From the NCBI RefSeq assembly GCF_017921895.1, contig NZ_JAFIDN010000006.1, positions 1-64,000 on the forward strand: DNA of 64,000 nt, written 5' to 3'. Origin of the DNA: Natronogracilivirga saccharolytica (GTDB taxonomy: Bacteria; Bacteroidota; Rhodothermia; Balneolales; Natronogracilivirgulaceae). The notes under the pieces are model-generated. The model was not told where the DNA came from. It saw nothing but the letters and a program-made list of their open reading frames with translations, and did no database searches. Shown here piece by piece: positions 1 to 64,000 of the stretch. Within the stretch, counting starts at the first letter, position 1. The number at the start of each line of letters is the position of its first letter. A program made the position numbers and the translations under genes.

Positions 1-156
1 GCTCGGATTTATAAGCTTGTTTATGCTTTTTTCCAGCCCAATTGTCTGCGAAAAGAAATGAAAGAAGACGTTTGCCGGATTTTTCGGTTCCAAAAATTGA
101 AAATGAGCACTAACTCACGGAATCAGGAGTAATATAAGCACGTATATACCCAATGT
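1..156 (+). other. Sequence upstream of the CRISPR array, possible leader
   Basis: AT-rich stretch with no convincing gene, running from the window edge to the first repeat. Because the tracrRNA anti-repeat shows that crRNAs are read left to right, this is the side where a leader with promoter and integration signals would be expected. I see A/T runs but no clear promoter pair. The assignment as leader is inference from array orientation only. Confidence 0.4.
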
Positions 157-1906
157 GTTGTGGTTTGATTCAAAGATGGGATGACCGATATTGCCCCCGA
201 AATTCAGAAACTTAATCAAGAAGTTGTGGTTTGATTCAAAGATGGGATGACCGATATTCTTTTCAATGGCATTATCAATTATTGCTTCGTTGTGGTTTGA
301 TTCAAAGATGGGATGACCGATATTGCTTTGCAGTTGCGCTCCAGTGAACCTACGGTTGTGGTTTGATTCAAAGATGGGATGACCGATATTCTACAATTTA
401 AAACGCTGCAATCAGCGGTAGTTGTGGTTTGATTCAAAGATGGGATGACCGATATTACATGCTGATATCGCCATTCTCAACGCGGAGTTGTGGTTTGATT
501 CAAAGATGGGATGACCGATATTACGGGGGGGGAGGATGAAATTAGGAGCCGAGTTGTGGTTTGATTCAAAGATGGGATGACCGATATTAAAGGACAAACT
601 AAGATTACACTTAATGGCGTTGTGGTTTGATTCAAAGATGGGATGACCGATATTTCACCAAACAAGTGGGGTCGTTACTGTATCGTTGTGGTTTGATTCA
701 AAGATGGGATGACCGATATTGTCAACGGTTAGCCCATCGCCGGACTCCAAGTTGTGGTTTGATTCAAAGATGGGATGACCGATATTAGTACATGTGGTAC
801 GTCTTCATTTTCTTCTGTTGTGGTTTGATTCAAAGATGGGATGACCGATATTTTTGTTGTTTTCCTCTCTGATTCGTTTGTGTTGTGGTTTGATTCAAAG
901 ATGGGATGACCGATATTCTTTCTGCCTTCTTCTTTAACTCCCTGTCAGTTGTGGTTTGATTCAAAGATGGGATGACCGATATTTTACCCCTGTTCCCGAC
1001 GGGTCTTCAAGCAGTTGTGGTTTGATTCAAAGATGGGATGACCGATATTTGTGATTTTATATTGGTGGTTGTGCCCGCTGTTGTGGTTTGATTCAAAGAT
1101 GGGATGACCGATATTATAGTCATGTAGCTCGTCAATGTCCCGCAAGTTGTGGTTTGATTCAAAGATGGGATGACCGATATTAACTTCTGCTTACTCAATC
1201 AAAAAGAAGATGTTGTGGTTTGATTCAAAGATGGGATGACCGATATTGCCGCCAGTCAGTCACCCATAGCCAAAGAGTTGTGGTTTGATTCAAAGATGGG
1301 ATGACCGATATTTTGGAAGGTATGGTATGAAGGCACCCCGGAGTTGTGGTTTGATTCAAAGATGGGATGACCGATATTTTTTATCCATCTTTCTGTAAAG
1401 GTTGCCGCGTTGTGGTTTGATTCAAAGATGGGATGACCGATATTTTTTATCCATCTTTCTGTAAAGGTTGCCGCGTTGTGGTTTGATTCAAAGATGGGAT
1501 GACCGATATTACACTTGCTTCGCTGTTGGCACTACAGGCAGTTGTGGTTTGATTCAAAGATGGGATGACCGATATTAAATTAGACCTTAGCGAACCAGAT
1601 GTAGCCGTTGTGGTTTGATTCAAAGATGGGATGACCGATATTTTCTTTTTATCGTACAAATCCCAAAATTCAGTTGTGGTTTGATTCAAAGATGGGATGA
1701 CCGATATTCGAAGGCTTTCCAATAAGTTTCCCTACTTTGTTGTGGTTTGATTCAAAGATGGGATGACCGATATTCCGTTTTTCATCATTCCACAGGACAC
1801 CATAGTTGTGGTTTGATTCAAAGATGGGATGACCGATATTTTTGTGTGTTGTCTGGCGCTATCTCAGCATGTTGTGGTTTGATTCAAAGATGGGATGACC
1901 GATATT
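157..1906 (+). CRISPR. Type II-C CRISPR array, 27 repeats, 26 spacers
   Basis: There are 27 copies of a 36-bp repeat that begins GTTGTGGTTTGATTC and ends GATGACCGATATT. They lie at a regular 66-bp period, so spacers are 30 bp, with two of 29 bp (853-881 and 1248-1276). Repeat starts run 157, 223, 289 and so on to 1871. I saw no degenerate copy, including the two terminal ones. The spacers at 1379-1408 and 1445-1474 are identical. The repeat is complementary to the anti-repeat at 6803-6827, so transcription is on the plus strand, towards cas2. The repeat starts with GTTG, as is usual in type II systems. Absence of csn2 and cas4, and the order cas9-cas1-cas2, make it subtype II-C. Confidence 0.98.
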
Positions 1907-1954
1907 AGTTGGTCTTGTAACCTTCTGATAGTCAGTCATATACTTGGATATCGG

Positions 1955-2015
1955 TTTAGAAAAAAATGCCGGTTTATGTCTGTCATACAGCATATTTCGG
2001 CATTTTTTTTCTAAA
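1955..2015. terminator. Bidirectional terminator between CRISPR array and cas2
   Basis: A long inverted repeat: TTTAGAAAAAAATGCCG at 1955-1971 is mirrored by CGGCATTTTTTTTCTAAA at 1998-2015. It has a T-run on the plus strand and, by complement, on the minus strand, so it could stop both the array transcript and the converging cas operon transcript. It overlaps the cas2 stop codon. Confidence 0.75.
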
Positions 2016-2349
2016 AAAGCTCAATTTGTGGCGGTGCATTGGCAACGGGTTGGCTCTTTTTTCCCCAGTAATTTCTGATTTTTCCATATTGTTTATCAGT
2101 TACTGATAGAATACTTACATGGCCATCAGACGGAATAAAACTCTTAACCCGTTTCATATGAACAGCCAGGCTTTCTTTACTTGCACAATGCCGGCTGTAA
2201 ACAGAAAACTGCATCATGGTAAACCCGTCATCCAACAGTTTTTTCCGGAATTGTGTTGCACGGCGACGTTCTGTTTTTGTGGTAACCGGTAAATCAAAAA
2301 AGACAAATAGCCACATGACTCGATATGCGCTTAATCTTGAATGACTCAT
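2011..2349 (-). CDS. cas2: CRISPR-associated endonuclease Cas2
   Basis: 112 aa, usual for type II Cas2. Cas2 forms the central dimer of the Cas1-Cas2 integrase that inserts new spacers. The N-terminal beta strand carries FVFFDLPV with the conserved acidic residue (Asp19), followed by a TKTERRRATQFRK helix and the typical GFTMMQFSVYSR segment. The ATG overlaps the cas1 stop by four bases (ATGA), so the two are translationally coupled. It is the last gene of the cas operon, and its TAG stop lies inside the right arm of a bidirectional terminator. Confidence 0.95.
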   Translation of the reverse strand: MSHSRLSAYRVMWLFVFFDLPVTTKTERRRATQFRKKLLDDGFTMMQFSVYSRHCASKESLAVHMKRVKSFIPSDGHVSILSVTDKQYGKIRNYWGKKSQPVANAPPQIELF

Positions 2350-3233
2350 ACTTCAGGATATTTCAAACCTTTTTGCTCTCCTTTCAGACATCGTACCAAT
2401 GATGCGGTTGTTTCTGTCAAAGCAATCATCAGCGGACGTTTTTTTCCTTTCATCTTCACGTCCGTTGTCAAAATTTCCAGTAAATCAGTTTTATGCTCGG
2501 ACTTTAGTTCATCAGACATCATTCCGCCATCGCAATATTCACACACTGCCATATCTACAAATGGTCTGTATGGTTCCATGATATCATCGGCCAAACAAAA
2601 TGCGTTGTATTTATTCCGGTGGTGAATCCCAAGTGTTGGGTGTAGTCCTGATCCGGCTAACGCACGAGCCACAGCCGCACGAAGAACCGTATACCCGTAG
2701 TTCAAGTAGTTGTTCGGTGGTGGTCCATATCGCAACCTGACGAACTCTTGGCCAAATAAAAACGGCCAATAATAGCGTGCCGCTCTTGCCTCTTCATTAC
2801 TCCCATCGCCACTTTTTACCTTACGTGCCATGTATCGCAGCGGCTCTCCGTCATAACCCAAAAAGTCCAGAACGGATGCCTGATTCCATATTTTCATTTT
2901 CACGGTTTGTTGCCATAGTTGCTTTTTTAAAGGCACTCCGGCTTCAATCTGGGCTCTGAAATGTTCCGACTGCACCTGATGTGCGTCAAGGTTTAGCAAC
3001 ATTGAGGAGGGATGGTGTCTTTGATCACAAAAAATCACCGCAGTATTGTTTTTATTCAATAGCTGGATCACTGATTGCGTAAACGTAATCTGTGGATGAT
3101 CGAATAGTACGAATCCTAAATCTTCAATCGGCCGTTGGCTCACCTCTCCGGTCTTCTTTGTTGTAATCATCAGTTGCTGATGTCGGGTATTCAGGTGGCA
3201 AGCCGACTGGAAAAACAGTGTCTTCTTGATCAT
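2346..3233 (-). CDS. cas1: CRISPR-associated endonuclease Cas1 (type II)
   Basis: 295 aa, normal for type II Cas1, the metal-dependent integrase that joins prespacers to the leader-repeat junction. An N-terminal beta-sandwich half is followed by the alpha-helical catalytic half. Visible conserved elements are NEEARAARYYWPFLFG with the metal-binding Glu near residue 148, then GLHPTLGIHHRNKYNAF with His near 204-205, and LADDIMEPYRP with acidic ligands near 216-220. The start is supported by a strong Shine-Dalgarno, AGGAGG (plus-strand 3240-3245), six bases upstream of the ATG. It lies 85 bp after cas9 and overlaps cas2 by four bases. Confidence 0.96.
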   Translation of the reverse strand: MIKKTLFFQSACHLNTRHQQLMITTKKTGEVSQRPIEDLGFVLFDHPQITFTQSVIQLLNKNNTAVIFCDQRHHPSSMLLNLDAHQVQSEHFRAQIEAGVPLKKQLWQQTVKMKIWNQASVLDFLGYDGEPLRYMARKVKSGDGSNEEARAARYYWPFLFGQEFVRLRYGPPPNNYLNYGYTVLRAAVARALAGSGLHPTLGIHHRNKYNAFCLADDIMEPYRPFVDMAVCEYCDGGMMSDELKSEHKTDLLEILTTDVKMKGKKRPLMIALTETTASLVRCLKGEQKGLKYPEV

Positions 3234-3318
3234 ACCAGGCCTCCTCTCTCATTCTCATGATGAACAGTTGGGTTGGGAAACGGGTAAAGACAAAATTTAA
3301 TACGTCATTACTTTAAAG

Positions 3319-6300
3319 CTAATAAACCTTCAAAAGACCTGATGGTGTTATTCTGACTTTAACAGGATTCAGTTCCTGCCATTTTTTTAAACTTTGTATT
3401 CGACACTCTTGATCAGGAAAATTCAATGTAGATGCCAAATGATGACGGAATACATAATAACCTTCCGAGACCTTTTGCACACGGTATAAATGCGCCCCAA
3501 TTACATCGGTATCGAAACGCGAAACATCAGGGCTCTCTTCCGGCAATCCAATTACAAACATGTCGTTGATCTGCAACGTGGTTACAAATTCTTCCCCGTC
3601 ATCCGGAAGCTTAACTACCGGCTCTCCCTGGGTTTTGCGTTCTACAGCTGTCCAGAAGGTGACCGTGTCTTCTTTTAAGTTTCCTTTATTGTCTCGATAG
3701 ATCAATACGTGATGATTATTGCGGGGATTGACAAATTGATTGATATCCCGCAGCTGTTCAGCCCCACCCAGATTTTCCCGCAGCCGAACTTTTTTAACCG
3801 GAACCGGATCTCCATTTTTATTCGGCAAGTGAATCATCGGAATTTTACGCCCCTCTTCGTCCGCTCTGAAGAAAGTTTCGTTTGGAACATTTTTGCCTTT
3901 TTCGAATCCGCCCATCTTCTCAATACGCCTGTGAATTATTCCCCTTACAACCGGATCCACAATTTTCTCAACCTGTTTTTTTGTAGTGATACTTTCTAAT
4001 GGCTTGCGTACATGATAGGCATGAGCACCTCCATTTGTTTTTCGCTTGCCAAACACCGTCTCCTTGTGCAACTGACCTCGCGCAGCAATGCCGGTATTGA
4101 AATAGGTTTTTCCGTTTTTTGTAGTTTTATGGGTACGCCTGGTTAACACCGTATTGGTTTTTCGATGCGAAATTAAAATGCGGTTCACGTGATAGTCCAC
4201 CTGCTGGCGGAAATCTTCCCATGGCAAAGGGAACTCTTTGAGGTCGTATGAGCGGTGATACCTGTTCCAGCGGCTGAGCTCTTGCAGATAACCGACATTT
4301 GTGCAAGCCATAACCAGCGCATCAACAGCATGATGGCGGTGATCTTCTCTCGACTTTTCATCGTCAAGACTGAGTATGCTGTTCAACCCCCACTTACTTC
4401 TCAGATTTGATGTCATTTGACCCGGAGCTACTACAATATCCCGGCAAATTTTCGATAAATAGCTTTTCGCCTCCCGGCTGATGTATCGCGTATCATTAAG
4501 TTGCCGGCTTTTGAAATCACTGTCGTGTTTTTGCTTGATAAATTGCTTGAACTTCAGATATGCCTTGGGATAATTAGGCTTGTTTTTAAAACAACTCAAT
4601 GCTTGTGCCTTGATTTGTTCCCATTTTTCTTTACCCTGCTCGTTGTGATAAAACTCGTATGGCGTCCGGTCGCCCTTGGCCCGGTTTTCATCAGCAAAGC
4701 AAAGAGTTTTATTCATGAAACTGTCGTTCAGTGATTTACTCCAGGGATGGATGTGCTCTATCTGAACGTCACCTGAAAATAGTTGATTAAACTCAATGGA
4801 TCGGCCGGTGAACGGACATGTTTTGTTACATTCTTCCCACAGTTTGAATTTTAATATATTACTATGTGAAATGTCCTGGCCGGCATTGATCAACTCCTTT
4901 TTGACCCGGTCGTTCTCCCGTTCCAGCCTTTTCTGTTCCCGCCGAATGTCATTTCTTTTCGACTTGGAAATCTTCAGATCCCGGGCCAGCTCAATCTTGA
5001 TTTGATCGAAAGACCCGAAACGGTCAATGAGTTCGTTTACTACCTTTCGTAATTCAAAAAGCGCAGCTATGACAACAGGGTTTTTTATGCTTTGGATTTC
5101 AATATCTGCATCACGGCCTACAGGCAGCTTTTCCAATAATTCCTGAACTCTAATGTTCGTACTGTGGTGGTACAGCTTTTTTAGCTGCTTATCCGTCATC
5201 CCGAATTCGTCGGACAGAAATTTTCGCAATGTATTTATATAACCGCCTTTGCTATTCTGAGGCATAATATCCCAGATGTTGTCGGAAATTAGCGTCTTGC
5301 TTTCCGGATCGAGACGCTCCCATTCCGCACCAAATGCATTTTTAATACCACCAAGTGTAACGGCCGTGTCGTATGTAAAACCCTGCTTTAAAAAAGGAAG
5401 TATATTCAAGATGGCTTTCCTGCTTAAATGCGAATACTGATCATTTCCATTGCCAAGCCGGAATTTGCAAAAGTCTGCCGCCTGCTCTTCCGAAAGTCCC
5501 CACTGATCTTCTCCCCGCTTTTTCAATTTTTCTTTGTCATCGTAGAAGTAAAGGTCATGCCATACAGCCTCTTGTTCATCAAGTGTAAAGTCATCCCAGC
5601 GATTACCGAAGATTTTTTTTGATGACAGTTTTGATATGGTCAAACTGCCTGCAATTTGGTCGTCATTTTTGTAATTGAACTGAAACTCACTTCCTTCCTT
5701 GTTGATCGCTTTTCTAAGCACACTGAATTTGACCTTGGCCTTCTTCTTTAATTGTTCAATTAGTTTTTCACGGTCATCAATATTCAGTTTCTTACCATTG
5801 CACTCTACGGTATTTACCCACTGATACATCCTGAAAAGTTCAAACACAATGGAACTTCGAAGGCATTTGGGCTTGCTCGGCTCAAATGTACATTTGCCAA
5901 CCAGGTGTTTTTGAGAACGGAGAGGTCGCTGATGAAATAAAACACCGTCTTCTTTGTACCCGTCCTGTGTTCGTCCACCAATAGCCGCTTTCAGCTCATC
6001 AGTTAGTTCTTTATGATATGTGGCCTGGTTGGTCCAGATAGATTCAAATTCGTCGATATACATTTGACGGGTTGTATACCGATTCCTGATCCTGTCTTCC
6101 GGCTCTTTATACGACTCCCCATCTTCCGGATACAATTTATGGAGAAACTGTCCAAGTGTTTGATCTTTAATTTGGTCCCTTGTTTCCAGAATACCTTTCT
6201 TCCCCTCTTTCGGCTTTCCTTCATATATCGCACCATCTTCATCACCCGCACTACGACTGTTACTCTGATAACCCCTTCTCTGAATCAGATGATAAAAAAT

Positions 6301-6696
6301 TCGTCCGAGTTCATGAAGTGAGACTTTTTGATCCAGGGCTCTATTTCTCAGTTCATACGGATTTAATGCCAGCCAATCCCGAACCTCATCCCTGGCAAAT
6401 AAGCGATCGGTATTCCAGGTCTTAATCTCCTCTTTTTCAAAGGGGCACATATTATGTGAAGCCAGGATTTTTAAAAGGTAATTTTTCCGCACTCTGCGTC
6501 GAAAAAACTGACGCCTGCTGCTTCGTGCATCTCTCCTGGTGGCGTTTTTTGAAATTTCACCTTCGCCGTCTCCGAGATTTTCCACTCCTTCCGGGAATAT
6601 TCGCGTCCCCATTCCAAAAATAGTTTCATCTTCATCGTTAACTACTGCCCACCCGATGGAACTTGTTCCCAGATCAAGACCTAATATTCTACTCAT
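3319..6696 (-). CDS. cas9: CRISPR-associated endonuclease Cas9, subtype II-C
   Basis: 1125 aa, in the compact II-C range. RNA-guided DNA endonuclease using crRNA and tracrRNA. RuvC-I is ILGLDLGTSSIGWAV with Asp8. The Arg-rich bridge helix lies at about 51-75 (TRRDARSSRRQFFRRRVRK). RuvC-II is IKIELARDLK with Glu569. The HNH domain has QIEHIHPWSKS with His648, and Asn671 in ENRAKGDRTP. RuvC-III is DHRHHAVDALV with His789 and Asp792. All catalytic positions are therefore intact; the acidic residue before the HNH His is Glu rather than the more usual Asp. A GGAG ribosome-binding site sits seven bases upstream of the ATG. First gene of cas9-cas1-cas2; the tracrRNA gene is divergent and immediately upstream. 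The coding sequence looks more AT-rich than the rest of the window, compatible with horizontal gain. The PAM cannot be read from this window. Confidence 0.98.
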   Translation of the reverse strand: MSRILGLDLGTSSIGWAVVNDEDETIFGMGTRIFPEGVENLGDGEGEISKNATRRDARSSRRQFFRRRVRKNYLLKILASHNMCPFEKEEIKTWNTDRLFARDEVRDWLALNPYELRNRALDQKVSLHELGRIFYHLIQRRGYQSNSRSAGDEDGAIYEGKPKEGKKGILETRDQIKDQTLGQFLHKLYPEDGESYKEPEDRIRNRYTTRQMYIDEFESIWTNQATYHKELTDELKAAIGGRTQDGYKEDGVLFHQRPLRSQKHLVGKCTFEPSKPKCLRSSIVFELFRMYQWVNTVECNGKKLNIDDREKLIEQLKKKAKVKFSVLRKAINKEGSEFQFNYKNDDQIAGSLTISKLSSKKIFGNRWDDFTLDEQEAVWHDLYFYDDKEKLKKRGEDQWGLSEEQAADFCKFRLGNGNDQYSHLSRKAILNILPFLKQGFTYDTAVTLGGIKNAFGAEWERLDPESKTLISDNIWDIMPQNSKGGYINTLRKFLSDEFGMTDKQLKKLYHHSTNIRVQELLEKLPVGRDADIEIQSIKNPVVIAALFELRKVVNELIDRFGSFDQIKIELARDLKISKSKRNDIRREQKRLERENDRVKKELINAGQDISHSNILKFKLWEECNKTCPFTGRSIEFNQLFSGDVQIEHIHPWSKSLNDSFMNKTLCFADENRAKGDRTPYEFYHNEQGKEKWEQIKAQALSCFKNKPNYPKAYLKFKQFIKQKHDSDFKSRQLNDTRYISREAKSYLSKICRDIVVAPGQMTSNLRSKWGLNSILSLDDEKSREDHRHHAVDALVMACTNVGYLQELSRWNRYHRSYDLKEFPLPWEDFRQQVDYHVNRILISHRKTNTVLTRRTHKTTKNGKTYFNTGIAARGQLHKETVFGKRKTNGGAHAYHVRKPLESITTKKQVEKIVDPVVRGIIHRRIEKMGGFEKGKNVPNETFFRADEEGRKIPMIHLPNKNGDPVPVKKVRLRENLGGAEQLRDINQFVNPRNNHHVLIYRDNKGNLKEDTVTFWTAVERKTQGEPVVKLPDDGEEFVTTLQINDMFVIGLPEESPDVSRFDTDVIGAHLYRVQKVSEGYYVFRHHLASTLNFPDQECRIQSLKKWQELNPVKVRITPSGLLKVY

Positions 6697-6794
6697 TTCT
6701 AATCTCCATGATGTATAAAAATGCGTCTCATTGCCGATAATTAAATAGCAATAATTTGTATATAAGAAAAAAAATTATTTAATTGGTAACAAGA

Positions 6795-6887
6795 TTTTAA
6801 GAATCCCATCTTTGAATCTTGTCACAATAAGGCTATATGCCGCAGGTTTTTAACCTTTAGCCCCGCCTACCCGGTGGGGCTTTTTTT
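6795..6887 (+). ncRNA. tracrRNA
   Basis: The anti-repeat ATCCCATCTTTGAATC (6803-6818) is a perfect 16-base complement of the interior of the CRISPR repeat. A four-base internal loop follows, then CACAA (6823-6827) pairs with the 5' end of the repeat: the usual bulged crRNA:tracrRNA duplex. Downstream come a nexus-like hairpin GGC-TATAT-GCC (6831-6841), a second hairpin AGGTT-TTT-AACCT (about 6844-6856) and a GC-rich terminator. The 5' end is approximate. It is read away from cas9. AT-rich sequence at 6740-6790 should hold the promoters for both cas9 and this RNA, but I cannot place boxes with confidence. Confidence 0.9.
6859..6887 (+). terminator. Rho-independent terminator of tracrRNA
   Basis: Perfect stem AGCCCC (6859-6864) and GGGGCT (6876-6881), followed by seven T. 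It forms the 3' hairpin of the tracrRNA. Confidence 0.9.
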
Positions 6888-7315
6888 ATGCTGTTTCGTC
6901 ATTTCTGGTTTCACCTGGATGCTCCGTACTATCAAATAATCCCATTAGTATCTAAAATCGGAAAGGGTTTAGTGATGAATTCTTTGCATATTTGATGTTT
7001 TTCTGCAAATATTGGCCTATCAAAAATTCCTTGATGATATAAGCATTACTATCAAAGAGATGCTGTTGATATATAGGAATGAGACGCTCGTGAACAATTC
7101 GAATCATGAAGAAATTTAAGTTGTAAATATTTTACCCGCCCTCAGAATTATTTCGAAGCATAATTTTATTTTCGAAAAATACTTTTACTTTAACGTAAAA
7201 TTCAGTTTCATAGAGAGACAAGGGGATTTCATCATGTATTATTTAACCATCAAACGTCCGGAAGTGCAGCACCTGATTTCCTGACCTCTTTTTGTCACCG
7301 CGATATTGACAGCCT
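6888..7315. other. AT-rich intergenic region before the histidine kinase
   Basis: About 430 bp without a recognisable gene. It separates the tracrRNA terminator from the next plus-strand gene. It contains AT-rich stretches (7020-7200) that could carry the kinase promoter, and a possible 16-codon reading frame at 7234-7284, listed separately. Nothing else is supported. Confidence 0.5.
7234..7284 (+). CDS. Possible 16-aa leader peptide upstream of the kinase
   Basis: ATG at 7234 opens MYYLTIKRPEVQHLIS and stops with TGA at 7282. An AAGGGG sequence (7220-7225) lies at a plausible ribosome-binding distance. It ends 31 bp before the histidine kinase start, which itself has no clear Shine-Dalgarno. 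The frame could be a translated leader or chance; there is no family to compare it with. Confidence 0.2.
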   Translation: MYYLTIKRPEVQHLIS

Positions 7316-9592
7316 ATGAAGAGCGGATCGCATACTACTATTCTGCTTGTTGAAACGCAGGAGCAATCAGAGCGCAATTTTCACCGGGAACTTACAGAAC
7401 ATGGCTATGATGTCTTAACATGTGCTTCGGATACCGATGCGGAGCAGGCAGCCGGCGAGCTTCCTGATGATTCGCTTGTCCTTTTTTTGCTGCCATCCCG
7501 AATCACTGAGGCAGTGGATGCATTGTTCCGTACCGCTGCTGAGATCGGACAAACCCATGACCTGCCCGTCGTCTTTCTCACCGGCCGCACCGATCCGCAA
7601 ACCCTGGAAAAAATCCAGGCAGCCAGCCCGTACTGTTTCATTAAACCGGATGAATCCATCCACGAAATTTCCGCCTGCCTTTCACTCACCATGCAGCACC
7701 ACGGCAGGCACCGGCAGCTGCGCAGCGAACTGGAGCGCAACAAGAAACTGCAACGTGAAATTCAGGAAAGCAGCGAAAAGTATCACCGCCTGTTTCACAC
7801 CATCACCCAGGGAGTGATCTATCAGAATCCCGACGGCACCATATCATCGGCAAACCCCGCAGCCGGAAAGATTCTGGGACTTTCAGCAGATCAGATGAAA
7901 GGCAAAACGTCGATGGATCCGCGCTGGAAAATGATCCGGGAGGATGGCTCAAAAGTCCCCGGTTCCGAACATCCCGCAATGATTGCCCTCCGCACCGGAA
8001 AAAAAACAGGTCCGGTCACCCGCGGCGTTTACATCCCCGAACAAAACAGATATACCTGGCTTAAAATAACCGCCATTCCCCTGTTCAAGCCCGGAGCTGA
8101 CAAACCGTTCCAGGCCTATGCCACCTTCGAGGATATCACCACCCGCAAGCGATCCGACGAAAAACTGCGTAAACGGGAGCAGCGGCTCCGACACTCGCAT
8201 GACCTGATGCAATACATTATCGAGCATAACCGCAGTGCGGTAGCCGTGCACGACAAGGATCTCAACTATGTTTATGTAAGCCAGCGGTATCTGGACGTCT
8301 TCAAGGTAAAGGACCGCGCCATCATTGGAAAACATCACTACGAGGTGTTTCCGGACCTGCCGGAAAAGTGGCGCAAGGTGCATCAAAAGGCCCTTCAGGG
8401 CCATACCTCAAGTGCCGAAAATGACCCGTTCTACCGTAGTGACGGCACCGTGGAATGGACCCGCTGGGAATGCCGGCCCTGGTATGAGATGGATGGCTCT
8501 ATCGGTGGCATCATCATCTACACCGAGGTGATCACCGACCGCAAGAAAGAGGAGGAACGGTTCCGGCAGATCATCGAACTCAACCAGACGGTTATCTGGG
8601 AACTTGATACGAACGGACTGTTTACGTTTATCAGCCCGATGGCGGAAAAAATCTGGGGTCATAAGCCGGAGGAGGGTCGCGAGGCGTTCCGTGAGGAGAC
8701 GCTCACCCGCATTCGCGCCGGAAACACATTCCAGGATCACCTCAATCCCGTCCAGAGGCCTGACGGCAGCATCGCCTGGGTACTCACCAATGCCATGCCC
8801 ATATATGATGATCGCGGGAACCTGCTGGGTTACAGAGGCTCCGACCAGGATGTCACCGAACTGAAGATGGCTGAGGAGCAGGTCTGCCAGAGCCTGAAGG
8901 AGAAGGAGGTCCTGCTTTCGGAAATCCACCACCGCGTGAAGAACAATATGGCCGTGATTTCCAGCCTGCTCACCCTGCAGTCTGAATTTTCCAGTCAGAA
9001 GAAGAACCCTGACAAGCTCATTCAGAGCCTGCAAACAAGGGTGGCATCCATGGGGCTCGTTCATGAGCTGGTCTACGAAAGCAGCAATTTTGCCGAGATC
9101 GAAGCCGGTGAACTTCTCCGACGGTTGGTGGAGTACCTGGACACTATCTACGAGCCGGACGAGAAAAAAATCACCGTAAAGGTATGGTCCGATGATATCA
9201 TGCTCACCATGAACGAGTCGGTGCCCATGACGCTGTTCATCAGCGAACTGGTCACCAATGCCTACAAACACGCTTTCCGCGGCTGCAAAGGCGGTAATAT
9301 TGATGTAGTTTTCGAAAAGTTCAAGGAGGGCCGGCGGCTGGTGATCCGTGATAACGGAAAAGGGGTGCCGGATGTGGACACGCTGAACAATCCGGAGAGT
9401 TTTGGATACACCATCATCCACGGACTGATCCAACAACTGCGGGGAGAACTCATGTTTTCAACCCCGCCTGAGGGCGGACTCACAGTGGAGGCCCGGCTGC
9501 CGGATAAGAAATCCGGCAGCAATAAAAGAAGCAAAAGAAGCAAAGGAAGCAGCACCGGAAGCAGCAAAAAGAGCAGCGGAACGGCTTCTTGA
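7316..9592 (+). CDS. Soluble PAS-domain sensor histidine kinase (HisKA_2/HWE type)
   Basis: 758 aa, no membrane segment, so a cytoplasmic sensor. Order: receiver-like domain (about 7-125), three PAS domains (about 155-275, 295-410, 415-525), HisKA_2 dimerisation domain with LLSEIHHRVKNNMAVIS (phospho-His 538 or 539), then HATPase_c with ELVTNAYKHAF near 642. The receiver-like domain keeps the Thr (VFLTG) and Lys (FIKP) signatures, but the strand that should hold the phospho-acceptor Asp reads LVLFLLPSR, with no Asp, and the usual acidic pair is reduced to VETQ. It is therefore probably a pseudo-receiver. The C-terminus is a basic Ser/Lys/Gly tail of about 28 residues after the kinase core. 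No partner response regulator is in the window, so it is an orphan here. The signal is unknown: there is no LOV cysteine motif. Confidence 0.9.
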   Translation: MKSGSHTTILLVETQEQSERNFHRELTEHGYDVLTCASDTDAEQAAGELPDDSLVLFLLPSRITEAVDALFRTAAEIGQTHDLPVVFLTGRTDPQTLEKIQAASPYCFIKPDESIHEISACLSLTMQHHGRHRQLRSELERNKKLQREIQESSEKYHRLFHTITQGVIYQNPDGTISSANPAAGKILGLSADQMKGKTSMDPRWKMIREDGSKVPGSEHPAMIALRTGKKTGPVTRGVYIPEQNRYTWLKITAIPLFKPGADKPFQAYATFEDITTRKRSDEKLRKREQRLRHSHDLMQYIIEHNRSAVAVHDKDLNYVYVSQRYLDVFKVKDRAIIGKHHYEVFPDLPEKWRKVHQKALQGHTSSAENDPFYRSDGTVEWTRWECRPWYEMDGSIGGIIIYTEVITDRKKEEERFRQIIELNQTVIWELDTNGLFTFISPMAEKIWGHKPEEGREAFREETLTRIRAGNTFQDHLNPVQRPDGSIAWVLTNAMPIYDDRGNLLGYRGSDQDVTELKMAEEQVCQSLKEKEVLLSEIHHRVKNNMAVISSLLTLQSEFSSQKKNPDKLIQSLQTRVASMGLVHELVYESSNFAEIEAGELLRRLVEYLDTIYEPDEKKITVKVWSDDIMLTMNESVPMTLFISELVTNAYKHAFRGCKGGNIDVVFEKFKEGRRLVIRDNGKGVPDVDTLNNPESFGYTIIHGLIQQLRGELMFSTPPEGGLTVEARLPDKKSGSNKRSKRSKGSSTGSSKKSSGTAS

Positions 9593-9593
9593 A

Positions 9594-9652
9594 ACCGCTG
9601 TTGTCGATGCGGCCGCAAGCAGCATCCGCAAGAAACGGCCGGAAACAGCGGT
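9594..9652. terminator. Inverted repeat between converging genes, possible shared terminator
   Basis: ACCGCTGTT (9594-9602) is mirrored perfectly by AACAGCGGT (9644-9652), just between the two converging stop codons. The loop is long (41 bases) and GC-rich with further pairing (GGCCG and CGGCC), and there is no clean T-run. It may act as a bidirectional terminator or simply as an mRNA 3' stem. Confidence 0.4.
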
Positions 9653-11628
9653 CATTTGACCAGTCCGGCTTTTTTCTTCAGTGCATCCGCCTCCTCCAGC
9701 ACCTCCTCGTTCTCTTTTTTCAGTCCGGTCACAAATTTATTGCCTTCGAAATCGCCGCGAACCGCTGCAAAGTCGCCATCCGCATCGCCCGACAGGCCGT
9801 ATCCGATCCTGCTCCAGATATCGAACTCCTTTTTGGCATCGTGCACGATCATATTGTTGCATTTGACCGTCTGTTCGGCACCCTCGTCTATGATCTGCGC
9901 CAGCAGGGCGGGACTCCAGCTGTCGGCCGGCACCCCATGCCACTCCTCGATGAGTGCGGCACAGTAGGCCCAGATGTATTCATCGGTTTCGGCAGCCAGC
10001 CCGGCAACAGCCGCTTCCAGTTCGGCCGTGTCGGCAAAAGCGCCCGAAGCGATGTTCTCCTGCAGTCTGGTGTAAAGCACTTCGGGCAGATACATGCCTG
10101 CCGCATCCACCCATCGATCGCACACCTTGTCCCGGTCAAACTGCAGTCCGCGCAGCAGCTTTTTCTGACTGACCGGAAGATCCAGGCTGTTCAGGCGCCG
10201 CATCAGCCCCTTGCCCATGAACATCCTGATTGCCATTTCGTAATAGCGCGCGCAGGTCTTGAGCAGCAACCGCTTGATGTAAAGCCCCTTGTAGTGGACC
10301 ATGTCCTGCTCTTTCGACGCCTTCTCGCGCAGCTCTTTCATGCGGGCGAGTCCGGCTCGCACCTTGCTGATGATGTACGGATGGAAGAGATCGAAATGGA
10401 CCTGATCGAGTTTGTCATCGCCCATGCGCCTATCGCGGTTCGGCCATTTTTCGGTGTCGCGCCGCGTGCCGACGGTAAACAGGTTCATCGCCGGCGTGAG
10501 CATCGAACGCCCGTTCATTTCGGTGATGTAGGAGAATGGAAATTCCGATCCGTCAAACGAATCGGGGTGCTTGCCGATCACCGCGGTGAAGGGCCCGATG
10601 TGCATCGGCCAGCCCATATAGCTGAACGATCCGGTTTTCACGCCGCGATCAAGCACGCCCTGGTGCAGCGGGCCGAGCTTGTACATGTGGTTGCTCTGGT
10701 TGGTGCCGCTGCCGATGTTGACGAAGGAAGTCACCGCGGCAATCAGCAGGGTTGATTTGTGATGTGTCACGCTGTACGGACCCGCAAACAGGCTCACCGC
10801 CTCACCGTGAAACGCCTCGCTGTTGGCGAAGAACACGGAGTTTTCAGCCGAAAACTGCTTGCCGATCTTCACGCCCTGTCCCACAAAGCAGTTTTTCAGA
10901 ACCGCACCGGTCTCGACCACCGAGCCGGACTGGATGATCACATTTTCAGCGATTACACCGGCTCCCACGGTCACCGGCGCCTCTCTCGAGCTTACCAACG
11001 TAACCTCCTCCAAATGCCGGGCATTGCTGATTTTGGCGTATTCACCGACATCGAGATTGCGCAGCACCCCGCAGTCACGGATCTCGGTGCCGGTCCCGAT
11101 GTGCCCCTGCTCCGAAACCTTGCTGTCCGCATACGCCCCGATCATCTTCTCCAGCTGTTTAACCAGCTTCTCGTTATGCCGGCAGGTCGCCATGATGAAG
11201 GCCACCTGTGCAGACAGCCGGTCGTACATCATCACCTCGCGTCCGCCTGCCTCATTCAGCACTTCGATCTCCGTGCCGTTGCCGAACGTGGTCTTGCCCG
11301 TGACGGCAATCGTGCCCACATTCCGGATTACCGATCCGGTGGCCACCCGGTAGCCGGACAAAAACTGCACCGAGGCAATAAATATATTATCCTCCAGTAC
11401 CGTATTGTGCAGCGTGGTGTGATAAATGCCACACTGCACGGTTTCGCCCTCCTCGAGTTTTATCTTTCCGTCAAAAACCCCGAGTTTGTTTCGTCCCGAA
11501 AAATAGACGTTGCGTACCCGATCGGGACTAAATCCCTCCACGACCAGCACATGATCCCAGTCTTCGGCCAGACAGCCGTTGCTTTTCAGGATCGCCAGTT
11601 CATCGTTGTTCAGGTTTCTGTACGTCAT
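9652..11628 (-). CDS. DUF4954 family left-handed beta-helix protein
   Basis: 658 aa, matching the length I know for DUF4954, a family of Bacteroidota-type genomes without an agreed function. Residues about 45-330 show repeated short-strand turns with small residues (for example VETGAVLKNCFVGQGVKIG), the hexapeptide left-handed beta-helix pattern of acyl- and nucleotidyl-transferase families such as GlmU and LpxA. The C-terminal half (about 400-650) is mainly helical. No signal peptide. It starts five bases after the nagB stop, so the two are almost certainly one operon, hinting at amino-sugar or sugar-nucleotide metabolism. That link is inference from context; no catalytic residue can be assigned. 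Confidence 0.8.
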   Translation of the reverse strand: MTYRNLNNDELAILKSNGCLAEDWDHVLVVEGFSPDRVRNVYFSGRNKLGVFDGKIKLEEGETVQCGIYHTTLHNTVLEDNIFIASVQFLSGYRVATGSVIRNVGTIAVTGKTTFGNGTEIEVLNEAGGREVMMYDRLSAQVAFIMATCRHNEKLVKQLEKMIGAYADSKVSEQGHIGTGTEIRDCGVLRNLDVGEYAKISNARHLEEVTLVSSREAPVTVGAGVIAENVIIQSGSVVETGAVLKNCFVGQGVKIGKQFSAENSVFFANSEAFHGEAVSLFAGPYSVTHHKSTLLIAAVTSFVNIGSGTNQSNHMYKLGPLHQGVLDRGVKTGSFSYMGWPMHIGPFTAVIGKHPDSFDGSEFPFSYITEMNGRSMLTPAMNLFTVGTRRDTEKWPNRDRRMGDDKLDQVHFDLFHPYIISKVRAGLARMKELREKASKEQDMVHYKGLYIKRLLLKTCARYYEMAIRMFMGKGLMRRLNSLDLPVSQKKLLRGLQFDRDKVCDRWVDAAGMYLPEVLYTRLQENIASGAFADTAELEAAVAGLAAETDEYIWAYCAALIEEWHGVPADSWSPALLAQIIDEGAEQTVKCNNMIVHDAKKEFDIWSRIGYGLSGDADGDFAAVRGDFEGNKFVTGLKKENEEVLEEADALKKKAGLVK

Positions 11629-11633
11629 GAGTT

Positions 11634-12443
11634 TCAGACCTCCGGCAGTTTACTCAGTGCTTCCCGTTCGATGTCTTTGAAATATTTTACCGTACCCACT
11701 TTCAGCTCCATGGTAGCCTCTTCGTCACAGAGAACCATTCCGTGAGGATGCAGCTGCAGCATCGATGAGGTCCACATATGGTTTACACCCTCCTCGATCA
11801 TCATCCGCATGGCGCGCGCCTTTTTGATGCCTTTGACCAGAATAGCCACCTCTCCGGCATCCATCACCGTACCCACGCCGACCGTCAGCGCCGTCTTCGG
11901 CACCCTGTCCACATCACCGTCAAAAAAGCGTGCATTGGTTACACGTGTATCGTAGGTCAGAGTTTTCAGTCGTGTCCGTGAGGAAAGCGACGACCCCGGT
12001 TCATTGAATGCGATGTGCCCGTCCTCGCCGATGCCGCCGAGAAACAGGTCGATGCCGCCGGCCTCCTTGATTTTCTCCTCGTAGTTCCAGCACTCCTGCT
12101 GCAGGTCCGGTGCATTTCCGTCAGGAATATTGATCTGTTCCTGCGGGATGTCGATGTGCCGGAACAGGTTATCCCACATGAAATAGTGATAGCTTTGCGG
12201 ATGGTCCTCCGGCAGGCCGACGTACTCGTCCATGTTGAACGTGATAACGTTCCGGAACGATACCTTGCCGTCGTTGTAGAGCTTCACCAGCTCTTTGTAG
12301 GTGCCGACCGGCGACGAACCGGTGGGCAGTCCGAGCACATAGGGGCGGTCTGACGTCGGGTTCGCCTTTTTGATCTTGTGAACGATGTAATGGGCCATCC
12401 ACTTGCTCATCTTGTCATAATCGGGGAAAATCAGGTTTCTCAT
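11634..12443 (-). CDS. nagB: Glucosamine-6-phosphate deaminase
   Basis: 269 aa, close to the Escherichia coli enzyme. Converts glucosamine-6-phosphate to fructose-6-phosphate plus ammonia. Key residues align with E. coli numbering: Asp72 in FNMDEYVGL, and Asp141, His143 and Glu148 in [12 protein letters not shown]. The phosphate-binding loop [12 protein letters not shown] is present near 38-49. It is the first gene of a two-gene minus-strand operon with the DUF4954 gene. A T-rich stretch lies just upstream (plus-strand 12452-12470), but no boxed promoter is clear. Confidence 0.95.
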
Positions 12444-12587
12444 ACAAACTCCTTTTTATCGTGTTTTTTTTGATGTGAAATTGAATTGATGTGATTCTGA
12501 AATAATGTTGTGATCTGCAATCATTTTATAAATCACTGTGTCCCTTCCGGCCCGGATGTTTCCTCACCGGATGTTTCCGCACCCGCA

Positions 12588-14729
12588 TCACCCGCCGTCC
12601 TGCAGTACGATCCTGGCGTCGGCGGCAAAACTGCCCTGTCCCTCATCCAGAACGAGAAGCGGATTGATGTCCAGCTCGCGGATCTGCGGGCACTCTTCGG
12701 CCAGCTGCGAAAGCCGCTGGATGGCCTCCCGAACCGAGGCGGTGTCCCTGGGTTTTCTTCCACGCGCGCCTTTCAGCAGCGGCGCCGCCCTGAGTTCCGA
12801 CATCATCCGGTCCACCGTCTTCGGATCAACCGGTGTAATGCCGAACGCGACATCCTTGAAAATTTCGACAAAAATCCCGCCGTAACCAAACATCACGACC
12901 GGTCCGAACGTACGGTCCCGCTTGATTCCCAAAATAGTCTCTTCTCCCTTCGGAATCATCTTGCGGATGAAGAATCCTTCGATGCCGGCTTCCGGCTGCT
13001 GCTTTTTGATCTTCTGCAGCATGTTTTCCGCCGCTTCGCGGACTTCTTCGCCCGAAGAGAGATTCAGAACGACACCATCCACATCCGATTTGTGCACAAT
13101 GTCTTCCGAGATGATCTTCAGTACCACCGGGAAACCGATGCGTCCGGCGGCCTCTGCCGCCTCATCGGGCGTTTTGGCTACTTCGCTTTGATATTGCGGA
13201 AGTCCGTAAGCCTCAAGCACCTTTACGGCCTCATGCTCCGGAAGCATTCCGCGACCGCCGGCAGCCGCCTTATCGAGAATGCGGTGCGCCTTTTCGCGGT
13301 CGACGTCTTTGAACGCTGCGGGCGGTTCCTGCTTTGCATCCCCGGCCTTCCGGAAATTCCAGGCCGCGGCAAACGCTCCGCTCATCGACTCGGCGAGGAT
13401 ATAGTGCGGAATGTGGTTTCTCTGAAGGATATCGATCCCCTCTGCCACATCCGACTCGCCCATGAAGGAGGTGTAGATCGGCTTGCCGTATTTGTCCGCA
13501 ACCACGCAGATCTCTTCGGCAATGCTTTCAATTTCGGTCATCGACTGCGGCGTCAGAATGACAAAAACGCCGTCGACGTTTTCATCCTCAAGTACGGCGG
13601 AAATGGCCACATTGTAGCGGTCGGCCCGCGCATCACCGATGACATCCACCGGGTTCTTCGTATTGGCCGTAGCCGGCAGCTTTTTCTTCAGCAGCGCGGC
13701 CGTTTTTTCGGTGAAGCCCGGCACATCGAGACCGTCGCTCACAGCCGCATCGGTCACCAGTACGCCGGGTCCGCCCGCGTTGGTGACGATGGCCACGCGG
13801 TTGCCTTCCGGAAGCGGCTGATAGGCGAACGCGATCGCCTTGTTGAACATCTCTTCGATGTCGTTGCACCGGATGATTCCTGCCTGCCGGAATGCCGCAT
13901 CGCAGATCCCGTCGCTGCCGGCCAGCGATCCGGTGTGGGACAGCGCGGCCGACGCCCCGAGTTCGGTCCGGCCCGATTTTATGGCCAGCACCGGTTTTCT
14001 GGCGGCAATCACCTCGCGCGCCGCATCCATCAGTGCCGGCCCGTCGGTAATATCCTCCAGATAAAGCAGCACCACATCGGTTTTGGGATCATCCTTGAGG
14101 TAGTGCAGGAACTCGATCTCACTCATCTGTGCCTTGTTGCCGAGGCTGACGAATTTTGAGAACCCGATGTGCTTGGCGCGGGCATAGTCCAGCACCGCCG
14201 TACAGAGCGCTCCGCTTTGAGACAGAAAGGCGATACGTCCTTCATCGGGCATCTGACGGGCGAACGATGCGTTCATCATCACTTCGGGGTCGGTATTGAT
14301 GATGCCCAGGCAGTTCGGTCCGATGAAGTTGATGTCGTACTTTTCGGCGATGTCGAGCAGCTGCTGCTCGCGCTCGCTGCCTTTGCCTCCGATCTCACGA
14401 TAGCCGGCGGTAATGATGATCACATTTTTGATGCCTTTTTGTCCGCACTGCTCCAGCGCCATGTGCGCCACGGCGCTCGGGAACACGATCACGGCTACAT
14501 CGACCGGGTCTTCGATATCGATAAGATACTTCCAGGACCGGACCGAGGCGATGTGCTTCTGGCCCGGGCTGACGGGATAAAGCATCCCCTGGAATTCGGT
14601 TTTAAGAAGGTTGCGGAAAATATCGCCGGGAACGGTACCGATCACGTTATTGGCACCGGCCACGGCTATGGACTGGGGATGGAACATGGTTTCCAGCCCT
14701 TTTGCTCTGTCGGCGTATGTTTTACTCAT
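12588..14729 (-). CDS. Acyl/acetyl-CoA synthetase, ADP-forming (fused alpha-beta)
   Basis: 713 aa, the length of fused NDP-forming acyl-CoA synthetases. Order: CoA-binding Rossmann domain (about 12-145, with VAGANNVIGTVPG), succinyl-CoA-ligase-like domain (about 150-300, with FLSQSGALCTAVLDY), then a C-terminal ATP-grasp domain (about 480-710). The phospho-His is in AALSHTGSLAG at His265. It catalyses acyl-CoA + ADP + Pi to acid + CoA + ATP, or the reverse. It lies beside acpP and, divergently, the thiolase-FadJ pair, so it could conserve energy from acetyl-CoA or short acyl-CoAs produced by beta-oxidation; that role is inferred. The substrate cannot be read from the sequence. Confidence 0.88.
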   Translation of the reverse strand: MSKTYADRAKGLETMFHPQSIAVAGANNVIGTVPGDIFRNLLKTEFQGMLYPVSPGQKHIASVRSWKYLIDIEDPVDVAVIVFPSAVAHMALEQCGQKGIKNVIIITAGYREIGGKGSEREQQLLDIAEKYDINFIGPNCLGIINTDPEVMMNASFARQMPDEGRIAFLSQSGALCTAVLDYARAKHIGFSKFVSLGNKAQMSEIEFLHYLKDDPKTDVVLLYLEDITDGPALMDAAREVIAARKPVLAIKSGRTELGASAALSHTGSLAGSDGICDAAFRQAGIIRCNDIEEMFNKAIAFAYQPLPEGNRVAIVTNAGGPGVLVTDAAVSDGLDVPGFTEKTAALLKKKLPATANTKNPVDVIGDARADRYNVAISAVLEDENVDGVFVILTPQSMTEIESIAEEICVVADKYGKPIYTSFMGESDVAEGIDILQRNHIPHYILAESMSGAFAAAWNFRKAGDAKQEPPAAFKDVDREKAHRILDKAAAGGRGMLPEHEAVKVLEAYGLPQYQSEVAKTPDEAAEAAGRIGFPVVLKIISEDIVHKSDVDGVVLNLSSGEEVREAAENMLQKIKKQQPEAGIEGFFIRKMIPKGEETILGIKRDRTFGPVVMFGYGGIFVEIFKDVAFGITPVDPKTVDRMMSELRAAPLLKGARGRKPRDTASVREAIQRLSQLAEECPQIRELDINPLLVLDEGQGSFAADARIVLQDGG

Positions 14730-14975
14730 ACGGACGCTCCGGGTTTTCGGGTTGGACCGGAACAGAGTATTTCAGCAGTGTTCCGGATAATGTGTTTGCA
14801 AAGGCGGGTGCATCGCCGGTGACCCGCTGCCGGACAGACTCCGGGTACCGGGATAGTGCTGTGATATTTATCAGGCGGGCGCTGACGGCAATTCCGTGAA
14901 ATGTGCCACGGCGCATGGCTGTGTTGCGGCAGCAGCCGGCTGACACGCGGAATCGTACCGCATTGTCTGATGAAG

Positions 14976-15218
14976 CTATTTTTCCAGGTATCCGGAGATG
15001 AATTCTACAGCCTCCGATACCGTTTGCACGTCCAGCGCCTTCTCCTCATCCATTTCGATGTCGAACTCCTCTTCAAATGCGGCAACAAGCTCCATGCTCT
15101 GCATGGAGTCGGCACCGAGGTCAAAGATGAAATTGGCATCCTCGGTGATCTGATTTTCGGGTATTTCCAGTACTTTCGCGATCACTTTTTTGACTCTCTT
15201 CTGCACATCTTTTGTCAT
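14976..15218 (-). CDS. acpP: Acyl carrier protein
   Basis: 80 aa, strongly acidic, four-helix ACP. The phosphopantetheine site is LGADSMQSMEL with Ser38; the usual DSL is DSM here. It carries acyl chains as thioesters for fatty-acid synthesis or a related pathway. It is not next to fab genes; neighbours are an ADP-forming acyl-CoA synthetase downstream (246 bp gap with no gene seen) and a divergent thiolase operon. It may be the housekeeping ACP moved away from its usual cluster or a second, dedicated ACP. The window alone cannot decide. Confidence 0.9.
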   Translation of the reverse strand: MTKDVQKRVKKVIAKVLEIPENQITEDANFIFDLGADSMQSMELVAAFEEEFDIEMDEEKALDVQTVSEAVEFISGYLEK

Positions 15219-15580
15219 GGCCTGTCCCTTTATTGGTGCGAAAAAAAGTACTCTGGTGTGTATCTCTGCCTTGTCCTTGTAATCATGATTGCCGGCAGGT
15301 AAATGCGCGATTCTGTCCCGGACTCAGCTGTGAATAACGTTCAGATCATCGGACCAAGTCAATATTTTTCCGTTCCGGTTAGTGAATACTATAACGCAAT
15401 TTCGGGACAAATGCAAGCTCATGAACCAGAAAAGCGGTTTTTCCACGTGCCCGGCTGATGACATACTCCGGACCAGTCCGCCCGAAATTCTTCTGCAATT
15501 TTATCACTCAGGTGATTATTATACAGAAAGCATTGCTGAGATTGCTTCAAATTTTCTTTCACTGCCAAATTCTGCTTTTT
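15219..15580. other. Divergent intergenic region between acpP and the thiolase gene
   Basis: About 360 bp that should contain the promoters of both acpP and the thiolase-fadJ operon. In-frame codons extend upstream of the thiolase ATG, but the encoded residues do not resemble thiolase, so I treat them as non-coding. I see no clear operator or hairpin. Confidence 0.5.
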
Positions 15581-17038
15581 ATGAGCACCTCCAGAAAACG
15601 AAGTAATATCGTCCTGATTGACGGCTGCCGGACACCATTTCAAATACCCGGAACCGGCTATCGCAGCTTCCGCTCCCGCGACCTCGCGCGTTTTGCCATC
15701 CGCGGCCTGCTTAACCGCACAAAAATCGCAGGCGATCAGATCGGCCATGTGATTATGGGCACCGCATTTCCGGATACCGAAACCGGAAACCTGGCCCGTG
15801 AAGCCGCCCTGGGCGCCGGTCTGCCGGCCTCCGTTCCCGCGCATACCGTCTCGATGTCATGCCTTTCATCCCAGCAGGCGATTGCCGGCGGTATCGGTCA
15901 GATCCTTTCCGGCGGGGCGGATGTGGTCATTGCCGGCGGTGCCGATTCGTTTTCATCCGTCAGGAGGCCCGAAGAGCTGCCTCTCCTGCGGGAAGTCAGC
16001 ACCGGGGAGACGATGGGCAAATGGGCCGACCGGCTTGCGGACCGGCTTGGAGTTTCCCGGGAGGAGCAGGATGCGTACGCGGTCCGGTCCCATCAAAGTG
16101 CCGTAAAAGCAAACGAAAGCCGGTTGCTTGACGATGAACTGATTCCGGTTGCGAGCCAGCCCGGATTTGAAGCGGTCACCCGCGACAACGGGTTCCGTGC
16201 CGACTTCACTCCGGAAAGCCTGTCTATTCTGAAACCCGCCTTCACCAAAAAACATGGCACGGTTACCACCGGAAACGCATTCTTTCCTGCCGACGGCGCC
16301 TCGGCAGTGCTGATCATGACCGAGGAAAAGGCGGCTGAACTGGGCCTGACGCCCCGTGTCCGGATTGCATCCCGGAGCTGGACCGCGGCGCACCCTGCCG
16401 ACGATATGCTCACCGGTGCCGCACACGCCATCCCAAAGCTGATTGAGCAGTCGGGTATCAATCCGGGTGATATCGATGTGTTCGAGGTGCACGAAGCTTT
16501 TGCCGTTCAGATCATTGCCCTGCTGAAGGCGCTTGCCTCATCCCCGGTTCCCCTGCCCCTGCGGTCGCTGAACCCGCTTGGCGGATCGCTTTCACTCGGA
16601 CACCCGTTCGGTGCAACCGGCGGCCGGCTTCTGACGACCGCTGCGAACCGGCTCACGCGGGGCAATGGACGATATGCGGTTGTTGCCTCTCCCGGCGGCG
16701 GCGGTCACGGCCATGCCATGCTGCTTGAGGCCATGGATGCCGGATCCGGGAATAAAAGCGCACGCGGGGCATCATCCCGAAAAACCACCACTCAAAAAGC
16801 CGCTTCCCGGAAGAGCTCATCCTCAAAAGCGACCGGCACGCGGACATCTGCCAGCAAGGCGCCATCCGGAAAAACAGGAAAAACGGAAGGCACACAAAGG
16901 TCCGCAGGCAAAGCGTCATCCGGAAAAGCCGGGGAATCATCATCCGGAAAATCACAAACGAAAAAAACGGAATCCCAAAAATCAGGACCAAAGCAGTCAG
17001 GCACCCCATCATCCGATAATCAGAATACGGCATCATGA
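15581..17038 (+). CDS. Acetyl-CoA acyltransferase (thiolase, FadI/trifunctional-beta-like) with long basic tail
   Basis: 485 aa. I start at ATG 15581 (MSTSRKRSNIVLIDG), because the thiolase fold begins there and the upstream in-frame extension has no family similarity. Thiolase core about 8-388: nucleophile Cys94 in SMSCLSSQQA, His304 in EVHEAFA, His341 in LGHPFGATGGR. The position of the second catalytic Cys near the C-terminus reads VVASPGGGGHGHAM, with Ser370 in its place. Residues about 388-485 are a Ser/Lys/Thr/Gly-rich low-complexity tail not found in ordinary thiolases. The stop overlaps the fadJ start by four bases, so the two are coupled as the beta and alpha parts of a beta-oxidation complex. 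It normally cleaves 3-ketoacyl-CoA with CoA; whether the Ser370 enzyme is fully active is open. Confidence 0.85.
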   Translation: MSTSRKRSNIVLIDGCRTPFQIPGTGYRSFRSRDLARFAIRGLLNRTKIAGDQIGHVIMGTAFPDTETGNLAREAALGAGLPASVPAHTVSMSCLSSQQAIAGGIGQILSGGADVVIAGGADSFSSVRRPEELPLLREVSTGETMGKWADRLADRLGVSREEQDAYAVRSHQSAVKANESRLLDDELIPVASQPGFEAVTRDNGFRADFTPESLSILKPAFTKKHGTVTTGNAFFPADGASAVLIMTEEKAAELGLTPRVRIASRSWTAAHPADDMLTGAAHAIPKLIEQSGINPGDIDVFEVHEAFAVQIIALLKALASSPVPLPLRSLNPLGGSLSLGHPFGATGGRLLTTAANRLTRGNGRYAVVASPGGGGHGHAMLLEAMDAGSGNKSARGASSRKTTTQKAASRKSSSSKATGTRTSASKAPSGKTGKTEGTQRSAGKASSGKAGESSSGKSQTKKTESQKSGPKQSGTPSSDNQNTAS

Positions 17039-19170
17039 AGACGCTCAAACTGACGGTAGAAGATCATATTGCGACACTGACGGTGGATCAGCCCCAAAAC
17101 CGGGTCAACACCATCACCAGTCAGCTGATAGCCGAATTTGATGAGGTGCTGGACAATCTCGAGCATGATGAACTGATCCGCGCACTCATCATAACCGGCG
17201 GAAAACAGGACCGCTTCATTTCCGGCGCCGATATCCGGCTTCTGCTTGGCTTCCGGAAAAAGGGTGACGCGCTTGCCTTCAGCCGGAAAGCCAATTCGCT
17301 GCTCACGCGGCTCTCGCAGCTGCCCGTCCCGGTCGTTGCAGCCATCCACGGACCTGCGCTGGGCGGCGGACTGGAAGTGGCGCTTGCATGCGACTACCGG
17401 ATCGCCACCGATGACCCGACCACGCGTTTTTCACTGCCGGAGGTCAATCTGGGTTTGTGTCCGGCCGCCGGCGGATCCCAGCGGCTGCCCGCCCTGATCG
17501 GCACCTCTGAGGCGCTTTCGATGCTTCTGACCGGCCGGACCGTCTATCCCCGCGAGGCACTCGAAACCGGCCTGGTGGATGAGCTTATCCATGTCCCGGG
17601 CCTGATGAAGGCCGCCCGGAATACCGCCCGGATGCTGATGGACAGCAAGGATGAGATCCGGCAGAAGGGTGCGGTTTCCAAAGTCCTCGGGACGATGCGC
17701 GGCAATCCGGTAGCCCGGCGGATTTTGTTCAACAGAGCGGAAAGTGACATTCAGAAGCAGACTCGCGGTCGTTATCCGGCGCCGAAAGCCATTCTGGAAT
17801 GTGTCCGTCACGGACTGAAGCACGGGCCGGAGGCCGGCCTTGCGTTTGAATCGGAGACGTTTGATGCGCTGGCGGTTACGCCCGAGAGCCGCCAGCTCGT
17901 GCTTGGCTATTTCAAGCGCCAGGCTGTACGGAAAAATCCGTCCAAAGCCCGGCCGCAAAAGGTGGATCACATCGGAGTGCTGGGAGCCGGGCTGATGGGG
18001 TCGGGAATCACGGCGGTAAGTGCCGCCAGGGGGTTTGCCGTAACATTGAAAGACCGGGACATTCCATCTGCCGTCCGTGGCAAGCAGGCCGCCTGGAATG
18101 AGCTGACCAAACGGGTGCAGGCGCGTGCCATAACGGAGTTTGAGCGGGACCGGCTGCTGGCAGGCATTCACTGCACAGACAGCTACAACGACCTGCGCGG
18201 ACTTCCGTTCGTCATCGAGGCGGTATTCGAAGAGTTGTCGTTCAAGCGCCGCGTGCTGGCTGAATCGGAAGAGGTGCTGCCCGATGACGCTGTATTCGCA
18301 TCCAACACATCGGCCATTCCGATCTCGGATATTGCCGCATCCGCCCGCCGCCCGGAGCGCGTCGTAGGCATGCATTATTTCTCTCCGGCCCGGAAAATGC
18401 CGCTGATCGAGATCATCCGGGGCCGTCAGACCGACGAGAAAGCCGTAGCCACGACATGCGACATTGCCCTGCGCCAGGGCAAATATGTGATCGTTGTGGA
18501 TGATCAGCCGGGGTTCTATATCAGCCGGATCGTCCTGCCGATGATCAACGAGGCGATGCATCTCATCGAAGAAGGCGCCGACATACGCATCATTGATACG
18601 GCGATGAAAAATTTCGGTTTTCCGGTCGGCCCGGTCAATCTGACCGACGAGGTGGGTATTGATGTGGTTTCCCACGTTATGGAAACCATGGCTCCGGTGT
18701 TTAACAAGCGCGGCACTACGCTCAACCAAAGCATTCACAGACTGTACGAGTCGGGATTTGCCGGACGCAAAAACCGGCGCGGCTTCTATGACTATCGTGA
18801 AAAAAAGGGGATTCTGAACCGGCAGGATCATAAGCTGATCAATCAGGAAATCTATGCCTACTTCGGCGAATCCGGGCGGCGGGATTTCCAGCTTAAGGAG
18901 ATCATGGACAGAATTACGCTTGTTATGATCAACGAGGCGGCATATTGTCTGCAGGACAAGGTTATAGCCAGGCCTTCCGACGGTGACATTGGCGCGGTGC
19001 TGGGCATGGGTTTCCCTGCTTACCGCGGCGGGCCGTTCCGGTATATGGATCAGGAAGGGATCCGTTCGGTCCGGGACCGTTTGCTGTACCGTCGGGATCT
19101 TCATGGCGCACGCTTCCATCCGGCTCCTCTGATTGAAGACCGTTTCAATGCCGGCAAGACCTTTCATTGA
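17035..19170 (+). CDS. fadJ: Multifunctional beta-oxidation alpha subunit: enoyl-CoA hydratase / 3-hydroxyacyl-CoA dehydrogenase
   Basis: 711 aa, usual FadJ/FadB length. The N-terminal crotonase domain (about 1-190) has the oxyanion region GPALGGGLEVALACDY with Glu114, and the second catalytic Glu136 in FSLPEVNLGLCP. The NAD-binding domain starts near 310 with IGVLGAGLMGSGI; the dehydrogenase dyad region includes GMHYFSPARKMPLIEII. The C-terminal dehydrogenase domains follow to the end. It hydrates enoyl-CoA and oxidises the hydroxyacyl-CoA with NAD in fatty-acid degradation. The ATG overlaps the thiolase stop (ATGA), so the pair is translationally coupled. No fadE, fadD or regulator is present in the window. 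Confidence 0.93.
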   Translation: MKTLKLTVEDHIATLTVDQPQNRVNTITSQLIAEFDEVLDNLEHDELIRALIITGGKQDRFISGADIRLLLGFRKKGDALAFSRKANSLLTRLSQLPVPVVAAIHGPALGGGLEVALACDYRIATDDPTTRFSLPEVNLGLCPAAGGSQRLPALIGTSEALSMLLTGRTVYPREALETGLVDELIHVPGLMKAARNTARMLMDSKDEIRQKGAVSKVLGTMRGNPVARRILFNRAESDIQKQTRGRYPAPKAILECVRHGLKHGPEAGLAFESETFDALAVTPESRQLVLGYFKRQAVRKNPSKARPQKVDHIGVLGAGLMGSGITAVSAARGFAVTLKDRDIPSAVRGKQAAWNELTKRVQARAITEFERDRLLAGIHCTDSYNDLRGLPFVIEAVFEELSFKRRVLAESEEVLPDDAVFASNTSAIPISDIAASARRPERVVGMHYFSPARKMPLIEIIRGRQTDEKAVATTCDIALRQGKYVIVVDDQPGFYISRIVLPMINEAMHLIEEGADIRIIDTAMKNFGFPVGPVNLTDEVGIDVVSHVMETMAPVFNKRGTTLNQSIHRLYESGFAGRKNRRGFYDYREKKGILNRQDHKLINQEIYAYFGESGRRDFQLKEIMDRITLVMINEAAYCLQDKVIARPSDGDIGAVLGMGFPAYRGGPFRYMDQEGIRSVRDRLLYRRDLHGARFHPAPLIEDRFNAGKTFH

Positions 19171-19184
19171 TCTGTGCACCTGCT

Positions 19185-19216
19185 TTTGTAGTAGCTGGGT
19201 AAAAGCCGTATATTTC
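19185..19216 (+). promoter_or_regulatory. Possible Bacteroidota-type promoter for yajC-ribBA
   Basis: TTTG at 19185-19188, a 20-base spacer, then TATATTTC at 19209-19216, seven of eight matches to the TAnnTTTG minus-7 box used in Bacteroidota. It lies about 55 bp upstream of the yajC ATG. Match by eye only. Confidence 0.35.
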
Positions 19217-19269
19217 AGGCTATTCGCACATTTGTGTAACAATTGAAACAATGCACGTAATTATTGGTT

Positions 19270-19578
19270 ATGGACACATTACTTTTTTTCTTTGCCGCTG
19301 ATCCCGAAGGTGGCGGCGGCGGCTTCACCAGCCTCATCTTTCTTGCCGCTATTTTTCTGGTATTCTACCTGTTTATCATTCGCCCCCAGTCCAAAAAGCA
19401 GAAAGAGATTCAGAAAAAAGTTTCGGAAATGAAAAAGGGCGACAAAGTTGTTACATCAGGAGGCGTCGTTGGAATCGTATCTTCCATCGAAGACGACTCA
19501 ATCATGATGGAGATCGACAAGGACGTCAAAATCAAGCTGCTCAAGAATGCCATTGTGGATGTGAATCCGCAAAAATAA
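19270..19578 (+). CDS. yajC: Preprotein translocase subunit YajC
   Basis: 102 aa from the ATG; an in-frame TTG two codons earlier is possible. Single N-terminal membrane helix (about 19-38), then [15 protein letters not shown], the YajC signature, and the short beta domain with [15 protein letters not shown]. It associates with SecDF and the Sec translocon. A glycine run (GGGGG) precedes the helix. It is 51 bp upstream of ribBA and possibly co-transcribed with it. No secD or secF is nearby. Confidence 0.92.
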
Positions 19579-19629
19579 CAGCAGTATTCTCCGGGCAGCA
19601 TTAACCCGGTTTCCCGTTTAAATATCCGT

Positions 19630-20892
19630 ATGTCCAGCGAAAGCCCATTTGAATTCAACACCATTGAATCGGCCATAGAAGATATCCGCGCCGGTAAAAT
19701 GGTAATTGTGGTTGACGACGAAGATCGCGAAAACGAAGGCGATTTTGTGATGGCGGCCGAGAAGGTGACGCCGGAATCCATCAATCAGATGGTAACCTAC
19801 GGGCGCGGTCTGGTATGCGTTCCGCTCACCCGGCAGCGTGCCTATGAGCTGAACCTCGAACCCATGGTGGTCAACAACACCGATTCGATGGAAACCGCAT
19901 TCACTGTTTCGGTGGATCACCGGCCTGACACCACTACCGGCATTTCGGCTTCCGACCGGGCCAAAACCATTCAGGCACTTGTGAATGCCGACGCCAGTCC
20001 GACCGATTTCCGGCGGCCCGGACACATATTTCCGCTTATCAGCCGCGAAGGCGGGGTGCTTCGCCGCGCCGGACATACCGAGGCGGCCATCGACCTCGCG
20101 AAACTGGCCGGATGCAAGCCTGCCGGCGTCATCTGTGAAATCATGAACGATGACGGCACAATGGCACGGCTGGATGATCTTATCGAGGTAGCCCGGCGAT
20201 TCGATATGAAACTGATCACCATCAATGACCTGATCAGTTACCGGATGAAGCACGAAAGCCTGGTCCGGGAGGCGATCAATATTTCAATGCCCACCATTTA
20301 CGGCGATTTCCGGCTGCATGCGTTTGAAGAAAAGCTGACCGGAGCCGTGCACCTTGCCCTTGCAAAGGGATCATGGGAAGAGGATGACCCCATTCTCGTG
20401 CGCGTTCACTCGCTTTGCATGACCGGCGATGTCTTCGGATCAAAACGCTGCGACTGCGGGGAACAGCTGCACACGGCACTGCGGATGGTCGAAGAAGAAG
20501 GCGCCGGCGTTGTGCTTTACATGAATCAGGAAGGCCGCGGCATCGGACTGATCAACAAACTGCACGCCTACAAGCTCCAGGAAGAAGGGATGGACACCAT
20601 CGAGGCGAACGAAGCCCTCGGTTTCAAATCCGATCTGCGCGATTACGGAGTCGGCGCCCAGATGCTGCGCTCACTTGGTGTCAGCAAAATGCGGCTGATG
20701 ACAAACAATCCCGCAAAACGGGTCGGACTGGTTGGATACGGACTTGAGATAGTGGAGCGGGTTCCCATCGAAACTGAAAGCTTCCCCGAAAACCTGAAAT
20801 ACCTGCGGACAAAGCGCGACAAAATGGGGCACGATCTTCAGAATATTGATCCGCATGACCAGCTGGACATGCTCAAAAGCATTCTTCACTGA
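19630..20892 (+). CDS. ribBA: Bifunctional DHBP synthase / GTP cyclohydrolase II
   Basis: 420 aa, the normal fused length. The N-terminal RibB half (about 1-205) shows [20 protein letters not shown] and RRPGHIFPL followed by [13 protein letters not shown]; it makes 3,4-dihydroxy-2-butanone 4-phosphate from ribulose 5-phosphate. The C-terminal RibA half (about 210-405) shows [18 protein letters not shown], with the three zinc Cys, and [10 protein letters not shown]; it opens GTP to the first riboflavin intermediate. Only 51 bp separate it from yajC, too short for an FMN riboswitch, and I see none. Downstream there is a hairpin at 20937-20962. Confidence 0.96.
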
Positions 20893-20936
20893 GAGTGCGT
20901 TCAGCGGTCAGACTTCAAGACTTCAGCTTTTCCTTT

Positions 20937-20962
20937 TGCGGCAGTCACTCCTGCCTGCCGCA
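20937..20962. terminator. Hairpin between converging ribBA and sufU
   Basis: TGCGGCAG (20937-20944) pairs perfectly with CTGCCGCA (20955-20962), with a ten-base loop. There is no T-run on either side, so if it terminates transcription it is not a classical intrinsic terminator. Position between converging genes is the main support. Confidence 0.35.
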
Positions 20963-21000
20963 GTCGTTCACCGGAACGTCATTCACCGCTTGTGCTGACG

Positions 21001-21450
21001 TCAGCTGCCGGACCCGTCTTCCGTACCCGAGGCCAGCAATGTCTCCAGTCCCTTCCAGGCCAGATCGACACATCCGATGCGCATCGGATAGGCCTTGATT
21101 TCCCCGAGTGAGGTCAGTTCCGCTTCCAAAGAGTCCGGTGCCTGACGCTCGTCCCCGCCAAGCCAGGCCCTGATTTGTGCTGTTTTGCGGACAGCATCCG
21201 GCAGTTGCATCCCCGATAATTCACTGCAGGCAATCGATGCCGATGCGAGGCAGTAGAAACACCCCTCCCCTTCGAATTTCAACTCGTCAACCCTGTCATT
21301 TTTCAGTCTGGCAGAAAAGGACAGCCGGTCGCCGCACCTCCGGTTCACCACTTCATGCTGCAGATCAGGTGTGTCGACCGTACCGCGGCACCGCTGGTTG
21401 CGGAAATGATCAATAAGCAGGGACGTTTTTTCCGTGTCTTTCCGTGACAT
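21001..21450 (-). CDS. sufU: SufU-like iron-sulfur cluster assembly protein
   Basis: 149 aa. Ligands align with Bacillus SufU: Cys39 and Asp41 in NRRCGDRLSF, Cys64 in GEGCFYCLASAS, Cys127 in RIGCVDLAWKGL. The family accepts persulfide sulfur from SufS, as a zinc-dependent sulfur-transfer partner rather than a true scaffold. The CFYC segment adds one extra Cys. No sufS, sufB or sufD is adjacent. It begins only 15 bp after the lspA stop on the same strand, so it may be the last gene of the ileS-dksA-like-lspA run. Confidence 0.85.
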   Translation of the reverse strand: MSRKDTEKTSLLIDHFRNQRCRGTVDTPDLQHEVVNRRCGDRLSFSARLKNDRVDELKFEGEGCFYCLASASIACSELSGMQLPDAVRKTAQIRAWLGGDERQAPDSLEAELTSLGEIKAYPMRIGCVDLAWKGLETLLASGTEDGSGS

Positions 21451-21465
21451 TGCAGATGCGGAGTA

Positions 21466-22161
21466 TTAGCGATCCGGTGAGTTCTGCCGCTTTGGAGCTT
21501 CTGCTCCCTTTTGTGAGTCCCCGGCTTGTGGGCCGATCTCATCAGGAGAACCTGCCTGCTCATCCCCCCATCGTTCATCCTCTTTTTGCGGATTGCCCGG
21601 ACTACCGCTTACAGGATTCTCTTTCGGGGAAGCCCCGGTCTGGTATTCGGGGATCAGTTTTTTATAGAAAACAATCAGCGTCACGATGGCGACAGTTATG
21701 GCGCTGTCCGCCACATTGAAGATGTAAGGAAAAACGGCAAAATTGCCGATTTCAAGCTTGAAATGTATGAAATCCACCACGTGTCCGTCCAGAACGCCGC
21801 CGTAGCCTCCCACGCGGGCCATGAAAATGCGGTCGGCGATATTCCCGAGCGCGCCGCCGATGATCATCCCCATGCAGACCATATAGCCGGTTCCGGCCGG
21901 CTTCATGGTTTTCCAGACGTAGACCAGAATCACAATGGTCGCCGCAATGGCGATGAGGCTGATGACCCAGGTATCGGCCCAGTCAATGCCCATTGCCATG
22001 CCGGGATTCTTGGTGAAATTGAACGCAAGCCACCCCTCGATCAGTGTGTACTGATGCAATTCGGGGCTGGTGCGGATCCAATACTTGGTAAGCTGATCCA
22101 GTATCAGGACAATCAGTGCTGCACCGCCGAATACCGAGAGCTTCTTCCCGACGGGGTTCAA
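21466..22161 (-). CDS. lspA: Lipoprotein signal peptidase (signal peptidase II) with C-terminal extension
   Basis: 231 aa; a usual LspA is about 160-170. Four membrane helices and the two catalytic aspartates are present: Asp110 in GNIADRIF and Asp152 in FNVADSAI. NFTKNPGMAMG corresponds to the conserved N-terminal motif. It cleaves prolipoprotein signal peptides in the inner membrane; several lipoproteins with lipoboxes are in this window. Residues about 175-231 form a hydrophilic Gly/Pro/Asp/Glu-rich tail absent from most homologues. Five bases separate it from the DksA-like gene upstream, so they share a transcript. Confidence 0.93.
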   Translation of the reverse strand: MNPVGKKLSVFGGAALIVLILDQLTKYWIRTSPELHQYTLIEGWLAFNFTKNPGMAMGIDWADTWVISLIAIAATIVILVYVWKTMKPAGTGYMVCMGMIIGGALGNIADRIFMARVGGYGGVLDGHVVDFIHFKLEIGNFAVFPYIFNVADSAITVAIVTLIVFYKKLIPEYQTGASPKENPVSGSPGNPQKEDERWGDEQAGSPDEIGPQAGDSQKGAEAPKRQNSPDR

Positions 22162-22166
22162 AACAG

Positions 22167-22568
22167 TTATCGCCTTTTAAGTTTGGCTTCGATGCTGATC
22201 TGGGTATGGGGTACCGCTTCGAGGCGCCCTTTCGAAATTTTCTTGCCGGTCACCTTGCAGACACCATAGGTCTTGTTGTTGATGCGCTCGATGGCATCAT
22301 CAAGATATTTGATGAACTTCCTGGTGCGGTTGTACAGCATGTAGGTCTTCTCTCTCTCCTGGGCATCCGTGCCGGCATCAGCCATATGAAACGAATAAGC
22401 CGACTCATCCGACGAATTCTCGGTGCTCTCCTTGAGTGCATCCATCAGAATGTTCAGATCCTGCTCGGCTTCCTTGCGTTTTTTCAAAATGATACCGCGA
22501 AAGTACTCCAGTTCCTCATCGCTGTATGGGGATACGCGCTCCCCGCTTTCGTTGGTTTCCTTGCTCAT
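22167..22568 (-). CDS. TraR/DksA family regulator, zinc-ligand-poor form
   Basis: 133 aa. An N-terminal coiled coil (about 15-95) and a C-terminal globular segment of the DksA type: YGVCKVTGKKISKGRLEAVP. Only one Cys is present, where a canonical C4 zinc finger has four, a pattern known for Bacteroidota homologues. DksA-like proteins bind the RNA polymerase secondary channel and tune initiation. It lies between ileS (12 bp) and lspA (5 bp) on the same strand, hence probably one operon. Whether it responds to ppGpp is unknown. Confidence 0.85.
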   Translation of the reverse strand: MSKETNESGERVSPYSDEELEYFRGIILKKRKEAEQDLNILMDALKESTENSSDESAYSFHMADAGTDAQEREKTYMLYNRTRKFIKYLDDAIERINNKTYGVCKVTGKKISKGRLEAVPHTQISIEAKLKRR

Positions 22569-22580
22569 AGCTGCAGAGGA

Positions 22581-25500
22581 TTAATAGTTGGTGTTACGTT
22601 GAATAGCAATGGTACAGTTTCTGCCGTCTATTTCCCACTGCTTGGTGAAATCAGATTCACCGGCAGGTCCATAACTGATCTCTTCTGCCAGTGTCTCGCT
22701 TTTTACATACTCTTTCATGGAATCAACCGAGGCCTGAACCTCATCATCACCATCCAGATATACTTCTATGCGATCGGTAAGTTCAAAATTGGCCTCCTTC
22801 CGCATGTTCTGGACACGGTTTACAATTTCCCTGGCAAGCCCTTCCCGCATGAGTTCTTCATCCAGCTCGGTGTCAAGCGCTACCGTAACTCCTGCTTCCG
22901 TCTCGACAGACCAGCCTTCCAGTCCGTGCCGGGTAATCGTGATGTCTTCCTTTTTCAGGGTTATGGGATCGCCATCTTCAAGGTCTACTACCCACTCACC
23001 CTTTTCTTCAAATTCCGATATGTCTTTTGTTGTCAGTTTCTGTACGGCTGCCGCCACCGGCTTCATCCGCTTTCCAAGCTTTTTGCCGAGAACCGGGAAG
23101 TTGGGCTTGGCACTTTTCTGTACGATGCCGGAATCGTCATTTACATATTCAATCTCCTTAACGTTCACTTCATCTAATATAATACCTTTTACGGAATCAA
23201 TTGCCAAACGCTCTTCGGTATTATTGGCCGGAACGATCACGCGGCGCAGCGGCTGCCGGACATTGATCCGGATCTGGTTGCGAATCCGCAATACGATCGA
23301 AGTGATGGTGCGGGCCATGCTCATCCGGTACTCCAGGTCCCGGTCAATCGCAGTCTCCTCAACCGCCGGATAGAACGTCAGATGGACCGAATCCTCCTCA
23401 AACTCCGTGACGGTGTTGAGGTTGCGGTAGAGCCATTCTGTGATGAACGGTGCAACCGGACTGGCGATTTTTGCCAGATTTACCAGGCATTCGTACAGCG
23501 TCTGATAGGCGGCCGTCTTGTCCAGGCTCTTGCCTTCCCGCCAGAAACGGCGCCGGCTACGGCGGACATACCAGTTGCTCAGATCGTCAGCGAACCGCTC
23601 GATTTCACGCACGGCGCGGGTCGGTTCGTAGTCATCCATGAACGTATCCACCTTCTTGATGGTGGTAAACTGCCGGGAAATGATCCAGCGGTCGATCTCG
23701 CTGCGCTCGGAATAGGGAATCGGCACGCCGGAATAGGTCCACTTGTCGATGTTGGCATACATGGCCATGAAGGAGTAGGTGCTGACCAGCGTGTTGAAAA
23801 ACTTGCGCTGGGTCTCCTGAAGCCCCTCCTCACTGAACTTCAGATTGTCCCACGGCGATGAATTGCTCATCATGTACCAGCGGGTCGTGTCGGCACCGTA
23901 CTTGCTGATCGTGTCAAACGGGTCGACCGTATTCCCCTTCGACTTGCTCATTTTTTCGCCTTTGGCATCCAGTACAAGTCCGTTGGAAACCACGTTGTGA
24001 TAAGCCGGCGAATCAAAAAGGATCGTTGCTATGGCGTGCAGGGTGTAAAACCATCCGCGGGTCTGATCCACGCCTTCGGCGATGAAGTCGGCCGGGAAAT
24101 TCTCCTTGAACTCCGACTTGTTTTCAAAGGGATAGTGACGCTGCGCAAATGGCATCGCACCGGAATCAAACCACACATCCAGCAGGTCCGGAATACGCCG
24201 CATGGTACCGCCGTCTTTGGCCTTCCAGGTAATTTCATCGATATACGGGCGGTGAAGATCCAGTTCGGTATCCTCATCAATGCCGCCTTTTTCGCGAAGT
24301 TCCCCGATACTTCCGATAACTTCGACCTCTTCGGGGTTGTTTTCGTTTACCCAGATCGGCAGCGGGGTACCCCAGTATCGCTGGCGCGAAATCGCCCAGT
24401 CGACATTGTTCTCGAGCCAGACTCCGAAACGCCCGGTTCCGGTCCCCGGAGGTTTCCAGTTGATTTTCTTGTTAAGTTCCACCATCCGGTCGCGGATTTC
24501 CGTGGTTTTTATGAACCAGGATTCGACGGGATAGGACATCAGCGGCGTACCCTTGCGCCAGTCGTGCGGATAGTTGTGCACGTAGGTCTCGTGGCGGAAC
24601 ATCCGGCCCCGCTCCTTTATGTCCCGGGCAATGCCCTTGTCGGCATCCTTGAACCACTGGCCTGCAAAATCATCGATAATATCTTCAAAGCGCCCGTCCC
24701 GGCTGACCGGATTGAACATGGGAATGCCTTCTTTCTTGCACACTTCATAGTCATCGGCACCGAATGCCGGGGCGATGTGCACAATTCCGGTACCCTCTTC
24801 CAGTGTGACATAATCAGCAGGAACAATCCGCCAGGCCTGATTTCTTGAGATCTTCTTCAGCGCGTAACCGAACATCGGCTCGTAGGTGCGTCCCACCAGA
24901 TCGGCGCCCTTAAGTTCCTCAACCACTTCGTAGCCGTCTCCAAGCACCTTGCCGGCCAGCTCTTTGGCAATATAGTAATATGCCTCCCGGCCGTCATGCT
25001 CGACCCGGGCTTTTACATAGTCAAATTCCGGATGAACGGCCAGCACCATGTTGGATATGAGTGTCCATGGCGTGGTTGTCCAGGCCATTACATGGGTGTT
25101 CTCCTCGCCGTCGACTGGAAATGTGACGTAGATGGACGGGTCCTGAACCTCTTCGTAGCCGAGACTCACTTCGTGGGAGCTGAGCACGGTTCCGCTGCCG
25201 GGGGAATACCACTGGATTTTATAGCCTTTGTAGATCAGGCCCTTGTCAAACATCTTCCTGAGCGCCCACCATACCGATTCGATGTAGTCATTGTCGAATG
25301 TGACATAGGGATTGTCCAGATCCACCCAGTAGCCCATGCGGTTGGTCAGGTGGTCCCAGTCGCCCTTGTAGCGGAGGACACTTTCTCGGCATTTGGCATT
25401 GTATTCGGCGATGCCGTACTCCTCAACCTGCTCCCGGCCCTGAAGCTTGAGCTCCTTCTCAACTTCAATTTCAACCGGCAGACCGTGGGTGTCCCAGCCG

Positions 25501-25754
25501 CCTTTGCGGTCGACCTTGCACCCTTTCAATGTCTTGTACCGGCAGAAAAGATCCTTGACCGTCCGGGACAGCACATGATGGATGCCCGGCTTGCCGTTGG
25601 CCGTAGGCGGACCCTCATAAAAGGTGAAGGGGATGCCATCCTTGCGGGTGGATACGCTGCGATTGAATACATCATTCGCCTTCCACCACTCCAGAACTTC
25701 GAGTTCTGCTTTGGGATATTGTAACTGTTTTACTTCCTTGAATTTCTTACTCAT
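22581..25754 (-). CDS. ileS: Isoleucyl-tRNA synthetase, type 2, with swapped HIGH motif
   Basis: 1057 aa, the IleS2 length, and there is no C-terminal Cys4 zinc site. The Rossmann catalytic domain, CP1 editing domain (containing the TTPWTLISN segment) and anticodon-binding domain are in the expected order. The KMSKS loop is intact (EKMSKSKGN, near 598). The class I HIGH motif reads GIHH at residues 57-60 in GKPGIHHVLSR: the first and third positions are exchanged. This variant has been described in some IleS2 enzymes and linked to extreme mupirocin resistance. First gene of the ileS, DksA-like, lspA run. Two short palindromes lie just upstream of its ATG. Confidence 0.96.
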   Translation of the reverse strand: MSKKFKEVKQLQYPKAELEVLEWWKANDVFNRSVSTRKDGIPFTFYEGPPTANGKPGIHHVLSRTVKDLFCRYKTLKGCKVDRKGGWDTHGLPVEIEVEKELKLQGREQVEEYGIAEYNAKCRESVLRYKGDWDHLTNRMGYWVDLDNPYVTFDNDYIESVWWALRKMFDKGLIYKGYKIQWYSPGSGTVLSSHEVSLGYEEVQDPSIYVTFPVDGEENTHVMAWTTTPWTLISNMVLAVHPEFDYVKARVEHDGREAYYYIAKELAGKVLGDGYEVVEELKGADLVGRTYEPMFGYALKKISRNQAWRIVPADYVTLEEGTGIVHIAPAFGADDYEVCKKEGIPMFNPVSRDGRFEDIIDDFAGQWFKDADKGIARDIKERGRMFRHETYVHNYPHDWRKGTPLMSYPVESWFIKTTEIRDRMVELNKKINWKPPGTGTGRFGVWLENNVDWAISRQRYWGTPLPIWVNENNPEEVEVIGSIGELREKGGIDEDTELDLHRPYIDEITWKAKDGGTMRRIPDLLDVWFDSGAMPFAQRHYPFENKSEFKENFPADFIAEGVDQTRGWFYTLHAIATILFDSPAYHNVVSNGLVLDAKGEKMSKSKGNTVDPFDTISKYGADTTRWYMMSNSSPWDNLKFSEEGLQETQRKFFNTLVSTYSFMAMYANIDKWTYSGVPIPYSERSEIDRWIISRQFTTIKKVDTFMDDYEPTRAVREIERFADDLSNWYVRRSRRRFWREGKSLDKTAAYQTLYECLVNLAKIASPVAPFITEWLYRNLNTVTEFEEDSVHLTFYPAVEETAIDRDLEYRMSMARTITSIVLRIRNQIRINVRQPLRRVIVPANNTEERLAIDSVKGIILDEVNVKEIEYVNDDSGIVQKSAKPNFPVLGKKLGKRMKPVAAAVQKLTTKDISEFEEKGEWVVDLEDGDPITLKKEDITITRHGLEGWSVETEAGVTVALDTELDEELMREGLAREIVNRVQNMRKEANFELTDRIEVYLDGDDEVQASVDSMKEYVKSETLAEEISYGPAGESDFTKQWEIDGRNCTIAIQRNTNY

Positions 25755-25760
25755 ACTGTC

Positions 25761-25805
25761 GAGAAGGGATTCTCAGCTTCGGGATATTTACAAGAGCGTA
25801 AATAT
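25761..25805. repeat. Two palindromes upstream of ileS
   Basis: GAGAA-GGGA-TTCTC (about 25761-25774) and the perfect inverted repeat ATATTTAC-AAGAGC-GTAAATAT (25784-25805) lie 7 to 51 bp before the ileS ATG. They could be an operator or a leader hairpin; TATATTTA within the second, read on the minus strand, also resembles a minus-7 box. Function not shown. Confidence 0.35.
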
Positions 25806-25940
25806 ACGAAATAAAATTCTAACTGCTGAGTTTTGAAGATTAACCTGTACCACCCGGCATACGCTGCCGCAATTGTTTTTTCGTTATATTTATCCGGATT
25901 CTGAAATAATCAGATAAAGATAAGACTCTTTGGAACACAC

Positions 25941-26513
25941 TTGAAACCGGTAAAATCAAATAAGATGCCAAACCGCGGATTAGCCCGATTATTACTTTTC
26001 AGCTTGTTTTTTCCGGCACTGACGGCAGTTTCCGGCTGTGAAGGCGAGTACAGCGAAGACCGCATGCAACAGGAAATCGAGCAAAAGCGGTCTGATTTCC
26101 AGGAAAAAACGGAAGATAAAAGGGGATCGGATGCATATCTGGATGCGGCCCGTGATATGGTGGATCGTTATCACGAATTTGCAGAGCACCATCCCGACAA
26201 CCCCGAAAGTGCGGACTATGTCTACCGGGCTGCCATGATACAAACCGAGGCCCTGGGAGATTTTGACGGGGCGCTGGAATCGCTGCAGCAGCTTGTGGAC
26301 ACCTGGCCTGAGCATGAACGCGCTCCGTTTGCACTTTTCCTCATCGGCTACACTGCATCACAGTACATGCATGACTACGACAGGGCCGAAGAGGCTTACG
26401 AACAGTTTCTGGACAAATATCCGGATCACGAAATGGCCGAGTCCATTGCCTATGAAAAAGAGCACCTGGGCCGCAGTCCCTTTGAGTATGATTTTTGGGA
26501 CAACATTGAATAA
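25941..26513 (+). CDS. TPR-like lipoprotein, function unknown
   Basis: 190 aa. Signal sequence with lipobox TAVSGC (Cys33 from the first ATG; an ATG at 25965 is an alternative start with the same lipobox). Residues about 60-185 contain tetratricopeptide-type helix pairs (for example DYVYRAAMIQTEALGDFDGA and LFLIGYTASQYMHDYDRAEE), similar in pattern to BamD or YbgF-type periplasmic scaffolds but shorter than BamD. Probably anchored to the outer membrane facing the periplasm. Divergent from ileS and 87 bp before the phosphatase gene. Confidence 0.75.
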   Translation: MKPVKSNKMPNRGLARLLLFSLFFPALTAVSGCEGEYSEDRMQQEIEQKRSDFQEKTEDKRGSDAYLDAARDMVDRYHEFAEHHPDNPESADYVYRAAMIQTEALGDFDGALESLQQLVDTWPEHERAPFALFLIGYTASQYMHDYDRAEEAYEQFLDKYPDHEMAESIAYEKEHLGRSPFEYDFWDNIE

Positions 26514-26600
26514 ATTTGTAAACTTCAGAACTCCGGCACCGGAAACATTATTATATATTAAGTAAATTCAAACATTTAACCACAACATCCTTGTCTCTTT

Positions 26601-27125
26601 ATGCAAACGGAAACCACATTGACGTTACGGGAAATAACCAGTGAAAACCCGCTGAAAATCTGCTTTGTCTGCCTCGGCAACATTTGCCGGAGTCCGACAG
26701 CAGAAGGGGTTTTTCAGTATCTTGTCAATCGCGAGGGGCTTCAGTCTTATGTCGAAATTGATTCGGCCGGTACCGGGGCCTACCATGTCGGCGAGCCGGC
26801 AAACAGCAAAAGCCGCATGATCGCGGAAAAAAACGGCGTCAAGCTCAACTCACGGGCCAGAAAGTTCGAATACTCCGATTTTGAGTATTTTGATCTTGTG
26901 ATTGCCATGGACAAGGAAAACCTGCGGGACCTGAAGAACCTGGACCGCAAAAAGCAGTTCCATAACAACATTTACCTGATGCGCGATTTTGATCCGTTTC
27001 CGGAAGACGGCCAGGTGCCGGACCCTTATTACGGCGGCATCAATGGATTCGAACTGGTATTTGAGGTTGTAATGCGCAGCAGTGAACACCTGCTCGGGCA
27101 AATCAAACCATTCATTAAGGACTGA
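26601..27125 (+). CDS. Low-molecular-weight protein-tyrosine phosphatase family protein
   Basis: 174 aa. The P-loop is VCLGNICRSPTAEG with Cys24, Arg30 and Ser31 (CX5RS); the general-acid Asp is in VPDPYYGG (Asp141). The family removes phosphate from Tyr or Arg in proteins, or from small sugar phosphates. It is 31 bp upstream of a fructosamine-kinase family gene. Such pairs occur in other bacteria and have been connected with protein deglycation, so the substrate here may be a sugar phosphate released from repaired proteins rather than phosphotyrosine; that is inference. Confidence 0.92.
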   Translation: MQTETTLTLREITSENPLKICFVCLGNICRSPTAEGVFQYLVNREGLQSYVEIDSAGTGAYHVGEPANSKSRMIAEKNGVKLNSRARKFEYSDFEYFDLVIAMDKENLRDLKNLDRKKQFHNNIYLMRDFDPFPEDGQVPDPYYGGINGFELVFEVVMRSSEHLLGQIKPFIKD

Positions 27126-27156
27126 ACGCACCACGGACTCTAACGCAGCACAAACT

Positions 27157-28029
27157 ATGAAGATCGCACAGACAGTTGACCATTATTTCAATGAACAATT
27201 CGGAAGCGGCGTTTCCGGCGTGGCGGCTGTCGGCGGCGGCTGTATCAACGACACTTACCGGGTCACACTCGGAGACGGATCGGATTTCTTCGTCAAGGAG
27301 AATCGCATCAGTCTGCTTGATATGTTTGAAAAGGAGGCCCGCGGCCTCAGGCTGCTGTCTGAAGCTGCCAACGGCATTCAGATACCGGAAGTCCACGGCA
27401 TTTTGAAAGACGAAGAATCCGGACAAGCCTGGCTCGTTCTCTCATTCATCAGGGAAGCATCCAAAAGCAGCATCTTTGATGACAATTTTGGCCGTGCACT
27501 GGCCGGAATGCACCAGAACTCATCCTCACAGTACGGACTCGACCACAATAATTACATTGGACGGCTTCCGCAAATAAATGACTGGCGCGATGACTGGGTT
27601 TCCTTTTTCATTGACTGCAGGATTGAACCGCAAGTAAAGATGGCACGTGAAAAAGGACATTTCTCAGGCCAGACCGGCAATTGCCTGGAGCGGCTTTACA
27701 AAATGCTGCCTGACATTATGCCAGAAGCGCCGCCATCACTCCTGCATGGCGATCTGTGGGGAGGAAACTATCTGTGCGATGACCAGGACCGTCCCGTGCT
27801 GATTGATCCTGCCGTGTATTACGGTCACCCCGAAGCTGAGCTTGCCTTCACAAGGCTTTTCGGAGGATTCGGCCCCGATTTCTACAAGAGCTACGAAGAA
27901 GTATCCCCCCTCTCTCCCGGTTTTTCAGAGCGTGTGGATATCTACAATCTGTATCCTCTTCTCGTCCATGTAAATCTGTTCGGCGGTTCCTACGTCTCAC
28001 AGACCGAAGCAATTATCCGCCGGTTCTGA
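27157..28029 (+). CDS. Fructosamine/ribulosamine kinase family protein
   Basis: 290 aa from ATG 27157; codons open upstream in frame overlap the phosphatase gene and do not match the family. Aminoglycoside-phosphotransferase-like fold: a nucleotide-binding Lys in FFVKENR (Lys47), the catalytic loop LLHGDLWGGN with Asp199, and the metal-binding IDPAVYYGHPEAELA with Asp217. Bacterial members phosphorylate ribulosamines or erythrulosamines on glycated proteins, making the adduct unstable so that the amino group is restored. Directly follows an LMW-PTP gene. The exact sugar cannot be read from the sequence. Confidence 0.92.
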   Translation: MKIAQTVDHYFNEQFGSGVSGVAAVGGGCINDTYRVTLGDGSDFFVKENRISLLDMFEKEARGLRLLSEAANGIQIPEVHGILKDEESGQAWLVLSFIREASKSSIFDDNFGRALAGMHQNSSSQYGLDHNNYIGRLPQINDWRDDWVSFFIDCRIEPQVKMAREKGHFSGQTGNCLERLYKMLPDIMPEAPPSLLHGDLWGGNYLCDDQDRPVLIDPAVYYGHPEAELAFTRLFGGFGPDFYKSYEEVSPLSPGFSERVDIYNLYPLLVHVNLFGGSYVSQTEAIIRRF

Positions 28030-28155
28030 TGCAGAAACAGTTACGGCTATTTCCCGAAAACCCGTACCATACGAGCTGACAAATCGTTACTTTTATCGGG
28101 ATTGACCTTCAAAGGGATTACCGAGTTACAAAACGTTTATTCAGCTGAAAAGCCG

Positions 28156-29919
28156 ATGTCCATTTTAATACGCTTTCTTCCTTATCATCTGCTCTCCGCA
28201 TTCCTGATTGCCGTGTTAGTTGCGGGCTGTTCAAGCAGTGAGCCGGCGGCAAACGGTGCAGAAGAGACGCCACGGCCCTCCGCCGCTGGCGTACACAGTG
28301 ATGTTTTAACGGAAGTGGAAGCAGCAGCAAGAAAAGATTTTATTCGCGGCATTACGGCCAAGGAACTTGAAGATTACGAGAAAGCCGAGGAGCATCTGAC
28401 CAGGGCGCAATCGATCCTGTACCAGAGTCCGGGTGTGAATCATGCGCTGGCCGGACTTTATTACAAAATGGACGATTATGTCAACGGCCTTTATTACGCC
28501 CGGCGCGCGGTCGACCAGGAACCGGAAAACAAATGGTACCGGCTCAAACTGGTAGACGGTTACCGCTCGCAGGGAAACCACGAGGATGTCATACAGCAGC
28601 TCGACTCCATCCTGGTTTATCACCCATCCGACCTGGATGTGCTTTACATCAAAGCGCAGGTACAATCCGTAAAAGGGGATTACGAAGGCTCAAACAAAAC
28701 CTATCAGCGCATTCTCGATCTTACCGGCCCGGACCGTTCCATTTACTATCAGCGCATCAGCAACTTCACCAGGCTGGAAGACACCGGGGGCATCATTGAT
28801 GAACTCAACAAGGTGCTGGAAACAAACCAGGGCAACATGAATACACTCATGATGCTCAGCCAGCTCTACCTTGAAGAAGACAAGCTGGATGAGGCGCGTG
28901 TGACCCTCGAAAAAGCGCTGGACCGCAACCCAAGACATCCGGAAGCCCTTATCAACCTGGCTGACATATACATCAGGCAGGAAAAATGGGACAGGGCCGG
29001 CGAGCTTCTTGGCGGACTCATTCGTGATAATGACGTTGACACCTCCGACAAACTGGAAATTGTGCAGTATGTTATCAGCCGGTATGCCAGTGACCCTGAA
29101 AACGATGCTTTAAAAGATACAACAGAGGACCTGGTCGCTGCCCTGCTTGAGTCCGAATCTGAAAACGGCATGATTCATGCCATGGCCGCTGAGTTCTTTA
29201 ACCTGGCTGATGAACCCGGGGAAGCCATACACCACCTCCGGGAAACTACACGTCTGCTGCCCGAGAATGATGCCGCCTGGCGGCAGCTGGTCCAGACATA
29301 TTATATTGACGGCGATTACCAGGCAGCCATCTCAACCGGAAAGGAAGCTGATGAGTTTGTGCCCGATGATCCGTTCATCCTCTTTTTCGTCGGCGGATCC
29401 TACTTTCTGGAAGAAGAAAAAGAGGAGGCCGCAGACTGGCTGAAAAAAGCATCCGGGATGCCGGCCCGGTCCGAATTCCGGTCAATCATCCTGGGTACAC
29501 TGGGCGATGTTTACGCATCGCTTGAAAACTGGGACCGCGCCGACGAGGCCTATGAGGAAGCCATATCGCTGGACTCTGACAACGATACAGCACTCAACAA
29601 CTACGCTTACTATTTGTCGGAGCGCGGCAAGCGGCTGCAGCAGGCCAAAGAGATGGCCACCCGGGCACTCGAACTGAATCCCGACAATGCCGCCTTCCTC
29701 GACACCATGGGCTGGGTTTACTACAAGCTCGGTGACTATGAAAAAGCTCATGAATACATCAGGGCTTCCATCGATACCGGAGAGGCCAGTGCCGAAGTTC
29801 TGGAACATATGGGCGACGTATATGACAAGCTGGGCGAACCAGACCGTGCTCATTACTGGTGGCAAAAAGCGCTGGAGGAAGACGAATCGCGCGACTATCT
29901 CCACGAACGACTGCCTTGA
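28156..29919 (+). CDS. TPR-repeat lipoprotein
   Basis: 587 aa from ATG 28156, which opens a signal sequence with lipobox LVAGC (Cys25); the upstream in-frame Met lacks this logic. Residues about 60-580 are a series of tetratricopeptide helix pairs, about a dozen, with the typical W/L-G-Y-A-P spacing. It would be a large lipid-anchored protein scaffold. Four bases separate its stop from the DUF4292 gene, and that gene overlaps the EnvC-like gene, so the three form one unit. Such TPR-DUF4292-M23 sets recur in related phyla. Partner unknown. Confidence 0.82.
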   Translation: MSILIRFLPYHLLSAFLIAVLVAGCSSSEPAANGAEETPRPSAAGVHSDVLTEVEAAARKDFIRGITAKELEDYEKAEEHLTRAQSILYQSPGVNHALAGLYYKMDDYVNGLYYARRAVDQEPENKWYRLKLVDGYRSQGNHEDVIQQLDSILVYHPSDLDVLYIKAQVQSVKGDYEGSNKTYQRILDLTGPDRSIYYQRISNFTRLEDTGGIIDELNKVLETNQGNMNTLMMLSQLYLEEDKLDEARVTLEKALDRNPRHPEALINLADIYIRQEKWDRAGELLGGLIRDNDVDTSDKLEIVQYVISRYASDPENDALKDTTEDLVAALLESESENGMIHAMAAEFFNLADEPGEAIHHLRETTRLLPENDAAWRQLVQTYYIDGDYQAAISTGKEADEFVPDDPFILFFVGGSYFLEEEKEEAADWLKKASGMPARSEFRSIILGTLGDVYASLENWDRADEAYEEAISLDSDNDTALNNYAYYLSERGKRLQQAKEMATRALELNPDNAAFLDTMGWVYYKLGDYEKAHEYIRASIDTGEASAEVLEHMGDVYDKLGEPDRAHYWWQKALEEDESRDYLHERLP

Positions 29920-29923
29920 ATCA

Positions 29924-30700
29924 ATGACAATATCCCGGTCCTCACTGCTGACAATCTGCTTTTCCGGTGCCGCGATACTGCTTCTGGCCATTTCCTGCGC
30001 ACCCAGGGAAAGCCTTGAGCTTGAGAAAGGGACCTTCGAGCCGTCCGGACTGGAAAAAGAGGCTTTCTACGAAGAGTACACCGGCTTTGTTCAGGCACTC
30101 ACCTCTTTAAGCGGCCGCGCCAACGTGCAGGTCAGCGAACCTGACGGAACCGAGCGGCTTACCATACGTTTCCGGTCGGACCGAAACGAAAGCCTGATCA
30201 CCATCCGCAACAACCTGGGTATTGAAGGCGGACGGATATACAGTGACCCGGACTCGGTTATCATATACAACCGGATTGAGGAAGTTGCCCACAAAATGTC
30301 TCACACCGATGCCGCCCGTTTCTACCTTGACGGCATTACAGCCATGAATCTCATCCGCATCCTGCACCCCATTCCGGACGTTGATGTAATCAGCAGGATT
30401 CTCGAAAATGATGAGTTCTATCTGGTGGAGACCCGCTACGGAGAGCGGCACTATTTCAGGCGCACGGATATGGCCCTGCACCTCACCGAACGTGATACCG
30501 AACACCCCGAAGCGTACAAGAGTTTTTATTTTGAAAATCATGCGGAAATTGACGGACATGTTCTGCCCAGAAGACTTCGTATATTGAGTTCTGACGAAAA
30601 ATCGAATATTTTTCTTGTTATCCGGGCGCTTGAAATAAATCCTGAAGACCTGGTATTCGACCCGGAGATTCCCGGTGACATTGATATTGTCCGGCTATGA
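29924..30700 (+). CDS. DUF4292 lipoprotein (LolA/LolB-like fold suspected)
   Basis: 258 aa from ATG 29924, with lipobox LLAISC (Cys25). The mature part looks like a half-barrel of long amphipathic strands: a LSGRANVQVSEPDG-type opening, RSDRNESLITIRN, LGIEGGRIYSDPDSVIIYN, and a later FYLVETRYGERHYFRR. This order resembles LolB-type lipoprotein-binding folds, and I believe DUF4292 is placed with them. Since LolB is usually missing in this group, a role in inserting outer-membrane lipoproteins is possible, but unproven. It is four bases after the TPR gene and overlaps the EnvC-like gene by four bases. Confidence 0.75.
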   Translation: MTISRSSLLTICFSGAAILLLAISCAPRESLELEKGTFEPSGLEKEAFYEEYTGFVQALTSLSGRANVQVSEPDGTERLTIRFRSDRNESLITIRNNLGIEGGRIYSDPDSVIIYNRIEEVAHKMSHTDAARFYLDGITAMNLIRILHPIPDVDVISRILENDEFYLVETRYGERHYFRRTDMALHLTERDTEHPEAYKSFYFENHAEIDGHVLPRRLRILSSDEKSNIFLVIRALEINPEDLVFDPEIPGDIDIVRL

Positions 30701-32046
30701 ACCGATCCGTCCTTTATTCCATTTTGTTTCTGATCATATTTGGTGCCGCTTCAGTTTCTGAACTGTACGGGCAGAATTATCAGAATATCCGGAAAGAGCT
30801 TGAGGCGCAGCAGAAAAAAGCCCGGTCGGACATTGAATCCCTGCGGGATCAGATCACCTCTTTTGAGGAGCAGGTGAGCGAGGCGGCGGACGAATACACC
30901 CGCAATTACGAGGAATTCCGGAACCTTGAGCGTGAGATCGCCCTGAGAAATGCGGTAATTTCATCGATGGAAGAAGAGCGCGCATCCATCCTGGAGGAGC
31001 TTGATGTCACTCAAAATGAGATAGACGATCTGAAGGCCGATCTTGAGACCATCATTGAAAATTACAAGAGTGCGCTCACCCATCTCTACAAGCACGGCAG
31101 GCTGCCGGACGAGGTGATGCTGCTCAGTTCTTCCTCTCTGAACCAGATGCTGGTGAGATCCTATTATCTGGACCGCTTCGAAACGTACCGGCAGAACCAG
31201 GCCCGGCAGATTGAGGAAATGCAGGCGGAACTGGAAACCCGTGAATCCGAGCTGGAGGATGCCCGGCGCAGGAACCAGCAGAATATTGCGGAAACAAACC
31301 GGGAGCGTGAAGTTCTGGAAGACCGCAAAGCCAGCCAGGAACAGAAAGTCGCCCAGCTTCGCCGGGACAGGGAGCGTCTGGAACAGCGTCTGAACGCGAC
31401 ACGCAGCGAGGCGGCAACACTTGAATCCACACTAACCGAACTGATTGATGAAGAGCAGCGTATCCGCGAGGCCGAACAGGAACGGCTTGAGCGTCTGGAG
31501 CAGGAGCGGCGCCGACGCCTGGCCTCTGCCGAAAACATCAGGAACCGGCGTGAGCGGGAAGCACAGGTGGCCCGCTTTTCGCGGCCCGTCGAATCCTCGG
31601 AACTCCCTTCCGACAGCCGTTTGAGTGATCTGGAGACTTCTTTTGAAAATCTGAAAGGCGATTTGCCGTGGCCGGTCAACTCCGGTGTCATCTCGGCAAA
31701 ATTCGGCAACCGCATCAATCCGGTTTACGGAACCCGCATTGACAACCCCGGAATTGAGATAGTGACCGAACCCCGCAGTGAGGTGCATGCGGTTCATGAG
31801 GGATATGTGTTTGCTGTTCAGCCGATCCCCGGATTCGGCAACTGCGTATTTGTCAAGCATGGCCGCTACATCACCGTATACGGCAACATGAGTGATATTT
31901 CGGTCAGCCGAAACAGTTTTGTGGACAAAGGCGAAGTTATCGGACGCTCCGGAGACGAAAATTCGCTGAACGGAAACTCTCTGTTTTTTATGATACGCGA
32001 GCAGAACACCAACCTCGATCCCGAAGTCTGGATTTCAAGCCGCTGA
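30697..32046 (+). CDS. Murein hydrolase activator, EnvC-like (degenerate M23 domain)
   Basis: 449 aa. Signal peptide about 1-25, a long coiled coil (about 25-270, Glu/Arg/Gln-rich), and a C-terminal LytM/M23 domain (about 325-449). The zinc ligands are lost: the first His-Asp motif reads NPGIEIV, and the canonical HLHF reads SLFFMIRE. That is the state of EnvC and similar proteins, which switch on amidases at the division site instead of cutting peptidoglycan. It overlaps the DUF4292 gene by four bases (ATGA). No amidase or FtsEX is in the window. Confidence 0.87.
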   Translation: MNRSVLYSILFLIIFGAASVSELYGQNYQNIRKELEAQQKKARSDIESLRDQITSFEEQVSEAADEYTRNYEEFRNLEREIALRNAVISSMEEERASILEELDVTQNEIDDLKADLETIIENYKSALTHLYKHGRLPDEVMLLSSSSLNQMLVRSYYLDRFETYRQNQARQIEEMQAELETRESELEDARRRNQQNIAETNREREVLEDRKASQEQKVAQLRRDRERLEQRLNATRSEAATLESTLTELIDEEQRIREAEQERLERLEQERRRRLASAENIRNRREREAQVARFSRPVESSELPSDSRLSDLETSFENLKGDLPWPVNSGVISAKFGNRINPVYGTRIDNPGIEIVTEPRSEVHAVHEGYVFAVQPIPGFGNCVFVKHGRYITVYGNMSDISVSRNSFVDKGEVIGRSGDENSLNGNSLFFMIREQNTNLDPEVWISSR

Positions 32047-32068
32047 GGTTCCGGTCTGAGATATTATC

Positions 32069-32107
32069 ATCCGGTAAATTGCCGGATCATTATAATGCCG
32101 GATCATT
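32069..32107 (+). repeat. Short direct repeat and hairpin after the EnvC-like gene
   Basis: GCCGGATCATT occurs at 32081-32091 and 32097-32107; ATCCGG (32069-32074) pairs with CCGGAT (32082-32087). This may be a weak terminator structure without a T-run. Confidence 0.35.
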
Positions 32108-32161
32108 GCCGCTGCAACCGACCATACAATATTTAAAAAATAACCGGAACCCTAATCTCCT

Positions 32162-32605
32162 ATGACCCATCAGAAACAACAAATTGCCCGTGCATTTGCC
32201 TACTCCGGCGCTACGCTCATGATTGGTGTGGTCATCTTCTTCTTTACACAAGGGCTGATCCCTTTTATTGAGCTTCCTGATATCGCCGGGTCTGTATTTC
32301 TGCTGGGATTCATACTCATCTTCCTGAACCTCAGTTTTGCCATGGCGCGCCGGTTCTGCAGCAAAACATTCGAAATGGAACGTTTCCCCTATATCATTGC
32401 CATTCTGCTGATCCTGCCCACGCTAATCCTTTCAGCTGCAACCGACCGGTTTTCCGGTATCACGGCAATGCTGCTCTTTTATCTGATCATCACCTTGTCA
32501 AGTCTGACCGGAGCCTATCTGGGCATCCGGAGCGGACGACGCAAGCGCGACCGGCTGATACAAGAAGCGCTCGAAACCGGACAGTCGGGAAAAACCGGCA
32601 TCTGA
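32162..32605 (+). CDS. Small four-helix membrane protein, unknown
   Basis: 147 aa with four predicted membrane helices (about 13-35, 43-63, 81-101, 105-125) and a basic end (RSGRRKRDRL). I do not recognise a family. It follows the EnvC-like gene by 115 bp on the same strand and precedes the DUF819 gene by 174 bp. The even hydrophobic pattern and clean start after a 5' untranslated stretch support a real gene. Confidence 0.7.
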   Translation: MTHQKQQIARAFAYSGATLMIGVVIFFFTQGLIPFIELPDIAGSVFLLGFILIFLNLSFAMARRFCSKTFEMERFPYIIAILLILPTLILSAATDRFSGITAMLLFYLIITLSSLTGAYLGIRSGRRKRDRLIQEALETGQSGKTGI

Positions 32606-32779
32606 ATCAATTATGATTTCACTGCAAATCCTCTATTTTGTATCTTTTTCCGCCAAAGGTCCGCAATAAGCAAGACACCATCCGGCACGGGGCAGAATAT
32701 TTCCATCCGGAATTAGTCACAAACGGGGTTCCATGCGGCCTGATAAGACAGATGTCCAGCTGAAACCAACATTACCGAT

Positions 32780-34039
32780 ATGAGCGAAGCAAGCGAAAGT
32801 ACTGCACTTTTTACCAATGATGCCATTGTATTTGGTATTCTGGCAAGTATTCTGGCCGTCATTTTTGTCTCCCAGCGAAGCGAACATCCTTTTCTCAAAA
32901 AATTCTACACCTACGTCCCCTCGCTGCTGCTGTGCTACTTCATCCCGTCCATATTCAATACCCTCGGAATCATCGACGGACAGGAATCGGACCTGTATTA
33001 TGTGGCCTCCCGGTACCTGCTTCCCACCAGCCTTGTCCTTCTTACTCTGAGCATCGATTTGAAGGGTGTTGTGCAGCTCGGACCGAAAGCCATTATCATG
33101 TTTCTTGCCGGAACGACCGGTATTGTGATCGGCGGACCTCTTGCTATTCTGATCGTATCCAGCTTTGCACCTGAACTGGTCGGCGGCGCCGGTCCCGATG
33201 CCGTATGGCGTGGTCTGGCTACCGTTGCCGGAAGCTGGATCGGCGGGGGTGCCAATCAGGCAGGGATGCTGGAAATTTTCGGCGCCAGCCCGGATCTGTT
33301 TGCCGCAATGGTCACCGTGGATGTCATCATCGCCAATATCTGGCTTGCTTTTCTGCTGTTCGGAGCCGGCATTGCACCCCGCATTGACCGGATTTTCAAA
33401 GGAGATACCAGTGCTATTGAGCATCTGCGCAAAAAAGTTGAAAACTATCGCCTGAGCATTGCCAAAATGCCGGCACTGCCCGATACCATGGCCATTATCG
33501 GAATCGGCTTCGGAATGACGGCGATCGCCCATCTGGGTGCCGATAACATCACCCCCTGGATTACCGAAAACTTCCCGAACCTGGACCGCCTGAGTCTGAC
33601 GTCTCCGTTTTTCTGGCTGATCAGCATCGCAACGGCCCTTGGCCTGACACTCTCCTTTACCCGTGCCCGTAAACTCGAGGGCGTTGGAGCATCCCGGATC
33701 GGCAGTCTGCTTCTTTACGTACTGGTCGCAACCATCGGCATGCGCATGGATATCATGGCCATATTCCAGAACCCCGGCTATTTCCTGATCGGATTCATCT
33801 GGATGCTGTGCCATGTCATCATTCTTCTGACGGTTGCCAAAATCATCAAAGCACCTTTCTTTTTTGTTGCCGTGGGCAGTCAGGCCAATGTCGGCGGAGC
33901 CGCATCCGCCCCGATTGTTGCCTCTGCCTTCCATCCGGCACTGGCTCCGGTCGGAGTGCTGCTGGCCGTGGTCGGCTATGCACTTGGTACGTATGCCGCC
34001 TGGTTCTGTGGCATTCTGATGAGCGTAGTGGCGCCCTGA
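32780..34039 (+). CDS. DUF819 family integral membrane protein
   Basis: 419 aa, about 11-12 hydrophobic helices. DUF819 (YjcL-type) proteins look like secondary transporters; substrates are not established. Typical glycine-rich segments are TVAGSWIGGGANQAGMLEIF near 149-168 and VGSQANVGGAASAPIVASAF near 365-384, which are the two pseudo-repeated re-entrant-like regions of the family. Standalone gene: 174 bp after the small membrane protein and 320 bp before susC. Confidence 0.85.
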   Translation: MSEASESTALFTNDAIVFGILASILAVIFVSQRSEHPFLKKFYTYVPSLLLCYFIPSIFNTLGIIDGQESDLYYVASRYLLPTSLVLLTLSIDLKGVVQLGPKAIIMFLAGTTGIVIGGPLAILIVSSFAPELVGGAGPDAVWRGLATVAGSWIGGGANQAGMLEIFGASPDLFAAMVTVDVIIANIWLAFLLFGAGIAPRIDRIFKGDTSAIEHLRKKVENYRLSIAKMPALPDTMAIIGIGFGMTAIAHLGADNITPWITENFPNLDRLSLTSPFFWLISIATALGLTLSFTRARKLEGVGASRIGSLLLYVLVATIGMRMDIMAIFQNPGYFLIGFIWMLCHVIILLTVAKIIKAPFFFVAVGSQANVGGAASAPIVASAFHPALAPVGVLLAVVGYALGTYAAWFCGILMSVVAP

Positions 34040-34359
34040 TCTTCAGCAAGGCAACGTTTAACAACTTCGTCAGGTTGAAAAAAAGAAACTGTCCGGCCCT
34101 CACCGGATAATGTAAAAATCGCATGTTCTGTCCAACTCCGGCAAATTCTGCGTCCCGAAAGACCGTGACTTGCAACTATGTTGCGCAAAATATTCAACTT
34201 GTCGCTAATTAATATTTGATATTCATCATAATTATTAAGTTATTTTTTCCTTGATTTGCGAATAAGTAAAGATACTGCCTCTGCGGCTTTATCTTTATTT
34301 GTTTACGTAAATCGAATTAATAATAATCCTGTCGAATTCAAACCTAAGAACGGGGTAAC
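34040..34359 (+). other. AT-rich region upstream of susC
   Basis: 320 bp without a gene. The second half is very AT-rich and likely holds the SusC/SusD promoter and a long 5' untranslated region. Fragments such as TAATATTTG (34207-34218 region) and TATCTTTA (about 34310) resemble the TAnnTTTG box imperfectly. No anti-sigma/sigma pair or other regulator is adjacent, so control of the pair is not visible here. Confidence 0.4.
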
Positions 34360-37300
34360 ATGAAACAAAAATACACAATGTTCTTTATGACCTTGTTCCT
34401 GCTGGCTTTTAGCTATCAGGCACAGGGACAAACAATAAGCGGAACCGTTACCGATGCTGAAGACGGTGAAAGACTTTCAGGGGTAAACGTACTTGCCGAA
34501 GGTACCACAACCGGAGCGGTAACGGACCTGGATGGTGAATACACCATAGATGTTCCGGATGATGCCACGCATCTGGTTTTCAGTTATCTGGGATACAGCA
34601 CCCAGAGAGTAGCCATTGACGGACGTACAACCATAGACCTTGAAATGAGTCCGGACCTGGTCGAACTTGACGACCTGGTAGTAACCGCTCTCGGACTCGA
34701 GGCCGACCGCCGCTCTCTGGGATACGCTATTCAGTCGGTACAGGCCGAAGATATTGCCGCCACCCGGCAAATCAGCGTCAGCGATGCTCTCAGCAGCCAG
34801 TATTCCGGCGTTGAAGTTCGCAGCCAGGCCGGTGTTCCCGGAGCCGCAAGCTCGGTAAACATCCGTGGACGCGCCTCACTGCTGGGCAGCAACGAACCGC
34901 TTTATGTGGTTGATGGTATCCCCGTAAGCAATGCATTCAATACCACGGTAACCTTCAGTTCCGTGGATGCTTCAAACCGTGCCGTTGACATCAACCCGGA
35001 TGATATCCAGTCAATGACTGTACTGAAAGGTCCTGCAGCGGCCGCTCTGTATGGCATTGACGCCGCCAACGGTGCCATCATTATTGAAACGAAGCGTGGA
35101 CCTGACGGCGACCAGCCAAGTACTCAAATAGACGTTTCAAGCCGGGTTGGTTTCACCCAGGTGAGTCAGCTCTATGAAGTTCAGAGTCAGTACGGGCCGG
35201 GTACCGATGGCAATCTTGCCCTCACCTCACCAGCCCACTGGGGTCCGCATGTCAGTGAATTGAGTTACGACGGAGACGAGAGCAGCAACTATCATGTCAG
35301 AGGAAACCCGGTACTGGCCGACGATCCCAGTGCAACCGGAGAACCTGTCGAGACCTATGACAACATGGATGCTTTTTTCGATACCGGTATGAGTATCGCA
35401 AACCAGGTGAGCATTTCAACCGGAACCCGGGACAGGAATCTGTTTTTCTCGTTTGGAAGAAGCGATGAAGACGGATTTATTCCGAAGACCTATTTCAAGC
35501 GAAATTCGGTGCGCTTGAATGGTGATGCCTATCTGACCGAACGCCTGCGCATTTCCGGGCGTGCCAATTACGTCAACTCGCAGGGCCGGCGTGCTGGCAG
35601 GGGATCCAATTTCACGAGCATGATGATCCCGCTCACCCGGACCAATCCCGTCATGGATCTCACTTATGGCACCAGCGATCCGGCAAATGATGTATTTGCC
35701 TACGAAAATCCCGACGGATCGGCCCGTACTCACCAGGGCCGCAGTGCAACCGAAGCCGGTGGTTTTAATCTGTCCCGCGGACCGGACAGTCCCTTCTGGA
35801 CAATCAACAACAACGTCTACCGGGACGAGGTCAACCGTTTCATCGGTAATGCCATGGTTTCCTATGATGTCACATCCTGGCTTAATGCTTCCTACCGCCT
35901 GGGTATCGACACCTATTCCGACCGAAGACGGCATAATTTTGATCTCGGATCCAGTGGCGGGGACGGCCGTGAAGGCCGTCTGTTTGAGGAGACCTACACG
36001 GTTCGCAACCTCAACTCCGACTTCCTGCTGACCTACCAGGAGTCATTTGACAATGACTTTGAGCTTCAGATCATAGCCGGTCACAACTACCGGACAGACA
36101 ACTCCAACCGGCTTTACTTCTCCGGACGCGGATTTGAGCAGCGCGGCTTGTTCCACATCAGCAATGTAAGCCAGGAACCGGATGTCCAGCACAGTACAAA
36201 CCCGCGTGAGCTGGTTTCGGTCTTTGGTAACGCGAATATCAACTACCGGGATCTGATCTATCTGGATATTACCGGCCGGAATGACTGGTCTTCCACGCTC
36301 GACGGACGCTCGTTCTTCTATCCGGCAGCCAGTCTTGCTTTTGTGTTCTCCGAAGCACTTGGTATAGACGAGGGATTCATGACCTTTGGTCAGCTTCGTC
36401 TTTCCTATGCCAACGTGGGTAATGATGCGCCGCTGTTTGCTACGAACTCCTACTTTGTCACCTCGAGTACGGGTATGAGCTACGGTAACAGCTTCTCTTT
36501 CCCCTATCAGGGTGTTGTAGGTACAACGGCCAGCCAGAACATCGGCAATCCTGATATCGAGCCGGAATCCAATACGACCTATGAGATTGGCGCCGACTTG
36601 CGCTTCTGGGACAACAGGCTCCGGATGGATATCACTTATTACTATTCCCGCAACCGGGATCAGATATTCAACGTGCCCATTCCCGCCTCTTCCGGTTACA
36701 ACAGCTACCTGCTGAATGCCGGTGAGCTTGAAAACCAGGGGATCGAAGTTCAGCTGAACATCACCCCGGTTACCACACGTGATCTGAGATGGGATGCTAC
36801 TTTCAACTTCTCCAGAAACCGCAACGAAGTAGTTGAGCTTACCGATGGTGTAGATCAGATTGATCTTGGCGGCGTTGGCGGCAACATCGTACCGCGGCTC
36901 CTGCCCGGCGAAGCCTACGGTACCTTCTACGGAATCGGCTGGCAGCGTGATGATGCCGGAAACAAGATCATAAATGATGATCCCGAGAGCAGCCTTTACG
37001 GCTTTCCGATGGCAACTTCGGAACAGATCAAACTGGGTGATCCCAATCCTGATTTCACAGTTGGTGTGCGTAATACCGTTTCCTACCGGAATATCCGGCT
37101 TACCGCACTCGTTGACTTCCGCTACGGCGGTGATGTCTGGAACGGCACGGAAGCCGTGATGCGTCACAACGGCCAGTCTGCCGTTACTGAGAACCGTGGA
37201 GAAACCAAGGTTTTTGAGGGAGTTAAAGCTTCTGACGGCTCTCCGAATGATATTGAAGCCACCATTACCCAGGCGTACTATCAGAACCTGGAGGGGTACT

Positions 37301-37578
37301 TCAATGTGAATGAGCCTTTTGTAGAGGACGGTTCCTGGATTCGGTTAAGAGATGTCACACTCTCCTACTCGCTCTCTCCAAGCCTTACAGATGCCATTGG
37401 CCTGGGTTCAGCTACCCTCTCCCTCTGGGGAAGAAACCTGCTGCTGATCACAGATTACAGCGGTATTGATCCGGACACCAACCTGTACGGTATGGGAGAC
37501 GGAGCTTCCATGGGTCTTGATTACTACAACAACCCTGGCGGACGCAGTTTTGGCGTTGAAGTCCAGTTCTCATTGTAA
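34360..37578 (+). CDS. SusC/RagA-type TonB-linked outer-membrane transporter
   Basis: 1072 aa. Signal peptide about 1-23 (ends YQAQGQ), a carboxypeptidase-regulatory-like beta domain about 24-105 (ISGTVTDAEDGERLSGVNV), then the plug with NEPLYVVDGIPV, and a 22-strand TonB-dependent barrel ending in an aromatic/hydrophobic C-terminus (GVEVQFSL). It imports an oligomer, glycan or peptide, together with the SusD-like lipoprotein 36 bp downstream. No glycoside hydrolase, sulfatase or sensor is adjacent, so no substrate can be suggested; the convergent M14 peptidase is only a hint. Confidence 0.95.
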   Translation: MKQKYTMFFMTLFLLAFSYQAQGQTISGTVTDAEDGERLSGVNVLAEGTTTGAVTDLDGEYTIDVPDDATHLVFSYLGYSTQRVAIDGRTTIDLEMSPDLVELDDLVVTALGLEADRRSLGYAIQSVQAEDIAATRQISVSDALSSQYSGVEVRSQAGVPGAASSVNIRGRASLLGSNEPLYVVDGIPVSNAFNTTVTFSSVDASNRAVDINPDDIQSMTVLKGPAAAALYGIDAANGAIIIETKRGPDGDQPSTQIDVSSRVGFTQVSQLYEVQSQYGPGTDGNLALTSPAHWGPHVSELSYDGDESSNYHVRGNPVLADDPSATGEPVETYDNMDAFFDTGMSIANQVSISTGTRDRNLFFSFGRSDEDGFIPKTYFKRNSVRLNGDAYLTERLRISGRANYVNSQGRRAGRGSNFTSMMIPLTRTNPVMDLTYGTSDPANDVFAYENPDGSARTHQGRSATEAGGFNLSRGPDSPFWTINNNVYRDEVNRFIGNAMVSYDVTSWLNASYRLGIDTYSDRRRHNFDLGSSGGDGREGRLFEETYTVRNLNSDFLLTYQESFDNDFELQIIAGHNYRTDNSNRLYFSGRGFEQRGLFHISNVSQEPDVQHSTNPRELVSVFGNANINYRDLIYLDITGRNDWSSTLDGRSFFYPAASLAFVFSEALGIDEGFMTFGQLRLSYANVGNDAPLFATNSYFVTSSTGMSYGNSFSFPYQGVVGTTASQNIGNPDIEPESNTTYEIGADLRFWDNRLRMDITYYYSRNRDQIFNVPIPASSGYNSYLLNAGELENQGIEVQLNITPVTTRDLRWDATFNFSRNRNEVVELTDGVDQIDLGGVGGNIVPRLLPGEAYGTFYGIGWQRDDAGNKIINDDPESSLYGFPMATSEQIKLGDPNPDFTVGVRNTVSYRNIRLTALVDFRYGGDVWNGTEAVMRHNGQSAVTENRGETKVFEGVKASDGSPNDIEATITQAYYQNLEGYFNVNEPFVEDGSWIRLRDVTLSYSLSPSLTDAIGLGSATLSLWGRNLLLITDYSGIDPDTNLYGMGDGASMGLDYYNNPGGRSFGVEVQFSL

Positions 37579-37614
37579 GCCGGATAAAACATTTTAACTC
37601 ATACGATTTTGATT

Positions 37615-39018
37615 ATGATCAAAAAAATCTATCTCACAAGCATGGTAGGACTGCTGATGTTTGCATTAAGTGCATGCGAAATCAGTTCCACCAATGAAAA
37701 CCCGAATCAGGCGACAGAGACCGGGATAAACAATCTTTTGCCGCATGCCCAGGTAAATCTTGCCTACGGGCTGGGTGGTGACATATCACAGTACAATGCC
37801 GTGATGATGCAGCAAATGGCGGGTACCAACCGCGAGCACACCAACATCGCCCGTTATAACTTCAGCAGTGCCAGGTCCGAAACCGCATGGAACTCCAATC
37901 TCTACGGAGGATCCATGAATGATCTTCATCTGGTGAAAAACCGGGCGGAAGAAGGCGAGTACTGGCACCATCTTGGGGTGGCCCAGATACTGATGGCCAA
38001 TGCACTCGGCAACGTGGTCGCGCTCTGGAACGATGCGCCCTATTCCGAGGCTTTCCAGGGTGTGGACAACCGCCGGCCTGTTTATGATGATGCCGAGGAG
38101 CTTTATGGTGTTGTTCAGGACCTTCTTTCCGATGGTGTTGAAAACATGCAGCGTGATGTAACGCCGCTGACCGAACTTGGCGGTGCCGATCTGATTTACG
38201 GCGGCAATACCGAGCTGTGGATCATGGCTGCTCATGCACTGAGTGCACGGTTCCACAATCACCGAAGCAAGGTCGACCCGGAAGGATCCGCCCAGGACGT
38301 GCTCGACGCCATCGCAAACGGCACATTTGCCAGTTCCGATGACAACATGGATATGGCGTTCGGCACTGAAAACCAGCAGGCCAACCCGTGGAGGAACCAC
38401 AAGCTCAGTACGTTTGAGGATAACACCCGCATGGGTGAGCATTTTGTTGACCTGCTGATATCGATTGATGACCCGAGACTGCCTCACTACGCTGCCGAGA
38501 ACAGTGACGGTGAGTTCCGGGGTCAGACAGCCGGAGTTTCGGGCGACGAAGACGGGCTGATCTCGGATCTTGGTCCCTATTACAACAGGCCGGAAGCACC
38601 CTTCCACTTTATCACCTATACCGAAGTGAAGTTTCTCGAAGCGGAGGCTCACTACCGGCTTGGTGAATATGGTCCGGCTGCGGATGCCATGAATGAAGCC
38701 ATTATCTCATCACTTGAGCTTGTAACCGGTGAAGCAGATGAAGACTATGTCGCTGAACAGGCATCCGAAACGGCTGCATCGCTTGAGGATGGCGAGGGCC
38801 TGGCCCGGCTGATGACTCACAAGCATGTTGCCCTTTTCCTTCAGCCTGAAATTTTTACTGACTGGAGACGTACGGGAATTCCGGAACTTGAAATAGCAGA
38901 AAACTCAGTTATCAACGAAATACCAAGACGCTGGCCATACGCACAGGCTGAGTTGAACACGAATCCAAATGCTCCTGAAGGTGTGAGCCTCACCGACCGT
39001 GTCTGGTGGGATCAGTAA
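37615..39018 (+). CDS. SusD/RagB-type outer-membrane lipoprotein
   Basis: 467 aa from ATG 37615 with lipobox ALSAC (Cys21). It follows the SusD-like pattern of helical TPR-type units (for example HHLGVAQILMANALGNVVALW and FHFITYTEVKFLEAEAHYRL) that cap the SusC barrel and bind the substrate at the cell surface. Length and the NPNQAT opening fit the SusD-like_2 subgroup. It is 36 bp after susC and is followed by a good terminator at 39077-39113. Confidence 0.93.
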   Translation: MIKKIYLTSMVGLLMFALSACEISSTNENPNQATETGINNLLPHAQVNLAYGLGGDISQYNAVMMQQMAGTNREHTNIARYNFSSARSETAWNSNLYGGSMNDLHLVKNRAEEGEYWHHLGVAQILMANALGNVVALWNDAPYSEAFQGVDNRRPVYDDAEELYGVVQDLLSDGVENMQRDVTPLTELGGADLIYGGNTELWIMAAHALSARFHNHRSKVDPEGSAQDVLDAIANGTFASSDDNMDMAFGTENQQANPWRNHKLSTFEDNTRMGEHFVDLLISIDDPRLPHYAAENSDGEFRGQTAGVSGDEDGLISDLGPYYNRPEAPFHFITYTEVKFLEAEAHYRLGEYGPAADAMNEAIISSLELVTGEADEDYVAEQASETAASLEDGEGLARLMTHKHVALFLQPEIFTDWRRTGIPELEIAENSVINEIPRRWPYAQAELNTNPNAPEGVSLTDRVWWDQ

Positions 39019-39076
39019 CCACATAACCCCGGGATTTCCCCATAAGACAGTGGTATAAAATCCACTGCCCTCATAA

Positions 39077-39113
39077 AAGGGAGCTTCGCGCATAAAGCGG
39101 AGCTCCTTTTTTT
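39077..39113 (+). terminator. Rho-independent terminator after SusC/SusD
   Basis: The hairpin AGGGAGCTTCGC / GCGGAGCTCCTT with a short loop is followed by seven T. It ends the susC-susD transcript and lies before the convergent peptidase gene. Confidence 0.85.
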
Positions 39114-39133
39114 ATGTCTGGAAAATCCGGACA

Positions 39134-41917
39134 TCACCGTGCAATCCACGCCTGGAATACCGCATTGGAAAACAGCAACTGTCCGTTTCGCCAGAAACCC
39201 CGGAAAAGCGGATTGTCGGCCAGAATCACCAACTGTCCCTGCCCCATGCTGACGGTTCCCGCCATGAGCGAGCCGTTCACAACCGCACCGGTTTGGGATC
39301 CGGCCCAGCCGCCAAGCAAAGCATTATCTTCCGGAAGCACACCTACATTCCAGCCGTCCTCAAGCAGTTCCGGCACGGACAGTCCGCGCTTCAGCGTAGC
39401 ATAGCTCTCACCCAGACCATACGCCAGCGGGTGGCTGTCATCCAGTTCAACCCGGTAGACCACACCGCTGATCTGTCTGCTGAGGGCATCCCTGCGCCGG
39501 TCTTCAAACCGCCTTCGAAGCTCCGGCTGAGCATCATCCTGCCCGGAAACTTCCGACCGCCCCTCCGGCTCCGTCTCTCGAACAGTTATCCGGCTGTCTT
39601 CCTTTTCTGATAGTATACGTGCAACACCTGAATAAGCTATAAGCCGGCCTCCCTCACGAACCCACGACATAACGCGGTCCCAGTCCGCCTCATCCCATCC
39701 CTCATACGAACCGTCCGGTAGGATAAGCAGATTGTAGTCATCCAGAGGAAAGGATGCCAGGCGATGGGAGTCAAAAACAGCCAGCGGATAATCCAGGAGG
39801 TAATCAAAATAATGTCGGATTTCGCCCAGCTGACCGGCATTGATATCCCGTCCTGCAGGAACAGCCGCAGTCGGTTTGTTCATAGGATGTATCCTTGGTG
39901 AGCCGAGGTCCGCACCGCTGTCGGTCCTGCCGGTATGCAGCTCTGCCACGCGCCGGTTGTGTTTTGCGGCCATATCATCCAGAATTCCCGAAATCCGGTC
40001 TTCAATATGACGATTTGACCTGCGGGTAATCACCATCGAGCCGGGCGGATAGACCCGCCCGTCCGCAGTAAACGAACTTTCCGTGACACGCATCCGCACA
40101 TCCCGCTGAAGCAGGTCCGCGGCAAATGCGGCATCCCGGACATCCCCCCACTCAAACACCCATGCATAAGCCGTATCGCTCTCCAGGGGGATATAGCCTG
40201 ATGCATGCTCAGATCGTACAGCGTCATCGCTGCTGCCTTCCGGGGTCGTCCCGCCAGCACTCCCGCCGCTGTAATCGCGCGATATGCGAACCCTGTCCTC
40301 TACTGCCCACGCTTCCAGGCCATACGCATAGGGCAGCGCCCATGCGGTGATGTCGTACGTATTGGAATCCGCCAGCACTTCTGAGGGATCCGGATCAAAC
40401 AGAACATGAGCAAGCACCGATTTGGGCTGCTGCATCGGAATGACGATGTCCCCTTCCATCGTCCGCCGCTGCTGCTGTTCGCCGGACAAGTAGTGCCGGC
40501 CCTGCATCCGCCGGTCAGGCTCTGCCGGAAAATAGCGGATCTCCTGGCGGTCCAGATATCCCAAAAGTGCTGTCAGCCTGTCGCGGTTGTTTTCCCCGCT
40601 GATCACAAAAGAAGCGTAACGACCATCCGGTTCGTCTTCGGACGCACGAAAGTACTCATGAAACTCCCGGATCAGCCGCTCGCTGTTTTGCGCGGTCACT
40701 TCGACGGTGGAAAGCCCGGCTTCGTGATGATTCCGGATGCGGTCGGAAAGTGTAAGCGTATCGCCATGCTCATCAATCATTTTGGTTCCGGCCCGGCTGT
40801 GCCCCATCTGTTCATACGTCATGCCGATGGCGCCGTTGAAAGTAGGCCAGGTGTCACCGAATCCGGGGTAAAACAGATCAAAAATCTCCCCTGTGAAATA
40901 GCGTTCGGACCGTTCATCAAAACGCTGCGCATGATTCTGGCCGATTTTTTCCTGAAACTCCCTTTGCCAGGGGGTGATGGTCGAATGATACGGCTCGGCG
41001 GCCGGAGGGAAATAGTAGTCGTTGGTAAACATCTCGTGGAAATCGGCATGGACGTGCGGCATCCAGAGGTGGTAAAAAGCTGCTCGCTGACTGCTCTCCT
41101 GCTGAGTCTGCCAGGCCCAGTCACGGTTGAGGTCAAAATAGTAATGGTTGGAGCGGGAGCCCGGCCAGGGCTCGTTGTGCTCCCGTGTTTCCAGGCGGGG
41201 ATCAGGCCGGCGGCCCTGCGTCTGCTCAAACCAGCTTACGTACCGCTCCCTGCCGTCGGGATTCAGCACCGGATCGATGATGACCACCGTTTCTTCAAGC
41301 CAGCCTGCAATGTCGTCATCTCCGTTTTCATTGTCACCGGCATTTGCCGCCCCTTTCGCAAGGGCAAAAAGTGTCTGCATCGCTGCTTCGGGACTGGACG
41401 ATTCATTTCCGTGAATGCCATAGCTCAGCCATGCGATCGCCGCCGTCCGGCCTTCCACATCACCGCTTTTCAGTCCGGCCATCCGCCTGTTATTGACCCA
41501 AATTGAATCCAGCCCCTCAATATTTTCACGGGAGCTGACGATTACGGCAAAAAGCGGGCGGCCGAGATAGCTTTCACCATAATCCCTCCATTCAACATAC
41601 GGACTGTTCTCAGCGACATGCCGGAAATAGGCGCTGATTTCGTGATGACGGGAAAACCGTTCGCCCGGTTCAAAACCAAGATATGAAGCGGGTGACAAAA
41701 TGGTCTCCGTGGCAACTGCCGTTTCATCGGAGTTTTCAACCGAAGAGGCAGAAGCCCTTTCATCAGCGGATGCAGTCTCACCGGCAGATTCGGCTGTAGC
41801 AGCTGATGTATTCTCACCGTCGGATGCCGCTGAGGCTGTGAATGCGGGAGAAGCAGCCACTGCTGCGGATATGATTACTGTGGTGCACAGAAGTATTGCG
41901 ATCGAACGAAAGTACAT
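39134..41917 (-). CDS. Secreted M14-family zinc carboxypeptidase
   Basis: 927 aa. Signal peptide about 1-30. Residues about 30-72 are an Ala/Ser/Glu-rich low-complexity linker. The M14 domain (about 80-440) has HxxE in YGIHGNESS (His169, Glu172), NPDGRERY, DLNRDW and the third zinc His in the HVHADFHEM segment; a Glu in TVEVTAQ is the candidate catalytic acid. The C-terminal half (about 480-927) is mostly beta and ends with a glutamine-amidotransferase-like fold region (YNLLILPDGSYEG), as seen in long M14 proteins of this group. It probably trims peptides outside the cytoplasm. It converges with the SusC/SusD pair and follows addA by 188 bp. Confidence 0.85.
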   Translation of the reverse strand: MYFRSIAILLCTTVIISAAVAASPAFTASAASDGENTSAATAESAGETASADERASASSVENSDETAVATETILSPASYLGFEPGERFSRHHEISAYFRHVAENSPYVEWRDYGESYLGRPLFAVIVSSRENIEGLDSIWVNNRRMAGLKSGDVEGRTAAIAWLSYGIHGNESSSPEAAMQTLFALAKGAANAGDNENGDDDIAGWLEETVVIIDPVLNPDGRERYVSWFEQTQGRRPDPRLETREHNEPWPGSRSNHYYFDLNRDWAWQTQQESSQRAAFYHLWMPHVHADFHEMFTNDYYFPPAAEPYHSTITPWQREFQEKIGQNHAQRFDERSERYFTGEIFDLFYPGFGDTWPTFNGAIGMTYEQMGHSRAGTKMIDEHGDTLTLSDRIRNHHEAGLSTVEVTAQNSERLIREFHEYFRASEDEPDGRYASFVISGENNRDRLTALLGYLDRQEIRYFPAEPDRRMQGRHYLSGEQQQRRTMEGDIVIPMQQPKSVLAHVLFDPDPSEVLADSNTYDITAWALPYAYGLEAWAVEDRVRISRDYSGGSAGGTTPEGSSDDAVRSEHASGYIPLESDTAYAWVFEWGDVRDAAFAADLLQRDVRMRVTESSFTADGRVYPPGSMVITRRSNRHIEDRISGILDDMAAKHNRRVAELHTGRTDSGADLGSPRIHPMNKPTAAVPAGRDINAGQLGEIRHYFDYLLDYPLAVFDSHRLASFPLDDYNLLILPDGSYEGWDEADWDRVMSWVREGGRLIAYSGVARILSEKEDSRITVRETEPEGRSEVSGQDDAQPELRRRFEDRRRDALSRQISGVVYRVELDDSHPLAYGLGESYATLKRGLSVPELLEDGWNVGVLPEDNALLGGWAGSQTGAVVNGSLMAGTVSMGQGQLVILADNPLFRGFWRNGQLLFSNAVFQAWIAR

Positions 41918-42021
41918 GGGAAAAGGCTGGATTCGTAAATTATTTCTGATTGGGAGTCACCTCAGTGGGTGTCACCCCTGCCGCAGCCACTGGTTTTCAG
42001 TGTCTGCGGGATGTGACGGGC

Positions 42022-42045
42022 AACAGCCGGACATGCCCGGCTGTT
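42022..42045. terminator. Hairpin downstream of addA
   Basis: AACAGCCGG (42022-42030) pairs perfectly with CCGGCTGTT (42037-42045) around a six-base loop, 61 bp past the addA stop on the minus strand. No T-run follows in either direction, so its strength as terminator is uncertain. Confidence 0.4.
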
Positions 42046-42105
42046 TGACAAGGGGAAAAGATACGAAAAAATTGGATTCTGCCCGTTTTATCGCTGCAGA
42101 GCAGA

Positions 42106-45100
42106 TCACATATCGGCAAGTGAGACGGCTTGGCCGCCCTCAGGATCGGTAAACAGGAGCCAGACACGACCCGGATCCATTTTTTCCTGCCGGATTTCTT
42201 CAAAGGCCCGCTTGTAGACAGCGATTTGGCGATCATAACCGTAATCTCGGTTGTTATCTGTATACGGACCGGTTTTGAAGTCCACGATATGCTCCCTGCC
42301 GTCGGAGTCCCGGATGATCATATCAATGTAGCCCCGGTACGCTGCCGGAGAGACTTCATCCACATGAGAGGCTTCATTCACCTGAGAGGCTTCATCTTCC
42401 TGAGAAGTGTCATCTGCCGGTGAGGCTTCATCTGCCAGAGAAGTGTCATCTGCCGGTGAGGCTGCATCAGCACGGGTGCCGGCTGACTCCGGGCCCGTAC
42501 GGTCTTCATCCCGGAGAAGTACCTCGAAGGCCACTTCATAACGGCGGGGAGCCTGGTCTCCGAACATGCTGCGGATACAGTGAGACGCATTGCGGCAATG
42601 CCTTATCAGCTCATCCCGGTGTTCTTCTATGACCTTCTCCGGATGCTCATACTGCATTCCGGAAAGCTCCCTGATCCAGAACTGAACAGCTTGATCCGTC
42701 TCTTTATCCGCAGGAGTTGTATCCGTGTCCCCGTGTTCAAAAAATCCGAACTCCAGGGCACGATGTATCAGCGTACCCTTGTCGTTGGGGGCAAGGCCGG
42801 TTCCTGCATCCCCGGACTCGTCTTCCTTTTCTCTTTTGTAATCTGATCCTGTATCTGGATCAGCATCCTCCACCTGCGGCCGGTCTTTGCCGGAAATTCC
42901 CGATGCAGACTGAAGATCTGCCGCAACCCCTTGATCCGCTCTGCGGAAGACCGCGGCCGAGCGGTCTGCTGCGGTGAATCTTGCCTTATCCGGATCCGCA
43001 TCTTCCTCATCATCCGGATCAGGATCCGGAACATAACCTGACAACTCTTCGAGATCATCGACCGTAAAATCCTGGATGACAATATCATCCGTCAGTGAAA
43101 CCCCTGCCTGGTCTTCATCGTCGGAGAACATCGGTTTCAGCATTTCAGCAAACGATCCCGTTTTGTTGCTTCCGCTGTAATCGGTCATGCTGACCAGCAA
43201 GTGCGTTTCGGCGCGGGTTACGGCGACATAGAACAGGCGTTTTGCCTCAGCGAGCCGGCGTTTCTTTCGTTCAGCTTTGAGGAAATGGTGCAGAAAGGAG
43301 GTGTTGCTGTCATCAGTGCCTTCCTTGTCGGGCGGCTTGTAGGACACGGCCGGCCAGGCAGCGCTGTCGTCATCATCATCGGCTATAAACAGCTGCATCC
43401 CGCCGTCATGATCTCCGGCAAGCATATCGGGCACGGCCACCATCGGGAACTGAAGGCCTTTCGACCCGTGGACAGTCATCAGCTGAATAGGTGCCGGCTC
43501 GGGCTGTTCGGCTTCGGTATCACCCGCCTCCTCGGTTATACGGTTCGACAAAAATCCGGTGACTTCAAAAAGGGTTCCCCGTCCGGTGCGCTCCAGATTG
43601 CGGATGACATCCAGCAGCTTGATCAGGTTTTCACGTACCTGAGCATCGTCTGCGTGAGCACCGAGGTAGGGCCCGTCCGTAAAAAACGCCCGTTCCACGA
43701 TCTCCGAAACACGCTTCACCGGCACCATTTCCCGTAAATCTTCGAGCAGCCGGATACCTGCGGCAAGCGCCTTCCGGTCCGCATCCGAAAGCAGTTCATC
43801 CCAGTGCTTTGCATTTGAAAGCGCGTTCCAGAAATGGGGGTAATCGTGCCCGGGCTTGTCCATCGCCACCCTCGCGGCAAGCAAACCGGAGTCCGAAAAT
43901 GAAATCATCGGCGAGCGAAGCAGTCCGACCAGAGCAACATCGTCAAAGGCATCCAGCAAAAACGAAAGCAGAAGCCATGCATCCTTGATTTCGCGGCGCT
44001 GATAATAGCGTGTGCCTTTGGCCACGGAATAATCGAGTCCGGCCTCCGCGAGTGCCTGCTCGAGGGCGTGCATGTGCTTGCGGCGCCGGTAAAGAACGCC
44101 CACAGCCCGTTCACCCCTGATCATTTTCTGTCTGACAGCCTCGTATTGCGAATGCCGGCCGTCGCGCATTTCGCGCAGGAACCGGGCGATCCGGCGGGAT
44201 TCGAGCTGGACATAATCGGAAGCGAGCGCTTCGGCCTCCACACTGACGGAAGTCCGGGAGGAAGTGCTTTTCCCCTCGTTTATCTGCTTGATCTCTTTCT
44301 TGAGTTGTGCGGTATCGGCACGTAATAAGCGCACCTCGCCGGGGGCATCGGCGTTTTTTGAAATTTCAGATGATGGCCTTTTCAGAGACTGATGGTGGGC
44401 CTCATACGATGCGGGTGTGGTTCCGGCGCCAAACACCTGGCGAAAAACGCGATTGGAGAAATCCACAATGGTTTTGTTGGACCGGAATGAGTAGGGCAGC
44501 GGCAGGATGCGGAGCGGAAGCGCACTTTTGCGATCTGCCCTCTTCTTCAGGTCGGCATGAACCCGGCGCATCATCGACACATCCCCTCCCCGGAAGGAAT
44601 AGATGGCCTGCTTGATGTCACCGACGATCATGACTTCCTTGTCGTTACCATCATCTGCAAAGCCGAGTTTTCTGATAATCTCCCACTGGCGCCGGTCGGT
44701 GTCCTGAAATTCATCAACGAGGATCTGATCAAAGCGGTTTCGCATCTGAGCGGTGACGCCGGGATTTTCCGTCAGCAGCTTGTGGGTCAGCCAGATCATG
44801 TCGTCATAGTTGAAATAGCCGGCCTCAAACCGCTGATAGCGCATGAGTGTCTTCCAGCGCAACGCGAGCTCCGACAGGTCACGCATATTCCAGTAGGCCT
44901 CATGATCCGGGTTGAACTCCGCCTCATCTGAATAGGCCGCAAGCTGCTCCGCAACTTCGTCCGCAGCGAGATACGCCTCGGCCTGCCGGACCGCTTCATA
45001 AAGCGGGAAAAATGCTTTTGCAATCTCGTTCAGCTCAGCATGAATTTCCCGGTCCACATTTTTTTTCACCAGCTCATTCAGACTGATGCCATTACTTTGG

Positions 45101-45915
45101 GTTTTCAGCTCAAGCAGGTCCTCAAATGTTTCCGGCGGACCGGTTTCGGGTTTAAACCAGTCCGGATGCTCTGCCAGACCGGAAAGCAGCTGATTCCCCT
45201 GCGGATCGATTTCCTTCCGCCAAATATCTGTCAGCTCCCGAAGTTTGCCGAGATACTGTTCGCAGTCAAGCGCTGCCATCTGGTGCAGGGCCTGATCATC
45301 AAGTCCACCCAGCTTGTGCATGAACGACTCGAAATCGGAGACCGAAATGCGCGAAAGCTGCCGCTGCAATCCCTTGTGATCTTTGTAGATACGGTAGAAC
45401 CGCTTGCGCCACTCCATCATCCACAGCACTTCATCGTAATCACCCAGCAGCTCGAACGCACCATCGATATTTCGTTGGCTCCGGAGTCCTTCCGGGTCAA
45501 GTGAATCCGGACGATCAGATACCGATATTTCGGTCAGTTCATCCGGAAAATAGTGCAGAATGCGATTACAGAAGGAATGAAACGTCGAAATATAGTTGCG
45601 CGAAAACCGGCGCCGGGTATCCAAAAGATGCTCTGAGGCACCGTTTTTACCGATACTTTTGTTGATGGCATCGTAGATTCGTGACCGCATTTCAGCGGCG
45701 GCAAAGTCGGTGAATGTCAGCGTAAGCATGCGTTCCAGCGGGACATTCCTGTCTGCCAGCTGATGGATGACGCGTTCTGTGAGATTATGCGTTTTCCCGG
45801 TTCCGGCACCAGCCTCCAGAATCATGAACCCCTGATGACGGCAGATCTCATCTGTGATATCATCGGGTGACTGCTGCTGAGGGGGCATTATGTGATTTTT
45901 TGAATCAAAGCTCAT
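42106..45915 (-). CDS. addA: AddA-like helicase-nuclease subunit
   Basis: 1269 aa, typical AddA size. UvrD-type superfamily 1 helicase: Walker A EAGAGTGKTHNL at 34-45, Walker B ILVDEFQDTD, motif IV-VI segments including TVHGSKGLQFP and the LFYVAVTRAET block. The C-terminal PD-(D/E)XK nuclease carries GYIDMII and HIVDFKTGPY near 1195-1216 (Asp, Asp, Lys). With AddB it resects double-strand breaks for recombination and can degrade linear foreign DNA. Two acidic low-complexity inserts precede the nuclease: a DPD/E-rich linker near 945-1025, and a run of about seven six-residue units of the form (E/D)(A/T)S(P/Q)(A/V)(D/N), encoded by an 18-bp tandem repeat. It starts 11 bp inside the end of addB. 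Confidence 0.9.
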   Translation of the reverse strand: MSFDSKNHIMPPQQQSPDDITDEICRHQGFMILEAGAGTGKTHNLTERVIHQLADRNVPLERMLTLTFTDFAAAEMRSRIYDAINKSIGKNGASEHLLDTRRRFSRNYISTFHSFCNRILHYFPDELTEISVSDRPDSLDPEGLRSQRNIDGAFELLGDYDEVLWMMEWRKRFYRIYKDHKGLQRQLSRISVSDFESFMHKLGGLDDQALHQMAALDCEQYLGKLRELTDIWRKEIDPQGNQLLSGLAEHPDWFKPETGPPETFEDLLELKTQSNGISLNELVKKNVDREIHAELNEIAKAFFPLYEAVRQAEAYLAADEVAEQLAAYSDEAEFNPDHEAYWNMRDLSELALRWKTLMRYQRFEAGYFNYDDMIWLTHKLLTENPGVTAQMRNRFDQILVDEFQDTDRRQWEIIRKLGFADDGNDKEVMIVGDIKQAIYSFRGGDVSMMRRVHADLKKRADRKSALPLRILPLPYSFRSNKTIVDFSNRVFRQVFGAGTTPASYEAHHQSLKRPSSEISKNADAPGEVRLLRADTAQLKKEIKQINEGKSTSSRTSVSVEAEALASDYVQLESRRIARFLREMRDGRHSQYEAVRQKMIRGERAVGVLYRRRKHMHALEQALAEAGLDYSVAKGTRYYQRREIKDAWLLLSFLLDAFDDVALVGLLRSPMISFSDSGLLAARVAMDKPGHDYPHFWNALSNAKHWDELLSDADRKALAAGIRLLEDLREMVPVKRVSEIVERAFFTDGPYLGAHADDAQVRENLIKLLDVIRNLERTGRGTLFEVTGFLSNRITEEAGDTEAEQPEPAPIQLMTVHGSKGLQFPMVAVPDMLAGDHDGGMQLFIADDDDDSAAWPAVSYKPPDKEGTDDSNTSFLHHFLKAERKKRRLAEAKRLFYVAVTRAETHLLVSMTDYSGSNKTGSFAEMLKPMFSDDEDQAGVSLTDDIVIQDFTVDDLEELSGYVPDPDPDDEEDADPDKARFTAADRSAAVFRRADQGVAADLQSASGISGKDRPQVEDADPDTGSDYKREKEDESGDAGTGLAPNDKGTLIHRALEFGFFEHGDTDTTPADKETDQAVQFWIRELSGMQYEHPEKVIEEHRDELIRHCRNASHCIRSMFGDQAPRRYEVAFEVLLRDEDRTGPESAGTRADAASPADDTSLADEASPADDTSQEDEASQVNEASHVDEVSPAAYRGYIDMIIRDSDGREHIVDFKTGPYTDNNRDYGYDRQIAVYKRAFEEIRQEKMDPGRVWLLFTDPEGGQAVSLADM
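42352..42472 (-). repeat. 18-bp tandem repeat (minisatellite) inside addA
   Basis: About seven imperfect copies of an 18-bp unit, on the plus strand of the form TTCATC-TGCCGGTGAGGC, lie in frame and encode the six-residue repeat of AddA just before its nuclease motif. Copy number could vary without shifting the frame. Confidence 0.8.
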
Positions 45916-48900
45916 TATCGTCTTCCCAAAAAGGTTCTGCGATGTACCAGGTGTCCAGCTTTGCCGGCGGCTCGCCGTCAGCCATCCGGCTCTTTTTTTT
46001 CAGCCGCTCCAGCTCTGTGTTCCTCCTTTGTTTCTGAATCCGCTCATCAAAACGGGTAATATGCCGGAAGTCGGACCAGGGCAGATCGTTGTCAAGGCTG
46101 ATGTGGAACCTGCCTTTGCTGATGGCATCCGCAATCCAGCTGATGCGGTGTTGTTCGATGGCCTTCATGAATTCCGCCATCTCTTCAGCTGGTTTGAATT
46201 TTTCCTTATGCCTCTTTCTTTTGGTCCGGGCTTTATTTTTCCAGGCTGCCTCAGAGATCATTTCAGTCGATCCGAGTGAAAACTCCGGCCCCATCTCTTT
46301 GAATTTCCCGCTGATCGGCAGCTGGTAATAGCCGGCAAGAAACCGGGGGATGCCGCAGCTTTGCAGATACATGCCATAAACCGGCAGCTGATAGCTCTGC
46401 CCGTTCAGTATGTGCGTGTATTTTTTCACACCGGACTTGCCTGATTTGTAATCGAAGATCAGTGCCTGTTTTCCGTCGGATGTCAGATCGATGCGGTCAA
46501 TTTTCCCGTTAAATCGCAGGTCGATCCCGTTCATTTTCCTGGAAAACGTCCACTTTTGCTCCATCTCAAATCCAAACTCCGGATAGAAAACAGCCGGACG
46601 CGCATCGTCGATATCCTCCATCCATATTTCCCTGCCAAGAGCCTCAAGATCGATAAACCATCCGGTCACCCGTTCAAGATTTCTCTCGAGCATGGCTGGG
46701 AATGGAGTGTCAGGATTGCCGAGCTGATGCCGGAACAGCTCCACCAGCCGGCGCCGGATGCTGTTCATGCGGGTGCGGGCTTTACCGGGATTGTCAGCCG
46801 GCCAGACAGGCGGACCCTCCTGCTCCGTCTCGGAGTAGAATTCCTCCAGAATCTGATGCAGCAGACTGCCTTTGATGCTGGACTCGGCGTCGTCTTTGTA
46901 TTCACTCAACGGCTCCAGCCGCAGCACATACCGGAAAAAATATTCCTGAGGCGACGATGCAAAGGTATCCAGACGGCTGATGCTCATGGGCAGATGGCCG
47001 TCCTGCAGCTGGAGCGGCCACCACCGCTCAACAATCCGGGCATCCACGATGCCGTCATACTCTCCCATGTCTGATGTGTCACGCCGCGCATGTTCGACAT
47101 CGGCAGCCTGCCGGAAAGGTTCGGCCAGTCGCTCAATTTTCCTGCTGTCTCCGGCAATGCGATTGCCGGCAGCGGCCACTTTCCCGATGTCATGACCGGA
47201 AAATAGCAGACGGGATGATCTGACCGGCCAGTCAGGCTTATCCGGTGACATCGCTTCCGGTGAAGTTGATCCCGGTGAGCCCGTATCCGGCGAAGTGCCT
47301 GAATCGCCGGCATCACGGGCGATTTGACGGCCGGCAATCTCCTCCTCAAGATCCAGCCACAACGGAGACGGCATCACCGGCTTCTGATCAACCAGTACCG
47401 GACGGCTGAGATAGCGCGGGCTGCGGGCAGCAAGCAACCGGCGAAGCTGTATCCTCGCCTGCTCAAACGATTCCGTCCCTTTCCGGCCGGTTAGCTGCTC
47501 AAGGGCTTTCTCGTACCGGAAATGCAGAAAATCGGGCCGGTCGCCCCTGGGGAAGCCGTCCTCATGAAGCCCGAGCACAAAAACGGTCTTGTCATGCACC
47601 TCCGGAAGCTGATGAATTTCCGTCAGCAGTACGCCGCCCGGACGCTCTTCCGGACGCTCACGTGTTTCCTTAAGCCGCAATTCAAGCAGCCTGAAAAAAT
47701 CCGACCGGGGAAGTTTCCGTACAAGTCCCAGGCGGGCTTCCGAATCCCGCAGTTTTCCGAGAATGATATCGAGCAGCTGCTTGGCCTGGTTGGCCTCCCG
47801 GCTCATCAGGTCCTTCTGCAGCCCGAGAATGTCCTCCGTCCATCCGACCCAGTCCCGCAGCAGCATCTTTCCTTCGGTGTTGTAGGATGTTCTCAGCTTT
47901 TTCAGATTCCGGATGACATCTCCGTAAAATTTCCGGTCACGGCGCAATCCGTCGCGGCGTTTTTGCTCCTTTTCTTCATCATCCTCGTACCGGATGTATT
48001 CAAGCAGACTGTCGAAAACCCGCGATATGCCATCTTCGGTTTCATCGAGCGTCCGGAAATTGTACTCTCTGCAAAACTGTGAAAAATGACGGATATTCGG
48101 GGTTTTCTGCTCGTCATGATCCTCAAGGTTGGGCAATATCAGCCGGTTGTCAGCAAAAACCCGGGCGACATCATCGATCTGGAATCCGTTTTCCTCCAGT
48201 TTCAGATAGGTAAGCAGCCTGCGGATGAAAGGATGGCTGATCAGTGACGGCCCCCGGCTGGTGTAGAGCGGCACACCGAATCGCTCGCGCATTGCCGGAA
48301 CCATGGGCTCGTACAGCGACAGGTCTCCGGCGAGAATGACGAAATCCCGGTACTCCGGCTGTGCTCCGGCGGTACCATTACCCTCCGAAATAAGCATCAG
48401 AATCTGGCGCATGGCCTGTTCAAGCTCTTCCCTGGGATGATGGAACGAGCTCATGTACCGAAACCCGCTGGTACCGTGAAAGCCGGCCCCCGCCTGGTCT
48501 GCATTACCCGCATAGATCCGGACAAGCTCCGTGCGATCCCCGACTGACCGGGCAATCCGCTCCAGCGCATGATGCTGCACCGGATCGATCACATCAGCCA
48601 GATAAATAACCAGTTTGGAATACCGGATAATGTGCGGACGGCAGTGTTCCATTTTCCCCGGCAGGAACTCGCGGTCAAGCCAGTTTTTTTCCGACATCTC
48701 CTGCTCATAGGCCTGAAGCAGATCGGCCAGAACCTTTCGCTGAGCGGATCCGGACAGAGTGTTACCCGGTTCCCTGCCTTGCTGTTTACCTCCTTGCTGC
48801 TTTATTCCCCGCACACCGGCATCAGGATCGATTTGCTCAAGCTGCTCACGCAACGCGCCCGGCCGCTGATTTTCCCGGTACAGATCCCCGATAATGTTGG

Positions 48901-49279
48901 ATATGGCCGTGACCGATTTCATGCCGGAAAACCGCCGGAAGTCACGGTCGGGATGGGTGGACAGCCACTGCTCCAGCCACATGGTGCGCTCTTCGGCTGC
49001 TGGAACAAGCGCCGGCTGGTCCGCTTCATCAATACTGTGGCGCGCCACCTCATCGAGAAACGATGCGAGGGTCCGGATGTCAGGGGCGAAATCACCGGTG
49101 TGCTGCTGCCACTTTTTCCGCACCTCCCGCTCCATCAGCAGGTTGCTCACGAGAATCAGGGTGCCGGATCCGCCGGCCTCTTGCCGCAGATGATGCCACG
49201 ACTCGCTTGCTCCATCACAAAATATTTCCCGCATCGTCAGTACCCGGATTTCTGATTGTTCGAAGGTGAAGGTTACCAA
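45905..49279 (-). CDS. addB: AddB-like nuclease subunit with inactive helicase fold
   Basis: 1124 aa. The N-terminal half has the UvrD-like layout without a Walker A motif (TLILVSNLLMEREVRKKW opening), typical for AddB. The C-terminal PD-(D/E)XK nuclease shows GKIDRIDLT and LIFDYKSGKSG near 920-950 (Asp, Asp, Lys), followed by GQSYQLPVYGMYLQ. I do not see the four-Cys iron-sulfur set of Bacillus AddB. A Ser-Pro-Asp-rich linker near residues 662-680 is coded by short repeats. ATG at 49234 (MREIFCDG) is an alternative start. It overlaps addA by 11 bp and is divergent from polX, 144 bp away. Confidence 0.85.
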   Translation of the reverse strand: MVTFTFEQSEIRVLTMREIFCDGASESWHHLRQEAGGSGTLILVSNLLMEREVRKKWQQHTGDFAPDIRTLASFLDEVARHSIDEADQPALVPAAEERTMWLEQWLSTHPDRDFRRFSGMKSVTAISNIIGDLYRENQRPGALREQLEQIDPDAGVRGIKQQGGKQQGREPGNTLSGSAQRKVLADLLQAYEQEMSEKNWLDREFLPGKMEHCRPHIIRYSKLVIYLADVIDPVQHHALERIARSVGDRTELVRIYAGNADQAGAGFHGTSGFRYMSSFHHPREELEQAMRQILMLISEGNGTAGAQPEYRDFVILAGDLSLYEPMVPAMRERFGVPLYTSRGPSLISHPFIRRLLTYLKLEENGFQIDDVARVFADNRLILPNLEDHDEQKTPNIRHFSQFCREYNFRTLDETEDGISRVFDSLLEYIRYEDDEEKEQKRRDGLRRDRKFYGDVIRNLKKLRTSYNTEGKMLLRDWVGWTEDILGLQKDLMSREANQAKQLLDIILGKLRDSEARLGLVRKLPRSDFFRLLELRLKETRERPEERPGGVLLTEIHQLPEVHDKTVFVLGLHEDGFPRGDRPDFLHFRYEKALEQLTGRKGTESFEQARIQLRRLLAARSPRYLSRPVLVDQKPVMPSPLWLDLEEEIAGRQIARDAGDSGTSPDTGSPGSTSPEAMSPDKPDWPVRSSRLLFSGHDIGKVAAAGNRIAGDSRKIERLAEPFRQAADVEHARRDTSDMGEYDGIVDARIVERWWPLQLQDGHLPMSISRLDTFASSPQEYFFRYVLRLEPLSEYKDDAESSIKGSLLHQILEEFYSETEQEGPPVWPADNPGKARTRMNSIRRRLVELFRHQLGNPDTPFPAMLERNLERVTGWFIDLEALGREIWMEDIDDARPAVFYPEFGFEMEQKWTFSRKMNGIDLRFNGKIDRIDLTSDGKQALIFDYKSGKSGVKKYTHILNGQSYQLPVYGMYLQSCGIPRFLAGYYQLPISGKFKEMGPEFSLGSTEMISEAAWKNKARTKRKRHKEKFKPAEEMAEFMKAIEQHRISWIADAISKGRFHISLDNDLPWSDFRHITRFDERIQKQRRNTELERLKKKSRMADGEPPAKLDTWYIAEPFWEDDNEL

Positions 49280-49423
49280 AATCAGTGCTGATTTGAAACG
49301 TCAATTTCGGTCGGACCGGGTTAGTCCGGCAACGTTTTAATTATTAGATTTAGAAGATTTTCCCATTTGTGATTTCGCAGCCAGCCAGCTCCGGAGAAAC
49401 GTGCACAACTTATACAAAAACTG

Positions 49424-51199
49424 ATGCCACAACCTGTCCAGAAAGACGATATCGTTGCCAGACTTGAAGAAATCGGCACACTGATGCGGCTTGCCGGTGA
49501 AAATGACTTCCGCGCGATGGCCTTCGACCGCGCCGCGCGCACCATCGAAAGTTTGGATGACGACATCAACCAGCACATTGAAAATCAGACACTTACCAAC
49601 CTGAAGGGAATCGGCAAGTCGATCGCGCAGGACGTGTACACATATGCGGAAAGCGGAACGATTCCGGTGCTGGATAAACTGAAAGAGCAGGTGCCGGACG
49701 GCCTGATCGCATGGCTGGGCATTTCGGGTATGGGTCCGAAAAAGATCTACAAGATTCACAAGGAGCTTGGCATCACTGAGTTATCGGAGCTCCGTGAAAA
49801 GTGCCGTGATGGTTCGGTTGCGGAACTGCCGGGTATGGGCAAAAAGACAGCGGAAAAAATACTTGCATCCATTGAATGGATGGAGCAGTTCACCGACCGG
49901 TGCCGGGTCGACGAAGCCACGGTCATTGCGGAATTGTTTCTGGATCGCATGAACGATGCTGATGGCGTGCAGGAAATCTCCGTCGCCGGATCACTGCGGC
50001 GCGCCAAAGAGACCATCGGCGATATTGACCTGCTGATAGCCGCTGACCGGAACGATGCAGAATCGCTCATGACCCGGTTTGTTGAGACCGGCAGCGTCAC
50101 GGAAATCCTGGGTCAGGGTGAAACCAAAAGCTCGGTCCGCACAAAAGAGGGAAGGCAGGTGGATCTACGGATCGTAAGCCGGGAGCATTATCCGGCCGCA
50201 CTCATGTATTTCACCGGAAGCAAAGAGCACAATGTGGCGATGCGCCAGCGGGCCAGAGCCAGAAAACTGCAGCTCAACGAGTACGGCCTTTTCCATCAGA
50301 ATGCAGAGAATCAGGCCGATTTTGACCGCCCGTTGCCTGCAAAAAGCGAAGAGGACATCTACAGGCACCTTGACCTCGGGTATATTCCTGCGGAACTGCG
50401 CGAAGATCACGGTGAGTTTGACCTCGCGCAGAACGGCAGCACTCCTGAACTTTTGGAACAGCACCAGCTGCGGGGCATCATTCACGCCCACTCCAAATGG
50501 AGCGACGGAAAAAACTCCATCCGCGAAATGGCCGAAGCGTGCATTTCCAGGGGGTATGAATATCTCGTGCTGACCGATCACTCCCGAAGTGCCGCATATG
50601 CTGGCGGACTCTCCATCGAGAAGGTTCATCAGCAGTGGGAAGAGATTGATGCACTGAACAAAGAGTTCGCAGAAAGCGCCGGCGGAAACGGATTTGTCAT
50701 TCTTAAAGGGATCGAATCCGACATCCTGTCTGACGGACGCCTTGATTATCCTGATGAGGTGCTGGCCGGCTTCGACATGGTCATCGGAAGTGTGCATTCA
50801 GTTCTCGATCAGCCTCCTGATGCCATGCTCGGGCGCCTGATGCAGGCCGCAGAACATCCGCACATCCATATGATCGGACATCCCACCGGCCGTCTGCTTT
50901 TGCGTCGTGACGGAAATAAAGCCGACCTCAACCGGCTGATCACCCATGCCGCCGCACACAATACCGCCATTGAAATCAATGCCAATCCCTGGCGCCTGGA
51001 ACTTGACTGGCGCTACGGCAGAAAGGCCCGGGATGCGGGACTTATGAGTGCCGTCTGTCCGGATGCGCACAGTACCGACGGACTGGATCATGTGCGCTAT
51101 GGTGTCGGAACGGCTCGAAAAGCCGGATTTTCTGCCGGGCAAATCCTAAACACACTGTCGGTGAAAGAACTATTCGCCTGGCTGAAAAAATCAGGCTGA
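49424..51199 (+). CDS. polX: DNA polymerase X family protein with PHP domain
   Basis: 591 aa, usual for bacterial PolX. Helix-hairpin-helix region about 55-155 (LKGIGKSIAQD, LPGMGKKTAEK). The Pol beta-type palm has the nucleotidyl-transfer motif GSLRRAKETIGDIDLLI with Asp200 and Asp202. The C-terminal PHP domain (about 345-590) begins IIHAHSKWSDG and contains LTDHSRSAAY and PDAHSTDG, metal ligands for 3'-5' exonuclease and AP-endonuclease activity. It fills gaps in base-excision and end repair. Divergent from addB, forming a repair block. Confidence 0.95.
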   Translation: MPQPVQKDDIVARLEEIGTLMRLAGENDFRAMAFDRAARTIESLDDDINQHIENQTLTNLKGIGKSIAQDVYTYAESGTIPVLDKLKEQVPDGLIAWLGISGMGPKKIYKIHKELGITELSELREKCRDGSVAELPGMGKKTAEKILASIEWMEQFTDRCRVDEATVIAELFLDRMNDADGVQEISVAGSLRRAKETIGDIDLLIAADRNDAESLMTRFVETGSVTEILGQGETKSSVRTKEGRQVDLRIVSREHYPAALMYFTGSKEHNVAMRQRARARKLQLNEYGLFHQNAENQADFDRPLPAKSEEDIYRHLDLGYIPAELREDHGEFDLAQNGSTPELLEQHQLRGIIHAHSKWSDGKNSIREMAEACISRGYEYLVLTDHSRSAAYAGGLSIEKVHQQWEEIDALNKEFAESAGGNGFVILKGIESDILSDGRLDYPDEVLAGFDMVIGSVHSVLDQPPDAMLGRLMQAAEHPHIHMIGHPTGRLLLRRDGNKADLNRLITHAAAHNTAIEINANPWRLELDWRYGRKARDAGLMSAVCPDAHSTDGLDHVRYGVGTARKAGFSAGQILNTLSVKELFAWLKKSG

Positions 51200-51340
51200 G
51201 CAGCCCGATGCTAAATCCTGCGATACGATTCCCGCAATCACGCGTATGTGCACTGCGGTGAAGCAAGCGATTCCGTCGTTAAACTCTTCGCACAGGTGCC
51301 TGATGCAAGTCTTTATCAAAGATTTCTGAAGTCAAAACCG

Positions 51341-52297
51341 TCAGGATTCCGGCTCGTACTTGTCATACCTTTTCTCACCGGCGCGTATCGGAAAGTTCTT
51401 GCGGTTTTCAGCAGGCGGCAGCGGACACGTGGTGTACGGATTTATAGCGCAGGGCGGATTGTAAGACACATTGAAATCGATAATGGCTTTCTCGCCGGGC
51501 TCAGGGCGATCAATATAGACATAGCGTCCCGCTTCGTAAGTTTCCTCACCTGCCGTGGCATCGGAAAACGGAATAAAAAGCCGGCTGCCGGTTCCCAGAG
51601 CAATCATGGAAACTTCCTCATCCTCAACCGTGAAATAAAGATCACCGGCAACGGCGTAATCAACCATTTGTCCGAGCACATTCTCAATTTTCATGGTGTC
51701 TCCCTCTTCCCTCGGTTCGAATTCAGCCTCGACGCGCCAGTCCGGGTCAATATCAAACCGGTCGATACCGTCGAAATGCTGCAGGTGCGGACTGTCATCA
51801 TCATAAAGGCGAATACCAAGTTTGTCATCACGGCGCATCACAAACCAGGTCAGACCACGGTAGTGCAGCTCCCGGGTCAGGTCCGGTGTGTAAATGGTGT
51901 CCTCGGCCATGCGACGTCCGCGCTCATCCCGGATATCCACATTTCCCGCAACTCTCATGACAACGGTGTCTGCCTCCAGCTTGAATGTTCCGGCGAGGTC
52001 CGGGATTGATCCCTCAGGGAACCGGATGCGGGACCGCTCACCGCCGCCAAAAGACTGTTCCCCTTCGCTCAGCCAGTACAGACCGGTGAGACGCAGCCAG
52101 CCCTGCTCTTCCTTGAGCCTTTCAACCCGATCCTCATGCCACTCTTCAACAAATGCGCGGTATTCCTCGTCAATGTCGTCGCGGTCATTATCGATGTCAG
52201 CACTGACGGCCGCACCGCCGGATACCGCCATGTATGCTATGGCAAACAGAAAAATTGTGATTGTTTTCAAAATGATCAGACCTGTGTGTTGTAACAT
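51341..52297 (-). CDS. DUF1684 family exported protein
   Basis: 318 aa from the ATG at 52297, which opens a normal signal peptide (MLQHTGLIILKTITIFLFA to about 33); an ATG 13 codons earlier is possible but adds charged residues. The DUF1684 pattern is clear: GWLRLTGLYWLSEGEQSFG at the start, RGLTWFVMRR in the middle and NPPCAINPYTTCPLPP near the end with two conserved Cys. The family is widespread and of unknown function. It is convergent with polX (141 bp, nothing seen between) and divergent from doxX. Confidence 0.88.
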   Translation of the reverse strand: MLQHTGLIILKTITIFLFAIAYMAVSGGAAVSADIDNDRDDIDEEYRAFVEEWHEDRVERLKEEQGWLRLTGLYWLSEGEQSFGGGERSRIRFPEGSIPDLAGTFKLEADTVVMRVAGNVDIRDERGRRMAEDTIYTPDLTRELHYRGLTWFVMRRDDKLGIRLYDDDSPHLQHFDGIDRFDIDPDWRVEAEFEPREEGDTMKIENVLGQMVDYAVAGDLYFTVEDEEVSMIALGTGSRLFIPFSDATAGEETYEAGRYVYIDRPEPGEKAIIDFNVSYNPPCAINPYTTCPLPPAENRKNFPIRAGEKRYDKYEPES

Positions 52298-52659
52298 TAT
52301 TCCTGAGTTGCGGACCAGCCGGACGCGTCGCTGCATCTGTTACCGTTATCCTCTGGTTGAAACAACCGGCTTCTGTCAAACGGAAAATGTACGCAATTAT
52401 GCGAAAATAATCAGGATCGGACGAGGTTCAACGTCCGATCCGGTTCAGGTCTGTCAGCATTCATCCATCCGCCGAACGGACGGACAAGATGCTATCATTA
52501 GCTTAGAGAACAAAACATGAACATCCTTACAACATTTTTCCATTTTTCTGTTGAATGATTGCCGGAACCGCGTTGTTACAAAATGTACACTTTTCAGCAC
52601 ATGACAAACCGTACATCGTGTATGGTATGAACTGGATATCAAACAGATAGAGGAGACTT
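52298..52659. other. Divergent region between DUF1684 gene and doxX
   Basis: About 360 bp without a gene. It contains a perfect 10-bp-arm hairpin at 52414-52441 (separate entry), AT-rich sequence at 52490-52600 likely carrying the doxX promoter, and a good Shine-Dalgarno GAGGAG five bases before the doxX ATG. No small ORF looked convincing. Confidence 0.5.
52414..52441. repeat. Perfect palindromic hairpin, 10-bp arms
   Basis: GGATCGGACG (52414-52423) and CGTCCGATCC (52432-52441) flank AGGTTCAA. It sits between divergent genes, so it is not an obvious terminator; it may be an operator, a leader hairpin or the end of an unseen small RNA. The loop resembles a tRNA T-loop, but no tRNA surrounds it. 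Confidence 0.5.
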
Positions 52660-53064
52660 ATGGTAAATGCATCAAACGATCAGAATAAAGACATTGCGCT
52701 GCTTCTGCTCCGACTTGGTGTCGGAATTATTTTCATCGTGGCCGGATGGGGAAAAATTACCGGAATTGAGGGAACACAAGGTTTTTTTGGTGAAATCGGG
52801 ATACCGCTTCCCGGGCTGATGGCATGGATTGTTGCCATTGTTGAATTCGTTGGCGGTATACTGGTACTTGTCGGAGCCTACATCCGTATTCCTGCTATTC
52901 TGCTGGCCATAATCATGGTCGTTGCCCTTCTCACTACCAAAGTCATACCCGGGGAATCTTTTTCAGCATACCGGCTTGACCTGATGCTTCTTCTTGCCAG
53001 TGCCGCACTCGCACTGATGGGAAGCGGAAAGTTTTCCCTGGACGACAAACTGGGCAGCAAATAA
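52660..53064 (+). CDS. DoxX family membrane protein
   Basis: 134 aa, four membrane helices, with the DoxX opening LLLRLGVGIIFIVAGWGKI and a central GLMAWIVAIVEFVGGILVL. Proteins of this family are linked to redox stress and quinone or thiosulfate chemistry; the role here is unknown. A strong GAGGAG ribosome site precedes the ATG. Single gene with its own terminator at 53105-53139. Confidence 0.9.
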   Translation: MVNASNDQNKDIALLLLRLGVGIIFIVAGWGKITGIEGTQGFFGEIGIPLPGLMAWIVAIVEFVGGILVLVGAYIRIPAILLAIIMVVALLTTKVIPGESFSAYRLDLMLLLASAALALMGSGKFSLDDKLGSK

Positions 53065-53104
53065 TCCGAAATGCATGCCGGTTACATCGTCCGGACGATC
53101 ATTC

Positions 53105-53139
53105 AAAGGGGCTGCGGTCATTTCACCGCTCCCCTTTTT
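53105..53139 (+). terminator. Rho-independent terminator after doxX
   Basis: AAAGGGG-CTGCGGT pairs with ACCGC-T-CCCCTTT around a short loop (CATTTC), followed by a T-run. It separates doxX from the next plus-strand cluster. Confidence 0.85.
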
Positions 53140-53192
53140 ATTTTCCTTCCCGATTGCCATTCCCTGTTGTTTGCATACCTGACTGACCCCGT

Positions 53193-54197
53193 ATGGATCC
53201 ACTGACGCATGCATTGACCGGTGCCGCTGCCGCCCAGTCGGTCGCCCCCGAAGAAAAGCACCGTCCCGCCGCCTTTACCGCCGCCATTGCCGGACTCCTT
53301 CCCGACGTTGAGACGTTCATGCACATGCCGTCGGATCCCCTTTTCAACATCGAAATTCACCGGCAGTTTACTCACGCGTTTCTTTTCATACCCGTCGGTG
53401 CACTCCTCACCGCAGGCCTGCTGTGGTATGTCATGCGCAGGCACCTCTCTTTCCGCGAACTCTTTTTTTACAGTTTTCTCGGTTTCGCAACCCACGGACT
53501 TCTGGATGCCGCCACCAGCTACGGAACCGAGTTGCTCTGGCCTTTCGCTGACACGCGTTTTGCCTGGAACCTGCTGCCTATCATTGACCCGCTGCTCACC
53601 GGGGTCATGGCGGTGCTCACCACCGCAGCGTTTTATTACAGAAAACGGATGTTCGGATGGATATTCTTCGGCTGGCTGCTTCTGTATCTGACCTTCGGCT
53701 TTGTTCAGCGTGAGCGCGGCATCTCGGCCGCCGGCGAACTGGCCGAAGACCGGGGCCACCGGATCGAGCGCCTGGTCGTCAAACCGACCATCGGCAACCT
53801 TCTGCTGTGGCGCAGCACCTACATCGCCGGTGATACCGTCCATGTGGACGCCATTCGCTCTGGCATTTTCTCTCCGCAGATTATCTATGAAGGCGATGCC
53901 GCCCCGATCATCCGTCCCGAAACGGATTTTGCCGAATGGAAAGGCACCACGCTCTACAATGACCTGCTCCGCTTCCGTCGCTTTTCCGACGGATACCTGA
54001 TCCGCCATCCGGAAAAAGACGATATCATCGGCGACGCCCGCTACTCGATGATACCCAACGACCTGAATCCACTCTGGGGAATCCGGGCGGATACCACCCG
54101 TCCCGACCGCCACGTCCCTTTTCTCAATTTCAGAGATGCCGGGCAGGAGGTCAGACAGACATTTATCGACCAGCTTACAGGCCGGGAAAACCGATAA
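53193..54197 (+). CDS. YdjM-like membrane-bound metal-dependent hydrolase
   Basis: 334 aa. It opens with the family signature MDPLTHALTGAAAAQ (His6), followed by AGLLPDVETF and HRQFTHAFLF with metal-binding His and Asp. About four to five membrane helices (to about 175) precede a soluble C-terminal domain (about 180-334). The family (YdjM, DUF457 type) is annotated as inner-membrane metal-dependent hydrolase with SOS links in Escherichia coli, but the substrate is unknown. It lies 74 bp before the amidohydrolase gene on the same strand and after a terminator, so it may be the first gene of the cluster running to 58535. Confidence 0.85.
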   Translation: MDPLTHALTGAAAAQSVAPEEKHRPAAFTAAIAGLLPDVETFMHMPSDPLFNIEIHRQFTHAFLFIPVGALLTAGLLWYVMRRHLSFRELFFYSFLGFATHGLLDAATSYGTELLWPFADTRFAWNLLPIIDPLLTGVMAVLTTAAFYYRKRMFGWIFFGWLLLYLTFGFVQRERGISAAGELAEDRGHRIERLVVKPTIGNLLLWRSTYIAGDTVHVDAIRSGIFSPQIIYEGDAAPIIRPETDFAEWKGTTLYNDLLRFRRFSDGYLIRHPEKDDIIGDARYSMIPNDLNPLWGIRADTTRPDRHVPFLNFRDAGQEVRQTFIDQLTGRENR

Positions 54198-54271
54198 ATT
54201 CAGGTTTGAAAAATTACTAATTATTCAGAATTTACGGCAAGCGTCATCACCCTCCATTCAAGACGGCCGCC

Positions 54272-56056
54272 ATGAAAATCAATGTTCACGCCCATGTGTT
54301 CAATTTTCAGTCCATTCTGACCAAAGAAACCATCCTGCTGCTGTCGCATCGCCTGTCCGGAAAAAACCTGCCCGAACCGCTTCGTGACGCCATACTTTCA
54401 TATCTTCGTACCCGGCGGAAAAGCAGAAGCAAAGACATCTCCCTTGACGATTTCCACCGCACCATCCGCAAGACCCGCTTTTTCAACCGGCTGATGCCCG
54501 GAAAAATGCGTGATTTTTTCGACCGGCACCTGGAACTGCCCCCGTCATCCGAAACCGCTTCCCTGCTGACCAGCCTGCTCGAAGCATCTGTCATCGACCG
54601 GAACCAGGCAAGCTCATCGACCGTAATCAACACCTTTGAATGGCTGCGCATCGGATTCGCAGCCGCCATATCCGATGTCGCTGATGACCTGATCGTGCAG
54701 ATGGATGAGGACGATCTGGCCGTGCTGCTGCCGATGGATATTATTGATCCCAAAGCGGGCAGCCGTGAAAAAAAACTTTTCCCGAAGCAGCTCGCCGATA
54801 CCACCCGGCAGGCACTCAGATTTCCCGGACGCCTGCTTCCCTTCGGAATGGTAAATCCAGCCAGAAAAGAGAGTTTTGAGCTCTTCAGGGAAGCCATCAA
54901 CAGCGGCTCGTGTGTCGGACTCAAGCTCTATCCCGCCCTCGGGTACAGCATCCGGGGTGAGATGATGGATGAGGTTCTCGCATTCTGCGACAGCGAGTCG
55001 GTCCCGGTGCTGCTGCACTGCAACGACACCGGCTTCCGGAAGAGTCCCGATGCCGCACAATACGGGCATCCCGGACACTGGATTCCGGTTCTTGAAAAAC
55101 ACTCCAGCCTGAAGGTCTGTTTCGGACATTTTGGCGGCGAGAAGCAGGATGATGAAGATGTCTGGATCGCACCCGGGCTTCCGCGCGACAGCTGGGCGCA
55201 CCACATTCTGGACCTGATGGATCGCTTCCCCGGCCGGGTATTTGCCGATGTCTCCTATCACAACGAGCAGTACGACGACCCGGATGCCGGAGACAATTAT
55301 CGGAAAAACCTCGCCGCTGTGCTTGAAAATCCGAAATACCGCAGCCAGGTGCTCTGGGGAACCGACTATCACCTGCTTCGCATCGACTGCACCGATCCCG
55401 ATTACACCGATGCGTTCTGCAGCATGATCGGCGAAGACAATTTTGAACTGATGGCGCGGAAAAATCCGGCCGCATTCCTCGGCCTTCCCGTCGATGACGC
55501 CGAAGAAAAACCGAACATAGCAAGACACGTCCGCTGGCTGCTCGAAAACAACGCCCGGGCGGTCCACGGAAAACCCGCTCCCTGGCTGCGCAATCACCCG
55601 GAAGGCAATGTCATTGAAGGCAGCGGCACCGATCCGGCCGGAGATGCACCCTGGGATGTCAACAACCGCATCCACACATCCCTTTTCAACTTCATCTGGA
55701 ATTACAAGGAGCCCGATTTCCTGAGTGAAGGCATGCGCAAACGCATCAACAGGGAATCGGACGATATCAAGGCAAAATTTGAACACCTTGGACGCACCCC
55801 GATCGGCGAGCTCACATTCCACAGCGGCGCGCTGTCCGACAGCACCGACCGAAACCAGTCCATCCGCAGCTTCTGCAACCGCCTCGACACCTGGTTTGGC
55901 CGCGTCAATGAAATCGGACGCATCCGCGATATCAACAGTGCCTTTTACCGCAAAATGAACACCGTCTGCTCCGATCCGGGCAAAACCATCCCGAAAATCG
56001 CACCCGTACTTGAGCAGTTTTACCGGGTCTCATCCGACCTGACCGATGAATCATGA
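54272..56056 (+). CDS. Large amidohydrolase-superfamily protein
   Basis: 594 aa, longer than the usual 280-400 of the amidohydrolase-2 family. Metal-site features: NVHAHVF (His6, His8), LKLYPALGY near 218, LLHCNDT near 248, CFGHFGGE near 287 and LWGTDYHLL near 363 with the catalytic Asp. Residues about 45-170 are a helical insertion, and residues about 410-594 a further helical domain of unknown type. No signal peptide, so cytoplasmic. The stop overlaps the next gene by four bases. It probably hydrolyses or decarboxylates a small molecule; the substrate cannot be told. Confidence 0.78.
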   Translation: MKINVHAHVFNFQSILTKETILLLSHRLSGKNLPEPLRDAILSYLRTRRKSRSKDISLDDFHRTIRKTRFFNRLMPGKMRDFFDRHLELPPSSETASLLTSLLEASVIDRNQASSSTVINTFEWLRIGFAAAISDVADDLIVQMDEDDLAVLLPMDIIDPKAGSREKKLFPKQLADTTRQALRFPGRLLPFGMVNPARKESFELFREAINSGSCVGLKLYPALGYSIRGEMMDEVLAFCDSESVPVLLHCNDTGFRKSPDAAQYGHPGHWIPVLEKHSSLKVCFGHFGGEKQDDEDVWIAPGLPRDSWAHHILDLMDRFPGRVFADVSYHNEQYDDPDAGDNYRKNLAAVLENPKYRSQVLWGTDYHLLRIDCTDPDYTDAFCSMIGEDNFELMARKNPAAFLGLPVDDAEEKPNIARHVRWLLENNARAVHGKPAPWLRNHPEGNVIEGSGTDPAGDAPWDVNNRIHTSLFNFIWNYKEPDFLSEGMRKRINRESDDIKAKFEHLGRTPIGELTFHSGALSDSTDRNQSIRSFCNRLDTWFGRVNEIGRIRDINSAFYRKMNTVCSDPGKTIPKIAPVLEQFYRVSSDLTDES

Positions 56057-56991
56057 ACCGAATACTACCATTTGTCCTGCCACTGATATTGCCATTTGTG
56101 CTGCTGCCCGGCACCTCCGCCGCCGATTCCCCGGACCGGCTGGATGTGTCCGTCGATGTTCCGGTAATTGAATTTACTGACGATCTGTCGCAAGTGACCG
56201 GCGGGGCCGGATGGGATCTCGCCTGGAACATGCCCGTCAGCCGGTTTGGCAAACGGGAGCTGCGTGGAGGCGACCTCACCGCAGACGGATCCGCACATTT
56301 CCGGACCGACGGCATCTGGCTGCTTGATCCTGACCTCGGGCGCCGGCCTGCCACCGCCGACCTGCACTGGGATTTCGGTTTCGAACTGGCTCCCCGCCCC
56401 GTCGATGACATCCCGGGAGACCTCTTTGAAGAGGATATCACCTACACCGACATCGGCTTTTTCAACTGGATCTACAACTACCGGTTTGCCATTACCCTTG
56501 AAGCCGGACTTGAAGCCGATCCCGCGTTTGAGAAAGGTTTTCTGGCATTCGGAACCGGCCTGCGGATGATCAACATGGCACGGTCTGGCCGGAGCGGACT
56601 GCTTCCCACCTTTCATATCTACTACGAGGGCGTTGCCGGCCTGCAGGATGAAGCCGTCGGCGGGGTGGAATCGAACCGGCAGTACCGGCGTCTCCGGCTT
56701 CTGCAGCGCCATCAGCTAAGCCTTGGACTCATCGGCCTGCCGGATGCCGCCCTTGCCGCAGGTTATCAGTACACCCGCGATTTCGGTCAGACTGCCGCAT
56801 ACAGAGAGGACGGTTTCGACAGCCGGTTCGGATGGGTCGTCGACCTCTCCTGTGCCATCCGCTGGTCCGGACGGGATGAGCGGCTCAACCGCATCGACCT
56901 GTTTTCCCGCTACTCCGGGGGCCGGATCGCACCGGTCACCGTCTCCGATAACGCATTCACCTTCGGCCTCCGGATCCCCTACTCACGTTAA
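56053..56991 (+). CDS. Exported protein of unknown function, probably outer-membrane beta-structure
   Basis: 312 aa. Signal peptide about 1-24 (ends GTSAADSP). The mature part alternates short hydrophobic/aromatic strands with turns (for example FNWIYNYRFAITLEAGLEAD, TFHIYYEGVAGLQ, LALAAGYQYTRDFG-like pattern) and ends in NAFTFGLRIPYSR, which suggests a small beta-barrel or beta-rich surface protein. I do not recognise the family. It overlaps the amidohydrolase gene by four bases and ends 11 bp before the serine-hydrolase gene, so it belongs to the same operon. Confidence 0.72.
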   Translation: MNRILPFVLPLILPFVLLPGTSAADSPDRLDVSVDVPVIEFTDDLSQVTGGAGWDLAWNMPVSRFGKRELRGGDLTADGSAHFRTDGIWLLDPDLGRRPATADLHWDFGFELAPRPVDDIPGDLFEEDITYTDIGFFNWIYNYRFAITLEAGLEADPAFEKGFLAFGTGLRMINMARSGRSGLLPTFHIYYEGVAGLQDEAVGGVESNRQYRRLRLLQRHQLSLGLIGLPDAALAAGYQYTRDFGQTAAYREDGFDSRFGWVVDLSCAIRWSGRDERLNRIDLFSRYSGGRIAPVTVSDNAFTFGLRIPYSR

Positions 56992-57002
56992 ATCCGCCGA
57001 CC

Positions 57003-58535
57003 ATGAAAAAAATCAAGCCACCCTTCTATCCGATCATTTACATTCGCGGTTTTGCTATGACCCAGTCCGCCGTCGAGGAGACCGTCGCCACCCCATACAT
57101 GGGTTTCAACCTCGGATCGACCAAAATCCGGCAGGAATGGGACGGCGAGGTCAAGCGCCACATTTTCGAATCCCCCCTCATCCGCCTGATGAAAGATTTT
57201 GGCTATGTCGACAATTATTCCGACGGGCTGGAGACGGAGGGCGATATACCGGCAAAAAGCATCATCATCCACCGCTACTACGAGCAGGCCGACAGTGACA
57301 TCGGCTCCGGTGACGGTGTCCCGTCGATTGAAGAAGCCGCCGGATCCCTCAGCGAACTGATTCTAAAAACGCGTGACCAGGTCTGCGGCGATGATTCCGA
57401 TGCCAAAAGTGCCTTCCGTGTGTACCTTGTGGCGCACTCAATGGGCGGATTGATTGCACGCTGCCTGCTGCAGAATGACAAAATCGGCAGCAAAGAGGCC
57501 AAATCACTGGTGGACAAGGTTTTCACATACGGAACACCCCACAACGGAATCGAAATCCGCGGTGTGAATGTCCCGCGCTTTCTGGGCGGATGGGATATCA
57601 ACAATTTCAACCGCCGGCGCATTGCAGAATACCTTCAGTTGTCCGGCAGCCTGGGAAGCAGCAACGGAGATACGGCACGGCCGTGGCGGGTTCCGGGTGA
57701 TGAAAGCAACAGGGTGGATACTCTTGACGGCAAATTTCCGGAATCACGGTTTTTCTGCCATGTCGGAACCAATCATGAAGACTACAATCTGTCGAGGTAT
57801 GCGGTAGGGCCGATGAGTGACGGACTGGTGCTGATCAAAAATGCGAGCATTCAGGGTGCGCCCCGGACCTACACCCATCACAGTCACAGCGGCCATTATG
57901 GTCTGGTCAATTCCGAGGAGGGGTATCAGAACCTGACGCGCTTTCTGTTCGGTGACGTCCGTGTCACAGGCCGGATGCTGGTCCGGGACCTGCCGCTTCC
58001 GCCGTCGGTGCGCAAGGCACACGAAGACGGAAGAGAAATACGCGCCTCCTATCTTTTTGAATGCACTGTCATGACGCGGGGCGCGCGATTCCGGCTGAGC
58101 GACCGCCGGATCGACAACAACTCTGCCGTTTTCCGGAAGTTTGAAGAGATGTTTCCCGATAACGGGGCATCGGGCAGCAAAAAGCTCCGCATGCCGGTGC
58201 TGTTTTCGGTTTTTCTGGACCGCAAAAAAATCGAGTCAGGTAAAACACTTGTTTTCACCATTGACCTGGCCGTCAAAACCACGGACTACCGCATCAGCGG
58301 CAACCTGTTCACCCGCCAGCGCATCCCTGAGGAGAATCTGTTCCGGGAAAAAGTAACCCTCAAGGCAGTTCAGGATAAAGGCCAGTGGCGGCTGCGGTAC
58401 ATTTTGACTGATGAACAGTGGGGAGAAAACAAGGGCCGGAGTGTGACATTTGAGGACGGGCGCTTCCTGATTCCGCTGAGTTCCAGGAAAGGGTTCAAGT
58501 CCGACCTGGAGGTTACTGTTGATATGGCAACGTAA
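57003..58535 (+). CDS. Lipase-like alpha/beta hydrolase with C-terminal beta domain
   Basis: 510 aa. Alpha/beta-hydrolase core about 8-320: oxyanion-type IIYIRGFAMT, nucleophile elbow VAHSMGGLIAR with Ser146, a TYGTPHNG strand, a candidate acid in GPMSDGLVLI and a candidate His in HSGHYGLVNSEEGY. This resembles the PGAP1/lipase-like esterase group. Residues about 320-510 are a beta-rich domain (LFECTVMTRGARFRL, FTIDLAVKTTDYR) of unknown role. No signal peptide, so it appears cytoplasmic even though its upstream neighbour is exported. Last gene of the amidohydrolase cluster; it converges with the RND pump gene with 101 bp between. Confidence 0.8.
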   Translation: MKKIKPPFYPIIYIRGFAMTQSAVEETVATPYMGFNLGSTKIRQEWDGEVKRHIFESPLIRLMKDFGYVDNYSDGLETEGDIPAKSIIIHRYYEQADSDIGSGDGVPSIEEAAGSLSELILKTRDQVCGDDSDAKSAFRVYLVAHSMGGLIARCLLQNDKIGSKEAKSLVDKVFTYGTPHNGIEIRGVNVPRFLGGWDINNFNRRRIAEYLQLSGSLGSSNGDTARPWRVPGDESNRVDTLDGKFPESRFFCHVGTNHEDYNLSRYAVGPMSDGLVLIKNASIQGAPRTYTHHSHSGHYGLVNSEEGYQNLTRFLFGDVRVTGRMLVRDLPLPPSVRKAHEDGREIRASYLFECTVMTRGARFRLSDRRIDNNSAVFRKFEEMFPDNGASGSKKLRMPVLFSVFLDRKKIESGKTLVFTIDLAVKTTDYRISGNLFTRQRIPEENLFREKVTLKAVQDKGQWRLRYILTDEQWGENKGRSVTFEDGRFLIPLSSRKGFKSDLEVTVDMAT

Positions 58536-58636
58536 TCCCTTCAAAGCGTCACTGCCGCCACGATAATGGCGTGCAGTGCCTGCCGCTGTCCTGCCCTGGT
58601 TGTGATGGTCCCGGGTCTCTGTTCCGGAAATACCGT

Positions 58637-61600
58637 TTATTCGGCCGCTATGCGTTTTCTGTGGAATATGGCATACATTACCGGAATCAGCCCGAGTGTG
58701 ATCAGAGTAGAGAAAGAGAGTCCGCCAATTACGGAAATCGCCATGGGCTGCCACATTTCGGCGCCTTCACCCAGGGCCAGAGCCAGCGGAAACATGGCAA
58801 GCACCGTTGTGAGTGTAGTCATCAGAACCGGACGCAGACGCATTTTCCCAGCCTCAATGATCGAATCGAACACTTTCATGCCCTGACCTTGCAGCAACCG
58901 GATATAGTCGATAAGCACGATGGCATTCTTGACCACAATTCCCACCAGAATCACCGCTCCAAGCATACCGATGACACTCAGTGACGTTCCGGTGATGAGC
59001 AGGGCCAGAAATACACCTGTAAAGGAAAAGGGAATAGAAAACATAATCACCAGCGGATCCCGGAAAGATTCGAACTGTCCGGCCATCACTATATAGACAA
59101 GCACCAGGCTCAATACCAGTACCAGCAGCAGACCCGAAAAACCCTCCTCCTGTCCCTCTATGTCCCCGCCATATTCGATCTCCACATCATCCGGTATATC
59201 CATCTGACTTATCTGATCCCGGATATCATCAACCGCATCACTCAACGGCCGGTCATGCAGTCCAGCAGTCACTGATACAAACCGTTCACGATTGAAGCGT
59301 TCAATATTAGGCGGGGTCATCACCTCGTTGATATGACCCAGGTCCGATACCCGTACCTGTCTGCCATCGGGAGTCATGACACTGACCTGTTCCAGTGATG
59401 TCAGACTATGCCGGTCCTCATCACGATATCTCACCAGCACATCATATTCATGGCCGTCACGCCGGAATTGTGTGGCAACAAGGCCGTCCATAGTTCCCCT
59501 TACAATATTTGAAACTGAAGCGGAATTAAGACCTGATCCGGCAAGCTTTTCACGGTCCAGATTCAACTCAAATTCCGGACGGTCATCACCACGGCTTCTT
59601 CTCGGATCGCGGACACCCTCGATTGTCCGCATGCTGTCAATCAGATTATTGGCAATGACGCCGGTCTGCTCAAAGTCGCGGCCAATGATGTTAACTTCGA
59701 TTGGTCTTGGACTTCCCGCACCTCCGCCACCGGCTTCAATTTGCAGGTGGTTGATTTCAGGCACTTTTTCCACGCGCTCTCTCAGAACCTCCGCAATTTC
59801 AAACACAGAACGATCCCTTTCGTCCAGTGTCACCAGCTGCAGGTTGCCATTGATCTGATAAACGGGATTTGCACCGCCCATACCTGTCCCGCCGGCGCGA
59901 ATGCTCATATTCCTCAGTTCCGGCACTTCTTCTGTAATGATCTCCTCAAGCTCGTAAATCACCTGTTCGGTAAACTCAAGCGATCTGCCCGTCGCCAGTT
60001 CTGCTTCCAGCTGCACCTGGTTATTATCCGATACCGGCATAAACTCGGTTCCGATCACAGGTATCATGGCCAGGGTAAAGGCGAATATTCCCAATGCACC
60101 GGCGATAACCGTTTTGCGGCGTCTTATCGACCAGCGTACTGCCCTTCCGTAGGCATTTTCCAGTGCACCAAAACCCTTAGAAAATGAAGAAACAAAAAAT
60201 TGCACTGCCCGGCTCCTCTTTTTCTGATCATCTTTGTGGTTCATCAGGACAGATGCCAGCATGGGGGTCAGCATGAGTGCCGACAGCGTTGATGTGACTA
60301 CGGTCACCACAACAATAAAGCCGAGCTCACGGAACCAGAACCCCATCATACCGGAAACAAAAGTTAGTGGCAGAAACACGGCTACAACGGTAAGCGTGGA
60401 CGCCACCACAGCTGTGAATACTTCCCGGGCGCCCCTTACGGCCGCACCGGACGGGTCGTCACCGGCTTCCAGCCGTTTCATGACATTTTCAAGCACCACG
60501 ATTGCATCATCCACCACCATTCCCAGGGCAATGGCCAGTGAGGAGAGCGAAATAATGTTCAGTGTGCTTCCCGTGAGAGCAAGATAAATAAAGCCCATAA
60601 CCAGGGAGACGGGAATTGTGACCGCAATAATGATGGTCGCACGCCACCGGTGCAGGAACACAAATACCACCAGTATCACAAACATGATGGCGTAGAGGAT
60701 CACTGATGAGAGGTTATTGATAGCTCCGGAAATAAACTCGGATGTATCCAGCAGTACGCTGACCTCTACATCATCCGGAAGACGGTCCTGAATTTCCGGC
60801 AGCCTTTCATGCAGGTCATTGGCTACAGTTACCGTATTGGCATCCGACTGTTTGTTTATCGTCACTGCAACCCCGCGGCCCCTGTTTACGCGACTCAGGG
60901 ATGTCTCGTCCTCGTACTCTGTACGGATGGAAGCCACTTCATGCAAATAGACCGCCCGGCCCTCATCATAGGCAACCACGACATCCCCGATCTCCCTTTC
61001 ATCAGCAAATTCGGTATTGGTGCGCAAATTGTAGGAACTGACGCCAATATCCAGCCTTCCGGCCGGCACCGATACATTTTCAGCTCCGATTATATCAGAA
61101 ACCCGGTCAATATCCAGGTTGTAAGCTTCAAACTGCACGGGATCTATCTGAACCTGGATTTCCTGTACCGGAGTGCCGAAAAGATTTACGGCACCGACAC
61201 CGGGTACCCTGTTTAAAGAGGCCACCAAATCATCATCCAGAATAGTTTCCAGCTCATGGTAACTCTCTTCTGCCGTTACGGCAAAAATCATGATGGGGAT
61301 GGCTCCGGCATCAAACTTCTGGATTATCGGCTCATCTATATCGTCCGGCAGCTGCTGCCGGGCCCTGCTCACCGCATCCCGCACATCATCCGAGGCCTCA
61401 AGCATATCTATTCCCCAGTCCAGCTCAAGAGTAATAATTGAGGAGTTGTCCAGAGATTCGGACCTGATCTCCTCAAGGTTCGGTATGGTACTGAGAACAT
61501 CCTCAAGCTCCTCGGTTACATTCCGCTCAATTTCCTGCGCTGCCACTCCCGGATAGGTCGTGATCACGGTGATCACAGGCGCCTCTATCTCCGGAAACAA

Positions 61601-61705
61601 ATCCACGGGCAGACGTGTAAATGAAAAAACTCCAAATACAATTATGGCCAGAAAAACCATCCCTATGGCAACGGGTCTTCTGACGGCCAGTTGATACATA
61701 CTCAT
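58637..61705 (-). CDS. RND efflux pump inner-membrane transporter (AcrB/HAE1 type)
   Basis: 1022 aa, standard length. Twelve membrane helices and two large periplasmic loops. The proton-relay Asp pair in helix 4 is in GMVVDDAIVVLENV near 399-400, and the conserved Lys is in VGIVVKNAIVLIDYI near the C-terminus. The N-terminus is typical (RRPVAIGMVFLAIIVFG, then LPVDLFPEIEAPVI). It exports drugs or other amphiphiles with the adaptor and TolC protein encoded just upstream on the same strand. No TetR- or two-component-type regulator is in view. Confidence 0.95.
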   Translation of the reverse strand: MSMYQLAVRRPVAIGMVFLAIIVFGVFSFTRLPVDLFPEIEAPVITVITTYPGVAAQEIERNVTEELEDVLSTIPNLEEIRSESLDNSSIITLELDWGIDMLEASDDVRDAVSRARQQLPDDIDEPIIQKFDAGAIPIMIFAVTAEESYHELETILDDDLVASLNRVPGVGAVNLFGTPVQEIQVQIDPVQFEAYNLDIDRVSDIIGAENVSVPAGRLDIGVSSYNLRTNTEFADEREIGDVVVAYDEGRAVYLHEVASIRTEYEDETSLSRVNRGRGVAVTINKQSDANTVTVANDLHERLPEIQDRLPDDVEVSVLLDTSEFISGAINNLSSVILYAIMFVILVVFVFLHRWRATIIIAVTIPVSLVMGFIYLALTGSTLNIISLSSLAIALGMVVDDAIVVLENVMKRLEAGDDPSGAAVRGAREVFTAVVASTLTVVAVFLPLTFVSGMMGFWFRELGFIVVVTVVTSTLSALMLTPMLASVLMNHKDDQKKRSRAVQFFVSSFSKGFGALENAYGRAVRWSIRRRKTVIAGALGIFAFTLAMIPVIGTEFMPVSDNNQVQLEAELATGRSLEFTEQVIYELEEIITEEVPELRNMSIRAGGTGMGGANPVYQINGNLQLVTLDERDRSVFEIAEVLRERVEKVPEINHLQIEAGGGGAGSPRPIEVNIIGRDFEQTGVIANNLIDSMRTIEGVRDPRRSRGDDRPEFELNLDREKLAGSGLNSASVSNIVRGTMDGLVATQFRRDGHEYDVLVRYRDEDRHSLTSLEQVSVMTPDGRQVRVSDLGHINEVMTPPNIERFNRERFVSVTAGLHDRPLSDAVDDIRDQISQMDIPDDVEIEYGGDIEGQEEGFSGLLLVLVLSLVLVYIVMAGQFESFRDPLVIMFSIPFSFTGVFLALLITGTSLSVIGMLGAVILVGIVVKNAIVLIDYIRLLQGQGMKVFDSIIEAGKMRLRPVLMTTLTTVLAMFPLALALGEGAEMWQPMAISVIGGLSFSTLITLGLIPVMYAIFHRKRIAAE

Positions 61706-61765
61706 AGCTTAATTCCTGTTTCAATATCTGATCTGTAATGTGCTGGTCCCGCTGACCGGAATCCC

Positions 61766-62836
61766 TTATTCTACAATGCGCACTTCGCTTCCGCTTTCTA
61801 CACGGCCGGCCCCCTCCTGTATCACCTGGTCACCTTCATTCAGGCCGTCCCTTATCTGAAGCATCTCTTCCATTCGGTCACCTGTCTGTACATCTGCTCT
61901 TTCTGCTGTGCCGTCGTTTACGCGGTATACATAACGTGTCTGATTGCCCGGCTCCCTGTGGACCGCCGCCGCAGGCAAAAACAGATCCTCCCGTTCATCC
62001 ATATCCATCCGTACCCTGGCAAACATGCCCGGACTCAGACGGTGATCCGGATTATCAATGCGGATTTCCACACGAAATGTCCGGCTGACCGGATCCACTG
62101 TCGGACCAATGAAATCAACTTCTCCCTCAAATGTCTCTCCGGGATAAGTGTCAGGCATCACATCCACTTCCATTCCATAATAAATCAGAGGGAAATACCG
62201 CTCTGAAATATTGATTGTCACCTTGACCGGATCCACGGTCATCAGTGTCATCAGTGAAGGCCGCTCTCCGCCGGGTGAAAACTGTTCTCCTTCGACAAAG
62301 TATTTATCTGTTATCACGCCGTCGATGGGCGCCCGCAGGTCCGTGTCTTCCCTGAGCTGTTCGTAGGAACTTTTGGCATTGTCATACTGCGCCTGTGCCT
62401 GCTCAAGCTGCTGTCCTGAGACTGCTCCTGCTTCCGCCAGGTTTTCCAGTCTTCTTACTTCATTGCAGGCAGTATTCATCTGCACTTCCGCCTGGTTCAG
62501 ATTGCTGCGATCCATCTCGGCCAGAAGATCGCCCTTTTGCACCTTGTCGCCCTCCCTGGCATGAATGGATAAAATCCGCGTACCCGCTGCACCTGAGATA
62601 AATGCGTATTCCCACTGTTCGATGTTTCCGGGATACGTGCGTGTGAGGTGCCAGCTTTCACGATTAACACGGACCGTGCGGACAGGAACTGCTTCATCTT
62701 CTTCGGTCTCGTATAATACGGTGGATTCATTTTCCTGATTGTTATTCTGATAAAAAATGAATCCGGCCGCTATAAGTACAGCTGTAATAATCAGTGCTGC
62801 TCCAATTTCTTTCTTTTTATTTGTTCTTTTTTCCAT
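61766..62836 (-). CDS. RND efflux periplasmic adaptor (membrane fusion protein)
   Basis: 356 aa. N-terminal membrane anchor about 12-30, then a split lipoyl/barrel-sandwich domain (ILSIHAREGDKVQKGDLLAEM and LRAPIDGVITDKYFVEGE), an alpha-hairpin between (NQAEVQMNTACNEVRRLE), a beta-barrel domain and a membrane-proximal domain. It bridges the RND pump to TolC. It lies 60 bp upstream of the pump gene and 42 bp downstream of the TolC-type gene. Confidence 0.94.
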   Translation of the reverse strand: MEKRTNKKKEIGAALIITAVLIAAGFIFYQNNNQENESTVLYETEEDEAVPVRTVRVNRESWHLTRTYPGNIEQWEYAFISGAAGTRILSIHAREGDKVQKGDLLAEMDRSNLNQAEVQMNTACNEVRRLENLAEAGAVSGQQLEQAQAQYDNAKSSYEQLREDTDLRAPIDGVITDKYFVEGEQFSPGGERPSLMTLMTVDPVKVTINISERYFPLIYYGMEVDVMPDTYPGETFEGEVDFIGPTVDPVSRTFRVEIRIDNPDHRLSPGMFARVRMDMDEREDLFLPAAAVHREPGNQTRYVYRVNDGTAERADVQTGDRMEEMLQIRDGLNEGDQVIQEGAGRVESGSEVRIVE

Positions 62837-62878
62837 GACGCTTTGCTATGTAGAAATAATAGTAGTTCTTGTTAATTT

Positions 62879-64000
62879 TCAGTCTGTAGCATGCACACCC
62901 AGGATGCGTTCCAGTTCCAGGGTGGCGTTCATATAGTCAAACAGTGACTGCAGATAGTTCAGACGGGCTTCGGTGGTGGCGAGCTCGGCGTCATTGACCT
63001 CGATAAGCGTATGTGAACCGCTTTCGTAACCAACTCTTGCTATTTCGTAACCACGCTCGGCCATCTCCACATTGGCTTCCTGTGCTTCAATTGCAGCCCC
63101 TGCCTGTCTCATTTCGTCGAGGGCGTTCTGATAATCCACTTGCACAGATTCCTCTAAAAACTCCCTTTGTGACTCCTGCTGCTCAAGCTGCAGCTGCGAC
63201 TGCTGTCTCTGTAAACGCCGTTCAAAACCGGAAAATAGAGGTATACTGAGGTTTACCCCTACAAAAGTGGTCGAAACCCAATCGTAGTCAAACGGTTCAA
63301 ATGTGTTTCCCTGCGCCTGCTGGGTGTGTGACCCGATGAGAGACAGTGACGGTACATATGCCGCACGGTCCAGACTCAGTTGCGCTTCGGCAACCTCCAG
63401 CCGCGCATCTTGCTGCATAAGATCCGGGTTCGATGAAAAGTCCTGCGTCAGCAATTGATCCTGTCCGGATGCGCCCTTTTCAGAATAGAGCTTTTCCAGT
63501 GTCCCTTCCAGGGAAATATCCTGGTCAACCGGAATGGCAGTCAGCAGCTTCAGATAGTTCACTGCACCGGTGAACGCATTCTCAGCCTGCCGCACTTCGG
63601 GTTTCAGATTTTCAAGCTGAACACGTGTCCTGATTTCATCATATTCCGGTGCCACTTGTTCTTCTACCATCGATTTCACCAGCTCAAGATCCGTCTGACG
63701 CCTCTCTTTGCTGATTCTGAGCGCTTTCAGTGATTCTTCCGCCAGTTTTACATTCAGCCAGGCCTGTTGTACCTCCTCCTTCATTTCCTGGCGAGTTGCT
63801 TCCATCATCACCTCCGACATTGCCTCATTTGCTTTGGCCAGCGACACTCCCCTGATCACACTCTGGTTGTATATGGGCATGGACAACTGCGCACTGACAT
63901 CAAAGTTGTGATCTGTACCTGTTTCGAGGCGGTCACCAAGCGGGCTGTCCGGAGGCAGAAAGATAACCGGCAGATCTACGTAATTCTGATAGCTTCCCTC
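62879..64000 (-). CDS. TolC-type outer-membrane efflux protein, 5' end beyond the window
   Basis: Reading frame open from the right edge; 373 codons visible to the TGA at 62879-62881. Two OEP repeats of long coiled-coil helices and short barrel strands: an IYNQSVIRGVSLAKANEAM strand-helix turn, Gln/Glu-rich coils (LEQQESQREFLEESVQVDY), a second-repeat strand ISIPLFSGF-like (VGVNLSIPLFSGFERR), and a GSHTLIEVNDAELATTEARL end block. It is the first gene of the tripartite efflux operon. The missing N-terminus should hold the signal peptide. Confidence 0.93.
   Translation of the reverse strand, partial: EGSYQNYVDLPVIFLPPDSPLGDRLETGTDHNFDVSAQLSMPIYNQSVIRGVSLAKANEAMSEVMMEATRQEMKEEVQQAWLNVKLAEESLKALRISKERRQTDLELVKSMVEEQVAPEYDEIRTRVQLENLKPEVRQAENAFTGAVNYLKLLTAIPVDQDISLEGTLEKLYSEKGASGQDQLLTQDFSSNPDLMQQDARLEVAEAQLSLDRAAYVPSLSLIGSHTQQAQGNTFEPFDYDWVSTTFVGVNLSIPLFSGFERRLQRQQSQLQLEQQESQREFLEESVQVDYQNALDEMRQAGAAIEAQEANVEMAERGYEIARVGYESGSHTLIEVNDAELATTEARLNYLQSLFDYMNATLELERILGVHATD

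What the first reader, a model, noticed from the sequence alone, without database searches (positions are those of the whole stretch)
22581..25754. IleS carries GIHH in place of HIGH: predicted extreme mupirocin resistance
Residues 57-60 read GIHH in the otherwise normal class I catalytic site, with KMSKS intact. This is the HIGH motif with positions 1 and 3 exchanged. Published work on IleS2 enzymes with this GXHH form reports activity retained and very strong mupirocin resistance. Seen here in a likely Balneolota genome, which suggests either descent within IleS2 or defence against a mupirocin-like product.
Basis: partly seen in the sequence, partly recalled or inferred. Interest (0 to 1): 0.75.

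Follow-up and report, generated by a model that had tools for sequence, protein, structure and literature searches.

The report
Ordinary type-2 isoleucyl-tRNA synthetase, GIHH motif
The odd GIHH active-site motif is real, but it is the normal, inherited form of this essential enzyme in every relative checked across the whole phylum, and its link to very strong resistance to the antibiotic mupirocin was published in 2023, so this is an ordinary housekeeping gene.

Summary
The ORF 25754..22581 (-) encodes a 1057-aa isoleucyl-tRNA synthetase with GIHH at residues 57-60, in register with the HIGH motif of other IleRS, and an intact KMSKS. It is the only IleS in the genome. It is an IleRS2 (type 2): it groups with IleRS2 in trees, has the DUF5915 C-terminal domain, lacks the IleRS1 zinc finger, and aligns best in the PDB to IleRS2 (936 bits, against 361 for IleRS1). 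GXHH is not special to this genome. All 198 genomes sampled across the phylum carry G-[IVLM]-H-H, and so do most type-2 enzymes read from Actinomycetota, Chloroflexota and others. The gene sits in a compact housekeeping operon (ileS-dksA/traR-like-lspA) kept in 29 of 29 relatives of the order. I found no polyketide synthase. Brkic et al. 2023 (PMC10485003) described G/AXHH in 86 of 163 type-2 enzymes and measured mM mupirocin Ki values. Strong intrinsic resistance is therefore a fair prediction, though unmeasured. The motif is an ancient lineage character, not evidence of local defence against a mupirocin-like product. Verdict: already known, low interest.

The parts
22581..25754 (-). ileS: type-2 isoleucyl-tRNA synthetase (IleRS2), 1057 aa, the only IleS of the genome
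25575..25586 (-). codons 57-60, GIHH (GXHH form of the class I HIGH signature)
   Evidence: (pattern match 25575-25613)
22584..23186 (-). C-terminal DUF5915 region (PF19302, residues 857-1053), found in the IleRS2 proteins scanned and not in the IleRS1 controls
22167..22568 (-). DksA/TraR-type zinc-finger protein, about 12 bases downstream of ileS; syntenic in 29/29 relatives of the order
21466..22161 (-). lspA, signal peptidase II, next in the operon; syntenic in 29/29 relatives of the order
21001..21450 (-). NifU N-terminal domain (Fe-S scaffold) protein at the operon end; found next to ileS-lspA in only 1 of 29 relatives, whose flanks are short

Best explanation
This is the essential, single-copy housekeeping IleRS2 of a member of the Bacteroidota/Balneolota-type phylum. 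It carries the GXHH form of the signature motif because its lineage fixed that form long ago. Mechanism, by transfer from Brkic et al. 2023: in IleRS2 the tip of the helix that carries the motif is shifted, so a histidine at the third position does not displace the adenine of ATP and catalysis persists. The same bulky histidine clashes with mupirocin, raising Ki into the high-micromolar to millimolar range. The enzyme, and probably the cell, should therefore be intrinsically very insensitive to mupirocin. Shown here: the sequence, alignment, type-2 placement, phylum-wide fixation, synteny and single copy. Inferred: catalytic activity and resistance of this enzyme.
For: Motif and register. Only one IleS; the other hits checked in the genome are ValRS, LeuRS, MetRS and ArgRS. 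IleRS2 placement: tree with IleRS1 on the far side of a 100* branch, PDB IleRS2 936 bits against IleRS1 361 bits, DUF5915 present and zf-FPG_IleRS absent, with E. coli and Pseudomonas IleRS1 as opposite controls. GXHH in 198/198 phylum genomes. In genome contigs 66 of 77 readable relatives are GXHH. Most readable Actinomycetota IleRS2 are GXHH. Conserved operon in 29/29 relatives. Kinetics: DrIleRS2 ALHH Ki 6.6 mM, dropping 823-fold on restoring HVGH; GVHH raises Ki of TtIleRS2 and PmIleRS2 about 200-fold and 430-fold; IleRS1 with GXHH is inactive (PMC10485003). SgIleRS, same motif, Ki 10 mM (PMC4861432).
Against: No kinetic value exists for this enzyme or for a close relative in the material read. 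The GVHH mutant of TtIleRS2 reached only 35 uM, so the size of the effect depends on the scaffold. No structure of this enzyme was modelled.
Confidence: 0.95

Rival explanations
1. The motif is a recent adaptation of this organism to a mupirocin-like antibiotic, made by itself or by a neighbour.
For: GXHH does confer hyper-resistance in studied IleRS2 enzymes (PMC10485003).
Against: The motif is fixed in all 198 sampled genomes of the phylum and in all 29 fetched relatives of the order, so it long predates this organism. No modular PKS: one acyltransferase frame of 331 aa and ketoacyl-synthase frames of 392-414 aa. Housekeeping operon context.
Confidence: 0.02
2. The gene is a horizontally acquired resistance copy, like mupA.
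For: IleRS2 genes do move on plasmids in staphylococci.
Against: It is the only IleS in a 97% complete genome. It groups with its own order at 99*. The ileS-dksA/traR-like-lspA order is kept in 29/29 relatives. It scores far under the MupA and MupB cut-offs (881 and 868 against 1900 bits), and MupA itself has HTGH, not GXHH.
Confidence: 0.01
3. GXHH was fixed for a reason other than mupirocin (for example a different natural inhibitor, or drift allowed by the shifted helix tip), and resistance is a by-product.
For: It is fixed across phyla of very different habitats, and it costs little catalysis in DrIleRS2 (PMC10485003).
Against: No direct test. The published authors favour antibiotic selection. 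Compatible with the best explanation rather than opposed to it.
Confidence: 0.4

Closest known systems
G/AXHH IleRS2 enzymes (Brkic et al. 2023, PMC10485003; e.g. Streptomyces griseus and Deinococcus radiodurans IleRS2)
   Same: Type-2 IleRS with HIGH positions 1 and 3 exchanged, intact KMSKS, housekeeping role
   Different: No tested difference; this is one more natural GXHH IleRS2. No kinetics for this one.
Engineered GVHH P. megaterium IleRS2 (PDB 8c8w)
   Same: Best full-length PDB match; same motif form
   Different: Engineered from HVGH; the wild-type P. megaterium enzyme is canonical
T. thermophilus IleRS2 (PDB 1ile)
   Same: Type 2; same EGPPTANG lead-in; best PDB match for the first 120 residues
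   Different: HVGH motif; published as a reversion within its clade
MupA of staphylococcal plasmids
   Same: IleRS2-type architecture with DUF5915, 39% identity
   Different: Carries HTGH, is plasmid-borne and an extra copy
E. coli IleRS1
   Same: Same enzyme activity; its gene is also followed by lspA
   Different: 28% identity, HIGH, C-terminal zinc finger, no DUF5915

Membership tests
Isoleucyl-tRNA synthetase | Passes the curated ileS model (TIGR00392) | tested here: met
   984 bits against a cut-off of 621
IleRS2 (type 2) | Groups with IleRS2 and apart from IleRS1 in a tree | tested here: met
   100* branch between the types; motif columns masked in a second tree, same placement of the window enzyme
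IleRS2 (type 2) | Type-2 C-terminal domain (DUF5915), no IleRS1 zinc finger | tested here: met
   PF19302 at 221 bits, PF06827 absent; controls behave as expected
GXHH subset of IleRS2 | G/A-X-H-H in register with HXGH, KMSKS present | tested here: met
GXHH subset of IleRS2 | Mupirocin Ki far above that of HXGH IleRS2, with activity retained | not testable with these tools
   Needs ATP/PPi exchange on purified enzyme
MupA/MupB acquired resistance genes | Passes the MupA or MupB model and is an extra, mobile copy | tested here: not met
   881 and 868 bits against a cut-off of 1900; single copy in a conserved operon

The most novel reading that the evidence does not exclude
GXHH is universal, with no exception, across a whole phylum (198/198 sampled genomes), so the phylum as a whole would be intrinsically hyper-resistant to mupirocin at target level, and the motif would be an ancient shared character rather than a scattered adaptation. 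Whether this exact statement is spelled out in the published tree could not be checked, because its supplementary files were not open here.
Probability: 0.5. Interest if true: 0.2.

Novelty: already known. Interest (0 to 1): 0.08.

Why it matters
It matters little beyond annotation. It is a reminder that GIHH in IleS of this phylum is the normal state and should not be scored as an acquired or unusual resistance gene. If measured, it would add one more phylum to the set of kinetically tested hyper-resistant IleRS2 enzymes.

Tried and rejected
Sequencing error or misaligned motif: rejected, the same motif is in every relative. Second IleS elsewhere in the genome: rejected; the other TIGR00392 hits checked are valS, leuS, metG and argS. 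Mobile or recently acquired copy: rejected by synteny and tree. Self-protection of a mupirocin-type producer: no modular PKS found. Single against multiple origins of GXHH: not resolved (one change; two; AU p = 0.51 for one clade); the paper infers at least two gains. Rfam search of the window found nothing. Structure prediction was not run: a predicted model would not reliably resolve the 1-2 Angstrom helix-tip shift that matters. Two literature searches turned up no title or abstract reporting a direct mupirocin test of a GXHH IleRS from this phylum.

Full report
Observation. The ORF at 25754..22581 on the minus strand encodes 1057 residues. Residues 57-60 are GIHH, in FYEGPPTANGKPGIHHVLSRTVKD. 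In alignments the four residues sit exactly on HIGH of E. coli IleS, HTGH of staphylococcal MupA, HVGH of wild-type P. megaterium and T. thermophilus IleRS2, and GVHH of the engineered P. megaterium mutant 8c8w. KMSKS is intact.

Identity. The protein passes the curated ileS model at 984 bits. It is the only IleS in the 3.75 Mb, 97% complete genome; the other hits that I checked are ValRS, LeuRS, MetRS and ArgRS. It is a type-2 enzyme by three tests. In the tree the IleRS1 rows stand behind a fully supported branch, and the window enzyme lies with its own order (the same placement with the motif masked). It has the C-terminal DUF5915 domain and no IleRS1 zinc finger, the reverse of E. coli and Pseudomonas IleRS1. 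In the PDB it scores 936 bits to P. megaterium IleRS2 and 361 or less to IleRS1.

How unusual is GXHH? Not unusual at all. All 29 fetched relatives of the same order carry GIHH. A strict DNA pattern for GPPxxNGxPGxHH is found in 126 of 198 genomes drawn evenly from the phylum, including every sampled genome of the same order and class. The remaining 72 miss it because they read GPPTVNG; a looser pattern finds G-[IVLM]-H-H in all 72. Among 80 relatives with record titles from genome contigs, 77 could be read: 66 GXHH and 11 HIGH. Where the 11 HIGH enzymes carry a taxon label they are Bacillota, mostly Clostridia. Of the Actinomycetota enzymes that could be read, 18 are GXHH; five of the six others are IleRS1 and one is a type-2 HYGH. 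In the Pseudomonadota sample all but one of the readable enzymes are IleRS1 with HXGH.

Context. ileS is followed within about 12 bases by a DksA/TraR-type zinc-finger protein, then lspA, then a NifU-domain protein, all on the same strand. The ileS-dksA/traR-lspA order holds in 29 of 29 relatives of the order, and in many named Bacteroidota and Ignavibacteria the same two genes lie close downstream. This is a housekeeping operon inherited with the gene. There is no sign of a mobile element in this operon. The genome holds one acyltransferase frame of 331 aa and free-standing ketoacyl-synthase frames of 392-414 aa, as expected of ordinary fatty-acid synthesis, so no polyketide cluster of the mupirocin kind was found, within the limits of a draft assembly.

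Mechanism and literature. Brkic et al. 2023 (PMC10485003) found G/AXHH in 86 of 163 type-2 IleRS and never in IleRS1. They measured Ki 6.6 mM for the natural ALHH enzyme of D. radiodurans, an 823-fold fall on restoring HVGH, and about 200-fold and 430-fold rises on making GVHH in two HVGH enzymes. Their structures explain it: in IleRS2 the helix tip is displaced so that the histidine fits beside ATP, while it clashes with mupirocin. An earlier paper gives Ki 10 mM for S. griseus IleRS (PMC4861432). The window enzyme meets every sequence criterion of this class, so strong target-level resistance is a fair inference. It was not measured.

Verdict. The motif is real and its known consequence is correctly recalled, but the enzyme is the standard housekeeping IleRS2 of its phylum. 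It does not mark this organism as adapted to, or a producer of, a mupirocin-like compound.

Noticed in passing
window 157-1907 and 3319-6696: A repeat array with a 66-base unit (24 in-register copies) lies near a minus-strand 1125-aa ORF with RuvC_III and HNH_4 domains: a CRISPR array with a Cas9-type protein, probably a type II system.
   Followed up: partly
EGPP/DGPP position just before the motif (residue 47 in the window IleS): In 170 IleRS read here, all 120 GXHH enzymes have Glu before GPP and all 50 HXGH ones have Asp. P. megaterium and T. thermophilus IleRS2 have Glu with HVGH, so Glu may be a permissive partner of GXHH; shared ancestry confounds this.
   Followed up: partly
L112, L117 (Pseudomonadota MAGs); G201: Two MAGs labelled Pseudomonadota carry a GIHH IleRS2 on a long shared branch; in G201 it is the only IleS over the cut-off. 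This suggests replacement of IleRS1 by IleRS2 in that lineage.
   Followed up: partly
L044 (MAG labelled Oceanococcus): Its GVHH IleRS2 groups with the window's order at 98*, at 54% identity to the window enzyme, which suggests a mis-binned contig or a transfer.
   Followed up: no
G115:C1:44012-44050 and G115:C10:603-641: One phylum genome has two places with the IleRS2 GXHH signature, i.e. possibly two ileS copies.
   Followed up: no
window 42106-45915 and 45905-49279: Adjacent UvrD-type helicase and PD-(D/E)XK nuclease genes overlap by a few bases on the minus strand, an AddAB-like pair.
   Followed up: no
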